Part shown: positions 1 to 64,000 of the stretch, piece after piece
Layout: each line of letters opens with the position of its first letter
Position numbering within the stretch: position 1 is the stretch's first letter
NCBI RefSeq assembly: GCF_003573545.1
Contig: NZ_QWET01000004.1
Location: 310,001-374,000, forward strand
Reading direction: 5' to 3'
Source: Mariniphaga sediminis
GTDB taxonomy: Bacteria > Bacteroidota > Bacteroidia > Bacteroidales > Prolixibacteraceae
DNA length: 64,000 bases
The notes under the pieces: generated by a model
Database searches by the model: none
What the model was told of the DNA's origin: nothing
The model's input: the letters and a program-made list of their open reading frames with translations, nothing else
Program-made: the position numbers and the translations under genes

Positions 1-56
1 TTAAAATCAATCTGCAGGGAAAGGATATTGTTAAAAAGCTTATCCTGAACAAATAG
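1..56 (+). CDS. C-terminal end of a T9SS-tail surface protein (partial, cut by window edge)
   Basis: Only the last 18 codons and the stop are visible. They read KINLQGKDIVKKLILNK, which matches the last residues of the next four genes except for one Ile/Val change. This is the extreme end of a T9SS C-terminal sorting domain, the signal that directs export across the outer membrane. The near-identity, and the terminator that follows, show that a further member of the downstream HYR-protein array lies to the left, so the array has at least five copies. Nothing can be said about the rest of this protein. Confidence 0.85.
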   Translation, partial: KINLQGKDIVKKLILNK

Positions 57-87
57 AAAAAAAACAAGTAAATTTTTTAATATAGAA

Positions 88-122
88 GGGGTGGCCTGTT
101 AATACAGGTCGCCCTTTTTTTT
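88..122 (+). terminator. Rho-independent terminator of the array copy to the left
   Basis: An 11-bp stem (GGGTGGCCTGT-type arm paired with ACAGGTCGCCC) with a 4-5 base loop is followed by nine T residues. It is the same hairpin that follows the next three array genes. Confidence 0.85.
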
Positions 123-529
123 TCTAAATAAAAACACTTTGAAACTACACTTAACCTTTTGCTATCTATTCACTGCTTTCTAGTTAATCGTAGATAAGCT
201 GAACTCCAAATAAATATTCTATACTGAAAGAATACCGGCATCATTTTTTGGGTGGCATAAGATAAAAAATTTACGATTTGAATATATTATTTTACAAATC
301 GAACATCTATCATCCTTCCAAAATTCCTAATTTTAGCTCTAATTCTCTAAAACCTTTAAACAGAAACAAATCATCAAGGATTGACCGATTTCCGGCTTAA
401 ATTGGGGCTTAAGTGACCAGAGTTCATTGAAAAGGAATAACCCGGAAAGTGTACCTAACACTTTTTTAAGACAACTTCAATAAAAAATACAATAACCAAA
501 TTATCAATTCCATTTAAAACCAAATTGTT
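123..529. other. AT-rich intergenic region upstream of the first complete HYR gene
   Basis: No open frame worth calling. A possible Bacteroidota promoter is TTTG at 247-250, 21 bases, then TACGATTTG at 272-280, which has one extra base relative to TAnnTTTG. It would leave a long leader of about 240 bases. No strong inverted repeat was seen apart from the preceding terminator. Confidence 0.3.
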
Positions 530-3500
530 ATGAAAAAATTTTACCTTTTCTTTTTATCAATGCTAATTTCAGCAACCAGCCTCTTCGGACAAAATTTGAC
601 TTACTCCATTGAGTTAAGTGATTATTTCGGAGATGGCTGGAATGGAGGGATTATTGATGTAGCAGTAAATGGGAATGTTATTCTGGATAATATAACTCTC
701 CCGTCAGGCCATGGCCCAATAATCTATACTTTTTCTGTAGTTCCGGGAGACACGATTACTACCGATTTTATTGGAGGTTTCTTTATCGGGGAATGTCAAT
801 ACGTTATTAAAAATGAAGAAGGAGTTGTGGTGGTGGAATCCGGGCAAGGGCTAGCTATTCCCGTTAACATTACCTATACGGTCCCGGGATATTCTTGCCC
901 TGATGATATTTTGGTTGACAATGATCCGGGAATTTGTGGAGCAATTGTTAACTTTTCGGTTACTGCACCTGAAAAAGGTAGTATTGTTCAAACCGGTGGA
1001 TTACCTGGTGGCAGTGAGTTTCCGATAGGGACAATGACAAACACATTTGAGTTAACTGATTCTCTTGGGGTTGAAACAACTTGCAGCTTTACGGTTACCG
1101 TTAACGACACCGAAGCGCCGGTATTGGATTGCCCCGAAAACATTGTAATTTCCAACGATCTGGACGAATGTGGCGCGATTGTTACTTTTAGTACACTGAC
1201 TGATGAAATTCTACTGGATGAAGTTCTTCCCGGCAGTCTTTCTGACTGGGAAATTACAGATGAACAGTATAATCCAACATTATCTTATGACGAGATTGTT
1301 TCTCCCTATGACCAAACTACTGCAATTCGAACCAGAGTAGTTGGAAATACTCTTATGATGTGTGAAACGAAAGTTCTTACAAAAACCTACAACACCAGCG
1401 GCAACACCGAAACAACTGACCTTCAGGCCTATCTAGAATTTTCCTCAAATCTAACTACATATAATTTCCCTTATATTATTGTAGAATTGTTAGATGAGAA
1501 TAATCAAAGTCTTGGACAACAAGTTTATTATGGAAAGGATATGGTAGGAAGTTTCTTTCTAAACGCATATATTTTGACAAATCCTGGTAATTATACAGAA
1601 CTTCCTTCTGCAACAGGAGATATGATTCTGGATCTTTCAGCCATTGGAGAGAACATAGACTTTAACAAAATTAGCATTAAACTTTCCAATTATACCTGCA
1701 TAGGAGAAAATTCCATAATCTTCGACCACCTGCGGGTTATTAATGGCGGTTCAGGTAATACTGACCCGGTAGCATCTGATAATTGTTCCGGTGTTCTGGC
1801 CGAAGCCAGTATTCCATCGGGTAGTTTTTTCCCAATTGGCACAACTCCTGTAACCATAACGGCATCCGATGCAGCAGGCAATACAGCAACCTGCATTTTT
1901 ACCGTAACGGTAGAAGATACTGAAGAACCCGTAGCATTATGCAAAGAACAAGGAGAGGAGGGCAAAGCAGCTTACCTAAGAAATTCTGACTTTGACCCAT
2001 GGCAAAACGGAAATGTGATTGGAATGAACAAGGTATTTGGCGAAGGCAACTGGGATGATTTGAGGTTTTCAACCGTTGATCCCGGAATACTCTTTTCCCA
2101 GGAATACAGCTTCGTTTTTATCGATGGCTGTAATGACGGAGCCGCAGCAATGGAAACTTTCATCAATGCCAATACAGCCCAGATGGAAAGCTGGGTAAAT
2201 GATGGAGGTGCCTTATTTTTAAATTCTGCCCCTAACGTAGACGATGGAATGAATTTCGGATTCGGAGGCTTTGAACTGACATTTCCGGAAAGCACCGGTG
2301 AGGCAACAACAAACAATCCGGGCCATCCTATTTTTAACGGTCCCAACCTTCCGGTGGGCACCCAGTGGACAGGAGATTCCTTTGCCCATGCCATTATTAC
2401 TCCCCCGGAACAGAACTATACTTCGCTGATCGTCAACACCTCAAGCCAAAAGGATGTACTGACAGAAATCAAATGGGGCAAAGGCACAGTTCTTTTTGGA
2501 GGGATGACCCTTCCCATTTTCCAGGAACCCGGTTTTGGTTCGGGCCCTCATCCTGAAATCGAGAACCTGCATACTAACATGCTGCAATACCTTGCAGATA
2601 ATGCTGCCAACTACCAAAATTTGATTTTTTATCTGGATGAAAACGGACAAACATCAGTAGCACTGGAGGATATAGATGCAGGAAGCTCCGACAACTGCGG
2701 CATTGCATCAATGGAACTCAACCAGTACGACTTTGATTACAACCACATTGGAGAACAGCAGGTCACTTTAACGGTTACTGACGAAGCAGGAAATTCCTCA
2801 TTCTGTACCTCCATTGTTATGATCGCCGACAGCATTGCACCCGTTGCGGTAGCCAATCCAATAGAAGTGATTCTTGACGAAACCGGAAGGTATGTGCTTA
2901 ATCAAGAAGACCTCGAAGAAATGGCTGCAGGCACCTCCGACAATGCGACTCCGTTTGAAAATATAAAACTGACCGCCTATCCCAAAATATTTGTTTGTGA
3001 CAACGTTGGTGAAACAATGCATGTAAGGCTGACAGTGGAAGATGAAAGTGGAAATATCGACAGGCAGTGGACTACTGTTACAGTGCTTGATACCCTTCCT
3101 CCTGCGGCCCTTTGTCAGGATATCGAAGTATACCTCGACGAAAACGGGGAAGCATCCATTACTCCTGAAGACGTTGCTGTTTCCGGGGAGGATGGCAGCT
3201 ACGATGCCTGTGGTATTGTTTCATTGGAACTGGACAAACAAACTTTCGGGTGTGCCGATGCCGGCCCGAACAATGTGACCGTGACCGTGACCGACCCAAG
3301 TGGAAATACAGGTACCTGTACCGCTGTTGTTACGGTAAAAGATACCTTCCCGCCGGTATTTGAACCGGTAGCTGACATTCAACTGGAAGTTGAGCCGGGT
3401 GTTACCGAAACAGCCATCAACTATCCCGACATTGTGGTAACCGACAACTGTACGCTGGAACCCCAACTTACCGAAGGACTCGGACCAGACGGGTTGTTCC

Positions 3501-4168
3501 CCCTTGGTACAACTACTGAAACCTGGGCTACCAGCGATCCGGCAGGGAACATGGCAACCGTTTCCTTTACCGTAACGGTAACTGCAATTAACAGCCCGCC
3601 GGTACTGGTAAACCCCATTGCCGACCAGGTTGTCAATGCTTCCTATGTACTCAAAGTACCGGTCAGACCGGAGTTGGGTGAAGTGTTCGATGATGTTGAC
3701 GGAGATGAACTGACAATCAGCGCCATGCTCGAAAACGGGGACCCGCTGCCGGCTTGGGCGGAAATGGTGGATGACTCGCTGGTATTTACCCCGCTTATTG
3801 CGGATACTGGTTGTGTTTCCATTATAGTTAAAGCTACCGACCCCGACGGAGCTGCTGCTGCAGACACATTCCAACTCTGCGTGGACGGATATCCGGTAAG
3901 CTCTCCTGCTGTGGATGCAGCAGCCCTGAATGTTACTCTCTATCCTAATCCAACCAGGGACAGGGTAAACATTGAAGTGCAGAACAGCATTTCAGGCCCT
4001 GCTGAAATATCGGTTTATACCATGGACGGGAAACGGGTTTTACAAAGAAACTATACAGACAACCGGCGGATCTCTTTCAGCATGAAAGAGCAGGTGTCGG
4101 GAATGTACTTTGTTAAAATCAATCTGCAGGGAAAGGATATTGTTAAAAAGCTTGTCCTGAACAAATAG
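530..4168 (+). CDS. Secreted multi-domain HYR adhesin-like protein with T9SS sorting domain (array copy A)
   Basis: 1212 residues. A signal peptide (1-20, ends SLFGQ) is followed by an N-terminal beta domain with an acidic DYFGDGWNGG loop (22-118). HYR1 is at 122-192. HYR2 is split: strands at 200-222 and 416-462 flank a foreign domain of about 190 residues. HYR3 is also interrupted: PVALC near 470 is separated from the rest (700-768) by a roughly 215-residue alpha/beta domain resembling ThuA/class I glutamine-amidotransferase folds. More HYR-like domains follow (771-853, 856-937, 941-1018), then an Ig/cadherin-like domain (1020-1122, FDDVDGDELTI) and a T9SS type A tail (1135-1212, LYPNPTRDRV to KKLVLNK). 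The domain calls come from motif reading (DNC, FPxGTT, AxDxxGNxAxC). HYR domains are known adhesion modules; the ligand is unknown. No catalytic site could be assigned to the inserted domains. Confidence 0.85.
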   Translation: MKKFYLFFLSMLISATSLFGQNLTYSIELSDYFGDGWNGGIIDVAVNGNVILDNITLPSGHGPIIYTFSVVPGDTITTDFIGGFFIGECQYVIKNEEGVVVVESGQGLAIPVNITYTVPGYSCPDDILVDNDPGICGAIVNFSVTAPEKGSIVQTGGLPGGSEFPIGTMTNTFELTDSLGVETTCSFTVTVNDTEAPVLDCPENIVISNDLDECGAIVTFSTLTDEILLDEVLPGSLSDWEITDEQYNPTLSYDEIVSPYDQTTAIRTRVVGNTLMMCETKVLTKTYNTSGNTETTDLQAYLEFSSNLTTYNFPYIIVELLDENNQSLGQQVYYGKDMVGSFFLNAYILTNPGNYTELPSATGDMILDLSAIGENIDFNKISIKLSNYTCIGENSIIFDHLRVINGGSGNTDPVASDNCSGVLAEASIPSGSFFPIGTTPVTITASDAAGNTATCIFTVTVEDTEEPVALCKEQGEEGKAAYLRNSDFDPWQNGNVIGMNKVFGEGNWDDLRFSTVDPGILFSQEYSFVFIDGCNDGAAAMETFINANTAQMESWVNDGGALFLNSAPNVDDGMNFGFGGFELTFPESTGEATTNNPGHPIFNGPNLPVGTQWTGDSFAHAIITPPEQNYTSLIVNTSSQKDVLTEIKWGKGTVLFGGMTLPIFQEPGFGSGPHPEIENLHTNMLQYLADNAANYQNLIFYLDENGQTSVALEDIDAGSSDNCGIASMELNQYDFDYNHIGEQQVTLTVTDEAGNSSFCTSIVMIADSIAPVAVANPIEVILDETGRYVLNQEDLEEMAAGTSDNATPFENIKLTAYPKIFVCDNVGETMHVRLTVEDESGNIDRQWTTVTVLDTLPPAALCQDIEVYLDENGEASITPEDVAVSGEDGSYDACGIVSLELDKQTFGCADAGPNNVTVTVTDPSGNTGTCTAVVTVKDTFPPVFEPVADIQLEVEPGVTETAINYPDIVVTDNCTLEPQLTEGLGPDGLFPLGTTTETWATSDPAGNMATVSFTVTVTAINSPPVLVNPIADQVVNASYVLKVPVRPELGEVFDDVDGDELTISAMLENGDPLPAWAEMVDDSLVFTPLIADTGCVSIIVKATDPDGAAAADTFQLCVDGYPVSSPAVDAAALNVTLYPNPTRDRVNIEVQNSISGPAEISVYTMDGKRVLQRNYTDNRRISFSMKEQVSGMYFVKINLQGKDIVKKLVLNK

Positions 4169-4230
4169 CAAAAACAAGTAAATTTTTAATATCGAAAGGG
4201 TGGCCTGTGATTACAGGTCGCCCTTTTTTT
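3067..4230 (+). repeat. Near-identical 3' block of the HYR array, copy A
   Basis: This segment aligns without gaps through the coding part to 6313-7414 (offset 3246) and 9471-10572 (offset 6404), with only scattered base changes. It covers the last HYR domains, the Ig-like domain and the T9SS tail; the 3' UTR and terminator hairpin are repeated too. From about 3591 on it is also shared with the fourth copy (13059-13640). Such similarity over more than 1 kb suggests recent duplication or continuing gene conversion. Confidence 0.9.
4198..4230 (+). terminator. Rho-independent terminator after HYR copy A
   Basis: GGGTGGCCTGT pairs with ACAGGTCGCCC (11 bp, two G-T pairs, loop GATT) and is followed by seven T residues. 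Confidence 0.88.
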
Positions 4231-4320
4231 ATTCTTGTCCGGGCTCATTTAAAACCAAACTTATGGTTGAAAACTTTTAGAATAAAAAATTAACTTTTTC
4301 TTTGAAAAACATAAAAATTA
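4231..4320 (+). repeat. Duplicated upstream block before copy B (partner at 7478-7590)
   Basis: The sequence from CTTGTCCGGGCTCATTT through GGTTGAAAACTTTTAG and CTTTGAAAAACATAAAAA recurs before the next gene, with a short insertion there. A possible promoter lies inside: TTG at 4267-4269, 21 bases, then TAACTTTT at 4291-4298; in the partner copy the TA has become CA. The block shows that the duplicated unit includes the upstream control region, not only the gene. Confidence 0.65.
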
Positions 4321-4414
4321 TTACTTCTTTTATTATTCTGCAATAAGTACCATACGTTCAGAATGATACAAAAACATAAAAATCAACAGTTTATAACCTT
4401 TTAAAAATTACAGA

Positions 4415-7414
4415 ATGAAAAAAAATTTACTTGTTTTTTTTAGTTTGATGTTGCTTGCCCTGTTTGGCTATGCCCAGCAAAAAGCGCTATCGGATTTGTT
4501 TCCCAAAAAAGATGCGCTTCTGAAGAGTGCTTCTCTGGAAGTAACTTCTCAGGTTATTCAAAAATCAGCAGAAACCTCCAATTGTACTATTGATGCCCTA
4601 ATTCTCTTTTCTGACGATGAGGCTACCACTTTACAAACCAATTTAATGGCAACCGGCAAGTTCAATTCAGTCGGTTTGTTTAATCTCAACCTAAATCCAA
4701 ATGTAACGTTAGCCGATATTCAGAATTACGATGCTGTTCTTGTATATTTTAATTACCCAGCCAATTACAGTATTATTAAACAAGCACTTCAGGGTTATAT
4801 GGATTTAGGAGGAGGAGTTGTTACGTGTGTTGCTACAAACTTTGGAAGTTGGAATTTACAACTCGACCCCGGCTATGCCGTGGTTGGCACAGCACCAGGC
4901 TATACCTTCTCCGCACTGTCTTTCGGGACTATTCATGACAGTTCTCATCCTATAATGGAAGGAATTTCAAGCATTACCTTAAGTAATAATGCATACTACT
5001 ACGGCGCCCCCCTAAATCCTGAGGCAACTATCATTGCTGATTGGAACAACGGCGAACCGGCAATAGCTGTAAGGGAGAATATTAGCACAGGAAGCGCCCG
5101 CGCAGCCGATCTGAATTTTTTCCCACACCCATACCATGTTGAGGACCCAAATGCCTATTTATTAATGGCCAATACCTTGCTCTGGACATCACAAAAATGT
5201 GACTGCCCAGACATTGTAGCCGATAACGACCCCGGTACCTGCGGAGCCGTTGTAACCTATGATGCCCCTGCACCGGGAGGCGCCATTGTTACCCAGGTTG
5301 ATAACAGCGGCCTTACCAGCGGAGACCTTTTCCCCATAGGAGAGACTGTACAGGAGTATGAACTCGACTTTGGCCCGGAGGGGAAAGACACCTGCAGTTT
5401 CACCGTAACGGTAAATGACGCGGAATTACCCGTGCCAACCTGCCCGGCAAATGTCACTACAGGAAATGACCCGGGCGAGGACGGAGCCCTTGTTTGGTAC
5501 GCATCCACACAAAACTTTACAGGTCCTTTTGCTCCTGAGAACTGGGACCTGGTAACCAATGGAGGTAATGGGCACATCGATCTTTCTGGCGCCCCAACAC
5601 AGATTACATTGTGGGGTTCTGACGGTAGTGGGGCATCCTCACCGGATACCGAATACAAAATTACTATCCCTTCTGATGGTATGATGTCATTCGACTGGGA
5701 CTATTACACCTACGATTGGGGGCCCAACTATGACCCATTCGGATACAGCATAAATGGTGTATTCACACAGTTGACAGACAATTCAGGGAGTGGTACACAA
5801 AACGGTTCCATTTCCATTCCTCTAAACCAGGGCGACGTATTTGCTTTTGTTGTCCAAACAACGGATGACGCTGTAGGTCCGGGGACCTCAACAATGGTAA
5901 GTTTTAGTTTTGACAGCAACAATATTGATGTCAGCGATAATTGCCCCGGGGCAACCATCGAAGCCGATCACGAAAATGGCTCCTTCTTCCCATTCGGGGA
6001 AACAGTGGTCACTTTAACGGCTACCGATGCATCAGGCAACATGGCCACCTGTAGTTTTACAGTAACAGTGGTAGACATCGATCCCCCCGTTGCTGTTGCC
6101 AATCCAATAGAAGTAGTACTTGACGAAACCGGAAAATATACACTCACTCCCGAAGACCTCGAAGAAATGGCACAGGGATCAACGGATAATTATACTGCTT
6201 CCGGTGACCTGAAACTAAGCGCCTACCCCAAAATGTTTGTTTGCGATAACGTGGGCGAAACAATGCACGTAAGGCTGACCGTAGAGGACGAAAACGGGAA
6301 TACCGATTGGCAGTGGACTACTGTTACAGTGATTGATACCCTTCCCCCTGTGGCCCTTTGCCAGGATATCGAAGTGTACCTCGACGAAAACGGGGAAGCA
6401 TCCATTACCCCTGAAGACGTTGCTGTTTCCGGGGAGGATGGCAGCTACGATGCCTGTGGTATTGTATCATTGGAACTGGACAAAGAAACCTTCGGGTGTG
6501 CCGATGCCGGCCCGAACAATGTAACCATTACCGTGACCGATCCAAGTGGAAACACAGGTACCTGTACCGCTGTTGTTACGGTAAAAGATACCTTCCCGCC
6601 GGTATTTGAACCGGTAGCTGACATTCAACTGGAAGTTGAGGCAGGTGTTACCGAAACAGCCATCAACTATCCCGGCATTGTGGTAACCGACAACTGTACG
6701 CTGGAACCCCAACTTACCGAAGGACTCGGACCAGACGGGTTGTTCCCCCTTGGTACAACTACTGAAACCTGGGCTGCCAGCGATCCGGCAGGGAACATGG
6801 CAACCGTTTCCTTTACCGTAACGGTAACTGCAATTAACAGCCCGCCGGTACTGGTAAACCCCATTGCCGACCAGGTTGTCAATGCTTCCTATGTACTCAA
6901 AGTACCGGTCAGACCGGAGTTGGGTGAAGTGTTCGATGATGTTGACGGAGATGAACTGACAATCAGCGCCATGCTTGAAAACGGGGACCCGCTGCCGGCT
7001 TGGGTGGAAATGGTGGATGACTCGCTGGTATTTACCCCGCTTATTGCGGATACTGGTTGTGTTTCCATTATAGTTAAAGCTACTGACCCTGACGGTGCAG
7101 CTGCTGCAGACACATTCCAACTCTGCGTGGACGGATACCCGGTAAGCTCTCCTGCTGTGGATGCAGCGGCCCTGAATGTTACCCTCTATCCTAATCCAAC
7201 CAGGGACAGGGTAACCATTGAAGTGCAGAACAGCATTTCAGGCCCTGCTGAAGTATCGGTTTTCACCATGGACGGGAAACTGGTTTTACAAAGAAACTAT
7301 ACAGACAACCGGCGGATCTCTTTCAGCATGAGAGAGCATGTTTCGGGGATGTACTTTGTTAAAATCAATCTGCAGGGAAAGGATATTGTCAAAAAGCTTG
7401 TCCTGAACAAATAG
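4415..7414 (+). CDS. Secreted HYR adhesin-like protein with N-terminal ThuA/GATase-like domain and T9SS tail (array copy B)
   Basis: 999 residues. Signal peptide 1-20 (ends FGYAQ). Residues about 58-257 form an alpha/beta domain (IDALILFSDDEA start, DLGGGVVTCV turn, SSHPIMEG) that resembles ThuA-like or class I amidotransferase-like folds; homologous segments occur in copy D and, more distantly, copy A, at other positions. HYR1 is at 264-333. HYR2 is split at 343-362 and 507-552 around a 140-residue insert with an ENWDLVTNGG start and FDWDYYTYDWG core, probably a beta-sandwich. HYR-like domains then run to about 808, followed by an Ig/cadherin-like domain and the T9SS tail (922-999). The last 444 residues correspond residue for residue to the end of copy A. 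Surface-exposed, T9SS-exported; ligand unknown. Confidence 0.85.
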   Translation: MKKNLLVFFSLMLLALFGYAQQKALSDLFPKKDALLKSASLEVTSQVIQKSAETSNCTIDALILFSDDEATTLQTNLMATGKFNSVGLFNLNLNPNVTLADIQNYDAVLVYFNYPANYSIIKQALQGYMDLGGGVVTCVATNFGSWNLQLDPGYAVVGTAPGYTFSALSFGTIHDSSHPIMEGISSITLSNNAYYYGAPLNPEATIIADWNNGEPAIAVRENISTGSARAADLNFFPHPYHVEDPNAYLLMANTLLWTSQKCDCPDIVADNDPGTCGAVVTYDAPAPGGAIVTQVDNSGLTSGDLFPIGETVQEYELDFGPEGKDTCSFTVTVNDAELPVPTCPANVTTGNDPGEDGALVWYASTQNFTGPFAPENWDLVTNGGNGHIDLSGAPTQITLWGSDGSGASSPDTEYKITIPSDGMMSFDWDYYTYDWGPNYDPFGYSINGVFTQLTDNSGSGTQNGSISIPLNQGDVFAFVVQTTDDAVGPGTSTMVSFSFDSNNIDVSDNCPGATIEADHENGSFFPFGETVVTLTATDASGNMATCSFTVTVVDIDPPVAVANPIEVVLDETGKYTLTPEDLEEMAQGSTDNYTASGDLKLSAYPKMFVCDNVGETMHVRLTVEDENGNTDWQWTTVTVIDTLPPVALCQDIEVYLDENGEASITPEDVAVSGEDGSYDACGIVSLELDKETFGCADAGPNNVTITVTDPSGNTGTCTAVVTVKDTFPPVFEPVADIQLEVEAGVTETAINYPGIVVTDNCTLEPQLTEGLGPDGLFPLGTTTETWAASDPAGNMATVSFTVTVTAINSPPVLVNPIADQVVNASYVLKVPVRPELGEVFDDVDGDELTISAMLENGDPLPAWVEMVDDSLVFTPLIADTGCVSIIVKATDPDGAAAADTFQLCVDGYPVSSPAVDAAALNVTLYPNPTRDRVTIEVQNSISGPAEVSVFTMDGKLVLQRNYTDNRRISFSMREHVSGMYFVKINLQGKDIVKKLVLNK

Positions 7415-7477
7415 CAAAAACAAGTAAATTTTTAATATCGAAAGGGTGGCCTGTGATTACAGGTCGCCCTTTTTTTT
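5204..7477 (+). repeat. Long near-identical block shared by copies B and C
   Basis: From TGCCCAGACATTGTAGCCGA at 5204 to the terminator, copy B matches copy C (8359-10634) with few changes. Only the N-terminal module before this point is unrelated between the two. The junction falls exactly at the start of HYR1, as expected for exchange of an N-terminal cassette. Confidence 0.88.
7444..7477 (+). terminator. Rho-independent terminator after HYR copy B
   Basis: Same 11-bp hairpin as after copy A (GGGTGGCCTGT / ACAGGTCGCCC, loop GATT), followed by eight T residues. Confidence 0.88.
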
Positions 7478-7677
7478 GTTCTTGTCCGGGCTCATTTTAT
7501 CAGTGCCCCTTTTTTTATATCAAACCTATGGTTGAAAACTTTTAGAATAAAAAAATCAACTTTTCCTTTGAAAAACATAAAAAATATTATTTTTTTATCC
7601 TCCTCAATAGGCATCACACATTCAGCGTATTGCGACAAATAAAAATCAATAGTTCACAACCTTTAAAAAATTACAGA

Positions 7678-10572
7678 ATGAAAAAAATTCTACTTGTTTT
7701 TCTTACAGTGCAATTTTTGTTGTACAATGCATTTGGTCAGAATGAGAATTCTCCGGGGATTTATATTCCGGGCATTAAAACACTCAAAAAAAGTGCTGTT
7801 ATTCCTCAGGTGCCAGATTCAAACCCAAAAGCCTCTACATCAGGAACTATCGTCCTTAATTTTGAAGGACTGAACAATATGGATCCAATAAATGAATTTT
7901 ACAACGGCGGAACCAGCGGGAGTGGAAACACCGGGACAGATTATGGAATCTCATTTACTGCTGATGCGCTTGCCATTATAGATGCAGATAATGGAGGTTC
8001 GGGAAATTTTGCCAATGAACCCAGTCCAAGTACCATTATGTTTTTTGTAAATAGTGATCCAATACTGAATTTACCTGCCGGGTTTACGACGGGTTTTTCC
8101 TTTTACTACTGCTCTGCCGCTAATGGCGTGGTAGAAATCTATGATGATTTGAATGGCACAGGGAATTTGATAGGCTCATACACTTTTGCTTCTAATAATG
8201 GCATAGGGGCAGGCGACCCTACCGGCGATTTTGCAAATTGGGAGCCTGTAGGAGTACCTTTCAACGGAGTTGGAAAATCTGTTATTTTTGAAGGAGTTGC
8301 CAATCAGTGTGGATTTGATGATATTACCTTCGGAAGCATATCTCCGGGGCAACCTACTTGCCCAGACATTGTAGCCGATAACGACCCCGGTACCTGCGGA
8401 GCCGTTGTAACCTATGATGCCCCTGCACCGGGAGGCGCCATTGTTACCCAGGTTGATAACAGCGGCCTTACCAGCGGAGACCTTTTCCCCGTAGGGGAGA
8501 CTGTACAGGAGTATGAACTCGACTTTGGCGAAGGTGGAAAAGACACCTGCAGTTTCACCGTAACGGTAAATGACGTGGAACCACCGGTGCCAACCTGCCC
8601 GGCAAATGTCACTACAGGAAATGACCCGGGCGAGGACGGAGCCCTTGTTTGGTACGCATCCACACAAAACTTTACAGGTCCTTTTGCTCCTGAGAACTGG
8701 GATCTGGCAACCAATGGAGGTAACGGGTATATCGATCTTTCAGCCGCCCCAACACAGATTACATTGTGGGGTTCCAACGATAGCGGGGCATCCTCACCGG
8801 ATACCGAATACAAAATTACTATCCCCACTGATGGGACGATGTCGTTCGACTGGGACTATTTAACTTTTGATGTAGACGGTCCCTACTATGACCCATTCGG
8901 ATACAGCATAAATGGCGTGTTCACTCAGTTGACAGCGGACAATGGAAGTGATACACAAAACGGCTCCATTTCCATTCCTTTAAACCAGGGCGACGTATTT
9001 GCTTTTGTAGTCCAAACAACTGACGATGGAATGGGACCGGGAACCTCAACGATGGTCAGCTTCAGTTTTGACAGCAACAATATTGATGTCAGCGATAATT
9101 GCCCCGGGGCAACCATCGAAGCCGATCACGAAAATGGCTCCTTCTTCCCATTCGGGGAAACAGTGGTCACTTTAACCGCTACCGATGCATCAGGAAACAT
9201 GGCTACCTGTAGTTTTACGGTAACAGTGGTAGACATCGATCCCCCTGTTGCTGTTGCCAACCCAATAGAAGTAGTGCTTGACGAAACCGGGAAATACACT
9301 CTCACTCCCGAAGACCTCGAAGAAATGGCACAGGGATCAACGGATAATTATACTGCTTCCGGTGACCTGAAACTAAGCGCCTATCCCAAAATATTTGTTT
9401 GCGATAACGTGGGCGAAACAATGCACGTGCGACTGACCGTAGAGGACGAAAACGGAAATACCGACTGGCAGTGGACTACTGTTACAGTGCTCGACACCCT
9501 TCCCCCTGTGGCCCTTTGCCAGGATATCGAAGTGTACCTCGACGAAAACGGGGAAGCATCCATTACCCCTGAAGACGTTGCTGTTTCCGGGGAGGATGGC
9601 AGCTACGATGCCTGTGGTATTGTTTCACTGGAACTGGACAAACAAACCTTCGGGTGTGCCGATGCCGGCCCGAACAATGTGACCATTACCGTGACCGATC
9701 CAAGTGGAAATACAGGTACCTGTACCGCTGTTGTTACGGTAAAAGATACCTTCCCGCCGGTATTTGAACCGGTAGCTGACATTCAACTGGAAGTTGAGGC
9801 AGGTGTTACCGAAACAGCCATCAACTATCCCGACATTGTGGTAACCGACAACTGTACGCTGGAACCCCAACTTACCGAAGGACTCGGACCAGACGGGTTG
9901 TTCCCCCTTGGTACAACTACTGAAACATGGGCTGCCAGCGATCCGGCAGGGAACATGGCAACCGTTTCCTTTACCGTAACGGTAACTGCAATCAACAGCC
10001 CGCCGGTACTGGTAAACCCCATTGCCGACCAGGTTGTCAATGCTTCCTATGTACTCAAAGTGCCGGTCAGACCGGAGTTGGGTGAAGTGTTCGATGATGT
10101 TGACGGGGATGAACTGACAATCAGCGCCATGCTTGAAAACGGGGATCCACTGCCGGCTTGGGCGGAAATGGTGGATGACTCGCTGGTATTTAACCCGCTT
10201 ATTGCAGACACCGGTTGTGTTTCCATTATAGTTAAAGCTACCGACCCCGACGGTGCAGCTGCTGCAGACACATTCCAACTCTGCGTGGACGGATACCCGG
10301 TAAGCTCTCCTGCTGTGGATGCAGCGGCCCTGAATGTTACCCTCTATCCTAATCCAACCAGGGACAGGGTAACCATTGAAGTGCAGAACAGCATTTCAGG
10401 CCCTGCCGAAGTATCGGTTTTCACCATGGATGGGAAACTGGTTTTACAGAGAAACTATACAGACAACCGACGTATCTCTTTCAATATGAAAGAGCAGGTG
10501 TCGGGAATGTACTTTGTTAAACTCAATATCCAGGGAAAGGATATTGTTAAAAAGCTTGTCCTGAACAAATAG
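7678..10572 (+). CDS. Secreted HYR adhesin-like protein with T9SS tail (array copy C)
   Basis: 964 residues from the ATG at 7678. An upstream in-frame TTG (7630) would place 16 residues before an obvious signal peptide (MKKILLVFLTVQ to NAFGQ), and the ATG context TTACAGAATG is identical to copy B, so 7678 is preferred. Residues 57-222 are a beta-rich domain (TIVLNFEGLNNMDPINEFY start, NQCGFDDITFGSI end) not found in the other copies. It resembles the lectin-like sandwich modules common in Bacteroidota secreted proteins, but I cannot name a family. HYR1 starts near 228; HYR2 is split by the same type of 140-residue insert as in copy B; then the common HYR, Ig/cadherin-like and T9SS tail modules follow. 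Its stop, 3' UTR and terminator match copies A and B. Confidence 0.85.
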   Translation: MKKILLVFLTVQFLLYNAFGQNENSPGIYIPGIKTLKKSAVIPQVPDSNPKASTSGTIVLNFEGLNNMDPINEFYNGGTSGSGNTGTDYGISFTADALAIIDADNGGSGNFANEPSPSTIMFFVNSDPILNLPAGFTTGFSFYYCSAANGVVEIYDDLNGTGNLIGSYTFASNNGIGAGDPTGDFANWEPVGVPFNGVGKSVIFEGVANQCGFDDITFGSISPGQPTCPDIVADNDPGTCGAVVTYDAPAPGGAIVTQVDNSGLTSGDLFPVGETVQEYELDFGEGGKDTCSFTVTVNDVEPPVPTCPANVTTGNDPGEDGALVWYASTQNFTGPFAPENWDLATNGGNGYIDLSAAPTQITLWGSNDSGASSPDTEYKITIPTDGTMSFDWDYLTFDVDGPYYDPFGYSINGVFTQLTADNGSDTQNGSISIPLNQGDVFAFVVQTTDDGMGPGTSTMVSFSFDSNNIDVSDNCPGATIEADHENGSFFPFGETVVTLTATDASGNMATCSFTVTVVDIDPPVAVANPIEVVLDETGKYTLTPEDLEEMAQGSTDNYTASGDLKLSAYPKIFVCDNVGETMHVRLTVEDENGNTDWQWTTVTVLDTLPPVALCQDIEVYLDENGEASITPEDVAVSGEDGSYDACGIVSLELDKQTFGCADAGPNNVTITVTDPSGNTGTCTAVVTVKDTFPPVFEPVADIQLEVEAGVTETAINYPDIVVTDNCTLEPQLTEGLGPDGLFPLGTTTETWAASDPAGNMATVSFTVTVTAINSPPVLVNPIADQVVNASYVLKVPVRPELGEVFDDVDGDELTISAMLENGDPLPAWAEMVDDSLVFNPLIADTGCVSIIVKATDPDGAAAADTFQLCVDGYPVSSPAVDAAALNVTLYPNPTRDRVTIEVQNSISGPAEVSVFTMDGKLVLQRNYTDNRRISFNMKEQVSGMYFVKLNIQGKDIVKKLVLNK

Positions 10573-10634
10573 CAAAAACAAGTAAATTTTTAATATCGAA
10601 AGGGTGGCCTGTGATTACAGGTCGCCCTTTTTTT
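8359..10634 (+). repeat. Long near-identical block, copy C partner of 5204-7477
   Basis: Covers HYR1 to the terminator of copy C. The most divergent part against copy B is in the HYR2 insert, around the DYLTFDVDGPYYDPFG segment. Confidence 0.88.
10602..10634 (+). terminator. Rho-independent terminator after HYR copy C
   Basis: Third full-length-gene copy of the GGGTGGCCTGT / ACAGGTCGCCC hairpin, followed by seven T residues. Confidence 0.88.
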
Positions 10635-10847
10635 ATATAATCCTCTTTGATCTATTCCCCAAAAAAATGTGCGAATCATTCCAAACGCGCGGAACAATTT
10701 ATCTTTCAATTTGTTTTACCTTTATACAGAATAAAAAACAAATTCAAACTTTCTAGGATGTACACAGCCACAAATCTTTTACAAAGCCACTTTTATTAAC
10801 AATAATATATCAAACAATTAAAATTTATAACCTTTTATAACATTATT

Positions 10848-13640
10848 ATGAGAAAGATTTACCTGCTTTTATTAATCATGATTTATTCCTCCGCTCTCAT
10901 GGCACAAGACTGCCCCGGAGATATCGTGGTTAACAACGATCCAGGCATCTGCGGAGCCGTCGTAGATTATGCCGCGCCTTCTCCGGCAGGAGCCACCGTT
11001 ACCCAGATTGACGAAAGTGGCCTCACCAGCGGCGACCAGTTTCCTGTCGGAGAAACCCTTCAGGAATATGAACTTGATTACGGCATAGGAGGAAAAGATA
11101 CATGCAGTTTTACCGTTACGGTAAACGATACTGAAGCGCCTTTGCTTAGCTGCCAAAACATTTCAGTTAACAATGATCCGGGCGAGGCCGGGGCTGAAGT
11201 AACCATCCCTGTTCCGTATCATAACAATCCGGCAGTAACAGAGACTGTTGATGTGCTTCTCTTGTATGCTGACTATGATTCGTATGCCCAGGATGTTAAA
11301 GCCAAATTGCTGGGAACGGGAAATTTCTCAACTGTGCATACTTTTAATATAAGTAGCAGAGTTCCTGAGTTAGAAGGCTTGCTGGAATTTGATGTAATTA
11401 TGCTGTGGAGAAATGGATCCTTCCCTGATCCGGAAGCGCTGGGCAATGTTTTAGCCGGGTTTGTGGATGCAGGAAGAGGATTGGTTATGGCCGGCAATGC
11501 CCTCTCCGATATATCTTACCTGGCAGGGGCATTTGAGACAGATGAATACGGAGTTATTGTTCCGGGTTACATTCAATACGGGGGACAAGCATACCTGGGA
11601 GATGTCCATCTTACCAGTCACCCGTTAATGAACAGCATCACATCTTTCGACGGTGGCCTCCTGAGTTACAGGTCGATCTCCAATGCCATTACTCCAGGTT
11701 CCTACAGGGTAGCAGACTGGACCGACGGGAATCCGTTAATAGCTGCAAAAGAAAATGTTGGTGCATCCAATGCCCGGCGCGTAGACCTCAACTTCTTTCC
11801 CCCTACCGTAACCGATCATGGAAGGGTCCCCTGGGATGTAAATACTGATGGCGATTTAATTATGGCCAACGCCATTCTATGGGTTGCCGGTGCACCCATT
11901 GCCTACGACAATTGCGGCCCCGTGGAATTTTCCAATAATTTTAATGCATCTACTTCCCCCTCCGGATATTATCCGATAGGTTCCACATCTGTTACACTAA
12001 ATGCTACCGATGAAGCGGGGAACACTTCTACATGCAACTTCACCGTTACAGTGGAAGATATTGACCCTCCTGTTGCTATTTGTAAAAATATTTCTGTTGT
12101 TCTCGATGAAAACGGACAGGTCACAATTGAGGGATCCGATGTGGACGGTGGGAGTACCGATAATCATGCTATTGCAACGTATGAATTAGATACGAATACT
12201 TTTGATGACAGCATGCTGGGAGAAAACACCGTGGTTTTAACAGTTATTGATGAAGCAGGAAATAGTTCTACGTGTACAGCGACAGTTCAGGTTTTTGACA
12301 ATAATCCTCCTGACATTGTTGTTCAACCAATCGAAGTAGCTCTGGATAATACCGGAAATTATGAATTGACCCTGGAAGATCTGAAGGAAATGGCTGAAGG
12401 TACAACTGACAACGGCACATCTTTCGACAATCTGAAATTTAGCGCTTTCCCAACAACATTTGCTTGCGAAAATGTGGGTGAAGAAATAAACGTAAGACTA
12501 ACGGTAGAAGATGAAAGTGGGAACAGTGACAAAAAATGGACCTCAGTCACCGTAGTTGATATTATTCCACCAACTGTTGTTTGCCAAAACATTGAAGTGT
12601 ATCTGGATGAAAATGGGGAAGCTTCCATTACACCTGAAGAAATAAATGTAAGTGGAGAAGGTGGAAGCTACGACGCATGTGGTATTGCGTCACTCGAACT
12701 GGATAAAATGGCTTTTGGCTGTGAAGATACAGGAGAGAATAATGTAGTCCTTTCTGTTACTGACCACGGTGGTAACACCGGCTCCTGCACTGCAATTGTT
12801 ACAGTAAAAGATACCTTTCCGCCAGTATTTGAACCGGTGGCTGACATAGTTGTGGAAGTAGAAACGAATATCACCGAAACAACTATTGATTATCCGAATA
12901 TTGTAGTGACAGACAACTGCTCCGTTACTCTGGAGCTTACAGAGGGTTTGGGTCCCGATGGGGTATTTCCCGTTGGTACCACAACTGAAACCTGGGCTGC
13001 CAGCGATCCAGCCGGGAACAGCATGACCCTTACATTTACCGTGACTGTTACACCGGTCAACAGCCCGCCGGTACTGGTAAACCCCATTGCCGACCAGGCT
13101 GTCAATGCTTCCTATGTACTCAAAGTACCGGTCAGACCGGAGTTGGGTGAAGTATTCGATGATGTTGACGGGGATGAACTGACAATCAGCGCCATGCTCG
13201 AAAACGGGGACCCGCTGCCGGCTTGGGCGGAAATGGTGGATGATTCACTGGTATTTACCCCGCTTATTGCAGATACTGGTTGTGTTTCCATTATAGTTAA
13301 AGCTACCGACCCCGACGGTGCAGCTGCTGCAGACACATTCCAACTCTGCGTGGACGGATACCCGGTAAGCTCTCCTGCAGTGGATGCAGCGGCCCTGAAT
13401 GTTACCCTCTATCCTAATCCAACCAGGGACAGGGTAAACATTGAAGTGCAGAACAGCATTTCAGGCCCTGCTGAAATATCGGTTTTCACCATGGACGGAA
13501 AACGGATTTTACAAAGAAACTATACAGACAACCGGCGGATCTCTTTCAGCATGAAAGAGCATGTTTCGGGAATGTACTTTGTTAAACTCAATATGCAGGG
13601 AAAGGAAATTGTTAAAAAGCTTGTCCTGAACAATAAATAG
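10848..13640 (+). CDS. Secreted HYR adhesin-like protein with GATase-like domain nested inside HYR2 (array copy D)
   Basis: 930 residues. Signal peptide 1-19 (ends SALMAQ), then directly HYR1 (21-92). HYR2 begins at 101-120 (CQNISVNNDPGEAGAEVTI) and resumes at 353-402 (YDNCGPVEF to CNFTVTV). Between them lies a roughly 215-residue alpha/beta domain (VDVLLLYADYDSYAQ, AGRGLVMAGNAL, SHPLMNSI, RRVDLNFFPP) homologous to the N-terminal domain of copy B. HYR3 is at 405-482, then the shared modules and the T9SS tail ending KKLVLNNK. The part encoded before about 13059 is clearly diverged from copies A-C, whereas the Ig-like domain and tail after it are nearly identical to them. No Cys nucleophile typical of amidotransferases was recognised, so the inserted domain is probably not catalytic in that way. 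Confidence 0.85.
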   Translation: MRKIYLLLLIMIYSSALMAQDCPGDIVVNNDPGICGAVVDYAAPSPAGATVTQIDESGLTSGDQFPVGETLQEYELDYGIGGKDTCSFTVTVNDTEAPLLSCQNISVNNDPGEAGAEVTIPVPYHNNPAVTETVDVLLLYADYDSYAQDVKAKLLGTGNFSTVHTFNISSRVPELEGLLEFDVIMLWRNGSFPDPEALGNVLAGFVDAGRGLVMAGNALSDISYLAGAFETDEYGVIVPGYIQYGGQAYLGDVHLTSHPLMNSITSFDGGLLSYRSISNAITPGSYRVADWTDGNPLIAAKENVGASNARRVDLNFFPPTVTDHGRVPWDVNTDGDLIMANAILWVAGAPIAYDNCGPVEFSNNFNASTSPSGYYPIGSTSVTLNATDEAGNTSTCNFTVTVEDIDPPVAICKNISVVLDENGQVTIEGSDVDGGSTDNHAIATYELDTNTFDDSMLGENTVVLTVIDEAGNSSTCTATVQVFDNNPPDIVVQPIEVALDNTGNYELTLEDLKEMAEGTTDNGTSFDNLKFSAFPTTFACENVGEEINVRLTVEDESGNSDKKWTSVTVVDIIPPTVVCQNIEVYLDENGEASITPEEINVSGEGGSYDACGIASLELDKMAFGCEDTGENNVVLSVTDHGGNTGSCTAIVTVKDTFPPVFEPVADIVVEVETNITETTIDYPNIVVTDNCSVTLELTEGLGPDGVFPVGTTTETWAASDPAGNSMTLTFTVTVTPVNSPPVLVNPIADQAVNASYVLKVPVRPELGEVFDDVDGDELTISAMLENGDPLPAWAEMVDDSLVFTPLIADTGCVSIIVKATDPDGAAAADTFQLCVDGYPVSSPAVDAAALNVTLYPNPTRDRVNIEVQNSISGPAEISVFTMDGKRILQRNYTDNRRISFSMKEHVSGMYFVKLNMQGKEIVKKLVLNNK
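13059..13640 (+). repeat. Near-identical 3' block in copy D
   Basis: Similarity to copies A-C jumps to near-identity at AACAGCCCGCCGGTACTGG (NSPPVL), the start of the Ig/cadherin-like domain. The abrupt change within one gene is what a gene-conversion boundary looks like. Confidence 0.85.
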
Positions 13641-13661
13641 AACAAGATAAGTTCCAGTAAA

Positions 13662-13696
13662 AAGGGGCGGCTGATAATCAGCCGCCCCTTTTTTAT
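13662..13696. terminator. Bidirectional terminator between HYR copy D and the DUF3467 gene
   Basis: Perfect 11-bp stem GGGGCGGCTGA / TCAGCCGCCCC with a TAA loop, an A run on the left and a T run on the right, so it can end transcription from both converging genes. It differs from the hairpin used by copies A-C. Confidence 0.9.
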
Positions 13697-13714
13697 TTCT
13701 TTTATGTTATGAAA

Positions 13715-14044
13715 TTATGCCTGAGCTGTTGGCCCGCCAAAATTCATCGGAGGCATGCCACCATGATCCGGACCTGATTTGATGTTTTTAATCGGCCCGT
13801 GAACAGCTTCAAACTTTTTAATGTTATCCTGCAAGGCAAGCAACAATCGTTTGGCATGTTCCGGTGTCAGAATTACCCGCGACTTAACGTTCGCCTTGGG
13901 AATTCCGGGCATAATACGTACAAAATCAACTACAAATTCTGAACTGGAATGGGTTATAACCGCAAGGTTGGAATAAATACCCTGGGCCACTTCTTCACTC
14001 AATTCAATATTCAATTGTTGCTGTTTTTGCTTTTTTTCATCCAT
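13715..14044 (-). CDS. DUF3467 family protein
   Basis: 109 residues. It has the family's core: a start rich in K and Q, then a segment LNIELSEEVAQGIYSNLAVI with SEFVVDFVRIMPG and the ILTPEHAKRLLLALQDNI helix; the end is Gly/Pro-rich. The function of the family is unknown; members are small cytosolic proteins. It lies 12 bases behind rpoC on the same strand, an arrangement I recall as common in Bacteroidales, and it ends at a bidirectional terminator, so it is the last gene of the ribosomal protein/RNA polymerase operon. A role connected with transcription or translation is therefore possible but not shown. Confidence 0.88.
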   Translation of the reverse strand: MDEKKQKQQQLNIELSEEVAQGIYSNLAVITHSSSEFVVDFVRIMPGIPKANVKSRVILTPEHAKRLLLALQDNIKKFEAVHGPIKNIKSGPDHGGMPPMNFGGPTAQA

Positions 14045-14056
14045 AACATTACTCTG

Positions 14057-17000
14057 TTAATCGTTCTTTTTCATATCAATCAACCGATCATATTCCTCTT
14101 TGGAACCCACAATCAGATTTTTGTATTCTTTCAGACCGGTGCCTGCAGGAATAAGATGACCACAAATCACATTTTCCTTCAGACCGTCAAGATAATCGGT
14201 TTTACCGTTAATCGCCGCCTCATTCAATACTTTCGTTGTTTCCTGGAACGACGCTGCCGACAACCAACTCCGGGTTTGCAATGCAGCTCTTGTGATTCCT
14301 TGCAAAATCTGGCTCGATGTTGCGGAAATAGCATCCCTTGCTTCAACCAGTTTTTTATCCTTCCTTCTCAGCTGAGAATTTTCATCTCTCATCCTACGGG
14401 CGGAAATAATCTGACCGGCCTTCAAACCTTCGGCATCACCCGGTTCAATAACCACTTTCTTATTCCAAATCCAGTCATTCTCCGAAATAAACTCGTTTTT
14501 ATCGACAATCTGTTTCTCAAGGAAACGGGTATCACCCGGATCATCAATCTCAACCTTACGCATCATCTGACGAATAATCACCTCAAAGTGTTTATCGTTG
14601 ATTTTTACCCCCTGCATTCGGTAAACATCCTGTACTTCATTCAGAATATATTCCTGCACTGCTGTGGGGCCTTTAATCCCTAGAATATCGGAAGGTGTGG
14701 TTGCTCCATCGGAAAGTGAAGTTCCCGCCCTGATATAGTCATTTTCCTGTACCAGGATTTGTTTTGAAAGCGGGACAAGATACTTTTTCACATCACCTGT
14801 TTTCGAAGTGATAATGATTTCACGGTTACCGCGTTTGATCTTTCCGAGAGAAACTTCACCGTCAATTTCAGAAACCACTGCCGGGTTAGAAGGGTTACGT
14901 GCTTCGAAAAGCTCTGTTACACGTGGCAAACCACCAGTGATATCGCCTGCTTTACCAGCAGCCCTTGGTATTTTCACCAAAATTGTCCCAGCTTTTACTG
15001 CTTGTCCTTTCGATACAGCAATATGACCACCTACAGGAAGGTTATACGAACGAATCATTGATCCGTCTTTATCCATAATCTTCAGGGTAGGATTCTTGGT
15101 TTTATCCCGGGTTTCGATAATTACTTTCTCACTGTAACCAGTCTGCTCATCCGACTCTTCACGGAAAGTGATACCTTCAATCAGGTTTTCAAATTCAATT
15201 TTACCATCGAATTCAGTAATAATCACACCATTAAACGGATCCCACTCGCAAATCAACTTCCCTTTCCTTACTTCTTCTCCATTTTTCACATACAGTTTCG
15301 AACCGTAAGGAATGGCATGTGTTGACAGTGGAATTTTAGTGTTTTTATCTATTACTTTAAGCTCTGCCAAACGACTGACCACTATATTGATAGGGTTGCC
15401 GTCTTCCCCTTTTAACTCAACAGACCGCAGTTCTTCGATTTCAACATAACCATCGTAGCGGGCTTCAACAGTAGATTGTGCCGAAATATTCCCGGCAATA
15501 CCCCCAACGTGGAAGGTACGCAATGTTAACTGTGTTCCCGGCTCACCGATTGACTGTGCTGCAATAACCCCTACTGCTTCACCTTTCTGCACCATTTCGC
15601 CTGAGGCAAGGTTACGTCCGTAACATTTTGCACAAACACCGACTTTCGATTCGCAGGTTAGTACCGAACGAATTTCAATACTTTCGATGGGAGAATCTTC
15701 TATCTTTTGAGCAATATCCTCTGTTATTTTATCTCCCGATCTGATGATAAGGTCGCCATTAAGCGGGTGATATATATCGTGTACCGAAGTCCGCCCCACA
15801 ATTCTGTCGAAAAGTGAAGCCACTATTTCCTCATTATTTTTAATGGCTGCAGCCACAATACCACGCAATGTTCCGCAGTCTTCTTCCGAAATAATAACAT
15901 CCTGAGCCACATCCACCAAACGCCGGGTAAGATACCCGGCATCGGCTGTTTTAAGTGCCGTATCAGCCAACCCTTTACGGGCTCCGTGAGTTGAAATAAA
16001 ATATTCCAGTACCGACAACCCTTCCTTAAAGTTAGCCAGAATCGGGTTCTCTATAATTTGAGACCCGGTAGAGCCAGACTTTTGTGGCTTTGCCATCAAT
16101 CCCCTCATTCCGCACAACTGGCGAATCTGTTCTTTCGAACCACGGGCGCCGGAGTCGAGCATCATATAAATGGAATTGAACCCTTGCTTATCGGTACTGA
16201 GTGTTTTCATTACCGACTGGGTAAGCCGTGAGTTAGCATGTGTCCAAATATCGATTACCTGATTGTAACGTTCGTTGTTGGTAATGAATCCCATGTTATA
16301 GTTGGAAATCACTTCCTCTACCTCTTCGTAGCCACCACCAACGATTGTTTCCTTATCTTCAGGAATAATAACATCATCGACATTGAAAGACAAACCACCA
16401 CGGTATGCCATATGATATCCGAGATCCTTAATTGCATCGAGGAAAGCCACAGTTTCAGCATTTCCACATCTTTTGAACACATCGGAAATAATTGAACGGA
16501 GCGATTTTTTTGTAAGTAACTGGTTAATATATCCCACTTTACGGGGAACGTACTCATTAAACAGTACCCGTCCGACTGTCGTTTCAATTATATGCTTAAA
16601 GTAATCGCCGTTTTCATCCACGTCTTCTACTTTCACCTTGATGATAGAATGAAGTCCGATGGCCCTTTCGGCGTATGCAATCATCACTTCTTCCGGAGAA
16701 TAGAAAGTCATTCCTTCCCCTTGTGATCCCTCACGTGGTTTGGTCATGTAATACAATCCAAGAACCATATCCTGGGAGGGTACCTGGATGGGCGCGCCAT
16801 TAGCCGGGTTCAGCAGGTTATGTGAAGCCAGCATCAACAATTGCGCTTCCAAAATAGCCGCATTTCCCAACGGGAGGTGAACAGCCATCTGGTCGCCGTC
16901 GAAGTCGGCATTAAATCCGGTACAAACCAGCGGGTGCAACTGAATAGCTTTTCCCTCAATCATCACCGGCTGAAAAGCCTGGATTGATAAACGGTGCAGA

Positions 17001-18319
17001 GTGGGCGCACGGTTCAGGAGAACCGGATGTCCCTTCAATACATTTTCAAGAATCTCCCAAACTACCGGGTCTTTACGATCCACGATTTTTTTGGCAGACT
17101 TCACCGTTTTCACAATTCCTCTTTCAATCAGCTTCCTGATTACAAAGGGTTTGTATAATTCGGCAGCCATATCTTTCGGCAAACCGCATTCATGTATTTT
17201 CAACTTGGGGCCTACCACAATAACTGAACGGGCTGAATAATCCACACGTTTTCCCAACAGGTTCTGACGGAAACGCCCCTGTTTCCCTTTCAGGCTATCG
17301 GAAAGTGATTTCAGCGCCCTGTTATTTTCAGTTTTAACGGCATTCGATTTCCGTGAATTATCGAAAAGCGAATCAACAGCCTCCTGCAACATCCTTTTTT
17401 CATTTCTGAGGATTACCTCAGGTGCTTTAATTTCAATCAACCTTTTTAACCGGTTGTTACGAATAATCACCCTGCGGTAAAGGTCATTCAAATCGGATGT
17501 GGCAAAACGTCCGCCATCAAGCGGTACAAGTGGCCTCAAATCAGGCGGAATAACCGGAACAACTTTTACAATCATCCATTCCGGACGGTTCAGGCTTTTA
17601 CTTGCCCTGAAAGCTTCTACCACCTGAAGGCGTTTTAGCGCTTCGTTTTTCCTTTGTTGCGACGTTTCAGTATTTGCCTTATGCCTTAAAGTATAAGACA
17701 AATCATCCAAATCAAGCCTGCTCAAAATTTCGTACAAAGCTTCAGCCCCCATTTTTGCGATGAATTTATTGGGATCCTCATCGTCAAGGAACTGATTGTC
17801 TTTAGGCAAGCTATCAATAATATCGAGATACTCTTCTTCTGTAAGGAAGTCAAGTTCTTTAATCCCGTCAATGGACTTTACCCCTGGATTAATTACCACA
17901 TACCTTTCGTAGTAAATAATTGAATCCAGTTTTTTTGTTGGCAAGCCGAGGAGGTAACCTATTTTATTCGGCAACGAACGGAAGTACCATATATGTGCTA
18001 CAGGAACCACCAGGGCAATGTGCCCCATTCTTTCGCGGCGAACCTTTTTCTCAGTTACCTCAACTCCACAGCGGTCACAAACAATTCCTTTATACCGGAT
18101 ACGCTTGTATTTCCCGCAATGGCACTCGTAATCTTTCACGGGACCAAAAATACGTTCGCAAAACAAACCGTCCCGTTCTGGCTTATAAGTTCTGTAGTTT
18201 ATTGTTTCGGGTTTCAAAACTTCACCATACGATCTTTCCAGAATCTCTTCGGGAGAAGAGAGGCTGATTGAAATTTTCGAGAAACCACCTTTTGCTTTGT
18301 TATCTTTTCTGAATGCCAT
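14057..18319 (-). CDS. rpoC: DNA-directed RNA polymerase subunit beta'
   Basis: 1420 residues, the usual length for Bacteroidota. The N-terminal zinc site (Cys 66, 68, 81, 84: [10 protein letters not shown] and CDRC) is present. The catalytic magnesium loop NADFDGDQM lies at about 470-478, and the second zinc cluster [11 protein letters not shown] lies near residue 890. Near the C-terminus the conserved [21 protein letters not shown] segment is seen. It forms the active centre cleft with beta (RpoB) and makes all cellular RNA. The gene follows rpoB with a 53-base gap and precedes the DUF3467 gene by 12 bases. No frameshift or missing residue was seen. Confidence 0.99.
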
Positions 18320-18372
18320 AATTCTAATTAAAAATCATTATAACAGAACCAAAATCACATGAAGAAAGACGA

Positions 18373-21300
18373 CTATTCCATCTTTATGCTGAGTCCCAAA
18401 CCTCTAAGTTCGTGTAGCAACACATTAAGCGATTCCGGAATACCCGGTTGTGGCATTGGCTCTCCTTTCACAATGGATTCGTAAGCTTTTGCCCTTCCCA
18501 TCACATCATCTGACTTAACGGTAAGGATTTCCTGGAGTATGTGCGATGCACCAAATGCTTCCAGCGCCCAAACTTCCATTTCCCCAAATCTCTGTCCACC
18601 AAATTGTGCTTTACCACCCAACGGCTGCTGGGTAATGAGAGAATAAGGGCCAATAGAACGGGCATGCATTTTGTCTTCCACCATGTGCCCCAGCTTCATC
18701 ATATAAATAACTCCCACTGTTGCCTGCTGGTCGAAAGGTTCACCGGTTTCCCCGTCATGAAGATTCGTTTTCCCAAAACGCGGCAAGCCGGCTTTATCGG
18801 TATATTCAGATATTTCTTCAAGGGAAGCGCCGTCAAAAATAGGTGTCGCAAACTTGACTCCCAACTCTTTTCCTGCCCAACCAAGCACTGTTTCATAAAT
18901 CTGTCCGAGGTTCATCCTTGAAGGAACCCCCAGTGGATTAAGAACAATATCAACCGGAGTACCGTCAGCTAGAAACGGCATATCTTCCTGGCGAACCACC
19001 CGCGAAACAATCCCTTTGTTCCCGTGTCGACCTGCCATTTTATCCCCGATCTGCAGCTTCCGCTTCTTGGCAATAAATATTTTGGCTAACTGAATAATAC
19101 CAGCTGGCAATTCGTCTCCAATGGTCACATTATATCTTTCACGCCGCGCAAAAGCTTCCGCTTCTTTGTGCTTCATGATATAATTATTGATTACCTTGAA
19201 GATCAAATCGTTCTTCTGCTTATCTGTTGTCCATTTCGAAGGATTCACCGACAAATAATCGATTTCCTGAAGTTGTTTCAATGTAAACTTCATTCCTTTG
19301 GAAATGACTTCAGTACCGTAGTAATCTTTTACTCCCTGAGAAGTTTTTCCACTTACCAGGGTAAACAGCTTGTCTTCTAAACGGGTCCGCAGAGCAGCAA
19401 TTTCACGATCAAAATTTTCATCTATCTGATCGAGTAACGTTTTGGTAGCTGTTTTGCCTTTTTTGTCTTTGGCAACGCGTGAGAATAATTTTTTGTCAAT
19501 AACAATACCCGAGAGCGAAGGGGATGCCTTTAGCGAAGCATCTTTCACATCTCCTGCCTTGTCTCCAAAAATAGCACGCAAGAGTTTTTCTTCAGGCGAC
19601 GGGTCAGACTCTCCTTTCGGTGTAATTTTTCCGATAAGAATGTCTCCCGGTCTCACATCAGCTCCAATTCGGATTAAACCGTTTTCATCGAGGTTTTTGG
19701 TAGCCTCTTCACTTACGTTTGGAATGTCTGATGTAAACTCTTCGAGTCCCCGTTTTGTATCTCGTACTTCAAGACTGTATTCATCCACATGAACCGATGT
19801 AAAAACATCTTCGCGAACAATACGTTCTGAAATTACAATGGCGTCCTCGTAGTTATATCCCTGCCAGGGCATAAAAGCAACCATAAGATTTCGTCCGAGC
19901 GCCAGTTCTCCTTGTTCGGTGGCATATCCCTCAGAAAGAATCTGACCTTTTGTAATCCTTTCACCTTTATGCACAATCGGCTTCTGATCAACAGTGGTCC
20001 CCTGGTTGGTTTTAGTATATTTCGGCATCACATAGGTGACTACTTCAGGATCGAAACTAACGAAACGGTCGTCATCAGTCACGTCATAACGGACAATTAT
20101 TGTAGTAGCATCTACATATTCAATAATACCGTCACCCTCGGCCTGAACAAGTATTCGTGAATCAGCAGCAGCCCTGGCTTCCAAACCGGTACCTACAATC
20201 GGTGACTCGGGGCGGAGCAACGGAACTGCCTGACGCATCATGTTGGATCCCATCAGTGCCCGGTTGGCATCATCGTGTTCCAGAAAGGAAATAAGGGAAG
20301 CGGCAACCGATGCGATCTGGTTTGGCCCAACGTCCATCAACTGCACTTCTTCTTTGTCGACAAGTGGATAATCACCGTCGAGCCTGGATTTCACTTTGGA
20401 GTTTACAAAATGCCCGTCAGCATCAATGGGTGCGTTTGCCTGAGCAATTATCTTATCTTCTTCTTCTTCGGCAGTAAGGTAAACAGCACCTTCATCTGAG
20501 AGGTCCACTTTACCATTTTCTACTTTTCTGTATGGAGTAGAAATAAAGCCGAGATCAGTAATTTTGGCAAAAACACATAAGGAAGAGATCAAACCAATAT
20601 TAGGTCCTTCCGGAGTTTCAATCGGACAAAGCCTTCCGTAGTGTGTGTAGTGCACATCCCGCACCTCAAAACCAGCTCTTTCCCTTGATAAACCGCCAGG
20701 CCCCAAAGCCGACATACGACGTTTGTGGGTCATCTCGGCAAGAGGGTTCGTCTGATCCATAAACTGCGAGAGTGCATTGGTACCAAAGAAAGAGTTGATA
20801 ACTGATGAAAGGGTTTTCGAGTTTATCAAATCGATAGGCGTAAACACCTCGTTATCGCGTACATTCATTCTCTCACGAATAGTACGGGCCATACGGGCCA
20901 ACCCAATTCCAAACTGGTTATACATCTGCTCGCCAACCGTACGCACACGGCGGTTACTCAGGTGGTCAATATCATCCACATCGGTTTTCGAATTTACCAA
21001 TTGAATGAGGTACCGGATAATCTCTATTATATCCTCTTTGGTTAACACCCGGATGTCTGAATCGACATTCAGTCCCAACTTTTTATTGATCCTGTAGCGA
21101 CCCACTTCACCAAGGTCATACCTTTTATCAGAGAAAAATAATTTATCAATTACATCCCGTGCCGTAGCTTCATCCGGCGGTTCGGCATTCCGCAACTGCC
21201 GGTAAATGTGCAATACGGCCTCTTTTTCAGAGTTACAGGGATCTTTCTGCAATGTATTGTAAATGATAGCAAAATCCTGCTGCCGCTGGTCATCTTTGTG

Positions 21301-22185
21301 CAACAAAATCGTTTTTACACCTGATTCAATAATTTCATCGATGTGATCATCTTCAAGGACCGTTTCCCGATCGATGATTACCTCATTCCGTTCAATAGAA
21401 ACTACTTCACCGGTGTCTTCATCTACAAAATCTTCAACCCATGATTTCAATACACGGGCAGCCAGTTTCCTTCCTACTACTTTTTTCAAGCCGGTTTTGG
21501 AAACTTTCACTTCATCGGCCAAATCGAAGATTTCGAGAATATCTTTATCACTTTCGTAACCGATAGCCCTCAAAAGCGTGGTGACAGGCAATTTCTTTTT
21601 CCTGTCGATGTAAGCGAACATCACGCTGTTGATATCGGTTGCAAACTCGATCCACGATCCTTTGAAGGGGATAATACGGGCCGAATAAAGTTTTGTACCG
21701 TTAGCATGTAAGCTTTGGCCAAAGAAAACGCCCGGCGACCTGTGCAATTGCGAAACAATCACCCTTTCGGCACCATTAATGATAAACGTTCCCTTTTCGG
21801 TCATGTACGGCACTGTTCCAAGGTACACATCCTGAACCACGGTATCGAAATCTTCGTGTTCCGGATCTGTACAATACAGCTTTAGCCTGGCTTTCACCGG
21901 CACACTGTACGTTAAACCACGCTCAATACATTCGTAAATAGAATATCGGGGCGGATCAACCTGATAGTCAAGAAACTCCAGGACAAAATTGTTCCGAGTA
22001 TCCGTAATCGGGAAATTTTCCTCGAATACACGGCTCAATCCTTCCTCCTTCCGCTTTTCAGGCGTGGTGTTTAACTGGAAAAAATCTTTAAACGATTTAA
22101 TTTGTACTTCTAAAAAGTCAGGGTAATCAAACCTGGTTTGTGTTGAGGAGAAATTAATCCTCTCGATTTTTGTATTAACTGCCAT
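18373..22185 (-). CDS. rpoB: DNA-directed RNA polymerase subunit beta
   Basis: 1270 residues, full length for the phylum. Recognisable segments include the rifampicin-region core [19 protein letters not shown], the [20 protein letters not shown] segment, [15 protein letters not shown], and the C-terminal [17 protein letters not shown] and [15 protein letters not shown] motifs that contact beta' and the active site. The rifampicin-region residues read as a susceptible type (S, Q, D, H, R and S in place). It lies 107 bases downstream of rplL, with a terminator-like hairpin between them, so its level can be set separately from that of the ribosomal proteins. Confidence 0.99.
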
Positions 22186-22223
22186 GTATTTATACAGGTT
22201 TAATATATAAAATATAAATACAC

Positions 22224-22261
22224 AAAAAGGTTTAGAATCCTGCTTTGCAAGATTCTAAACC
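22224..22261 (-). promoter_or_regulatory. Attenuator-like hairpin between rplL and rpoB
   Basis: Perfect 11-bp inverted repeat GGTTTAGAATC (22229-22239) and GATTCTAAACC (22251-22261). The loop itself has a TGC/GCA inner pair. On the minus strand the stem is followed by five T residues (22228-22224), the form of a weak intrinsic terminator. In E. coli the same gene gap holds a partial terminator and an RNase III site that lower rpoBC expression relative to the ribosomal proteins; a similar role here is inferred. Confidence 0.75.
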
Positions 22262-22292
22262 ATACAACCTTTTAAAAAGGTCTTGATTGCGA

Positions 22293-22673
22293 TTATTTAA
22301 CTTCAACTTCAGCTCCTGCTTCTTCCAACTGATTTTTAAGGGCTTCTGCCTCATCTTTGGATACTTTTTCTTTAATTGCTTTCGGAGCTTCATCAACTAC
22401 TGCTTTGGCTTCTTTCAAACCAAGACCAGTAAGTTCTTTAACGAGTTTAACAACTGCCAGTTTTGATTGACCGGCTGCTTTCAGAATCACGTCGAATTCA
22501 GTTTGTTCTGCTGCGGCTTCTCCTTCTGCTCCACCGACAGCAGGGCCAGCAACTGCAACTGCTGCTGCAGCTGGCTCAATGCCATATTCGTCTTTCAGGA
22601 TTCCAGCTAATTCGTTAACCTCTTTAACAGTCAAGTTTACCAACTCTTCTGCAAGCTGTTTTAAATCTGCCAT
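22293..22673 (-). CDS. rplL: Large ribosomal subunit protein bL12 (L7/L12)
   Basis: 126 residues. An N-terminal dimerisation helix region ([21 protein letters not shown]), an Ala/Gly-rich hinge ([14 protein letters not shown]), and the C-terminal factor-binding domain ([37 protein letters not shown]) are all present. It forms the ribosomal stalk with L10 and recruits translation GTPases such as the EF-Tu encoded nearby. It is 34 bases downstream of rplJ and upstream of the hairpin that separates it from rpoB. Confidence 0.99.
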
Positions 22674-22707
22674 TTTTATTTGTTTTTATTAAAGATTTCT
22701 AAAAAAA

Positions 22708-23226
22708 TTATTCTCTCTCTTTCAGTGTTTCAAGAACACCGTGAATTGTATTACCACCCGACTGCAATTGTGAGAGTACTGTTTGCATCGGTGATTTTAA
22801 GAGGGCTACAACATCGGCAATCAACTCGTTTTTCGATTTTACTGCTATCAGCGCGTCGAGTTGGTTCTCTCCCATATAAACTGATTCTTCCACAAATGCG
22901 GCCTTCAATAAAGGCTTTTTATGCTTTTTCTGGAATTCTTTAATCAGTTTTGCAGGAACATTTCCGTTCTCAGCGAACATTACCGAGGTATTCCCCTTGA
23001 GTGCATCGTAAAGCTCTTCGGTATTCTTTTCCGAACTTTCGAGGGCTTTACGTAACAGAGTGTTTTTCGCAACAACCAGTTTTACATCTTGTTTAAAGCA
23101 TAGTCTCCTTAAATCGCTGGTATCAGCAGCATTTAAACCACTAATGTCAGTCAGGTAAAAATGGTTGTACGAATCGATCTGATTCTTTAGGTTATCAATA
23201 ATAACTTTCTTTTCTGTACTCTTCAT
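22708..23226 (-). CDS. rplJ: Large ribosomal subunit protein uL10
   Basis: 172 residues, normal length. The N-terminal rRNA-binding domain carries the VKLVVAKNTLLRKAL segment, and the C-terminal helix would carry bL12 dimers. It is the base of the ribosomal stalk and links bL12 to 23S rRNA. It lies only 12 bases from the end of rplA, leaving no room for a separate L10-binding leader like that of E. coli, so any autoregulation would have to use coding or upstream RNA. Confidence 0.98.
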   Translation of the reverse strand: MKSTEKKVIIDNLKNQIDSYNHFYLTDISGLNAADTSDLRRLCFKQDVKLVVAKNTLLRKALESSEKNTEELYDALKGNTSVMFAENGNVPAKLIKEFQKKHKKPLLKAAFVEESVYMGENQLDALIAVKSKNELIADVVALLKSPMQTVLSQLQSGGNTIHGVLETLKERE

Positions 23227-23238
23227 TTCTCCTTTGTT

Positions 23239-23934
23239 TTAGTCAGCGACTGACTTGGGTTCAACTTTAATACCAGGACTCATGGTACTGGAGAGATAGA
23301 TGCTTTTGATATAAGAACCTTTAGCGGCTGTTGGTTTCAACTTAATAATGGTATTGATAAACTCTACAGCATTTTCTTTTATCTTTTCGGGAGTAAAAGA
23401 AGTTTTACCAATAGAGGTGTGTACAATACCAAATTTGTCTACTTTAAAATCAATCTTCCCCTGTTTTACTTCGCTCACTGCTTTACCAATCTCCATGGTA
23501 ACAGTTCCGCTTTTAGGGTTTGGCATCAGACCACGAGGGCCAAGAATACGCCCTAACTGACCAACTTTCCCCATTACTGGAGGCATAGTAATTACTACGT
23601 CAACGTCGGTCCATCCGCCTTTGATTTTATCAATATAATCGTCTAATCCAACATAATCCGCTCCGGCCTCTTTGGCTTCGTCCTCTTTGTCAGGAGTAAC
23701 CAAAGCAAGCACCCGAATCTCTTTTCCGGTTCCATGGGGTAACGAAACTACGCCTCTAACCATCTGGTTAGCTTTTCTTGGGTCCACTCCCAATCTTACA
23801 TCAATATCGACGGATGCATCAAATTTAGTGAAGGTAATATCCTTCACCAACTGAGCTGCTTCTTCGATGGAATAAGATTTTCCCTTTTCGAGTTTATCAA
23901 GAGAAGCCTTTTTATTTTTCGTAATTCTGCCCAT
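23239..23934 (-). CDS. rplA: Large ribosomal subunit protein uL1
   Basis: 231 residues. The conserved [19 protein letters not shown] segment and the [13 protein letters not shown] strand are present, as is the C-terminal [10 protein letters not shown]. It binds 23S rRNA in the L1 stalk, which helps move deacylated tRNA out of the E site. In many bacteria it also represses its own operon (rplK-rplA) by binding mRNA. It is 21 bases downstream of rplK. Confidence 0.99.
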
Positions 23935-23955
23935 CCTTAAAAGATTTTATTTTTG

Positions 23956-24396
23956 TTATTTGAATGGTGAAGCACCTTTTACGGTAATTCCCATACTTCT
24001 GGCAGTTCCAGCCACCATTTTCATTGCCGATTCAATAGTAAAACAATTCAAGTCAGACATTTTTACTTCAGCGATTTGTTTTACCTGATCCCAGGTAACA
24101 GCGCCAACTTTACTGACATGTGGTTCTGATGAACCTTTTTTTACTTTTGCTGATTCGATCAACTGGACGGCTACGGGAGGTTGTTTTATAATGAAGTCGA
24201 ACGACTTATCGCTGTAAACAGTAATAATAACCGGTAACAATTTACCGGCCTGGTCTTGTGTTCGACCATTAAACTGTTTACAAAACTGCATTATATTAAC
24301 TCCCTTGGCACCTAATGCTGGTCCCACCGGTGGTGACGGATTGGCCGCCCCACCTTTGATTTGCAATTTAATTAATCCAGCAACTTCTTTCGCCAT
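23956..24396 (-). CDS. rplK: Large ribosomal subunit protein uL11
   Basis: 146 residues. The N-terminal domain has [19 protein letters not shown] with the flexible Pro-rich loop, and the C-terminal rRNA-binding domain ends with [10 protein letters not shown]. It binds the GTPase-associated centre of 23S rRNA. It is also needed for ribosome-dependent activation of Rel-type (p)ppGpp synthetases, one of which is encoded at 56984-59215. It is 21 bases downstream of nusG. Confidence 0.99.
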
Positions 24397-24417
24397 AATA
24401 AATTAATAAAAGCGTTA

Positions 24418-24966
24418 CTATTCCTTCTCAACCTGCATGAAGCTAAGTTCTAAAGGAGTTTTACGTCCAAAAATCTTCACCATCACTTGCAGCTTTTTCT
24501 TCTCTTCATTGATTACCTCAATGGTTCCGTTAAAGCCGTTGAATGGTCCATCGATTACTTTTACGGTTTCTCCCACTACGAACGGAATATTCAATTCCTC
24601 TCCGGTTTCAGCAAGTTCATCCACTCTTCCCAAAATTCTGTTCACCTCATTGGTCCTCATTGGTACAGGGTCCCCACCTTTGGTGTCGCCAAGAAACCCA
24701 ATTACATTAGGCACATTTCTAAGTATGTGTGCCACTTCACCAACCAATGTAGCTTCAATAAGAACATAGCCAGGGAAAAAGTTTCGCTCTTTACTGATTT
24801 TTTTACCGTTCCGGATTTGATAAACCTTTTCCGTAGGTATTAAAACCTGTTCAACAAAACCCTTCAAATCTCCATTAGCGATTTCGTTTTCGATATATTC
24901 TTTCACCTTTTTCTCCTTACCTCCTATCGCACGAAGAACATACCATTTATTTGTTGTGTCGCTCAT
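24418..24966 (-). CDS. nusG: Transcription termination/antitermination factor NusG
   Basis: 182 residues. The NGN domain (KWYVLRAIGGKEKKVKEYIE, FFPGYVLIEATL) is followed by a KOW domain (VGETVKVIDGPFNGFNGTIE to the end). It binds RNA polymerase over the cleft, increases processivity, and links the enzyme to Rho or to the ribosome. It is located 19 bases after secE at the head of the ribosomal protein genes, the standard bacterial arrangement. Confidence 0.99.
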   Translation of the reverse strand: MSDTTNKWYVLRAIGGKEKKVKEYIENEIANGDLKGFVEQVLIPTEKVYQIRNGKKISKERNFFPGYVLIEATLVGEVAHILRNVPNVIGFLGDTKGGDPVPMRTNEVNRILGRVDELAETGEELNIPFVVGETVKVIDGPFNGFNGTIEVINEEKKKLQVMVKIFGRKTPLELSFMQVEKE

Positions 24967-24985
24967 TATGATCTAAGGATTTCGA

Positions 24986-25177
24986 TTAATAAAACAATCC
25001 ATAAACAAAACTCATTACGTTCCTGAATGACAGGTCCATAACGAATACTAAGAGTGATATAATAAAGGAAGCAACCATTACAACCAATGCACTGCTTTGC
25101 AGTTCTTTCCAAGTAGGCCACGTAACTTTGTGAACAAGTTCATCGTAGGCATCCTGTAAATATACTTTTAACTTCAT
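24986..25177 (-). CDS. secE: Preprotein translocase subunit SecE
   Basis: 63 residues, the single-span form. The cytoplasmic amphipathic part DAYDELVHKVTWPTWKELQ carries the conserved KVTWPTW motif, followed by one membrane segment (SALVVMVASFIISLLVFVMDL). It is an essential part of the SecYEG channel. This channel would export all signal-peptide proteins in the window, including the T9SS cargo, across the inner membrane. Confidence 0.98.
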   Translation of the reverse strand: MKLKVYLQDAYDELVHKVTWPTWKELQSSALVVMVASFIISLLVFVMDLSFRNVMSFVYGLFY

Positions 25178-25198
25178 TTTAGTTTGTAGTTATTTCTG

Positions 25199-25260
25199 TA
25201 CGGAAGGTAAGAATCGAACTTACTAAAAAACAAAAACTCCCAGACTGAGCTTCTTCCGTA
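25199..25260 (-). ncRNA. tRNA-like element lacking an anticodon arm, between tuf and secE
   Basis: Read on the minus strand, this folds into a 7-bp acceptor stem (ACGGAAG / CTTCCGT, with one more T-A pair possible). A D-arm follows (GCTC-AGTCTGG-GAGT, 4 bp with one G-U), then a perfect T-arm (GTAAG-TTCGATT-CTTAC). Between the D- and T-stems there are only 12 bases, TTTTGTTTTTTA, which cannot form an anticodon stem-loop. Total length is 61-62 bases rather than about 73. No CCA is encoded, as in the two normal tRNAs here. Bacteroidota usually have tRNA-Trp(CCA) at this spot. It could be a decayed tRNA-Trp, a processing signal that mimics a tRNA, or a local sequence error. Confidence 0.6.
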
Positions 25261-25290
25261 AACAATCCCGGACCGCAGCCCGGGACTGTT
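25261..25290 (-). terminator. Hairpin directly behind tuf and abutting the tRNA-like element
   Basis: An 11-bp stem, AACAGTCCCGG / CCGGGATTGTT on the minus strand (one G-U pair), with an 8-base loop. It is followed by very few T residues and runs directly into the tRNA-like fold. It may be a weak terminator, an mRNA 3'-end stabiliser or a cleavage site. Confidence 0.5.
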
Positions 25291-25313
25291 ATATTTTTAA
25301 CAGATAATGCCTG

Positions 25314-26501
25314 TTATTCAACAATTTCCGTAACCTGACCTGCACCAACAGTACGTCCACCTTCGCGAATTGCAAAACGCAAACCTATGTTGAGAGCAAC
25401 CGGGTAAATCAGTTCTACCTGAATTGACACGTTGTCACCGGGCATTACCATTTCACGTCCTTCTGGAAGGTGAATTTCGCCGGTAACATCAAGGGTCCTC
25501 AAATAAAACTGCGGACGGTATTTGTTGTGGAACGGAGTATGGCGTCCACCTTCTTCTTTTTTCAATACATACACCTCAGCTTTAAACTTGGTGTGAGGAG
25601 TAATAGATCCGGGTTTAGCCAAAATCTGTCCGCGTTTGATCTCTTTTTTGTCAACCCCACGAAGCAACAGCCCTACGTTATCACCAGCCTGTCCGTCATC
25701 AAGTATCTTACGGAACATTTCAACCCCTGTACAAACAGTCTTACGTCCTTCTGCGCCTAAACCAATCAACTGCAGTTCGTCGCCAGTATGAACCATACCT
25801 GTTTCAATACGACCGGTTGCAACTGTTCCACGTCCGGTAATTGAAAATACATCTTCAACCGGCATCAGGAATGGTTTGTCAACTTCACGAGGAGGAAGTG
25901 GAATCCAGCTGTCAACTGCATCCATCAATTCCATAATTTTTTCTTCCCATTCAGGTTCACCGTTCATTGCACCAAGTGCAGATCCCTTAATTACAGGAGT
26001 ATTATCACCGTCGAATTCATAAAAATCGAGTAATTCCCGAATTTCCATCTCAACGAGTTCCAGTAATTCTTCGTCGTCAACCATATCAACTTTGTTCATG
26101 AAAACGACCAATTTCGGTACGTTTACCTGGCGAGCCAAAAGGATATGTTCACGGGTTTGGGGCATCGGGCCATCAGTTGCGGCTACTACAATAATAGCGC
26201 CGTCCATCTGAGCCGCACCCGTAACCATGTTTTTCACGTAGTCGGCGTGACCGGGACAGTCAACGTGAGCATAGTGCCTTGAAGCAGTCTGATACTCAAC
26301 GTGAGCAGTGTTAATTGTAATACCCCTTTCTTTTTCCTCAGGAGCATTGTCAATAGAATCGAATGATTTGATTTCGGAAAGGCCTTTTTTGGCCAATACC
26401 ATTGTAATAGCTGCTGTCAGGGTAGTTTTGCCATGGTCGACGTGGCCAATAGTACCAATGTTGACATGGTCTTTATCCCTTACGAATGTTTGTTTAGCCA
26501 T
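25314..26501 (-). CDS. tuf: Translation elongation factor Tu
   Basis: 395 residues, full length. G1 GHVDHGKTT, the switch segment [13 protein letters not shown]3 [12 protein letters not shown] and G4 NKVD are all present, followed by domains II and III ending [11 protein letters not shown]. It brings aminoacyl-tRNA to the ribosome as a GTP complex. It is downstream of tRNA-Gly and tRNA-Thr on the same strand, so it is probably co-transcribed with them and released by tRNA processing. Only one tuf gene occurs in the window. Confidence 0.99.
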
Positions 26502-26535
26502 AACTCCAAATTTTAATTATTATCTAAATTAATCG

Positions 26536-26607
<72 letters not shown>

Positions 26608-26668
26608 TTTTTAAGCACACAAAGAGACCGGAGTTAAAAGCTACGCTTAAAACTCCAATCTCGTTTTG

Positions 26669-26741
26669 AGCGGGAGACGGGATTCAAACCCGCGACCCTT
26701 AGCTTGGAAGGCTAATGCTCTATCGACTGAGCTACTCCCGC
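26669..26741 (-). tRNA. tRNA-Gly (anticodon TCC)
   Basis: 73 bases. Acceptor GCGGGAG / CTCCCGC, D-arm GCTCAGTCGATAGAGC, anticodon stem TTAGC/GCTAA with loop CTTCCAA, T-arm GCGGG-TTTGAAT-CCCGT, discriminator T. CCA is not encoded. First gene of the tRNA-tuf unit. Confidence 0.96.
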
Positions 26742-26766
26742 AATATATTTCACGCAAAATGCGCTG

Positions 26767-26801
26767 CAAAATTACAAAATTTAATCAAAAACAGCTGACA
26801 A
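26767..26801 (-). promoter_or_regulatory. Putative promoter of the tRNA-Gly/tRNA-Thr/tuf unit
   Basis: On the minus strand TAATTTTG (26774-26767) fits the -7 element TAnnTTTG perfectly. A TTG (26801-26799) is 24 bases upstream, longer than the usual 19-21. Transcription would start about 20 bases before tRNA-Gly. Confidence 0.45.
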
Positions 26802-26999
26802 TCTTTTTTACCATCCCGAAATTCAAAGAGCAAAACAGATAAAAAACCGGCCTCTCATCATTTCAAAAAATAAATAAAAAGTGGCGTAACGTGTTAAACT
26901 ACTTTAAATTCAGATGTTTCTGAAACGCCCCTAAAAAGGGTGTGCAAATGTAAAAATATTATTTTAAAAATCTAAAAAACTACTTGTAAAAATTAATAT

Positions 27000-27302
27000 T
27001 TATTTGTTCTTGAGTTTTTCTTTAAACTTTCCGAGCTGTTTACGAATGGCATCAATAGCCAAATCAGTAGCTTCCTCAAAAGTATCAGCCTGCTTTTTCG
27101 CAAATAAATACCCATTGCCCGGTATCGATACTTTTATTTCTGAAATTTTGTTCCGCGCAGTTTCGGGTTTCAAAACTCTCAATGTTACTTCAGCATTAAT
27201 GATACCATCAAAAAAGGTATCGAGCTTATTCACTTTTTTATTCACAAAATCCTCCAGCCTTTTATCGGCTGTGAAATGAACTGAATTAATAATAATTTCC
27301 AT
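27000..27302 (-). CDS. hpf: Ribosome hibernation promoting factor, short form (HPF/RaiA family)
   Basis: 100 residues, the length of the short-form family with no C-terminal dimerisation domain. It starts MEIIINSVHFTADKRLEDFV and has the basic C-terminal helix (AIDAIRKQLGKFKEKLKNK) typical of this S30AE fold. It binds the decoding channel of idle ribosomes and blocks mRNA and tRNA binding. It is 15 bases downstream of the Xer-type recombinase gene, in a probable rpsU-xer-hpf operon. Confidence 0.93.
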   Translation of the reverse strand: MEIIINSVHFTADKRLEDFVNKKVNKLDTFFDGIINAEVTLRVLKPETARNKISEIKVSIPGNGYLFAKKQADTFEEATDLAIDAIRKQLGKFKEKLKNK

Positions 27303-27317
27303 AGTAACACTTTTTAG

Positions 27318-28211
27318 TTAACCCCTTGGATGGGCTTGTTTGTATATATCATGCAATTTCTCAAACGTTGTGTGGGTGTAAATCTGTGTAGCCGATAAAC
27401 TGGAATGTCCAAGTAATTCTTTTACTGCATTCAGATCAGCGCCTTTATTAAGCAGATGAGTAGCATAAGAATGCCGCAATACATGTGGGCTCTTCTTTTC
27501 AAGCGATGTAACCATCTCCAGACTTCTTTTTACAACCCGGTATATTAATTTTTCGTAAACCGGCTCTCCTTTTTCAGTTACAAGTAATGCATCGGGGGTA
27601 TATCCAACTTCCCTGTTCCTTATTTCAAGATACTGTTGCAACAACGGATTAATGCTTCTTGGATAAGGAATAATCCTTTCTTTTTGCCGCTTACCCAATA
27701 CCTTAATCAGGTATCCTTTCATATCAAAACTACTTTCTTTCAGTTTTAATAATTCTGCCAGCCTGATTCCCGTACCATATAATAAGGTTATAATCAACTT
27801 ATCTCTTACCCCTCTAAAATCATCCGAGAAGAAACCGTCATCAAGCAAATGGTGCAGGTTGTTTTCCTCCACAAAACCGGGTAATTTCTTTCTGATTTTG
27901 GGAAGGGGAAGATTGATAGCAGGATTCGTTTCTACTCCACTGGTTTCAGCGTTTTTCATCAAGAACCTGAAATATGCTTTAATGGTAGAAACTTTTCGGT
28001 TTACCGACCTGGGAGTATATCCTCTCTCCATTAAACTCACAATCCAATTTCGAACCAGCTTGGTATCTACCCTCTTAACATCAAATTCCCCGACCATTTC
28101 TGTGCAAAATAACACGAATTGATCGAGGTCTTTCTTGTACGCTATAACCGTATGCGAAGAGTTTCTCTTCTCATACTTTAAATAGTTAATAAACGATTCC
28201 TGATAATTCAT
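27318..28211 (-). CDS. xerC: Tyrosine recombinase of the XerC/XerD family
   Basis: 297 residues, the usual Xer length. An N-terminal SAM-like core-binding domain (FINYLKYEKRNSSHTVIAYKKDL) precedes the catalytic domain. The catalytic Arg is in LLYGTGIRLAELLKL; HVLRHSYATHLL supplies the His and second Arg, LLGHSSLSATQIYTH the further His and the Tyr nucleophile. It most likely resolves chromosome dimers at dif. Its position between rpsU and hpf is that of the housekeeping Xer protein rather than of an integron or phage integrase. C versus D cannot be decided from sequence alone. Confidence 0.92.
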   Translation of the reverse strand: MNYQESFINYLKYEKRNSSHTVIAYKKDLDQFVLFCTEMVGEFDVKRVDTKLVRNWIVSLMERGYTPRSVNRKVSTIKAYFRFLMKNAETSGVETNPAINLPLPKIRKKLPGFVEENNLHHLLDDGFFSDDFRGVRDKLIITLLYGTGIRLAELLKLKESSFDMKGYLIKVLGKRQKERIIPYPRSINPLLQQYLEIRNREVGYTPDALLVTEKGEPVYEKLIYRVVKRSLEMVTSLEKKSPHVLRHSYATHLLNKGADLNAVKELLGHSSLSATQIYTHTTFEKLHDIYKQAHPRG

Positions 28212-28252
28212 TCACCTTCTTAACTAACTCCACCAGGAACCAAAAAACCTTC

Positions 28253-28444
28253 TTAGTCTTCCTGGCGTTGTAACTTCTCTATATAAGCCGCCTTTTTAAC
28301 CTCTTCCCTTCTTTTAATCGAAGGTTTTGTAAACTTCTGACGTTCACGTAATTCCTTAATAACGCCTGTTTTTTCAAATTTCCTTTTGAACCTCTTTAGA
28401 GCCCTTTCAATATTTTCGCCCTCTTTTACCGGAATAACAATCAT
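28253..28444 (-). CDS. rpsU: Small ribosomal subunit protein bS21
   Basis: 63 residues. It starts MIVIPVKEGENIERALKRFKRK and is strongly basic, with the family's FEKTGVIKELRERQKF core. It binds near the 3' end of 16S rRNA and the anti-Shine-Dalgarno region. In Bacteroidota it is part of the set of proteins reported to sequester that region, in line with the lack of Shine-Dalgarno sites throughout this window. It heads the operon with the recombinase and hpf genes. Confidence 0.97.
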   Translation of the reverse strand: MIVIPVKEGENIERALKRFKRKFEKTGVIKELRERQKFTKPSIKRREEVKKAAYIEKLQRQED

Positions 28445-28472
28445 TTTCTACACGGTTTTAAAAATTGAGGCG

Positions 28473-28503
28473 CAAATTTAGAAATTATTCACAGCAAATC
28501 AAA
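28473..28503 (-). promoter_or_regulatory. Bacteroidota-type promoter of rpsU
   Basis: On the minus strand TTTG (28503-28500), exactly 19 bases, then TAAATTTG (28480-28473). Both elements match the consensus fully. The transcription start is expected about 22 bases upstream of the rpsU ATG. Confidence 0.75.
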
Positions 28504-28555
28504 TTTAAAAGAAAAAAATAATAATTCCTACCGGCCTTGTTCGTTTTAAAGATTT

Positions 28556-29665
28556 TTAACGACAGGTAAGATAGGGCAACAAATTTACAAAAGTGGCTGT
28601 ATCAATGAGCCCGGCTTTGAGTACCTGATCATTGGAAATAAACGGTCCGTTCTTTTGCCGGTAATTCAAAATGGCCTCCACATGAACCTTATTAAGATAA
28701 GGATGGCGCAACAACCCGGGGAAATCCACAAAATTTATTCGTATTTTTTCTACCTTCATTGTGTCGGTAAAAATGTTCTCTTTTATCGAAAGAAATGTTT
28801 CCTCCGGGAAACCATACACCTCCATCAACTGGCTTACAGAATAATATCCACCAAGTAATTCGCGGTATTTCAAAATTCGGGAGGCAAAAACAGGACCTAC
28901 TCCCTTTAAACAGATCAGTTGCAACGAGTCAGCAGAATTCAATTCTATAAGTAATGGTGGCGAGGAGTTCTCTTCTTCCAATGCAATTTCCTCCGGTTTT
29001 TCCCGGATCAGGATATGAGGTTTAACCAATGCAAAAATCGCTGAGTCGATACCATAGATTTTCATTAAATCTTCGGGACGGGAAAAATCCCCACCCTTTT
29101 CCCGGTATTTCAAAAGGTTAGAAACTTGAAAACGATCAAATCCAAAACGTAACAACTCCTCTGCATTTGCCTCGTTTGGGTCAAAAGTCCCGCTAATAAT
29201 TACAGGATCTGCCTGCTCTTTTTTAACCACTGACGGAGCATTTTTTTCAGGAATCGCAATAAATGGTTCAATCAGGGAAAAAATACTGTCGTTCATTCCA
29301 TATAGTTTCCTCACATCGGAAGGCTTTTCAAATTGCCCACCGGCTGCACGGTAACTCAACAGGTTCCTTTTCACAAAAGACGGGATGCTCAGCGAGTCAA
29401 GCTTTTCTTTGGAGACAGTATTGGGGTTGAATTCAAATAATGAATAAAATTCAGGTATGTCAGAATTTTGACCTTCCCATTTTTCAAGCGCCTGCTCAAA
29501 CCCGGAAAAATCATTGGGTGTTTTAATTTCAATATGATCCACTACAAAATGGGCAATGAAAACCAAACCAATTAAAACTCCCAAAATAATTACTGCATTC
29601 CGGTCTTTTCTCGAAAAATTAAAATACTCTTTAAACAATTGCCTGAAGGGTTTCTCCATACGCAT
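28556..29665 (-). CDS. Membrane-anchored helix-hairpin-helix protein (ComEA-like)
   Basis: 369 residues. A short cytoplasmic part is followed by one membrane helix (AVIILGVLIGLVFIAHFVV, about 24-42). Then come four helix-hairpin-helix units of similar build: FNPNTVSKEKLDSL, FDPNEANAEELLRF, LNSADSLQLICLKGVGPVF and INFVDFPGLLRHPYL, each followed by a Y/LxYRxxxGxF segment. Only the third has the canonical KGVGPVFASRIL hairpin. ComEA binds double-stranded DNA at the cell surface during natural transformation; multi-copy versions like this one are common in Bacteroidota, where the role is unproven. The gene is six bases from the start side of the symporter gene's 3' end. Confidence 0.85.
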   Translation of the reverse strand: MRMEKPFRQLFKEYFNFSRKDRNAVIILGVLIGLVFIAHFVVDHIEIKTPNDFSGFEQALEKWEGQNSDIPEFYSLFEFNPNTVSKEKLDSLSIPSFVKRNLLSYRAAGGQFEKPSDVRKLYGMNDSIFSLIEPFIAIPEKNAPSVVKKEQADPVIISGTFDPNEANAEELLRFGFDRFQVSNLLKYREKGGDFSRPEDLMKIYGIDSAIFALVKPHILIREKPEEIALEEENSSPPLLIELNSADSLQLICLKGVGPVFASRILKYRELLGGYYSVSQLMEVYGFPEETFLSIKENIFTDTMKVEKIRINFVDFPGLLRHPYLNKVHVEAILNYRQKNGPFISNDQVLKAGLIDTATFVNLLPYLTCR

Positions 29666-29671
29666 TGTTTT

Positions 29672-31036
29672 TTATGAAAGTTTTATCAATCCCACTCCCT
29701 GAAGAAAAATGAAAGCAATGGCTAACGGAGCCATATATTTAATAACAAACATATAGAACGGTAAATATCGCGTTTTTAATTTCCCGCCATTAGACAACTC
29801 ATTACCTGCCTTCTCCCGTCCATAATACCATGCGACGAAAATAACGATAAAAAATCCGCCCAGCGGTAACAAAATATTTGCAGAAGTAAAATTCATAAGA
29901 CCAAAAACAGTAAAACCGAATAGTTTTACATCGGCCATTGAACTGGTTGAAAGCACGCACATAACTCCCAAAATAGACACTGAAGATGTTGCCAGCAAGG
30001 TAGCTGCTTTTCTTCCAAGTCTTAACTCTTCAACAAAAAAGGCCACAATCACCTCCAATACAGAAATGGTAGAAGTGAGTGCAGCTACTCCCAGCAAAAT
30101 AAAAAACATAAGGGAGAAAAAATAGCCGCCTGGCATTTGCTGGAAAATGTTTGGAAGGGTAATATAAACTAATCCTTCACCAGATCCGGGTTCAATATTA
30201 AAAGCGAAAACCGCAGGAAATATAGCCAGGCCGGCAAGAATGGCAATGAATGTATCGGCAAAAGCAACCGAAACAGCCGTTGATCCGAGGTTATCCTTTT
30301 TTTGAATATATGAACCATACGTCACCAACGTCCCCATCCCAATACTCAGTGAAAAAAAAGCCTGCCCCAACGCTTCAAGGATGGTAGAGGTAGTTATTTT
30401 ACTAAAGTCGGGTTTAAAAAGAAAAGATATTCCTCCTGATGCCCCCGGAAGAGTTACGGCTCTCACTACCAAAACAATTAACAAAAGCAATAGTACCGGC
30501 ATTAAAATTTTGGTATATTTCTCGATTCCCTTTTGAACACCTGACATTATAATTAGTGCCGTGAAACTCATAAAAACAAAAAACCATAATAACGGGCGCC
30601 AGGGACTTCCTATAAAAGAGAAATACATGTCATTTAACTGCCCCGAAGACAATCCTTCAAATCCATTTATAATTGACTGAAAAATATACTCAAGGGTCCA
30701 GCCTGCCACAGCAGTATAAAAAGCCAAAATCATAAAAGCTGCCACAACCCCCATTATTCCAATAAGATACCAGGGCCTGCCGGGTGCCAGTTTTCGGAAC
30801 GAGCCAAAAACATTACGCTGAGCACTGCGCCCAATAGTAAATTCAGAAAGCATCACCGGAATGCCTATTAACAGAACAAATCCGAGATAAATAATTAAAA
30901 AAGCAGCTCCTCCGTTTTCGCCGGCAACATATGGAAAGCGCCAGATATTACCCAACCCGATAGCCGAACCGGCAGTAGCTGCAATGACGCCAAACCTGGA
31001 ACCAAAAGAGTCGCGCTCAGAAGGAATATTAGACAT
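29672..31036 (-). CDS. Sodium-dependent transporter of the NSS/SNF family
   Basis: 454 residues with about 11-12 membrane helices. The first helix carries the unwound substrate-site motif GSAIGLGNIWRFPY-AGENGG characteristic of neurotransmitter:sodium symporters such as LeuT and MhsT. Members take up amino acids, often hydrophobic ones or tryptophan, using the sodium gradient. The substrate cannot be read from the sequence. The gene lies between the BamA/TamA-like and ComEA-like genes on the same strand, with 123 bases upstream. Confidence 0.93.
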   Translation of the reverse strand: MSNIPSERDSFGSRFGVIAATAGSAIGLGNIWRFPYVAGENGGAAFLIIYLGFVLLIGIPVMLSEFTIGRSAQRNVFGSFRKLAPGRPWYLIGIMGVVAAFMILAFYTAVAGWTLEYIFQSIINGFEGLSSGQLNDMYFSFIGSPWRPLLWFFVFMSFTALIIMSGVQKGIEKYTKILMPVLLLLLIVLVVRAVTLPGASGGISFLFKPDFSKITTSTILEALGQAFFSLSIGMGTLVTYGSYIQKKDNLGSTAVSVAFADTFIAILAGLAIFPAVFAFNIEPGSGEGLVYITLPNIFQQMPGGYFFSLMFFILLGVAALTSTISVLEVIVAFFVEELRLGRKAATLLATSSVSILGVMCVLSTSSMADVKLFGFTVFGLMNFTSANILLPLGGFFIVIFVAWYYGREKAGNELSNGGKLKTRYLPFYMFVIKYMAPLAIAFIFLQGVGLIKLS

Positions 31037-31159
31037 AAGTAGCCAGTGTTAAATTATTTACAAATGCTCTGTTTTTCTTTTAATCTATCATAAAAACGGG
31101 GCTAAAAATGCAAAAAATAATTCAACCTTTATGAGTATTTGACTAAAAAGTGTTTGGTT

Positions 31160-33562
31160 TTAAAACGGATAACCAATGGCAAAAGACACATTAAAATCAT
31201 CGCCGGTATATTTCCGGTGCCCTATTATCCATCCGTTATGAGCGCTTTGAGAAGGGTCGCGTAACTTCATACCTACGTCAAGCCGGAAGATAAAATAATT
31301 AAAATCGAACCGAAACCCGACACCGGTTCCCAGGGCCAGCTGCCGGTAAAATTTATCGAACTCAAATTGTGCCCCCGGACGATTGTCTTTCTCATTGATT
31401 GCCCAAACATTTCCTGCATCCGCAAAAAGAGCCCCCTCCAAAAAGCTGATCAGCTTAAAGCGGTATTCCAAATTTGCCTCCAGTTTGATATCAGACGACT
31501 GGTTGGGATAAGCATTGGCCGGCCCCCGGTATGTCCCGGGTCCCAGCGAACGTACCTGCCATGCCCGGATACCATTGGCACCTCCTGTAAAATATTTCTT
31601 CTCAAACGGTAAAACATCAAAATTACCATAAGGGAAACCAACTCCCAAAAACGCTCTCCCCACCAAAGCATTATATTTATCGATAATATATCCGTACCGG
31701 AATTCCAAATCAGACTTTATATATTGAGCAAATCGCGTATTCAACACCTTATAATATTCTGAGAACCCCAGTCCGATAGTATCAACTACCTGATGAACAG
31801 GCCTGTTTAAAGTCTCCGACAGTAAATAAAGTAAATTACCTGCTGACTCTACATTGAAACGGAGGTACTTATAATTTTGAAGGCTACCTATTTTTTGGGT
31901 GTTGTAAATAAATGAATAGTTGGTTGCCAAAATAAGGTGGTCGGTAAAACTACTTTTAATATATAAATCTTTGATAAGTTCAATAAAACCGGGATCGAAC
32001 TGGTAAAGATCAACCATATTAAAATCCAGTAGATTCCAGGTATGTTTCCGGTATTCAGAAGTCATCCAGTCGTAACCAAACTTGATATTCGAGATAGTAC
32101 GGGTATATTCAGGGCGCCTTTGGTAATTGTAGCCCAGCGTAAACACGGTTTTAGGTAAAAAATTACGAAAGGCGCTTACTGCCTGTCTTGGCCCCAGTAT
32201 TTTAGGAAAGGAAAGTGTCGCCTCCGTGCCAATTTCACGGGTATTAAAATACTCCGGCGCATTATCAGCCATCCTCTGTTGGCGCTCCATGGCCCCTTTC
32301 AAATTCAGCTGCAATACTTCAGCGCCGCGAAACATGTTCCGGTGCCGATAATTCACATTACCCGCCACACCAAAATTTCCGGAAGTATTTGTTCCCTCAA
32401 TATCAAATGAAACGCCCTGCTTGTCCAGAGGTGCCAGACGAATGTGACAGTCAAGTAAATTCGTATCTCTCAGCATATCGGATTTGACAAACTGAATATC
32501 AATGAAGCGGAACTGTCGCAAACGGTTAAATGCATCGAAAGTATAACGGGCGTCATCCAGCCGGTACAATGAATCGCTTCCCATCCGCAGAAGGTTTCGG
32601 AACAGGTTGGGACGGTAACGAATCTCGGGACTTAAATACAACGTGTGATCTTCCCATCTTAGCGTGTCTGAAAAATGCCCGAAACTACTTTGAGGAGAAG
32701 ATACCGGGACAGAACCGGGCAAAACCGAAATATAAAAATGATTCAGATAGTGTGGCAAAAACTTCCGTGGCTCTTCCTGACCGGGATTGCTTCCTATATA
32801 AAGATCCAGCAAGATTTCTTTATCTACCCTGGTACTGTCTGCAAGGTAGCTTACGTCATCTTTTGTAAAATAAAAATATCCTTTGTTTTTATATAAATCC
32901 ACAATGTTTGACCGCTGTTTCTCAAGCCTGTCAAAATCGAATGATGTACCCGGCCTGATAAAAGCTTTGGTGGAGTCTCTAAAGAAAAGAGTTTCAAGAG
33001 CAGAGTCGCCAAAATGGTAATTAATTTTGCTGATTTTATACTGATCCCCCGTCTTGATTTTATACCTGATATTTGCTTTCTGTTTCTTGTCTTTAAAGTT
33101 TACCTCCGTATCAACCGTGGCTCTAAAAAATCCTTTGTTTCCTAAATACTGTTTCAACTGGTTTTCTGAGGCGTCAACCAGAGTTTCATCAAAAACCTCG
33201 GGAGGTTCGCCAATCCGTTTCAGCCAACTATTTGTATTCTTTTTCGAAGACAAATTATACAGCCACAAATGGAACTTGGCAAATCCCAGGATTTTATAGT
33301 TTTCTTTCTGCCTGATGTGCACCTTTGCTTCGTCCTTATTTATTAACTGATTATCGACTTCCACCTCTACTTTATTCAGCAGGTAGCGGTTTTCGGGAAC
33401 GAACTTCACCGGCGAACAGGAAAAAAAAGAAACAATCGTGGCAAAGACAATCCATTGCACGAAGACTGATAAATATCGTATCGCTTTATTACCCAAGACG
33501 CTTGTTTTAATTTCAGCAAAAATAATGAAGTGTTTTAGAAGGAAACAGTAAATTTGGAACAT
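31160..33562 (-). CDS. BamA/TamA-family outer-membrane protein with lipoprotein-type N-terminus (TamL-like)
   Basis: 800 residues as the longest frame; the true start may be later, because the hydrophobic segment WIVFATIVSFFSC with a lipobox Cys lies about 50 residues in (for example a TTG at LGNKAIRYL). After it come POTRA-like repeats (YLLNKVEVEVDN, KINYHFGDSALE, GTSFDFDRLEKQRSNIV). A bacterial surface antigen beta-barrel ends in YPF, the final aromatic typical of outer-membrane signals. The GGANGIRAWQVRSLGPG motif matches the family's conserved RxxG-type lid loop region. Such proteins help insert outer-membrane or surface proteins; the lipidated Bacteroidota form is called TamL. The divergent methyltransferase gene begins only 26 bases away. 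Confidence 0.85.
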   Translation of the reverse strand: MFQIYCFLLKHFIIFAEIKTSVLGNKAIRYLSVFVQWIVFATIVSFFSCSPVKFVPENRYLLNKVEVEVDNQLINKDEAKVHIRQKENYKILGFAKFHLWLYNLSSKKNTNSWLKRIGEPPEVFDETLVDASENQLKQYLGNKGFFRATVDTEVNFKDKKQKANIRYKIKTGDQYKISKINYHFGDSALETLFFRDSTKAFIRPGTSFDFDRLEKQRSNIVDLYKNKGYFYFTKDDVSYLADSTRVDKEILLDLYIGSNPGQEEPRKFLPHYLNHFYISVLPGSVPVSSPQSSFGHFSDTLRWEDHTLYLSPEIRYRPNLFRNLLRMGSDSLYRLDDARYTFDAFNRLRQFRFIDIQFVKSDMLRDTNLLDCHIRLAPLDKQGVSFDIEGTNTSGNFGVAGNVNYRHRNMFRGAEVLQLNLKGAMERQQRMADNAPEYFNTREIGTEATLSFPKILGPRQAVSAFRNFLPKTVFTLGYNYQRRPEYTRTISNIKFGYDWMTSEYRKHTWNLLDFNMVDLYQFDPGFIELIKDLYIKSSFTDHLILATNYSFIYNTQKIGSLQNYKYLRFNVESAGNLLYLLSETLNRPVHQVVDTIGLGFSEYYKVLNTRFAQYIKSDLEFRYGYIIDKYNALVGRAFLGVGFPYGNFDVLPFEKKYFTGGANGIRAWQVRSLGPGTYRGPANAYPNQSSDIKLEANLEYRFKLISFLEGALFADAGNVWAINEKDNRPGAQFEFDKFYRQLALGTGVGFRFDFNYFIFRLDVGMKLRDPSQSAHNGWIIGHRKYTGDDFNVSFAIGYPF

Positions 33563-33588
33563 TTATTACTGGGAATTCAATCATTTTT

Positions 33589-34353
33589 ATGATTAGCAAA
33601 AATAAACTGAAACAGATAAAATCTCTCTCCCTGAAGAAATTCAGGCAAAAAGAACAATTGTTCCTGGTGGAAGGCGACAAAAATGTACTGGAAGTATTGC
33701 ACTCACCCATCCGTGTGCAGGAACTTTATGCCACTGAAACTTTTCTAACAGCTCATACGGGAAGCTTGTCCGGGGCGAAACAAGTAAATGAAGCAACCCA
33801 GGAAGAAATAAAAAAAGCCAGCCTGCTGAAACAACCTCAAAATTGTTTAGCCATTTGCGAAATTCCTCCTGCCGGAGAGTTACCGCAAAAACCGGAAGGA
33901 CTTTCACTCTTTCTTGACGGAATTCAGGACCCGGGCAATTTGGGAACTATCATCCGGACCTGCGACTGGTTTGGCATGGAATACCTGTTTTGCTCGCCCG
34001 ACACAGCCGATGTTTTTAATCCAAAAGTAATCCAAGCCAGCATGGGATCGTTTTGCCGGATAAAAACAGTTTACACTCCGTTTGACACTCTTGCCGGTCT
34101 GTTTAACCAGACACAGATTCCGGTTTACGGAACTTTTTTGGAAGGGAAAAATCTTTATACCGAAAATTTTCCAGTTAGCGCATTAATTGTTTTGGGAAAC
34201 GAAGGCCGTGGAATACGCGCTGAAATAGAAGAAAGAATTGATTTCAAGCTGAATATTCCTTCCTTTAACCATAACAGCCGCCGAGCTGAATCACTCAATG
34301 TTGCGGTAGCGGCCGGGATTATTTGCAGTGAATTTAAAACTCACTCAAAATGA
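33589..34353 (+). CDS. RNA 2'-O-methyltransferase of the TrmH/SpoU family
   Basis: 254 residues. A short N-terminal substrate-binding domain (LSLKKFRQKEQLFLVEGDKNV) precedes the SPOUT catalytic domain. Motif 1 is DGIQDPGNLGTIIRTCDWFG, motif 2 IVLGNEGRGI, motif 3 AESLNVAVAAGII. Members methylate a guanosine ribose in 23S rRNA or tRNA using S-adenosylmethionine; the exact site is not readable. Motif 3 is preceded by a longer Ser/Asn/Arg loop (SFNHNSRR) than in the RlmB type. The end overlaps the end of the convergent porT gene by 13 bases. Confidence 0.9.
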   Translation: MISKNKLKQIKSLSLKKFRQKEQLFLVEGDKNVLEVLHSPIRVQELYATETFLTAHTGSLSGAKQVNEATQEEIKKASLLKQPQNCLAICEIPPAGELPQKPEGLSLFLDGIQDPGNLGTIIRTCDWFGMEYLFCSPDTADVFNPKVIQASMGSFCRIKTVYTPFDTLAGLFNQTQIPVYGTFLEGKNLYTENFPVSALIVLGNEGRGIRAEIEERIDFKLNIPSFNHNSRRAESLNVAVAAGIICSEFKTHSK

Positions 34354-35099
34354 AAACTAAGGGTAAAGATATTGGAGCGCAGCTCCCTGATTGCATTCGA
34401 ATAATATTGCCTTTGTTCTAACGGAGGATCGTTTATCAGGTTGTTAATACCAAAGCTCATTTTAGCTTCTACCGAAAATCGGAAAAAAGCAAAGTAATGA
34501 TCCCAGCCAGCTCCCACTTCGGCATAAAAACCCCCGTTTTTTAATCTCACTAAATCTTCCTTTCCTGTCCGGCTGATATCATGCCGGTAAGCAGGTCCGA
34601 AAATAATGTAAGGACGGTCATTATTAATCCGGCGTGCTTTGTATTTTATGAGCAACGGAAAATCAAGAAAAGTAGATTTGATGGAATAATATTGAAGCGG
34701 CTGGTAGTAATCGGTTTCCCAAACCGGAATATTATATAATAACTGGCGCTCACCAAATGAAAGTCCCGGCAGAAAGCGCAGATTTAAATCCTTTGTCAGC
34801 CGCAGGCTGGAAACAATTCCAACTGTAAAGCCAGGAATGAGTTCAGCCACATCAGCCCGGACGTAATGGTCGCCTGTAATTTGTTCTTTATCAAGTTGCC
34901 ATACAGTAGGAACAAAATCAGGATTATTCCCAATAGGATTGTAATGCGCCAATCCAAAATCAAGCGTATTTACACCAAGAGAAAAACCAAAATGAATCAG
35001 CTTATCGTCGAACGTAGTCATGTGGTTCACCTTTTGCTTTTGGGCAAAAACCGACAGGACAATGAGTAACAACAATATGGTAATAAAAAAATTTTTCAC
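34341..35099 (-). CDS. porT: PorT/SprT-like outer-membrane beta-barrel protein of the type IX secretion system
   Basis: 252 residues from a GTG at 35099. The longer open frame to 35222 would overlap ubiE and put 40 odd residues before a clear signal peptide (KNFFITILLLLIVLSVFAQ), so the GTG is preferred. The mature part has repeated amphipathic beta strands (LIHFGFSLGVNTLDFGLAHY, LRFLPGLSFGERQLLY, FLDFPLLIKYKA, PYIIFGPAYRHD) and ends LSFHFE, an outer-membrane beta-signal. Length, strand pattern and the ubiE-porT-trmH neighbourhood fit PorT/SprT, needed for T9SS export in Porphyromonas and Flavobacterium. At least six proteins in this window carry T9SS tails, so the system is expected. Confidence 0.8.
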   Translation of the reverse strand: MKNFFITILLLLIVLSVFAQKQKVNHMTTFDDKLIHFGFSLGVNTLDFGLAHYNPIGNNPDFVPTVWQLDKEQITGDHYVRADVAELIPGFTVGIVSSLRLTKDLNLRFLPGLSFGERQLLYNIPVWETDYYQPLQYYSIKSTFLDFPLLIKYKARRINNDRPYIIFGPAYRHDISRTGKEDLVRLKNGGFYAEVGAGWDHYFAFFRFSVEAKMSFGINNLINDPPLEQRQYYSNAIRELRSNIFTLSFHFE

Positions 35100-35155
35100 C
35101 TGACTTCGTTCATTCCGTTCAATTTTCAAACAAATAAAGTGATTTTTTATTGTAT

Positions 35156-35893
35156 TCAGCTTGGTTTTTTGGGTTTTTGCGCTTCGTAAATAGTAGCAAT
35201 TCCCATCGTTTGCGGATGCCACTTACATCTTTCGAATCCGATATTTTTTAGAATCCCGATAAAATCATCGCCATCGGGAAATTCACGCACCGATTCAGGT
35301 AAATAAGTATACGCCCTGTTATCTTTGGATACAATTCGCCCAAGCCAGGGCAATATCCTGGTAAAATAGAAAAAATACAATCCTCTGAAGAACCTATTTC
35401 GTGGTTGGGAAAACTCCAACACAATGAACACTCCGCCTGGCCGCAGCACTCTGAAAATCTCCGTTAAACCTTTCTCCAGATTTTCGAAATTCCGAACTCC
35501 AAATCCTACAGTAACTGCATCAAAGGTGTCTTTGTCAAACGGAAGGGATTCAGAATCGGCTTTTCGTAGTTCGATGAGTTGTTCCAATCCTTTCGCCGCG
35601 ATTTTTTTCCGACCAATTTTCAGCATTCCTTCCGAAAGATCGATCCCGGTTATTTTTTTTGGTTTCAGACGGGATGCAGCAACCGCAAAATCAGCGGTTC
35701 CGGTAGCAATATCGAGCAAACTACCGGGCTTATGTTGCCGGAGTAACCCAATGGCCCGCCTTCTCCAAATCTTATCAATGTTTACAGAAAGCAAATGGTT
35801 CAATAAATCATACCGGGGAGAAATCTGGTCAAACATCTCTTCCACCTGTCCCTTTTTGCTTAGGTTTGAGTCTTTGTAAGGAACTGCTGCCAT
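35156..35893 (-). CDS. ubiE: Demethylmenaquinone methyltransferase (UbiE/MenG)
   Basis: 245 residues. Signature N-terminus VEEMFDQISPRYDLLNHLLS, the S-adenosylmethionine-binding motif LLDIATGTADFAVAA and DAVTVGFGVRNFENLEKGL are present, as is the C-terminal family motif (MGIATIYEAQKP). It performs the last C-methylation in menaquinone synthesis. Bacteroidota generally use menaquinone, so MenG is the likely role. It lies 56 bases upstream of porT on the same strand and is probably co-transcribed with it. Confidence 0.96.
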   Translation of the reverse strand: MAAVPYKDSNLSKKGQVEEMFDQISPRYDLLNHLLSVNIDKIWRRRAIGLLRQHKPGSLLDIATGTADFAVAASRLKPKKITGIDLSEGMLKIGRKKIAAKGLEQLIELRKADSESLPFDKDTFDAVTVGFGVRNFENLEKGLTEIFRVLRPGGVFIVLEFSQPRNRFFRGLYFFYFTRILPWLGRIVSKDNRAYTYLPESVREFPDGDDFIGILKNIGFERCKWHPQTMGIATIYEAQKPKKPS

Positions 35894-35936
35894 AAAAATA
35901 TAGAAAAACCTATTTGAAAAAAATCAGACAACCTTA

Positions 35937-36977
35937 TTATGCTCCGGAAGTCATTTTGTCGATATATCCCATCGACCTGTCATCAATCCTAATTTCCCCT
36001 TTCGTGATGTGCCCCAAGGTAAAAAACGGAATCTTTTGTTCGGTCATAAAATCCACAAAATCATCTTCGTGTTCCGGGGCTACTTCAAGGATTACCCTTC
36101 CCATCGCCTCCCCAAAAAGGAATGCATCCAGGCGCCTTTCCGCATCTGTGGTAATATCAAACCCTAATCCGTTGGGAACAGCTGCGCGCAACAAGGTAAA
36201 GAAAAGACCGCCTTTTCCTACGGGACTTGCGCTCCGAAGCATTTTTAGTTTGTGCAGTTCTCGTAGCGCATTCTGAATATTTAATTCATCTTCTATATAA
36301 AAAACTGGAAGTGGGGAATCCGAAATGCCATGATAAAACTCAAGATACTCTGAAGAGCTGACATCGTCTAACGAACGCCCAATCAAAAAAATATTACCGC
36401 CCTTTTCTTTAAATGCATGGGTTGTTAAGGTGTTCTTATCCTCCACTGCTCCTACCATACTTATAATAATAGTTGGCGGAACAGGACCGTGTCCGGAGAA
36501 ATGATCGAACCTGATTTTTCTGTCCGAAATTTTTAAATCAAAAGTTACAGCAGCATTTTCCAACCCCTTTTTGGCACCTGAAGCAATGTACTGTCCCTTA
36601 GGATCGGCAAAATCAATATGATACAAGAAGGCACTAACAGCAACAGGTTTTGCCCCCAGACATAACATTTTACGTGTGGCTCTTGAAATAAGAATTTCAG
36701 TAGCCTTTTGCGGATCGTTTTGCAAATGATGATGAAATGCGTGAGTACTCATGGCTAAACTGGCACCGGTGCTGTCAATATCAAACAGACCTATTTCGTC
36801 ATTGTCACCTTCACCAATTGAATCAGGCGAGATAGGTATCTCACTAAAATCATTGAAATAATTAATACTCGAAAGGTTAGGGTTGACCATAAGAGAAAAA
36901 ATAACATTCTCAATGTCGGTTGGTTCCGGAACAGAATCAAGAGTAAATTCCGTTTCCCGCTGCATAATGTCTCTCAT
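35937..36977 (-). CDS. AIR synthase-related protein (PurM/PurL superfamily, stand-alone)
   Basis: 346 residues. It shows one PurM-type fold: an N-terminal half with GEGDNDEIGLFDIDSTGASLAMSTHAFHHH and ATRKMLCLGAKPVAVSAFLY, and a C-terminal half with GKGGLFFTLLRAAVPNGLGFDI followed by FLFGEAMGRVILEV, the latter typical of the second AIR-synthase repeat of PurL. It lacks the glutaminase and N-terminal parts of full-length PurL (about 1200 residues). Family members bind ATP and an acyl-phosphate-type substrate; whether this one has a purine role is open. The upstream gap holds TACCTTTG (37018-37011, minus strand), a perfect -7 element, 34 bases from the ATG. Confidence 0.8.
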   Translation of the reverse strand: MRDIMQRETEFTLDSVPEPTDIENVIFSLMVNPNLSSINYFNDFSEIPISPDSIGEGDNDEIGLFDIDSTGASLAMSTHAFHHHLQNDPQKATEILISRATRKMLCLGAKPVAVSAFLYHIDFADPKGQYIASGAKKGLENAAVTFDLKISDRKIRFDHFSGHGPVPPTIIISMVGAVEDKNTLTTHAFKEKGGNIFLIGRSLDDVSSSEYLEFYHGISDSPLPVFYIEDELNIQNALRELHKLKMLRSASPVGKGGLFFTLLRAAVPNGLGFDITTDAERRLDAFLFGEAMGRVILEVAPEHEDDFVDFMTEQKIPFFTLGHITKGEIRIDDRSMGYIDKMTSGA

Positions 36978-37090
36978 ATTATCCGGTTTTTCTGGTAATT
37001 AAAGCAAAAACAAAGGTAATTAAGTAAGCGACTTTTCCATAAAATTAGCTATTTTTTTTAATTTCGGGGAGGAATGAAAAAACGCAGAAC

Positions 37091-37855
37091 ATGAAAAAAA
37101 TAGTACTGATTACAGGCGCTACATCGGGAATTGGTGAGGCAACCGCCATGCTACTGGCCGAAAATAATTTTAACCTTATTATTACCGGCCGACGACAGGA
37201 CAGACTAAATATCCTGAAAGAAAAAATTGAAAACGAAACATCTGCCGAGGTTTACCTTCTCCATTTCGATATCCGGAACCCGGATCAAACGGAACATGCG
37301 ATAAAAAGTTTACCCAATAAATGGCAGAAAATTGACATTCTGATAAACAATGCTGGCCTGGCTGTTGGATTAAGCGGTGTAAACAACGGGGTTTTGGACG
37401 ACTGGGAACGAATGATTGACACCAACATTAAAGGGCTGCTTTATATTACCCGTCTTGTATCGGACAAAATGGTGGAGAAAGGCGAAGGACATATTGTGAA
37501 TATCTCTTCCATTGCGGGAAAAGAAACATACCCTATGGGCAATGTTTACTGCGCGACCAAACATGCCGTGCAATCGCTTACCCAGGGAATGCGCCTCGAC
37601 TTTCTCAAACACGGTATTAAGGTATCTTCAGTTTGTCCTGGTGCTGTTAACACCGAATTCTCCCTTGTACGTTTCAAAGGCAACGAGGGACAGGCAGAAA
37701 AGGTATATGAAGGATTTACCCCGCTTGATGCCCATGATGTTGCTGAAACCATCCTTTTTGTAGTAAGCCGGCCCCGACATGTGAACATCGATGACGTTTT
37801 AGTGATGCCGACCGACCAGGCCTTTTCGCGCGATTTTAACAGGAAAAAACCCTAA
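37091..37855 (+). CDS. SDR-family oxidoreductase (YdfG-like)
   Basis: 254 residues. Classical short-chain dehydrogenase features: cofactor loop TGATSGIGEATA, the NNAG motif (DILINNAGLAVGL), and the catalytic triad Ser (ISSIAGKETYP), Tyr and Lys (YCATKHAVQ), followed by CPGAVNTEFS. The Arg in TGRRQDRL after strand 2 suggests NADP(H). Closest by reading to YdfG-type serine/3-hydroxy acid dehydrogenases with broad substrate use. The next gene begins 23 bases after its stop, so the two may be co-transcribed. Confidence 0.92.
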   Translation: MKKIVLITGATSGIGEATAMLLAENNFNLIITGRRQDRLNILKEKIENETSAEVYLLHFDIRNPDQTEHAIKSLPNKWQKIDILINNAGLAVGLSGVNNGVLDDWERMIDTNIKGLLYITRLVSDKMVEKGEGHIVNISSIAGKETYPMGNVYCATKHAVQSLTQGMRLDFLKHGIKVSSVCPGAVNTEFSLVRFKGNEGQAEKVYEGFTPLDAHDVAETILFVVSRPRHVNIDDVLVMPTDQAFSRDFNRKKP

Positions 37856-37878
37856 CTTTGCAAGCACGAACAAAAAAC

Positions 37879-38589
37879 ATGTCAGAAATAATAATTATAA
37901 CACCGGTAAAAGATTCACCCGCTACTACCGAAAAAACAATTGAAGCTGTGTGCCAGTCTGACTGTGCTGCAGAGTACTTCGTTTACGACGATTTCAGTGG
38001 CAAAGAAACCAAAGAGTTATTAATTGACGCTCAAAAAAAATGGGGATTTCACCTCATTCATATGGAAGACCTCACCAACAAGCCTTCTCCCAATTACAAA
38101 CTGGTTTTGCAAGAGGCGCAAAAAACGGCCATTAAACACGGCAAGCCACTCGCTATTGTGGAATCGGATGTCATCGTGCACCCCAATACCTTCCGGCAAC
38201 TTTTAGAAATTGTAAAAACAAAACCGGATGCAGGACTTGTAGGGGCCATAACCGTAGATCAGGACGGAAAATATAACTTCCCATACAACTTCGAAAAAAG
38301 CAAAAACACCCAGGTAATCGATACTTCGCGCAGCCTGAGTTTTTGCTGCACTTTGTTGTCGCTCCCGTTCCTTGAGGCATTTAATTTTGAGGAATTATCG
38401 CAGAAAAAGGACTGGTTTGATGTCACCATTAGTCATCAGGCGAGAAAACTGGGTTTTCGAAATTACCTTGCAAAAGGAATTGAGGTATTACACCTGCCCC
38501 ATTCGAGCCGGCCATGGAAACAACTTAAATACAGTAATCCTTTGTTATACTACATAAAAAAATTGATCCACCAACGCGACCGTATCTGA
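37879..38589 (+). CDS. Family 2 glycosyltransferase-like protein
   Basis: 236 residues from the ATG at 37879; a TTG at 37858 would only add MQARTKN. A GT-A-type N-terminus (IIIITPVKDSPATTEKTIEA) is followed by the nucleotide-sugar segments VYDDFSG and AIVESDVIVHPNTFRQL, where ESD stands in place of the usual DxD. The C-terminal half has KKDWFDVTISHQARKLGF. No membrane helix, so a cytosolic or peripheral enzyme. Acceptor and donor are unknown. Its TGA shares a base with the ATG of the histidine kinase gene, so the three genes from here form one transcription unit. Confidence 0.8.
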   Translation: MSEIIIITPVKDSPATTEKTIEAVCQSDCAAEYFVYDDFSGKETKELLIDAQKKWGFHLIHMEDLTNKPSPNYKLVLQEAQKTAIKHGKPLAIVESDVIVHPNTFRQLLEIVKTKPDAGLVGAITVDQDGKYNFPYNFEKSKNTQVIDTSRSLSFCCTLLSLPFLEAFNFEELSQKKDWFDVTISHQARKLGFRNYLAKGIEVLHLPHSSRPWKQLKYSNPLLYYIKKLIHQRDRI

Positions 38590-39653
38590 TGGCTTATCTC
38601 AAACGATACAATCATTTAAAAGTGCTAGCCCACCTGTGTTTCTGGATGGTGAGTCTCGGTGTCATGCTCTTCCTTTTTTATTATAATGAAAAAAGAGTTC
38701 ACTTCGATCTTGTTATTCTGATTAAAGCCCTGGTTACAAATCTAAGTTTTGCTTTGGCGGTATATATCAACCTTTGGGTTCTTATCCCCCGGTTTCTGAA
38801 GCAGAAAAACTATGTATTCTACATTTTCTGGCTAGTGGCACTGCTATCTTTCTCAAGTCTTTTTATTCAGTTCCTTCTTATTTTTCCACTTCGGAATGTG
38901 CTTAATGTTGGAGACAGATTTCGATCATTTGATACCAACCTGCACGCAGCATACTTTTCAGCCACCTTACTGTATGTAGTAATCACTTCGTTTCTGAAAT
39001 TTATTAAGGACTGGCTCGCATTGCAGGATCTGAACCTAAAACTGGCAAGAATTGAACGACAAAAACTGGAAGCGGAGCTAAAAACACTTAAAGGACAACT
39101 AAACCCTCATTTCCTGTTTAATTCGCTCAACAATATTTACTCGCTCTCACTTATGCAATCAGAAAAGGTACCTGATCTCATCCTAAAACTATCTGATCTG
39201 ATGCGACACATCATTTATGATTCACGTGAGAATTTTATCCCAATCGAAAAAGAAATTGAATTTGTTACGAATTTTATTGCCCTACAAAGAATCCGTGCGG
39301 CAGATAACGTTCGCATATCCTACGAGATATCAGGAGACATTCCTCCCTCCAAAATTGCGCCACTTTTGTTTGAACCCTTTATCGACAATGCTTTTAAGCA
39401 CGGACTACCCGGCACCAACGGAAAGGATTATATCCTTATATCTTTCAACTTTGACAGCCCGGGATGGCTACATTTCCACATTGAAAATAATTATGAATGG
39501 CTGGAAGAACCCATACAAAAAAAAGAAAGCGGAATTGGAATTGCCAATGTAAAACAAAGGCTGAACCATCTATATTCTGCCTCTGATTACCGTCTTAAAA
39601 TAATACATGAAAACCATATACATACCGTAACTCTCCAGTTAAAATTGAAATGA
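38589..39653 (+). CDS. Sensor histidine kinase, LytS/YehU type
   Basis: 354 residues. Four membrane helices in the first 140 residues (for example FWMVSLGVMLFLFYY and VFYIFWLVALLSFSSLFIQFLL) are followed by a coiled segment (LKLARIERQKLEAELKTLKGQ). Then comes the His_kinase domain with PHFLFNSLNNIYSL, where the phospho-accepting His lies, and an ATPase domain with FIDNAFKHGL and SGIGIANVKQRL. No extracellular sensor domain is present. It would phosphorylate the LytTR regulator encoded next. The signal is unknown. Confidence 0.95.
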   Translation: MAYLKRYNHLKVLAHLCFWMVSLGVMLFLFYYNEKRVHFDLVILIKALVTNLSFALAVYINLWVLIPRFLKQKNYVFYIFWLVALLSFSSLFIQFLLIFPLRNVLNVGDRFRSFDTNLHAAYFSATLLYVVITSFLKFIKDWLALQDLNLKLARIERQKLEAELKTLKGQLNPHFLFNSLNNIYSLSLMQSEKVPDLILKLSDLMRHIIYDSRENFIPIEKEIEFVTNFIALQRIRAADNVRISYEISGDIPPSKIAPLLFEPFIDNAFKHGLPGTNGKDYILISFNFDSPGWLHFHIENNYEWLEEPIQKKESGIGIANVKQRLNHLYSASDYRLKIIHENHIHTVTLQLKLK

Positions 39654-39654
39654 C

Positions 39655-40377
39655 ATGGAAGTAAAAGCGATGATTGTGGACGATGAACCCCTGGCTCAAA
39701 ATGTAATTGACCAATACGCCAAAAAATTACCAAATCTGCTGTTGATTGCAAAATGCAGTGATGCCATATGCGCACATCAGGTTTTGCAAGAGAAAAAAGT
39801 GGATTTAATTTTTCTTGATATCAATATGCCTAAACTTTCAGGCATTTCATTTTTAAAAAACCTAAAAGACGCGCCATTGGTAATTTTTACGACTGCTTAT
39901 TCCGAGTATGCCCTGGAAGGCTTTGAATTAGATGCTGTAGATTACCTGAAAAAACCATTCTCTTTCGAAAGATTTTGCAAGGCCTTTTTTAAAGCGGAGG
40001 AGCTACTTCGATTGAAAGAGGCCGACCAAAACCGGAATAAGGAAATACCAGAGGAGAAGGATTTTTTATTTATCAAATCAAACAAAAAGACATATAAGGT
40101 TAACTTTCATGAAATTTATTTTGTGGAAGGATTGGGAGATTACATCCAAATTCACTTAAAAAGCCAGAAGATTATTGCCAACCTTTCCATGAAAAAAATG
40201 ATGGAAATTCTCCCATCAGAAGAATTCTTTCGTATCCACAAATCGTACATCATTTCAATCGACAAACTGGAATTAGTGGAAGGCAATTCAATCATTATCA
40301 ACAAAAAACGACTTCCTGTGGGTAATAGTTACCGGCAGCAGTTTATGGAGTATGTAAACAGTTTTGGGATAAGTTAA
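39655..40377 (+). CDS. LytTR-family response regulator
   Basis: 240 residues. The receiver domain has the acidic pocket (MIVDDEPLA), the phospho-acceptor Asp in VDLIFLDINMPKLSG, and the Thr/Lys (FTTAYSEYALEGFELDAVDYLKKPF). The C-terminal LytTR DNA-binding domain has FLFIKSNKKTYKVNFHEIYFVEGLGDYIQIH and FRIHKSYIISIDKL. It starts one base after the kinase stop, so the pair is co-translated. Target genes are unknown. No clear terminator follows in the 105 bases before the convergent nitroreductase gene. Confidence 0.96.
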   Translation: MEVKAMIVDDEPLAQNVIDQYAKKLPNLLLIAKCSDAICAHQVLQEKKVDLIFLDINMPKLSGISFLKNLKDAPLVIFTTAYSEYALEGFELDAVDYLKKPFSFERFCKAFFKAEELLRLKEADQNRNKEIPEEKDFLFIKSNKKTYKVNFHEIYFVEGLGDYIQIHLKSQKIIANLSMKKMMEILPSEEFFRIHKSYIISIDKLELVEGNSIIINKKRLPVGNSYRQQFMEYVNSFGIS

Positions 40378-40482
40378 CAGGTAGGGGAGCAAAAAAGCAG
40401 AAAACAAGCCAGTATTTCGAAGCATAAACCGGATAGATTAATACAGACTCCGCTGAACAATCACAATACCAGCACAGTACTA

Positions 40483-41223
40483 TTATTCCATGAAGCCCTG
40501 GTCTTTCAATGTTTTTAGCATTTTTTCTGAAAAGAACTCATTATCCTTCTTTTTGTATCTTACGTCAGTAAATACCTGTGCCAGCGTTTCTTTGTCATTC
40601 TCCGTTACAAACTGTTTCATCGAATCAAGACTTTCTTTGTAAGCATATAATTCTCTGATACGTGTTTCATTGTAGTCTACATACTTTTCGTAGTGGATAA
40701 CACCTTCTAACGGAATACGGTCAGTTAACCCGGGATTTTCATCAGGATATCCCAATGCTACTGTTGTGACCGGGAAGGTCAATTTAGGAAGGTCCAGAAG
40801 CGTTATAATCTCTCCGGCATTGTATGTAGTGGTACCAAGGTAACAAATACCAAGTCCGTTGTTCTCTGCGGCAACACAGACATTTTGAGCTACCAGTAAA
40901 GCATCAATTGTAGCCGTAATAAAAGAAATAAAATTGTTATAGCCCGGTTCTGCACTATTAAACTGGCACCATTTTGAAAAACGATTAAAATCCGCAGCAA
41001 ATGTTAACAAAACAGGTGCATTAACAGCTACAGGCTGGTTAAAATGTAAAGGGGCAAGTTCTTGTCGTCTTTTTTCTTCTTGTGTAACAATAACACTATA
41101 CACTTGCATATTTCCTGTAGTTGATGCCCGCGTACCAGAATAAAGAACACTTTCAATCAGTTTCTGAGGAACAGTTTGATTTTTAAATTTTCTTATAGTT
41201 ACATGTTGGTTTAAAAGTTCCAT
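40483..41223 (-). CDS. Nitroreductase-family FMN oxidoreductase (NfsA/FRP type)
   Basis: 246 residues from the ATG at 41223. The open frame runs on to 41361, but that would translate through a terminator hairpin and add 46 atypical residues. It begins MELLNQHVTIRKFKNQTVP, has the FMN-contact segment SGTRASTTGNMQVYSVIV and the NNGLGICYLGT motif, and ends with a basic tail similar to NADPH-dependent NfsA/FRP enzymes. These reduce nitroaromatics, quinones or flavins; the physiological substrate is unknown. Confidence 0.9.
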   Translation of the reverse strand: MELLNQHVTIRKFKNQTVPQKLIESVLYSGTRASTTGNMQVYSVIVTQEEKRRQELAPLHFNQPVAVNAPVLLTFAADFNRFSKWCQFNSAEPGYNNFISFITATIDALLVAQNVCVAAENNGLGICYLGTTTYNAGEIITLLDLPKLTFPVTTVALGYPDENPGLTDRIPLEGVIHYEKYVDYNETRIRELYAYKESLDSMKQFVTENDKETLAQVFTDVRYKKKDNEFFSEKMLKTLKDQGFME

Positions 41224-41325
41224 AGATTCCAAATGGTAATTTATTTGACAAAATAAAGGAATTGAATTAAAAAAAACGTAAATCCAAAATAAAACTGCGG
41301 CTAAAAACCGCAGATCCCAAAAATA

Positions 41326-41357
41326 AAAAAGGGGAAGCAAAGCTCCCCCCTTTTTAA
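41326..41357. terminator. Terminator between the SprB-repeat gene and the nitroreductase gene
   Basis: GGGGAAGC and GCTCCCC arms (with AAA loop) flanked by an A run and a T run. On the minus strand it follows the stop codon of the 2007-residue gene by about 15 bases. Confidence 0.8.
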
Positions 41358-41372
41358 TCAATCAATTCGGTA

Positions 41373-44300
41373 TTACCTCCATTTAACAATCCTCTCTGTC
41401 TTGGCGAGTCCGTCGTTAGTAAATAAACTAACTACGTACACACCAGTTTTCAGATTTGCAGTACGGATTTCACGGTCGGGATATTCAATATCCAGAACTC
41501 TCTGACCAGCAATATTGCTTATAACAACCCTGGTCAATTTGTCGTTGTTCTTTATCGTTATGTGGCTGTCGAATGGATTCGGATACACCTGGAAGTCAAT
41601 AGCCTGAGCTTCTGGGTCAAGACCCGTTGTTGCAGTAATATCAACAATGTCTGACTCCATTCTTGGTTCCATAGTAAATGCATTCATTCCACCATTTACA
41701 ACACCCGTAACATCAAAGTAGTGATCAACAGTCGGTGTGTAAGCAAACATCAAGTCATTTACAATCACACTGTCAGTCATTTCATAGTAGATTTCCCATT
41801 CGCCATTTTCATTTACTTCAGCAGCGCGGGCACCTGATACTTTAACAAGTACACTCTCGTACATTTCATTTTGAGCATCAGACGGAACATCTACTTCTTC
41901 TGCGGTAATGGCAACTGCATCAGCAGCTTCAACTACACTTGCTGTAATGGTAGTTACATCATCTACTTCACTTACAACACCTACAACAGAAACTCCATCG
42001 CCAACAGCCATACTAGCAGCATCAGCATAAGCAACCCAGATACCATTCCAGGCTCCATTTCCATCCTGCATGAAGAAGCCTGTACCTTCAACAATACCAG
42101 TTACAGTACCGGTTACACCCACTGTGTTACCATCTTCAGGAGATACATCTCCGTCGCCCTGAACTTCAGCAATTGTTTTAGCATCATAGCCAGCTTCAAC
42201 TGTATCGCTTTTCCAGCACCAGTGGTAATCGCGAACGAAAACTACATATACATTGAATGAATCGGTAACGAAGATATTTTCATTTTGCCATGCCAATTCT
42301 TCTCCACCTTCTTCAGTACCAAGTGCATACTGATAGTGGTGATTCTGTTCTGAATCAACAGCTCCACCTGCTGCATTAACAGTGATTTCATTTCCTTCTA
42401 CCACTGTACTTATCATCAATTCAGTTTGAACAGGTACAAAAGTTTTAAGAACACTGTCTGAAATACATTCCATTTGATCTTTAACCTGGAATCTGTAGTG
42501 TCCGTCACTTTCATTGTCATCACCGTAAGTTAAACCAGTATCCATTTTATGCGTACCTACTCCTTCTGCTTCATTGAAAGCAACCCAGCTACTCCAAGGA
42601 CCCACTGAGCTGGCACCTTCAACTTTCCTGTAACGTACATAAAGCATTCTACCTTCTTCGGCAGTAGCGGTAATCAAGGCAGTCGGAGAATCTTCACCGA
42701 AACAGCTGCGGTCTTCAACAGAAGCAATCAATACTTCCTGAACCGGATCTATTGCGATAGTATCAGATGATACACAATCGTTTTCATCTCTAACCTCAAC
42801 AACAAAGATATTTCCAATCTCTACAAGGAAAGCACTACCTTCTGATTGCCATGGAGTGTGAATTACACCATTTTTCCACAGCTGATATTCATAATCGCCA
42901 GTACCACCTGATACATTAGCTTCAATCAGTCCTTCAACAGCTCCGGCACAAGTAAATGAACCTTCTGCTTTAACAAGGTCAACCATCAATTCTTCAGGTT
43001 GGTCTACATATATTGTATCAATAGCTGAAGTACATCCGTTAGCATCGGTAACAGTTACTTCGAAACCATCATCGTTACTAGCTGGAACACCATTCAACCA
43101 ATAGATTGGTCCATCTGCTTCAATATCTGTATAGGTGGAATCAACAGATTCTCCAGCAGCGCTGGTACCCCAAACACGTGCATTATATACGCCTGATCCA
43201 CCAGTGATATTTACTAAATGAATAGAACCATCCCATGAACCATAACATTTTGGCATCACATAATGAACTTCGCCTTTAATCATATGGAATTGCCACATAA
43301 TTTCATCTGGTTGTTCAATTTGTACACGCCATTCGTTCACAGGTGTACCAAATTCATCTTCTTCACCGCCAACGATACAACCATTGGCATCCATTACCCA
43401 AACAACCCAGGTTCCGGCGCCTACATTGAATTCGTTGCTTGTCTGCCACTCTTCTGAATCTTCAGCAGGTGCTTCTACAAGAAGGTGTCCTCCACCATTT
43501 GGTGGAATAGAAAGACCAGCGTAATATTTATAAGGAGCAGTACCGCCCATAGCATGAACCAGGAATTGTCCATCTTCCTCATCAAAGCAGGTAGCATCCT
43601 GTATCCATTCAGCTTCAAATGTCAGGTAAGTATCAGGTTCCTGAACTTCCCAAGACTCAACAGTTGTATAAGGATTCTTATTATCTCCTGTAGTGGTAGC
43701 CAAAGTACATCCGTTAGCATCTTCAATGTACACAGTATAATGTGAATGTGCTAATCCGGTAAATGTATATGTATTGTCATCACCTGTATAAAGCATGCCA
43801 CTATCGTAACCACTACCGGTCAAACGTATGAGGAAACCATCGTCATCTCCTTCTTCGTCAACAAATGCAGTTCCACCATCAATAATCTCAACAGTGAAAG
43901 TACCATCAGCTCCATCTTTACACTTAACATCGGTAATCTCAACAGTATATTTGATAGAATCAGGTTCGATAATTGTAAACGGAACACTGTACTCACAATC
44001 TAATTGCTGATAATCGCCACTATAAGAATAATAATCCATTATGTATAAAGTATGATCACCGGCAGGCAATCCACTAAAAGTAGTGGCTGATGTCCAGCTA
44101 CCATCATTCACTTTAAATCCATAATAGCTCATTCCTTCCCAGCCGCCTGAACCAACAACAGAAATGGCACCATCGCTACCACCGTTGCAGGAAACATTCT
44201 GGGTTACGGTAACCTCAGCATCCAAAGCTTCCGGTTCAAGTATAGTTACTTCTGTCGGTCCAGCCATACATCCGTTGGCATCTTTTACCCAAACATTAAA

Positions 44301-47300
44301 GGTACCTGGCTCGGTAGCAATATATGTTTTTGATGTTGCACCTTCTGCAAAAGCAATCCATGAATTTGGGTTATTAATAGCATACCAGAAATCAGGAGTT
44401 CCTCCGGAAACATTTACTGTAATTTTACCATCATTGGTATCTTCACACCTCATATGTTTAATAGAAGTAGTAAAGCTCAGTAAATCCGGGTCATCCAACA
44501 TAATGTCTTCTGTCGTATATGAAGGACATCCTACCACATCTTCCACCAATACAGCATAAACTCCTTCGGGCAGTCCTGTAAATAAACCGGTAGCCTGATC
44601 TTCATAACCTTCAACCGGGTCACCTTCGCCATCAAGCAGCGTAAATAAGTAAGCACCGGCACCACCAGTAACAGCGCTCATTGGAACGGTAATGGTACCA
44701 TCTTCTGCTTCGTAGCACAAAGGATGAGTCCATGTAATATCATCTTCATCAACCAGTAATGGGTCATATCCATCCACTTCTACAGGACCGTAATATACTT
44801 CGTCACATCCGTTATCACGAACTGCAATCCAGAATGTACCACCATCGACATTGAAGCTAACAGTACTTAATGTTGTTTCCGGATCATACGTTTCAAAATC
44901 CAACCACAAATTTTCTCCAATGTTACCAAGTGCACCTTCATTGTTTACAATAGCATACTCAAGCAGACCATCAACATTTCCGCCTGTAGCCTGAACAGTT
45001 ATAATTCCTTCATAAGTACCAAAGCAAGAAGCACCATTGGCATTTACATCGGTAATCAACAACTCAGGATTTTCAGTAATTTCAATTGTATCTGTATTAG
45101 ATTCACAGGTATATTGGTCAACTACCCAAATTACATAAGTACCTGCATTGAAAGTAGTAGGGCTACCAACAATATTTGAAGGTCCAAAAGAAGAAATTTG
45201 TCCTGCTTCATTTTCTACATAGAATTGAATTCCACGGTTAGGTTCACCATCTGTCAAACCATCTGCCCAACTGGTAAAGTATACAGAAATAGTACCTGCT
45301 TTATCACCAAAACATTCAATGTGTTCATCGGATTCAGCCCAGATAACATTTTCTTCCATAGAAATGGTAACTTCTATTTCAGAATCATATACACAGTCAT
45401 TGGCATCTTTTACAACTATTTCGTGGGTTCCAACACCAACCTTAATAATAGTAAGGTTATCGTCGGTTTCTTTCCATGAACTTCCGTTAATAGAATAGAA
45501 ATAAGGAGCTGTACCACCTTCTATCATTAAGTGAATGTTCCCGTCATTACCCTCAATACAAGTTGGAGCAAATTCATCTGTAACCCAAGCACTTAATGCG
45601 TCAGGATTAACAACATCCATGTAATCAAAGTTTTGACTAACCGGGCAAATATCACCTTCTTCATTCTGAACGGTAACAGTAAGACCGTCATAAGGATAAG
45701 GCCATACATACATGTTGGCACTAACTTCTTCTGATTCCACGCCGTTAAACAAGATAGTATAGTTACCTGAACCACCAGTAATATTAGTAACAGTTACCAT
45801 TGCGGCTTCGTCATTACAAAGCGGATCAGTAATATCTACCTGGAACTGAATATCTTCAGGAGATTGTACAGCAATCACATTACCTGACAGATTCGGATTG
45901 TAATATTCTACTGAACAACCATTAGCATCTGTAATGGTCAGGCTGTAATAAGTAGGCATAAGACCTGTAAAAGTGTAAGCTGAAGCAACACCTGTCTCAG
46001 TTGTAACATTTCCATCCTCTTCAATTGCAAGAGTATAAGGAGCTGTACCACCTACGATATTGGTAACTGCTATTTCACCATCATTATCTCCACCACAGGT
46101 TACATCCTCAACAGCCATATCAAAAGTAATGGCTTCTGGTTGACCTACAATAACACCAACTGTATCATCCATACAGCCATTATCATCTTTTACCCATACG
46201 GTATAAGTACCAGCCATTAACTCATCAAAATCACCTGTAGCCTGCCAGTTTATACCATCAATAGAATACATATATCCGGCACCGGTTCCACCCATGGCAG
46301 ATGCAGTAATAGTACCATCGTCATAGTTATTACAGCTTGCATCGGTATGAGTAGCTGCAGCAATTAATTCAACATTTTCATCAATAATTTCGATCTGTAC
46401 CCAATCCAATTCAGCACAGTCATTGGCATCCTGAACGTTTACCCAATAAACACCAGGTTCCCATGCAAACTGGAAGTTAGATTTAGTGGTTATGTCGCCC
46501 ATATCAGGACCTCCGTCAGCATCAGGTGCAATATAATAAGTATAAGGAGCTGTACCACCTGTCGCGCTAATAATAACAGAACCATCTTCTCCGTAGCAAA
46601 CCGGATTATGTGTTTCAACAGTAAATGCAACCGGATCAACAGACTCAGGAATATTTACTGTATGTTTCAACGACATACAACCATTGGCATCTTTCACGCG
46701 AACGGTCACAACTCCACCTGCAGCAGATTCGAAGCTGGGAGAGTTTGTCCAAACCCAGTTCTCCGGATTGGGGTCTTCATTAAATAAGTACTCAACGGCT
46801 TCTGCCGGAGCAGTTACTGTAACCGTTACATTACCTCCGAAACATGACTCGGCAGTCATTTGAGTTGTAATATCAGAAAGTCCAACGTTAACGGCAAGCG
46901 AGCCATCATTGGATGTATCTGTATTCACAAGATCTTCTCCGTCAGGTATATCATACCAGAAATTAGTCGCTCCCCACATCATATCACTGGAAAACGAGGG
47001 AGCAATGTTATTCGGATAGCTTAACACAGTAAAATGAAGGTCAAGGATATCTGTTTTTACATTGTCACCAATAGTTGTGGCAGATCCAGACCAGTCAATG
47101 CTAATTATTCCACCCGACTCGGAAACTGACACTCCGGATAATGATGGGTGAACATTAGATTCTGCGTCAAATGCAAAAATGGCATCATTAAACTCCAAAT
47201 TCAGTTCAAACTCGCTTAATTGAATAAAATCCCGCACTGAGATTGTTACCGTGTAATCGTTTGCCTCATCATAACAATAAGAGGCGTCTTCTGCATAAAG

Positions 47301-47396
47301 TTCAACAGTCTCCTGGGCTTCCTGTGCATACCCGTGGGTTGCAAAGGCTGTGAGGAGCACCATTAAACTCAAGAACCAAGTAAATGATTTTCTCAT
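41373..47396 (-). CDS. Giant SprB-repeat surface adhesin with T9SS sorting domain
   Basis: 2007 residues. Signal peptide (1-24, ends THGYAQ). Residues about 30-165 form a cohesin-like beta domain (YTVTISVRDFIQLSEFELNLEF, LDLHFTVLSY). About 16 SprB-type repeats follow, up to about residue 1710. Each has a CxGxxDGxI opening, a GGTxPYxYxI middle and usually a (V/I)xDxNGC end; clear examples are PVCYGEDGSVIISATGGTAP and VTCGGDNDGEIAVTNIVGGT. An OB-like domain (NTVGVTGTVTGIVEGTGFF) precedes the T9SS tail (VYPNPFDSHITI to ERIVKWR). SprB of Flavobacterium johnsoniae is the mobile adhesin of gliding; repeat proteins of this type are also found in non-gliders as adhesins. It is monocistronic with its own promoter and terminator. 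Confidence 0.92.
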   Translation of the reverse strand: MRKSFTWFLSLMVLLTAFATHGYAQEAQETVELYAEDASYCYDEANDYTVTISVRDFIQLSEFELNLEFNDAIFAFDAESNVHPSLSGVSVSESGGIISIDWSGSATTIGDNVKTDILDLHFTVLSYPNNIAPSFSSDMMWGATNFWYDIPDGEDLVNTDTSNDGSLAVNVGLSDITTQMTAESCFGGNVTVTVTAPAEAVEYLFNEDPNPENWVWTNSPSFESAAGGVVTVRVKDANGCMSLKHTVNIPESVDPVAFTVETHNPVCYGEDGSVIISATGGTAPYTYYIAPDADGGPDMGDITTKSNFQFAWEPGVYWVNVQDANDCAELDWVQIEIIDENVELIAAATHTDASCNNYDDGTITASAMGGTGAGYMYSIDGINWQATGDFDELMAGTYTVWVKDDNGCMDDTVGVIVGQPEAITFDMAVEDVTCGGDNDGEIAVTNIVGGTAPYTLAIEEDGNVTTETGVASAYTFTGLMPTYYSLTITDANGCSVEYYNPNLSGNVIAVQSPEDIQFQVDITDPLCNDEAAMVTVTNITGGSGNYTILFNGVESEEVSANMYVWPYPYDGLTVTVQNEEGDICPVSQNFDYMDVVNPDALSAWVTDEFAPTCIEGNDGNIHLMIEGGTAPYFYSINGSSWKETDDNLTIIKVGVGTHEIVVKDANDCVYDSEIEVTISMEENVIWAESDEHIECFGDKAGTISVYFTSWADGLTDGEPNRGIQFYVENEAGQISSFGPSNIVGSPTTFNAGTYVIWVVDQYTCESNTDTIEITENPELLITDVNANGASCFGTYEGIITVQATGGNVDGLLEYAIVNNEGALGNIGENLWLDFETYDPETTLSTVSFNVDGGTFWIAVRDNGCDEVYYGPVEVDGYDPLLVDEDDITWTHPLCYEAEDGTITVPMSAVTGGAGAYLFTLLDGEGDPVEGYEDQATGLFTGLPEGVYAVLVEDVVGCPSYTTEDIMLDDPDLLSFTTSIKHMRCEDTNDGKITVNVSGGTPDFWYAINNPNSWIAFAEGATSKTYIATEPGTFNVWVKDANGCMAGPTEVTILEPEALDAEVTVTQNVSCNGGSDGAISVVGSGGWEGMSYYGFKVNDGSWTSATTFSGLPAGDHTLYIMDYYSYSGDYQQLDCEYSVPFTIIEPDSIKYTVEITDVKCKDGADGTFTVEIIDGGTAFVDEEGDDDGFLIRLTGSGYDSGMLYTGDDNTYTFTGLAHSHYTVYIEDANGCTLATTTGDNKNPYTTVESWEVQEPDTYLTFEAEWIQDATCFDEEDGQFLVHAMGGTAPYKYYAGLSIPPNGGGHLLVEAPAEDSEEWQTSNEFNVGAGTWVVWVMDANGCIVGGEEDEFGTPVNEWRVQIEQPDEIMWQFHMIKGEVHYVMPKCYGSWDGSIHLVNITGGSGVYNARVWGTSAAGESVDSTYTDIEADGPIYWLNGVPASNDDGFEVTVTDANGCTSAIDTIYVDQPEELMVDLVKAEGSFTCAGAVEGLIEANVSGGTGDYEYQLWKNGVIHTPWQSEGSAFLVEIGNIFVVEVRDENDCVSSDTIAIDPVQEVLIASVEDRSCFGEDSPTALITATAEEGRMLYVRYRKVEGASSVGPWSSWVAFNEAEGVGTHKMDTGLTYGDDNESDGHYRFQVKDQMECISDSVLKTFVPVQTELMISTVVEGNEITVNAAGGAVDSEQNHHYQYALGTEEGGEELAWQNENIFVTDSFNVYVVFVRDYHWCWKSDTVEAGYDAKTIAEVQGDGDVSPEDGNTVGVTGTVTGIVEGTGFFMQDGNGAWNGIWVAYADAASMAVGDGVSVVGVVSEVDDVTTITASVVEAADAVAITAEEVDVPSDAQNEMYESVLVKVSGARAAEVNENGEWEIYYEMTDSVIVNDLMFAYTPTVDHYFDVTGVVNGGMNAFTMEPRMESDIVDITATTGLDPEAQAIDFQVYPNPFDSHITIKNNDKLTRVVISNIAGQRVLDIEYPDREIRTANLKTGVYVVSLFTNDGLAKTERIVKWR

Positions 47397-47517
47397 AGCA
47401 TTTCTTTTTTAATTGAACTTAATTGATTGATTGATTTTAAATTATTAATCTCTTAATCTTTGTTTTAGTTATAATTTTAGTATCGTCGTCCTTACAATTC
47501 ACCGCAATTAACGAATA

Positions 47518-47548
47518 CAAACGTATAAAATAATCAGCAATGTACAAA
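47518..47548 (-). promoter_or_regulatory. Near-perfect Bacteroidota promoter for the SprB-repeat gene
   Basis: On the minus strand TTTG (47548-47545), 19 bases, then TACGTTTG (47525-47518). The expected start is near 47511, giving a leader of about 115 bases before the ATG. Confidence 0.75.
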
Positions 47549-47760
47549 CGAATCACTGAATAATTATAGCTTCTTTTTCCCTTTATTATCAACAGGCCTC
47601 TATTAATAACCATCCCTTGTTGTTAACAATTTTTATGTTATCAACAGGCCCAATCACGTTTTACTTTATGCAATTTTAATTCTATTTTTTTAAAAAAGTA
47701 CAATAAAAACAGGTTTTTTTCGCTATAATGCAAGGCGCAATATTAAAATATTGATGAAAA

Positions 47761-47991
47761 ATGAAAAGCATTCTGACCTTGATTCGTCTTTTACAAAAAA
47801 AATATACTTGTTCAATCAGATATCCTTTGGGACACAATTTTTTTTGTTCAGGTTGGGTATTTGCATTTTTTTTCTTTTTTTTGTTAACTACAAACGCCTG
47901 TAAAACATGCAAATGCCCTGCCTATTCTGAAAAAACACCGGAAACAGAACAGCTAAAGCAAACAATTGCAATGGATAGTCGCAGCAGATAG
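47761..47991 (+). CDS. Possible small Cys-rich lipoprotein
   Basis: 76 residues from the ATG at 47761. A hydrophobic segment (WVFAFFFFFLLTTNAC) ends in a possible lipobox Cys and is followed by KTCKCPAYSEK, a short Cys-rich motif that I recall from tiny lipoproteins of Bacteroidota. The 40 residues before the hydrophobic part are unusual for a signal peptide. A TTG at 47827 would give a normal 26-residue signal. It would agree with a possible promoter, TTG at 47779, 21 bases, TATACTTG at 47803-47810. The signal region contains T8-C-T8, so the reading frame is sensitive to slippage or sequencing error. Function unknown. Confidence 0.45.
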   Translation: MKSILTLIRLLQKKYTCSIRYPLGHNFFCSGWVFAFFFFFLLTTNACKTCKCPAYSEKTPETEQLKQTIAMDSRSR

Positions 47992-48502
47992 TGAACAATA
48001 AAAATGGGTTTCTCTGTCATTTTATGAATAAAATTTTACACGCCTCTTTACACCCTCCTTCCCCCAAAAAAATGACTAAATAAAAATACCCCAATACAGA
48101 CAAGAAATACCAGAGGAATACATCTTTTAATACAAAATAGTCAACTAGCCCAAAAAACCAACAACTACTTTTCTAATTGCTATTATTTCTGAACACTGAA
48201 AAATCCGGATAATTTACTGACAAAAAATATTTTAGCCAAAATGAACCCCGCTGACATTTGAGTATTTGAACAGATCATTTGGGAGGGGTGTGTAAATTCC
48301 AACCAGTATCCAGTAAAAAACAGATGAGAGAAGATGTTCTTTTCCCGAATTAAAAACCGACATCGGAATTTTATATCGTTAATTTTTTTGCAACAGGAAG
48401 CGATATACTTTTATGCATTTCATATTTGGAACAAGAAATAAAGAAACTCTTTTAAATTAATATTAAAGTTGAATCATCAGGTGGTAAAATTAAACCTGAG
48501 AT

Positions 48503-48533
48503 TTGAATCTGTGGGAATTTAGTAGTTAATTTG
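48503..48533 (+). promoter_or_regulatory. Putative gapA promoter
   Basis: TTG (48503-48505), 20 bases, then TTAATTTG (48526-48533), one mismatch from TAnnTTTG. It leaves a leader of about 85 bases before the gapA ATG. Confidence 0.5.
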
Positions 48534-48588
48534 TATATGTTTCTGATTCAGGAATTAAACAATAATTTAAATCCTGAAAAGTTTTTAA

Positions 48589-49635
<1,047 letters not shown>

Positions 49636-49662
49636 TTTGCTATATTATATATGGTATAAAAA

Positions 49663-49686
49663 GGATGTCGGAAGGCATCCTTTTTT
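49663..49686. terminator. Terminator between gapA and the MacB-like gene
   Basis: GGATGTC and GGCATCC arms (7 bp, one G-T) with a GGAA loop, followed by six T residues and preceded by an A run; it serves both converging genes. Confidence 0.82.
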
Positions 49687-49687
49687 G

Positions 49688-50935
49688 TTATTCATACCTC
49701 AGTGATTCGATGGGGTCCAGCCGGGCTGCCATCTGAGCAGGGTAGTAACCGGAAATAACCCCTACCATAAAACAAAGAATTACCCCCACTGTAATCCATA
49801 TCCATGGAATAATAAACGGTGCACCGATGAGTACTGATACCATGTTCCCTGTAAGTATACCAATAACAATTCCCAGTACTCCTCCAATCTGCCCAATTAT
49901 GACTGCTTCGATCAAAAATTGCTGACGTACCGTAGAACCTTTGGCTCCAATAGCTTTCCGGACACCAACCTCGCGGGTACGCTCCGTAACCGAAACCAAC
50001 ATGATATTCATTAATCCTACAGCCGCCCCCAAAAGGGTTATCAGTCCGATGATGGTAGCCACCAAGGTAATATTACGGATATTATTAAGCAGAATATTGA
50101 CGAGGTTATCGCTTTTTTCAATATTAAAATCGGTTTGATCCAGCGGATTAAGTCCCCTTACATTGCGAAAAACAGCTTCGGCCTGCCCAATAGCCACTTC
50201 CATCACCTCAGGACGATCCACCATCACCTGGATACTAAAATTCATATTAGGCCGCGAAAAATAAGTTCGCGTGTTGGTGTAAGGGATAAAACATACCATA
50301 TCGTTGCTGATTCCCATTCCGCTACCTTTACTTTTAAGGGTACCAATTACCTTGTATTTTCCATTTCCGATGCTCACCACTTTCTGCAAAGGGTTCTCCC
50401 CTGGTTCAAAAAGTTGCCTTACCAGGTCACTGCCCAACAAAACCACACTTCTTCCGTTTTCAATTTCCGAATTATTGAAACTGCGCCCCTGGTTAATTTC
50501 GAATCCGGCAGTTTCCAGATAATTTCCATCAATTCCACGTACATTAACATTGGGATTGGTTTTTTGGTCATCATATTTTACAGTAGCATTTCCAGACGCA
50601 TGCACCGAAATGGCAGTAATGGCCGGAAATTCAAATTGCTCTTTGAAAGCATTGGCCTGGTAAAAGGAAATGTAAGAATAATTTTTTGTGCGGTAATGCT
50701 GGTTTCCCACCTGCACTCTCATTCCACGACTGGTAAGGGTAAAAGTATTCGCTCCCATAAAAGTAAACTCTTTCGTGATGGAATTTTTTATGGAATCTAT
50801 TGCGGTAAGAATACCAATCAAGGCTGTAATCCCCACAGCAATTATCAAAACGGTAAGCACTGTGCGAAGTAGATTACTACGAATCGAATGCATCGCAATC
50901 CTCACATTTTCAACAAATAAAGTCGCCTGTTGCAT
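49688..50935 (-). CDS. ABC transporter permease, MacB/FtsX family
   Basis: 415 residues. One N-terminal membrane helix ([22 protein letters not shown]), a large periplasmic MacB-type core domain (about 45-285), then three C-terminal helices of the FtsX domain with the conserved [21 protein letters not shown] loop. It ends [14 protein letters not shown], the usual tail of these permeases. Such proteins work with a separate ATPase in mechanotransmission or export of lipoproteins, peptides or drugs. The ATPase gene is not adjacent. A -7 element TAGTTTTG (51002-50995, minus strand) lies upstream without a clear partner element. Confidence 0.92.
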
Positions 50936-51291
50936 GTTTCCTTATCTCCAGAAAGTATAATATTCTCCTCAATTGTAATGCTTCATTAGTGACACAAAAC
51001 TATCAAACATTACATTCATCCTATTTCATCCGAAAATGCAAAATTTGACGAACAGACGACGGAATTGTTCGATAATTTTTCACACTTAATGTTTTTTAAC
51101 ATTTTTTAAACTGAAGGAGAAAGCTCTTTTTTTTGAATTTTTTCGGCGACAACCCACCTCTTCAAATAGGTTATAAATCAGTTTTTTGAAATACTATTTA
51201 CTATCAATAAAAAAAGGAAAAACAAATTCCATCATCAATTTTATTGAACAGATGCCGCGTTTTTATTTTGTTTATTGATGGAAAAGCTTTT
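50936..51291. other. Divergent intergenic region upstream of the MacB-like and pRiA4b-like genes
   Basis: AT-rich with no gene. Contains the -7-like element noted for the permease and a short CGAACA/TGTTCG inverted repeat near 51052-51080 of doubtful meaning. Confidence 0.4.
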
Positions 51292-51299
51292 TAAATTTG
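51267..51299 (+). promoter_or_regulatory. Bacteroidota-type promoter of the pRiA4b ORF-3-like gene
   Basis: TTTG (51267-51270), 21 bases, TAAATTTG (51292-51299). Transcription would start about 51306, so an ATG at 51310 would be nearly leaderless; this supports the ATG at 51322. Confidence 0.65.
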
Positions 51300-51321
51300 A
51301 ACTTGTTATATGTTCAAGGTT

Positions 51322-51837
51322 ATGATTTATCATTTAAGAATCACTTCACCAGAAACCAAAAACTTTCACCTCGAAGTGGAAGTCGATGGGGAACATTCGT
51401 TTTTCGACCTACACTCTATCATCCAAAAAAGTACCGGTTTTGAGTCGCACCAACTCGCCTCTTTTTTTATACCTGACCAAAGTGGAAAAAAACAAAAAGA
51501 AATTTCACTATTGGATTTGGGAATGAATGGAGGCGCTTATTTCATCATGCAAAAGACAAAACTGTCTGACTTAATTGAATCGAAAGCGCAACAGATGATT
51601 TACACTTTTGATTTTATTAATGACAGATCATTGTATTTAGAACTAACTGGAATTGTTATGGAAAAAAATCTCAAAGAACCGTTAGTCACTCTGAAGCAGG
51701 GTGACGCCCCCGTACAGGTATTGGGCGAAGAGCCTGATGTACAGGAGGCAACCAAACTTCAGGAAGAAGAGGTTTTAATGGATTTTGGTATTTTAGATGA
51801 CTACAACGAACTTTACGGTGAGATGGAAGACTATTAA
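51322..51837 (+). CDS. Plasmid pRiA4b ORF-3-like / IS1096 TnpR-like family protein
   Basis: 171 residues from the ATG at 51322 (four codons after the first ATG, chosen because of the promoter position). The N-terminal part (MIYHLRITSPETKNFHLEVE, SFFDLHSIIQKSTGFESHQLASFF) matches the pRiA4b ORF-3 family, and the end is very acidic (EEEVLMDFGILDDYNELYGEMEDY). The family name comes from a mobile element passenger gene, but no insertion-sequence ends are seen here. In Bacteroidota this small acidic protein is commonly a chromosomal gene upstream of miaA, as it is here. Molecular function unknown. Confidence 0.8.
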   Translation: MIYHLRITSPETKNFHLEVEVDGEHSFFDLHSIIQKSTGFESHQLASFFIPDQSGKKQKEISLLDLGMNGGAYFIMQKTKLSDLIESKAQQMIYTFDFINDRSLYLELTGIVMEKNLKEPLVTLKQGDAPVQVLGEEPDVQEATKLQEEEVLMDFGILDDYNELYGEMEDY

Positions 51838-51932
51838 AGGTCTTCCTCTGTATGTCAAATTTATTCAGACTGTCCGGTTTCATTTTGGGCAGTCTTTTTT
51901 TTGCGCTTAATTTGCAGGTAAAACAGCAAAGT

Positions 51933-52841
51933 ATGTCCAAAACCCTTTTAATTATAACCGGCCCCACCGCCATCGGGAAAACCGACATCGCCATTGAGGC
52001 AGCCCAACACTTTAAAACCGAAATCGTCTCTGCCGACTCGCGGCAAATTTACCGCCAACTATCTATTGGAACTGCAGTACCAACTCCTTCCGAACTAGCC
52101 ACAATAAAACATCATTTTATTCATTCTCATTCGATTTTGGATAACTACAATGCCAGTCGGTACGAAACCGAAGCGCTGAATCTGCTTGAAAAACTTTTTG
52201 AAAAACACGATATCGTTGTAATGACAGGTGGCTCCATGCTGTACATCGAAGCAGTTTGCAAAGGCATAGACACAATGCCTGACGTGGATCCGGAACTACG
52301 AAAAAACCTGAAACAACGGTTGGAAACAGAAGGTATCGAAAGCCTGCGCCTGCAACTAAAAAAACTTGATCCGGTATATTACAATCAAGTGGATTTGAAA
52401 AACCCGGCGCGTATTGTTCATGCATTGGAAATTTGCCTGATGGCTGGCAAACCGTATTCTTCCTTTCGCTCCGCTCCCCTAAAAAAAAGGCCATTTACTA
52501 TTATTAAAACAGGCTTGAATGATGACCGCTCCGAATTGCACCGACGGATAAATGAACGCGTAGACAAAATGATAAATGAAGGATTGGAAGAGGAAGCCCG
52601 GATGGTTTTCCCTCTAAAACACCTTAATGCACTGAACACAGTTGGCTACCGCGAATTTTTTGCCTTTTTCAACAATGAAATTTCAAAAGAAAAAGCGATT
52701 GAGTTAATCAAACGTAACACCCGTCGTTATGCCCGCAAACAAATTACATGGTTTCGAAACGACCCGGAAATGACATGGTTCACTCCCAGGCAAACTCCGC
52801 AAATCATCGATTTTTTTGAGAATAATATACAGAGGAAATGA
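51933..52841 (+). CDS. miaA: tRNA dimethylallyltransferase
   Basis: 302 residues from the ATG at 51933 (MSKTLLIITGPTAIGKTDIA). The frame is open to 51852, but the extra 27 residues are a weak hydrophobic stretch absent from the family. P-loop GPTAIGKT, the DSRQIYRQLSIGTA motif, GGSMLYIEAVCKGID and the C-terminal RRYARKQITWFRND motif are all present. It adds a dimethylallyl group to A37 of tRNAs that read UNN codons. Its stop overlaps the NUDIX start (ATGA), so it heads a tightly coupled six-gene operon. Confidence 0.97.
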   Translation: MSKTLLIITGPTAIGKTDIAIEAAQHFKTEIVSADSRQIYRQLSIGTAVPTPSELATIKHHFIHSHSILDNYNASRYETEALNLLEKLFEKHDIVVMTGGSMLYIEAVCKGIDTMPDVDPELRKNLKQRLETEGIESLRLQLKKLDPVYYNQVDLKNPARIVHALEICLMAGKPYSSFRSAPLKKRPFTIIKTGLNDDRSELHRRINERVDKMINEGLEEEARMVFPLKHLNALNTVGYREFFAFFNNEISKEKAIELIKRNTRRYARKQITWFRNDPEMTWFTPRQTPQIIDFFENNIQRK

Positions 52842-53293
52842 AACATCCCGGCAATTTTATTATCCGTGTTTACGGAATTGTTCTGAATGAAAAAAATGAA
52901 GTACTTCTCACGGATGAATTTCAGATTGGTATGAAAATGACCAAATTTCCTGGAGGTGGCATCCACTTCGGCGAAGGAACTGTTGACTGCCTAAAAAGAG
53001 AATTCAGGGAAGAATGCAACGGCCAGGAAATTGATAACATCCGTCATTTTTATACAACTGACTATTTTCAGGAAGCTTTTTTCCACGACAACCATCAACT
53101 CATTAGCATTTACTACCTCGTCAACTTAAAAAAGCCAATCTGCTTTCCTATTTCAGAAAAACCATTCGATTTTGAAAAAATGGAAAACGGGAACCAAAGT
53201 TTTCGCTGGGTGAAATTAAAAGTGCTAAAAACAGATGATTTGTCATTCCCGATTGATAAATTTGTGGCAAACAAGTTAAAAGAGATATTTTGA
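52838..53293 (+). CDS. NUDIX hydrolase
   Basis: 151 residues. NUDIX box GGIHFGEGTVDCLKREFREE, with the last Gly of the consensus (REUxEExGU) replaced by Asn (REFREECN). The metal-binding Glu residues are in place, so activity is plausible. Substrates of the family are nucleoside diphosphates linked to another group. Its place between miaA and a GDP-heptose gene set suggests nucleotide-sugar housekeeping, but this is a guess. It overlaps miaA by ATGA and the next gene by TTGA. Confidence 0.9.
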   Translation: MKHPGNFIIRVYGIVLNEKNEVLLTDEFQIGMKMTKFPGGGIHFGEGTVDCLKREFREECNGQEIDNIRHFYTTDYFQEAFFHDNHQLISIYYLVNLKKPICFPISEKPFDFEKMENGNQSFRWVKLKVLKTDDLSFPIDKFVANKLKEIF

Positions 53294-54432
53294 AGACAGT
53301 AAAAATAATCGGGACTGCGTTTCCATTCAGGGGAGGTTTAGCGGCTTATAATGAACGCCTTGCCAGAGAATATTCAAAAGAAGGATACGATGTTACCATT
53401 GAAACTTTTACCTTGCAGTATCCCCAAATACTATTCCCCGGTAAAACACAATATGCTGAAGGTGAACCACCCAAAAACTTAAAAATCAGAAGAACAATCA
53501 ACTCAATAAACCCAATCAGCTGGCTTAAAACAGGGGAAAGAATAAAACGGGAAAAACCCGACCTGGTAATCTTTAAATATTGGCTGCCTTTTATGGCGCC
53601 CTGTTTTGGCACTATTGCGGCCCGCATTAAAAAGAACAAACATTCCAGAATCGTCTGCATTGCCGACAATATTATACCACACGAAAAACGATTTGCAGAC
53701 AACCTGCTGACAAAGTATTTCCTGAAAAAAATAGATGGGGTGGTCGCCCAGTCAAAAAGCGTTTTTAACGATGTCTTCAAGTTTACAGACAAACTTCCGG
53801 TAAAACTCTGCCCCCACCCTCTGTTCGATAATTTTGGGGAGGCAATCGAAAGGGAGAAGGCGCTAAAAATGCTGGAACTGGACCCGCAGCCAAAATACGT
53901 CTTGTTTTTTGGTTTTATCCGCGATTACAAAGGCCTTGATCTTTTATTGAAGGCATTTGCAGACCCTCGCATCATGCAGCTGAACGTAAAACTCATTGTC
54001 GCCGGTGAATTCTACACCGATTCAGAACCATACATGGAATTGATTGATAAGTTGCATTTAAAAGAGAAGGTGATTCTAAAAACGAATTTTATTTCAGATA
54101 AAGATGTAGGCATGTATTTCTGTGCTTCCGATATTGTAGCGCAGCCATATAAAAATGCAACGCAAAGCGGGGTAACCCAAATCGGTTATCACTTCAATAA
54201 ACCCATGTTGGTAACTAATGTTGGCGGCCTTCCGGAAATCATTCCGCATCAAGTAGTCGGCTATGTAACAGAACCAAACGAGAATGATATTGCCGATAGT
54301 TTATTCGACTTTTTTAGCAACGACAAAAAAAGTACCTTTGAAACCAACATTCAGGATGAAAAGAAAAAATTCCTGTGGTCGGCAATGACCAATGCAATTT
54401 CTGAAGTTCTTGATAAAATTGAAGAAAAATGA
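53290..54432 (+). CDS. Glycosyltransferase family 4 protein
   Basis: 380 residues. Start TTG at 53290 overlapping the NUDIX stop; no ATG or GTG is available near the conserved beginning KTVKIIGTAFPFRGGLAAYNE. The C-terminal GT-B half has YVLFFGFIRDYKGLDLLLKAF, VKLIVAGEFY and the donor-binding FCASDIVAQPYKNATQSGVTQIGY plus LVTNVGGLPEII. It is a retaining glycosyltransferase acting in the cytosol on a lipid- or glycan-linked acceptor. The three following genes make GDP-heptose precursors, so a heptosyl donor is an attractive but unproven idea. Confidence 0.9.
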   Translation: MKTVKIIGTAFPFRGGLAAYNERLAREYSKEGYDVTIETFTLQYPQILFPGKTQYAEGEPPKNLKIRRTINSINPISWLKTGERIKREKPDLVIFKYWLPFMAPCFGTIAARIKKNKHSRIVCIADNIIPHEKRFADNLLTKYFLKKIDGVVAQSKSVFNDVFKFTDKLPVKLCPHPLFDNFGEAIEREKALKMLELDPQPKYVLFFGFIRDYKGLDLLLKAFADPRIMQLNVKLIVAGEFYTDSEPYMELIDKLHLKEKVILKTNFISDKDVGMYFCASDIVAQPYKNATQSGVTQIGYHFNKPMLVTNVGGLPEIIPHQVVGYVTEPNENDIADSLFDFFSNDKKSTFETNIQDEKKKFLWSAMTNAISEVLDKIEEK

Positions 54433-55451
54433 TAATAAGGAGTAAAGCTCCTCTGCGCATAGGTTTTGCAGGTGGCGGAACAGATGTTTCTCCCTATTCC
54501 GATATTTACGGCGGCGCTATTTTGAATGCCACAATAAATATGTACGCCTACGCAACGATTATTCCGAGAAATGATAATAAGATTATTATCCGTGCAGCAG
54601 ACAAAAAAGAAAAAGTAGAATATGAATCGGCAGAAGAACTCCCTGTAAACGGGGAACTGGATCTGGCCAAAGCTGTTTACAATCGCATCGTTAAAAGATT
54701 TGGTACAGGAAAACTTGCTTTTGAAATCGTCACGTATGTAGATGCTCCTCCCGGCTCGGGGCTCGGTTCTTCCTCAACCCTTGTAACCGCCATAACGGGC
54801 GCTTTTGTTGAATGGCTTAACCTGCCCCTTGGAGAATACGATATCGCAAACCTTGCTTACATTGCAGAAAGAGTTGACTTACAATATGCAGGAGGGAAAC
54901 AAGATCAGTACGCTGCAACCTTTGGCGGATTCAACTTTATGGAATTTTACGATAATGACAAGGTCATTGTAAACCCTCTCCGCATCCGCAACAATATCCT
55001 GAACGAACTGGCATTCAATCTTGTACTCTATTATACAGGAACAAGCCGCCTTTCATCAAAAATTATTGAGAAACAGCAGAGCAGCATAAAAAATAAAAAA
55101 CAAACCTCTATTGAGGCAATGCACCAGACCAAAGAGATGGCCGTAGTAATGAAAGAAGCCATTCTTAAAGGAGAACTGGACAGGATTGGCTCAATTATGA
55201 TGGAAGCCTGGAATTATAAAAAAAGAATGGCCAGCGGAATATCAAACAAACAGCTGGACACTATTTACGATGCGGCCATAAAAGCAGGTGCCACGGGAGG
55301 CAAAATCAGCGGGGCAGGAGGCGGTGGTTTTATGTTCTTTTATTGTCCGGATAACACACGCTACAATGTTATATCAGAGCTTAAAAAATCCGGTGGGGTA
55401 ATTCAGCCTATCCAATTTACAAAAAGCGGTCTGAACAGTTGGAGCATCTAA
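54429..55451 (+). CDS. hddA: D-glycero-alpha-D-manno-heptose 7-phosphate kinase (GHMP family)
   Basis: 340 residues. GHMP motif 1 (APLRIGFAGGGTDVSPYSDIYGG), the glycine-rich ATP loop PPGSGLGSSSTLVTA, and motif 3 (KISGAGGGGFMFFYCP) are typical of HddA. It phosphorylates C1 of sedoheptulose-derived heptose 7-phosphate. Related kinases act on fucose or other sugars, but adjacency to gmhA and a guanylyltransferase fixes the pathway fairly well. It overlaps the preceding gene by ATGA. Confidence 0.92.
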   Translation: MIIRSKAPLRIGFAGGGTDVSPYSDIYGGAILNATINMYAYATIIPRNDNKIIIRAADKKEKVEYESAEELPVNGELDLAKAVYNRIVKRFGTGKLAFEIVTYVDAPPGSGLGSSSTLVTAITGAFVEWLNLPLGEYDIANLAYIAERVDLQYAGGKQDQYAATFGGFNFMEFYDNDKVIVNPLRIRNNILNELAFNLVLYYTGTSRLSSKIIEKQQSSIKNKKQTSIEAMHQTKEMAVVMKEAILKGELDRIGSIMMEAWNYKKRMASGISNKQLDTIYDAAIKAGATGGKISGAGGGGFMFFYCPDNTRYNVISELKKSGGVIQPIQFTKSGLNSWSI

Positions 55452-55461
55452 ATCTGCAGGA

Positions 55462-56037
55462 ATGATAGTTGACAAGATAAACGAAAGCATTATCGTAAAA
55501 AAACAGATGGCAGACGACCCTGCCTTTGTAAAAACCGTTGAAAAGACAATTGCGCTGTTAGTTGATGCCTTCCAGAATGGGCATAAAGTGCTCTTTTGCG
55601 GAAACGGTGGCAGTGCAGCGGACGCCCAGCATCTCGCAGCCGAACTTTCGGGCAGGTTTTATTTCGACCGGCCCCCTCTGCCTGCAGAAGCCTGCCATGT
55701 AAACTCCTCATTTTTAACCGCCGTTTCAAACGATTACAGCTTCGACCAGGTTTTTGCCCGTTACATAAATGCAATGGGAAACCGGGGAGATATTCTAATA
55801 GGCCTTTCTACTTCAGGAAATTCGACTAATGTGGTAGAGGCTTTTAAAACGGCTAAGGAACGAGGAATGATTTGTATCGGTTTTACAGGAAGCAAAGGGG
55901 GAAAGATGAAAGATTTGTCAGATGTACATATTTGCGTCCCGTCAGACGACACCCCAAGAATTCAGGAATCTCATATAACCATTGGACACATCATTTGCGA
56001 AATGGTTGAAAAAACACTTTTCGGGAATGTGCAATGA
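55462..56037 (+). CDS. gmhA: Sedoheptulose 7-phosphate isomerase
   Basis: 191 residues. SIS fold with CGNGGSAADAQHLAAELSGRF, the FLTAVSNDYSFDQVF segment, LIGLSTSGNSTNVVEA and the C-terminal IQESHITIGHIICEMVE, where the catalytic His lies. It converts sedoheptulose 7-phosphate to D-glycero-D-manno-heptose 7-phosphate, the first step of heptose synthesis. It starts ten bases after hddA and overlaps hddC by 11 bases. Confidence 0.97.
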   Translation: MIVDKINESIIVKKQMADDPAFVKTVEKTIALLVDAFQNGHKVLFCGNGGSAADAQHLAAELSGRFYFDRPPLPAEACHVNSSFLTAVSNDYSFDQVFARYINAMGNRGDILIGLSTSGNSTNVVEAFKTAKERGMICIGFTGSKGGKMKDLSDVHICVPSDDTPRIQESHITIGHIICEMVEKTLFGNVQ

Positions 56038-56734
56038 AGCTATTATACTTGCAGGCGGGGCCGGGACAAGGCTCAAAGGTGTTGTGCCCGATCGCCCCAA
56101 ACCCATGGCAGATATTGGCGGCAAACCTTTCCTGGAATACCTTCTTAACTACCTTTCCGTAAATCAAATAACCCGCGTTATCCTGAGCGTAGGTTTCAAA
56201 GCAGACCAAATAAAAAACCATTTCGGAAACAGATTTAAAAACATGGACATCTGCTATGTTGTGGAAGACATTCCATTGGGTACCGGGGGTGGAATACTCA
56301 AATCCGCAGAAAGGGTAACAGGTAACCATGCATTTATTGTAAACGGCGACACGCTGTTTAATATCGATCTGAAACGGCTGGCAGATTTCCACCGACAAAA
56401 AGGGGCGAGTCTTACCATTGCCCTGAAAAGAATGGAAGATGCCTCGCGATACGGATCGATTGAAGTCAATGAAACTGGGAGAATCAATGCATTTCGTGAA
56501 AAAGAGACAGGTATTAGTAACGCTTTTATTAACGGAGGAACATATATCATCTCCAAAAAAATATTGTTAAATTCCGGCCTTCCGGAAAAATTTTCATTCG
56601 AAAAAGATTTTCTTGAAAAAAAATACATACAAGAGGATTTCTTTGGGTTAGAATTTGACAACTATTTTATTGATATCGGAATTCCTTCAACCTACCAGCA
56701 AGCCCAAACCGACTTTTTGGATAAATTTTCCTGA
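56027..56734 (+). CDS. hddC: D-glycero-alpha-D-manno-heptose 1-phosphate guanylyltransferase
   Basis: 235 residues from the ATG at 56027 (MCNEAIILAGGAGTRLKG); the frame is open to 55982, but the upstream 15 residues come from within gmhA. Nucleotidyltransferase signature LAGGAGTRL, PKPMADIGGKPFLEYLL, VEDIPLGTGGGILKSAE, and the metal-binding NGDTLF are present. In this gene set it would form GDP-heptose. A phosphatase GmhB, needed between HddA and HddC, is not in the window. Last gene of the operon; no clear terminator follows. Confidence 0.9.
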   Translation: MCNEAIILAGGAGTRLKGVVPDRPKPMADIGGKPFLEYLLNYLSVNQITRVILSVGFKADQIKNHFGNRFKNMDICYVVEDIPLGTGGGILKSAERVTGNHAFIVNGDTLFNIDLKRLADFHRQKGASLTIALKRMEDASRYGSIEVNETGRINAFREKETGISNAFINGGTYIISKKILLNSGLPEKFSFEKDFLEKKYIQEDFFGLEFDNYFIDIGIPSTYQQAQTDFLDKFS

Positions 56735-56983
56735 TTAACACAGAAATAACAACGGTTAGAGCGAACAATTCTTTTTTGAAAAAAAGCAATATCTTAGCCG
56801 TGGTCAAAAAAACTGTGCCGGGGAAATATGAACGGTCCGGACAAAAATGGGATTATTATAAAATTTAAATTAACAGTTATTCTTTTTATCTGTTAATGAT
56901 TAGAGAGAATCTAAAATTTTAAAAACTTTGTATCAGGGAAGTTCAATAAAAATCGAAGTAAAAATATTTTAATTTAGGGACAG

Positions 56984-59215
56984 TTGCAGCACTTTAACAA
57001 AGCGGAAATACGACAAATTGAAGACCGTTACCAGGATTTCCTGAAGGTTATCATAGAAAAGTTTGATAAAGAGCGGTTGTCGCGAATCGAAAAAGCATTC
57101 CGGTTTGCCAATGCTGCACATGACGGCATTAAACGAAAATCGGGCGAACCCTATATTATTCATCCCATAGCCGTGGCCAGGATTGTAGCCAAAGATTTGG
57201 GCCTGGGGGCCACTTCCATTTGTGCGTCTATCTTGCACGATGTTGTTGAAGACACTGAATATTCCATCAATGACATCGAAAATATGTTTGGGGGAAAAGT
57301 GGCAAAGATTGTGGATGGACTGACCAAACTCTCGGGCGATTTTGATTCACGACAGGCACTCACACTCAAAAAAATGCTGATGACCCTTTCGGACGATGTG
57401 CGTGTTATCCTGATCAAAATTGCTGATCGACTGCACAACATGCAGACCCTCGACTCAATGCCCCCCAACAAAAAAATAAAAATTGCAGGAGAAACCCTTT
57501 ACCTTTATGTCCCTCTGGCTCACCGGTTAGGACTTTATGCCATTAAAAGCGAACTGGAAGAACTCAGTTTTAAACACAAACATGCCGAGGAGTACAATAA
57601 AATACTTCTCATGTTACACAACCAGGAAGAAAAGCGAAATTACCTGGTAAACGAGTTTATCCGCCCCATCAAAGAAAAACTTACAGATGAAAAAATAGAC
57701 AGTACGGTTACTCACCGGCTCAAGTCTTCTTATTCCATTTGGCAAAAAATGCAGAAAAAGGGTGTCACCTTCAACGAAATTTACGACATCCTTGCTATCC
57801 GGATTGTTATTAAAGCAAAATCAGGCATCTCAGAAAAAAGACAGTGTTTTGATGTACTTTCATTGGTTACCGACATTTATAAACCCCGTCCCGACCGCAT
57901 CCGCGACTGGATTACCATGCCCAAAGCCAACGGTTACGAATCGTTACATGTTACCGTGATGGGTCCGCAGGGGAAATGGGTGGAAGTACAGATTCGGACA
58001 GAAAGAATGGATGAAGTAGCCGAATACGGATTTGCCGCTCATTATCGTTACAAAGACATCAGCACTTTTGAAAACGAACTGGAAACCTGGATAGCTCGTA
58101 TCCGTGAACAGCTGCGCAACCCCGATTCCGATGCCTTCGAATTCCTCGACGATTTCAAACTGAACTTGTACGCTGCTGAAATAAATCTTTTTACCCCGAA
58201 AGGTGATATGATCTCAATGCCCCAGGGGTCGACAGTTATCGATTTTGCTTACGAAATCCACACCGACCTGGGAAATAAATGTATTGGTGCAAAAATTAAT
58301 TTTAAGTTGGTTCCCATCAGCCATGAACTCGAAAATGGCGACCAGGTGGAGATTCTTACTTCTGAGAAACAAGTTCCGAAACTGGAGTGGCTGAAATTTG
58401 CCACCACCGCCAAAGCAAGATCAAAAATCAAGGACGCCTTCAAACTGGAAAAAAAGAAACACCTCGAAAAGGGAAAAACATTGGTAGAAGAGGCCCTCAA
58501 GGCAGTAAAAGCGCCCATCACATCAAATAACCTAAAAAAAATTATAGCCCACTTTAACCTGAACAATAAAGAACAATTGTATTCGGAGGCGGGAATGGGA
58601 TTTTTGGAACTGATCAATCTCGATGAGATTTTAGGAAAAAAATCGCCCAACAAGCTTGTAAAATACTGGAACATTACCTTCAGCCGGAAAAAGAAAGAGG
58701 GAACAGAAAGCCAGAAAATAGAAGAACAGGCAAAACTCCCAAAAATTGACAAGCGAAAACCATTCCTGTTGAAAGAAGCCCAGGATAACATCAACTATTC
58801 ACTCGCCAAATGTTGCAATCCTATTCCCGGCGATAAAGTAATCGGTTATCTCACTACCGACGACCATGTTATTATCCACAAAACCGGTTGTAAAGAGGTG
58901 GAAAAATTCCTTTCGAGCCACGGGAACCGAATTATTACGGCTGAATGGACACGATTTAAAAAACAATCTTACCTGACCCGCTTGCGCCTCGAAGGCTTCG
59001 ACCGCATAGGAATAGTCAATGAAGTAACAAATGTTGTCTCAAAGCAGCTCAGCATTAATATGCGTGCCGTAAAATTCGACACCCACGAAGGAATTTTTGA
59101 AGGAGATCTTTTCTTATATATTCACAATGCCGAAGACCTTCATCAGCTCATTGAAAGGCTTGAAAAAATTAAAGGAATTGACCGTGTTTCGCGTGACGAA
59201 AACCTCAGCGATTAA
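56984..59215 (+). CDS. Bifunctional (p)ppGpp synthetase/hydrolase (Rel/SpoT)
   Basis: 743 residues from a TTG at 56984; a stop lies three codons upstream and no ATG is better placed. The HD hydrolase domain is intact (SILHDVVEDT, LIKIADRLHNMQTL). The synthetase domain has RPDRIRDWITMPKANGYESLH and VQIRTERMDEVAEYGFAAHYRYK; a TGS domain (INLFTPKGDMISMPQGSTVIDFAYEIHTD) and a C-terminal ACT domain follow. Thus both making and breaking of the alarmone are expected. Followed by a Fur-family gene and purA, an order I recall as conserved in Bacteroidota. Confidence 0.95.
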   Translation: MQHFNKAEIRQIEDRYQDFLKVIIEKFDKERLSRIEKAFRFANAAHDGIKRKSGEPYIIHPIAVARIVAKDLGLGATSICASILHDVVEDTEYSINDIENMFGGKVAKIVDGLTKLSGDFDSRQALTLKKMLMTLSDDVRVILIKIADRLHNMQTLDSMPPNKKIKIAGETLYLYVPLAHRLGLYAIKSELEELSFKHKHAEEYNKILLMLHNQEEKRNYLVNEFIRPIKEKLTDEKIDSTVTHRLKSSYSIWQKMQKKGVTFNEIYDILAIRIVIKAKSGISEKRQCFDVLSLVTDIYKPRPDRIRDWITMPKANGYESLHVTVMGPQGKWVEVQIRTERMDEVAEYGFAAHYRYKDISTFENELETWIARIREQLRNPDSDAFEFLDDFKLNLYAAEINLFTPKGDMISMPQGSTVIDFAYEIHTDLGNKCIGAKINFKLVPISHELENGDQVEILTSEKQVPKLEWLKFATTAKARSKIKDAFKLEKKKHLEKGKTLVEEALKAVKAPITSNNLKKIIAHFNLNNKEQLYSEAGMGFLELINLDEILGKKSPNKLVKYWNITFSRKKKEGTESQKIEEQAKLPKIDKRKPFLLKEAQDNINYSLAKCCNPIPGDKVIGYLTTDDHVIIHKTGCKEVEKFLSSHGNRIITAEWTRFKKQSYLTRLRLEGFDRIGIVNEVTNVVSKQLSINMRAVKFDTHEGIFEGDLFLYIHNAEDLHQLIERLEKIKGIDRVSRDENLSD

Positions 59216-59249
59216 TTTTTAATTAGTCTTAATAATCAAAAAATATTTC

Positions 59250-59257
59250 TACTTTTG
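59250..59257 (+). promoter_or_regulatory. Putative -7 element upstream of the Fur-family gene
   Basis: TACTTTTG fits TAnnTTTG exactly and would start transcription about 19 bases before the ATG at 59283. No good TTG element is found at the expected distance. Confidence 0.45.
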
Positions 59258-59282
59258 CTCCTTATTTAAAATTGGTTTAAAT

Positions 59283-59726
59283 ATGAATAGCCATAAAACC
59301 AGGGAAACTGTAAAGAACATGTTTACCGAATACCTGGAGAAAAACAGGCACCGAAAAACTCCGGAAAGATTTGCCATTCTCGATGAAATTTATTCGCGGG
59401 ACGGGCATTTCGATATTGAGTCTCTTTATATTTCCATGAAAAATAAAAAATACCGCGTAAGCCGTGCTACATTATACAATACAATCGATCTGCTGCTTGA
59501 ATGCAAGCTGGTTGTAAAACACCAGTTTGGCAAAAACATTGCACAATTCGAAAAGGCTTTTGCCACCATGCAACACGATCACCTGATTGACACTTCCAGC
59601 GGCAAGGTCATGGAGTTTTTCGATCCACGCATTCGTGAAATTATAGAAGATGCCTGCCTGAAAAACAATTTTAAACTTTCGCACCACACACTCTATATTT
59701 ACGGCCAGTCTCTAAAAAAAGACTGA
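59283..59726 (+). CDS. Fur-family transcriptional regulator lacking the C-terminal CxxC
   Basis: 147 residues. Winged-helix DNA-binding domain ([46 protein letters not shown]) is followed by the dimerisation part with [19 protein letters not shown]. Most Fur proteins read HDHLICxxCGKV here; both Cys are replaced (DTSS), so the structural zinc site is absent, while the HDH metal residues remain. It lies between the (p)ppGpp enzyme and purA. The regulated genes are not identifiable from the window; iron, peroxide or zinc response are all possible. Confidence 0.9.
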
Positions 59727-59779
59727 TCACTCTCACATTATCATTTTATAAAATCCTACGATGTTCAAAATATTTTTGG

Positions 59780-59808
59780 TTGGCTATTTAAAAATATTTG
59801 TATTTTTA
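59780..59808 (+). promoter_or_regulatory. Possible purA promoter
   Basis: TTG (59780-59782), 18 bases, TATTTTTA (59801-59808), one mismatch from the -7 consensus. Weak evidence. Confidence 0.3.
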
Positions 59809-59891
59809 GATGCTTAATCAGAATACCGTGAAAATAGATTCAGGAAGGAAATATTTTCGCGGTTTCATTTGCAAAAAAAATCAAAAAAAGA

Positions 59892-61163
59892 ATGAAAGCT
59901 GATGTATTGTTAGGCCTGCAATGGGGCGACGAAGGGAAAGGGAAAATAGTAGACGTACTAACACCCAAATACGATGTAATTACCCGGTTTCAAGGTGGTC
60001 CGAATGCAGGGCACACTCTGGAATTCAATAACATCAAACAAGTGCTGCACACCATCCCTTCAGGTATTTTCCGTGAGAATAAAATCAATATTATTGGGAA
60101 TGGTGTAGTCATCGATCCTATTGTTTTCAAAAAGGAGATCGAGGCGTTGAAAAAAATAGGGGTGGAACTTTCCCAAAACCTTTATATCTCAAAAAAGGCT
60201 CACCTTATTTTACCCACTCACCGGATTCTTGATGCCGCCTCTGAACAACAGAAAGGCGAAACAAAAATTGGCTCAACCTTAAAAGGAATTGGCCCTACCT
60301 ATAAAGACAAAATTGGCCGGGAAGGTCTTAGAGTAGGTGACTTGCTGCACAATTTCGGGACCAAATACCAGGAAAGGGTTGAAAACCATAAAAACCTGCT
60401 CTCAGAATTCTATCATTTTGATTACAAGCAAATTCTGTCCGAATGCGAACAGGATTGGTTCGAAGGCATAGAAGTCCTGAAATCGTTCCAAATTGTTGAT
60501 ACCGAACATTTCATTAACGACCTGCTCAAAAAGAATAAATCGGTATTAGCCGAAGGTGCCCAGGGAACGCTGCTTGACATCGATTTTGGCTCCTATCCTT
60601 TTGTTACCAGTTCCAATACAATATGTGCGGGGGCCTGCACCGGATTAGGACTCGCACCTCAAAAAATCGGCAAAGTTCTTGGAATTTTTAAAGCCTACTG
60701 TACCCGTGTAGGGATGGGACCTTTCCCAACCGAGCTACACGATGAAACAGGAAAAAAACTACGTGACGCCGGGAATGAGTACGGCTCAACTACTGGCAGG
60801 CCACGCCGCTGTGGATGGCTCGACCTTGTGGCGCTAAAATATTCAGTAATGCTTAACGGCGTAACAGAACTGATTATGATGAAAGCCGACGTACTCGATA
60901 GTTTTGAAACAATCAAAGTTTGTGTAGGCTATGAAATTGGAGGCGAAGTGATAGAACATTTCCCCTTCGAACTTACGGATGATGTAAAACCGGTTTACGT
61001 AGAATTACCCGGATGGGAGACTGACCTGACCAAAATCAAAAGCCAGGATGATTTTCCGGAAGAACTAAATAAATACATCAGCTTTATTGAAGATGAAATG
61101 GGCATTCCGGTATCTATTGCATCGGTTGGCCCCAATCGTGAACAGACCATATTCCTGGAATAA
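59892..61163 (+). CDS. purA: Adenylosuccinate synthase
   Basis: 423 residues. Start LLGLQWGDEGKGKIVDVL includes the P-loop-like GDEGKGK; FQGGPNAGHTLEF, the family signature EGAQGTLLDIDFGSYPFVTSS and the substrate loop GSTTGRPRRCGWLDLVAL are all seen. It joins IMP and aspartate with GTP to form adenylosuccinate, the first committed step to AMP. It stands 165 bases behind the Fur-family gene. Confidence 0.99.
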   Translation: MKADVLLGLQWGDEGKGKIVDVLTPKYDVITRFQGGPNAGHTLEFNNIKQVLHTIPSGIFRENKINIIGNGVVIDPIVFKKEIEALKKIGVELSQNLYISKKAHLILPTHRILDAASEQQKGETKIGSTLKGIGPTYKDKIGREGLRVGDLLHNFGTKYQERVENHKNLLSEFYHFDYKQILSECEQDWFEGIEVLKSFQIVDTEHFINDLLKKNKSVLAEGAQGTLLDIDFGSYPFVTSSNTICAGACTGLGLAPQKIGKVLGIFKAYCTRVGMGPFPTELHDETGKKLRDAGNEYGSTTGRPRRCGWLDLVALKYSVMLNGVTELIMMKADVLDSFETIKVCVGYEIGGEVIEHFPFELTDDVKPVYVELPGWETDLTKIKSQDDFPEELNKYISFIEDEMGIPVSIASVGPNREQTIFLE

Positions 61164-61259
61164 AGACAGAAGAAAAACCCGGAAAATTGTCCCTCCAGCT
61201 TCTTTTTTGCCAGATAACTTCGTTATCTTTAAAGAATGTCAATTTAAGTGACTTGTATT

Positions 61260-62693
61260 ATGCCACTTTCATTAAATCACTGGGGACTTTACACTGACTT
61301 CTATGAGCTCACCATGGCTCAGGGGTATTTCTATTGTGAGAAAAAAGAAGACACTACTACATTCAACTATTTCTTCCGGACTAACCCGTTTAAAGGAGGT
61401 TTTACTGTTTTTGCCGGCCTTCAGGATTTTTTGGAAATACTTTCTGAATATACCTTCAGCGAATCCGATATTCAGTTTCTGAAAAGCCAGGGGTTCCGCA
61501 AAGAATTTCTGAAATACCTTTCCGAATTCCGTTTTTCGGGCAATGTTCTCAGTGCCAGAGAAGGTGAAATCATGTTTCCCAATGAACCGGTTTTACAAGT
61601 AGAAGGTAACGTTATTGAATGTCAGCTTATCGAAAGTTTTTTGCTGAATATTCTCAACTTTGAATCACTGATTGCCACCAAAGCCTATCGTGTAAAAATG
61701 GTTGCCGAAAATAAACCATTCACAGATTTTGGCCTGCGCCGGGCTCAAGGACTGGGAGCACTGCATGCCAGCCGGGCGGCTGTTATCGGCGGTGCGTCTT
61801 CCACCTCAAACGTTTTGGCCGGAAAACTGTTTAACATCCCGGTGTCGGGAACCCAGGCGCATTCATGGATTCAAAGCTTCGAGGGGGAAATAGAGGCTTT
61901 CAGGGCATTTGCAAAAATACACCCGGAGAATACAGTATTGCTGGTTGACACATTCGATACCATCCACTCCGGAATACCCAACGCCATCCTGGTAGCAAAA
62001 GAGATGGAAAAAAGGGGACTGCGCCTCAAGGCTGTTCGCCTTGACAGTGGCGACCTGGCGTATTTCAGCAAAAAAGCCCGTAAAATGCTTGACGAGGCAG
62101 GACTGGAGTACGTAAAAATTATAGCCTCCAACCAACTAAATGAGCACGTGATACGCAGTTTGCTGAAAGATCAGAATGCCCCTATCGATGCATTCGGGAT
62201 TGGCACTGAAATGATCACCGGCAAAAATGACGCGGCTTTGGATGGAGTGTATAAAATGACGGAGATAAACGGGAAGCCCAAAATGAAACTATCTGAAAAC
62301 ATTGAGAAAGTAACGCTTCCCGGTAAAAAACAGGTGTACAGATGCCTCGACAGTTCCGGTATGTTCTACCGCGACGCAATCCTCCTGACTGATGAAAAGC
62401 CTGAAGAAGTAAAAACCATTTGCCATCCGATTTATCCTGAACGCAGAACAAGCATTAATCACCTGCAAATGGAGCCCCTGCTGTTTACTGTGGTTAAAAA
62501 GGGGCAGGTTGTTGTGGAACAAAAAAGCCCGGATAAGATACACGATTACCTTCAGGAAAGGGCTGCATTACTACCTGATGAACACAAACGATTTATCAGT
62601 CCGCATATATACAAGGTTGGAATTTCTGAAAAACTGATGGAGGTACGCCAAGCACTTACCCAAAGCATAAAAGAGGCAAATCAGGCTCGCTAA
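61260..62693 (+). CDS. pncB: Nicotinate phosphoribosyltransferase
   Basis: 477 residues from the ATG at 61260; a GTG four codons upstream is less likely. Family features: YTDFYELTMAQGYFY, FGLRRAQGLGALHASRAA, the phosphorylatable His in SGTQAHSWIQSF, RLDSGDLAYFSKKARKML, and GIGTEMITGKNDAALDGVYKM. It makes nicotinate mononucleotide from nicotinate and PRPP with ATP use, the salvage route to NAD. Its stop overlaps that of the convergent kbaZ-like gene by four bases. Confidence 0.96.
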   Translation: MPLSLNHWGLYTDFYELTMAQGYFYCEKKEDTTTFNYFFRTNPFKGGFTVFAGLQDFLEILSEYTFSESDIQFLKSQGFRKEFLKYLSEFRFSGNVLSAREGEIMFPNEPVLQVEGNVIECQLIESFLLNILNFESLIATKAYRVKMVAENKPFTDFGLRRAQGLGALHASRAAVIGGASSTSNVLAGKLFNIPVSGTQAHSWIQSFEGEIEAFRAFAKIHPENTVLLVDTFDTIHSGIPNAILVAKEMEKRGLRLKAVRLDSGDLAYFSKKARKMLDEAGLEYVKIIASNQLNEHVIRSLLKDQNAPIDAFGIGTEMITGKNDAALDGVYKMTEINGKPKMKLSENIEKVTLPGKKQVYRCLDSSGMFYRDAILLTDEKPEEVKTICHPIYPERRTSINHLQMEPLLFTVVKKGQVVVEQKSPDKIHDYLQERAALLPDEHKRFISPHIYKVGISEKLMEVRQALTQSIKEANQAR

Positions 62694-64000
62694 ACATTTA
62701 CAGAGGACAAACCACATGCCCGGGAGTAAATACCTGCAACAATGCGAATATAACTGTGCACAAGCTGCTCTGGACAAAGCGCAATTTGCCCGTTACAGAC
62801 TTCATAAAACTGAACCGGCATAAACTGGCTCAAAAGTGACAACGGAATCCTATTTTCCTGCAAATTTTTGTACAAAATATCCCTGGCTGCTCCTAATTCT
62901 GCCATTGGCCAATAATATCTGGACCGGTCAGAAAAACTGTATTTTCGCTTAAAAGCCTGTTGCTTTTCATTTCCGGGATAATACTTCTTCCAATAGCCCG
63001 GTTCCTTTTGCATCATCCGCTCCAGGGTTTCGCTTAATTTTGACAACCCGTTGTAATCTTTACCCAGTATTTCAATCTCCATGGATTCCAGGGCAAACAG
63101 CGCTTCGCGGTAAGCAAAAGTTAACCAGGGGCCAACTTTAAGAATACAAAAATGATCCTTTACCAAAGCTTTCAAATTCTCTTCAGTCTGATAGTCAGTA
63201 GAGTGTGCTTCGTAAACAAGGTTGTCAAATTTCAATATTTTTTCACTGAGTTTCTGTGCCTTCTCTTTTCTGTAATTAAAAACCTGATCGTCGCCAAATT
63301 CCACCCCCGGTTGAACAACAGCACCTGCCACACGTTCCCACGCATCAGCTAAACCAGCCTGAATAAAATGTTTATGTGTGATTGAGATTGTTCTTTCAGC
63401 ATCGTCAGGTGTCGTAGGAATCACTTCCTCCTCTTCCTCTTGCGCTCCTCCAGGGATAGGAACCTCGGTCCCAATAATATAAACCGGCTTAGGCTTCCCG
63501 GAGCGATATTTTTCCCAGGAATCTTCAGCCACCCGACAAAGCGCAGCAGTCCTTTCAGCCACTATCTCATCATTCAGCGGCTTTCTCCTGTCTCCTGCAT
63601 CATCCGCGCAAAACATGCTGGTATCAAGATGTATCTTTTGGTATCCTTCTTTTACATATTCTTCGATAAGCACTTTGGCATGTTCCATTGCCATTTCTGC
63701 AGGAAGGTTCTGCCATGGATTGGGGCCTAAATGATCTCCGCCCAACAAAATCATTTCCTTTGGAAAGTCAACTTTCTCGGCAATACCATTTACATACCGG
63801 ACAAAATCTGCCGGTTTCATTCCCGTATAACCACCAAACTGATCCACCTGGTTTGAGGTGGATTCAACCAAAAGCATGGTTTCATCCTCCTTCGCCTGCA
63901 GGAAACATGCCTCCAGCACATCCGGATTAGCAGAACACACTGAATATATTCCTTTGGCAACTCCTTTCCGGTTAGCGGCAATTAAATCGAGAAATAAATC
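62690..64000 (-). CDS. kbaZ: Class II tagatose-bisphosphate aldolase, non-catalytic subunit (GatZ/KbaZ-like), partial
   Basis: 436 codons are visible and the frame is open to the window edge. The first visible residues read DLFLDLIAANRKGVAKGIYS and continue into VCSANPDVLEACF, the family's N-terminus, so only a few residues are missing to the right. A GTG at 63940 is not the start. Other family segments: TSNQVDQFGGYTGMKPADF, ILLGGDHLGPNPWQ, and KIHLDTSMFCADD. In enterobacteria this protein stabilises the GatY/KbaY aldolase, which cleaves tagatose 1,6-bisphosphate; its own catalytic role is unclear. The neighbouring gene on the right is not visible. Confidence 0.93.
   Translation of the reverse strand, partial: DLFLDLIAANRKGVAKGIYSVCSANPDVLEACFLQAKEDETMLLVESTSNQVDQFGGYTGMKPADFVRYVNGIAEKVDFPKEMILLGGDHLGPNPWQNLPAEMAMEHAKVLIEEYVKEGYQKIHLDTSMFCADDAGDRRKPLNDEIVAERTAALCRVAEDSWEKYRSGKPKPVYIIGTEVPIPGGAQEEEEEVIPTTPDDAERTISITHKHFIQAGLADAWERVAGAVVQPGVEFGDDQVFNYRKEKAQKLSEKILKFDNLVYEAHSTDYQTEENLKALVKDHFCILKVGPWLTFAYREALFALESMEIEILGKDYNGLSKLSETLERMMQKEPGYWKKYYPGNEKQQAFKRKYSFSDRSRYYWPMAELGAARDILYKNLQENRIPLSLLSQFMPVQFYEVCNGQIALCPEQLVHSYIRIVAGIYSRACGLSSVNV

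Follow-up and report, generated by a model that had tools for sequence, protein, structure and literature searches.

The question raised by this locus of Mariniphaga sediminis is why the HYR domains of several tandemly encoded paralogues are broken by other domains, and whether the broken pieces still make up a single domain. In the window, by which we mean the whole analysed stretch of 64,000 nucleotides, a sequence-only reading had recognized an array of four such genes, and all four were confirmed: gene A (530..4168; 1212 aa), gene B (4415..7414; 999 aa), gene C (7678..10572) and gene D (10848..13640; 930 aa), which lie, like every feature given below, on the forward (+) strand. However, the window begins inside the array, which consists of five genes. 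The fifth paralogue, E0, is located upstream (L009:6814-10056, equivalent to G000:C34:306814-310056), and its last 56 bases are positions 1..56 of the window. The C-terminal half of the protein, comprising HYR-like domains and an Ig/cadherin-like domain, is common to all five. A to D end in a T9SS type A sorting domain (TIGR04183, 48.6-51.7 bits against a curated cut-off of 23), and the C-terminal end of E0 was found by alignment to be the same sequence as these tails. The array is flanked by pnp upstream and by rpoC, rpoB, ribosomal protein genes, nusG and tuf downstream, neighbours that proved uninformative as a clue to function.

The split HYR2 domain

HYR2 of A to D is split at one site, just before the DNC motif, as had been read from the sequence. 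In A, the N-half (1118..1207, residues 197-226) and the C-half (1769..1918, residues 414-463) enclose a payload of 187 aa (1208..1768, residues 227-413). The corresponding segments of B are 5429..5509 (residues 339-365) and 5921..6076 (residues 503-554) around a payload of 137 aa (5510..5920, residues 366-502), those of C are 8584..8664 and 9079..9234 around 138 aa (8665..9078), and those of D are 11139..11219 (residues 98-124) and 11892..12059 around 224 aa (11220..11891, residues 125-348). Both halves were matched by the HYR HMM in each protein: residues 197-228 (model 1-35) and 411-463 (model 25-81) in A, 339 to about 365 and 503-554 (model 27-81) in B, 304 to about 330 and 469-520 (model 27-81) in C, and 98-124 (model 1-28) and about 349-404 in D. 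The insert sizes of roughly 190, 140 and 215 residues that had been estimated beforehand agree with these lengths, and the same HMM confirmed that HYR1 is uninterrupted in every copy.

The halves were then scored singly and joined with a second HYR profile from which the array's own domains had been left out. Rejoined, they reached 82.3 (A), 74.5 (B), 74.5 (C) and 76.9 bits (D), values of a full-length HYR, and the host domain of each protein thus matches the HYR family (PF02494) over its full length once the halves are joined. In each of A to D the joined score exceeded those of all 200 controls with a shuffled N-half (top control 70.9 bits) and all 200 controls with a payload piece of equal length (top control 69.2 bits).

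The distribution of cysteines is in line with these scores. Among 329 intact HYR domains, Cys5 and Cys73 are both present in 220, both missing in 100 and discordant in 9, and among 28 split HYR domains from the array and other genomes our script scored 20 with both, 6 with neither and 2 as discordant, these counts including paralogues and hence not being fully independent. In the 2 discordant cases (L039 and L065) both cysteines are present in the sequence but shifted in the alignment, so that all 28 agree. Separate halves would predict frequent discordance, and the concordance is therefore evidence for one domain. Judged by profile scores and cysteines, the flanks of HYR2 are shown to form one single domain; that they might be separate complete domains, the outcome that had been named beforehand as speaking against nesting, is ruled out by the joined-score controls together with the cysteine concordance.

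The cysteine pair of the first and last strands spans the payload in HYR2 of all four proteins and is also present in HYR3 of A and E0, and a disulfide would connect the first and last HYR strands across the payload. Residues 258-560 of B were modelled with AlphaFold from a 12-row alignment (mean pLDDT 82.5, pTM 0.57), and the model places HYR2 strands at 90-93 and 100-103 ahead of the payload and at 257-260, 266-280 and 286-296 behind it. This strand inventory of the split HYR2 equals that of the intact HYR1, flank packing being judged by the inventory alone, and from it we infer a closed HYR fold in atomic detail. A folded model of D was set aside because of its low confidence (pLDDT 51).

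Payloads, a second nested site and the history of the array

The nested domains belong to different types. The A payload lacks a Pfam match; it was absent from 395 other Bacteroidota genomes searched and is confined to the genus, where it was found elsewhere only in Mariniphaga anaerophila (L052). The payloads of B and C, which are 88% identical, have no Pfam match either and do not belong to a CBM family by sequence. The model of the B payload nevertheless resembles the beta-sandwiches of CBM35, CBM6 and CBM4 (Foldseek E-values of about 1e-4; target-normalised TM of about 0.5 against CBM35), and at identities of about 10-18% the term CBM-like is a statement about fold. PDB sequence searches with the payload profiles gave only chance-level matches. 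The payload of D had been described as ThuA/GATase-like. It is about 33% identical to the ThuA-like domain that stands un-nested at the N terminus of B (4580-5197, residues about 56-261), but D does not match PF06283 (ThuA). Of the ThuA-like copies, it is the N-terminal domain of B that comes closest to this family (29.6 bits against a gathering score of 33.4; E-value 1e-6), the others giving no match.

Besides the HYR2 payloads of A to D there is a second nested payload, which the sequence-only reading had missed. In A and E0, a ThuA-like domain sits in HYR3 between PVA[LV]CK and the LDENG strand, after the first cysteine. In A, the N-terminal stub PVALCK, assigned by the cysteine pair rule, covers 1928..1945 (residues 467-472), the payload 1946..2617 (residues 473-696) and the remainder of HYR3 2618..2830 (residues 697-767). 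D carries the same HYR3 without a payload (12069..12299) and thus represents the empty version of the site that is filled in A and E0. The joined score of the six-residue stub does not beat the controls; since such a stub is too short for a profile, nesting in HYR3 rests on the cysteine pair and the empty site of D. E0, in which HYR1 is intact and HYR2 absent, has another ThuA-like domain un-nested at its N terminus. Across the array, payloads thus occupy three positions: the N terminus, HYR2 and HYR3.

Towards their ends the tails of the array genes reach about 89-100% identity, and identity changes along them in abrupt steps. Between E0 and A, B or C, identity rises from about 60-70% to 95% near tail nucleotide 240, and between D and the other genes the rise, near tail nucleotides 720-840, is from about 70% to 90-95%. 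Such steps are the pattern expected from gene conversion, pointing to a process that would homogenise the 3' halves of A to D and E0 while the heads differ. From HYR1 onwards B and C share 95% identity, and they also have their upstream DNA and signal peptide in common, whereas their N-terminal payloads (within 4415-5197 in B and 7678-8350 in C) are unrelated. On this comparison, the difference is a recent head exchange, located between the shared signal-peptide region and HYR1. The nested payloads are older than this exchange because the A-type and the B-type are both kept in M. anaerophila (L052 and L054, respectively). We could reject a cassette system operating on DNA at the HYR2 site, since a BLASTN comparison of A, B/C and D showed general homology but no further flanking DNA in common where the payloads begin and end. 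E0, A, B and C are each followed by nearly the same hairpin with a T-run behind it (GGTGGCCTGT..ACAGGTCGCCCTTTTTT), probably a terminator that was duplicated along with the genes; the one behind D is different. In the Mariniphaga locus L054 a run of N lies inside the gene, within about 4945-5460, and L052 is a 3340-base contig that starts in the tail of one copy, which suggests that the array there was collapsed or masked in the assembly.

Split HYR domains in relatives and comparable systems

A search for further split HYR domains, as the sequence-only reading had suggested, revealed them in no fewer than 14 further Bacteroidota genomes and at four loop positions, the one before DNC being the commonest, although the loci were partly chosen for half-HYR matches and the counts are hence not frequencies. 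About ten other genomes also use the pre-DNC loop, for several payloads that are unrelated to one another: the B-type payload is nested there in L054, L055, L065, L038 and L039, and other payloads in L030, L053, L069, L076 and L032. The B-type payload is also nested after DNC (L066) or in a later HYR loop (L061, L063), and occurs free-standing or between other domains (L056-L060, L022-L025). A ThuA-like domain is located after DNC in L071, and propeller-like or lamin-tail-like payloads occupy the loop after an F-x-C motif in L067, L069, L071, L077 and L084. In L069, L071, L077 and L084 the hosts of these F-x-C-loop payloads are LDENG-type HYR domains, a site that is unused in the window. The idea of an HYR socket thus holds in so far as unrelated domains are nested in one HYR2 loop and this recurs in unrelated genomes, but 'fixed' was too strict a word. 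A single fixed socket is ruled out by the lack of HYR2 in E0, the HYR3 site in A and E0, the un-nested N-terminal payloads and the two further loops used in relatives.

It had also been claimed that no such socket was known. Yet split Ig-like supports have been documented in RTX adhesins, where the split domain projects a ligand-binding domain whose two termini lie on the same side, the first section of the split domain being one strand and the second the bulk (PMC10865825), and where the payloads include CBMs (PMC12077191). What stands of the claim is narrower: among the open-licence PMC papers searched we found no description of split HYR domains. The split-socket idea has thus been published, and HYR proteins as hosts have apparently not been described before.

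As in the RTX adhesins FrhA, MpIBP and AhLap, the Ig-like domain is discontinuous here around an inserted domain, and the layout of one strand followed by the payload is shared by HYR3 of A and E0. However, RTX adhesins are of giant size, leave the cell by type I secretion and contain Ca-binding nonapeptide repeats, whereas the array proteins have 930-1212 aa and T9SS tails, their host is an HYR domain with a covarying cysteine pair, and their HYR2 is split after two strands. Pfam and NCBIfam scans detected no RTX families in the array proteins, which have the T9SS type A tail instead. Because the secretion type and the RTX repeats are lacking, we do not claim membership as RTX split domains. 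With the HYR proteins (PF02494) the array shares a bona fide HYR host, but HYR is normally continuous, while the payload hosts described here are interrupted at four loop positions. D2/D3 of the pilus adhesin RrgA and the hybrid/betaI pair of integrins are further cases in which a loop of an Ig-like domain accommodates a guest that faces outward. In those proteins host and guest families, secretion and anchoring differ from those of the HYR array.

A probable display role and its alternatives

We consider it likely that these are T9SS-exported proteins in which split Ig-like HYR supports project binding domains sideways. The five genes would encode surface-attached modular proteins with a constant stalk of HYR and cadherin-like domains, a sorting tail and a variable head. 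In this model, the chain would form the first one or two HYR strands, the guest domain (a CBM-like beta-sandwich or a ThuA-like alpha/beta domain) would bud out, and the chain would then come back and add the missing strands of the sandwich, whose first and last strands may be locked together by a disulfide. The guest would be projected sideways off the stalk and would most probably bind surface ligands such as glycans. Diversity in the array would arise from tandem gene duplication and from the swapping of payloads in the heads, with homogenisation keeping the tails alike. By analogy with the RTX adhesins, and in view of the CBM-like payload of B and the export tails, HYR is probably a support for binding domains here.

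We regard it as unlikely that HYR loops merely tolerate insertions, with payloads acquired by neutral recombination and nested without a special display role. This would fit the use of four different loop positions across relatives, the un-nested occurrence of the same payload families at N termini or flanked by other domains, and the fact that the payload recently exchanged between B and C is the N-terminal and not the nested one. Selection is nonetheless suggested by the repeated use of the pre-DNC loop for unrelated payloads with reading frame and cysteine pair kept, and by the conservation of the A-type nested payload in the congener M. anaerophila (L052). It is similarly improbable that the nested ThuA-like domains are enzymes on a scaffold, carbohydrate-active or amidotransferase-like, rather than binding domains. 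The match of the N-terminal domain of B to Pfam ThuA, just under the curated cut-off, is in favour of an enzyme, as is the resemblance of the D model to flavodoxin and Rossmann folds, but this model is of low confidence, and one alignment of the five ThuA-like copies, inspected by eye, revealed no conserved nucleophile elbow. Finally, an N-half that is a short linker or degenerate repeat next to a truncated HYR would agree with the scores of the halves alone (9-13 bits for the N-halves; 58.6-61.1 bits, above the Pfam PF02494 cut-off, for the C-halves), but this very improbable reading is largely refuted by joined scores above every control, the cysteine concordance in split HYR domains and the strand inventory of the B model.

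Such a display role may extend beyond the array. It is quite possible, though we would not presume it, that HYR serves Bacteroidota surface proteins in general as a socket with several payload sites, that recurring uncharacterised domains fill a few of its loops, and that split HYR domains indicate ligand-binding domains in hundreds of T9SS proteins that lack annotation. Family searches have difficulty in detecting split domains, since neither half scores well and no name exists for the payload. Should split HYR domains mark ligand-binding domains, in the way of the split Ig domains of RTX adhesins, they would provide a computational handle on the ligands of many HYR surface proteins and a natural insertion site for display in a scaffold that is probably disulfide-locked. 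The genome that carries the array also encodes a separate protein of 1361 aa (L012:361-4446, G000:C34:81360-85445), which resembles the array proteins in its arrangement of HYR domains and sorting tail but in which HYR is intact and the head is unlike theirs.
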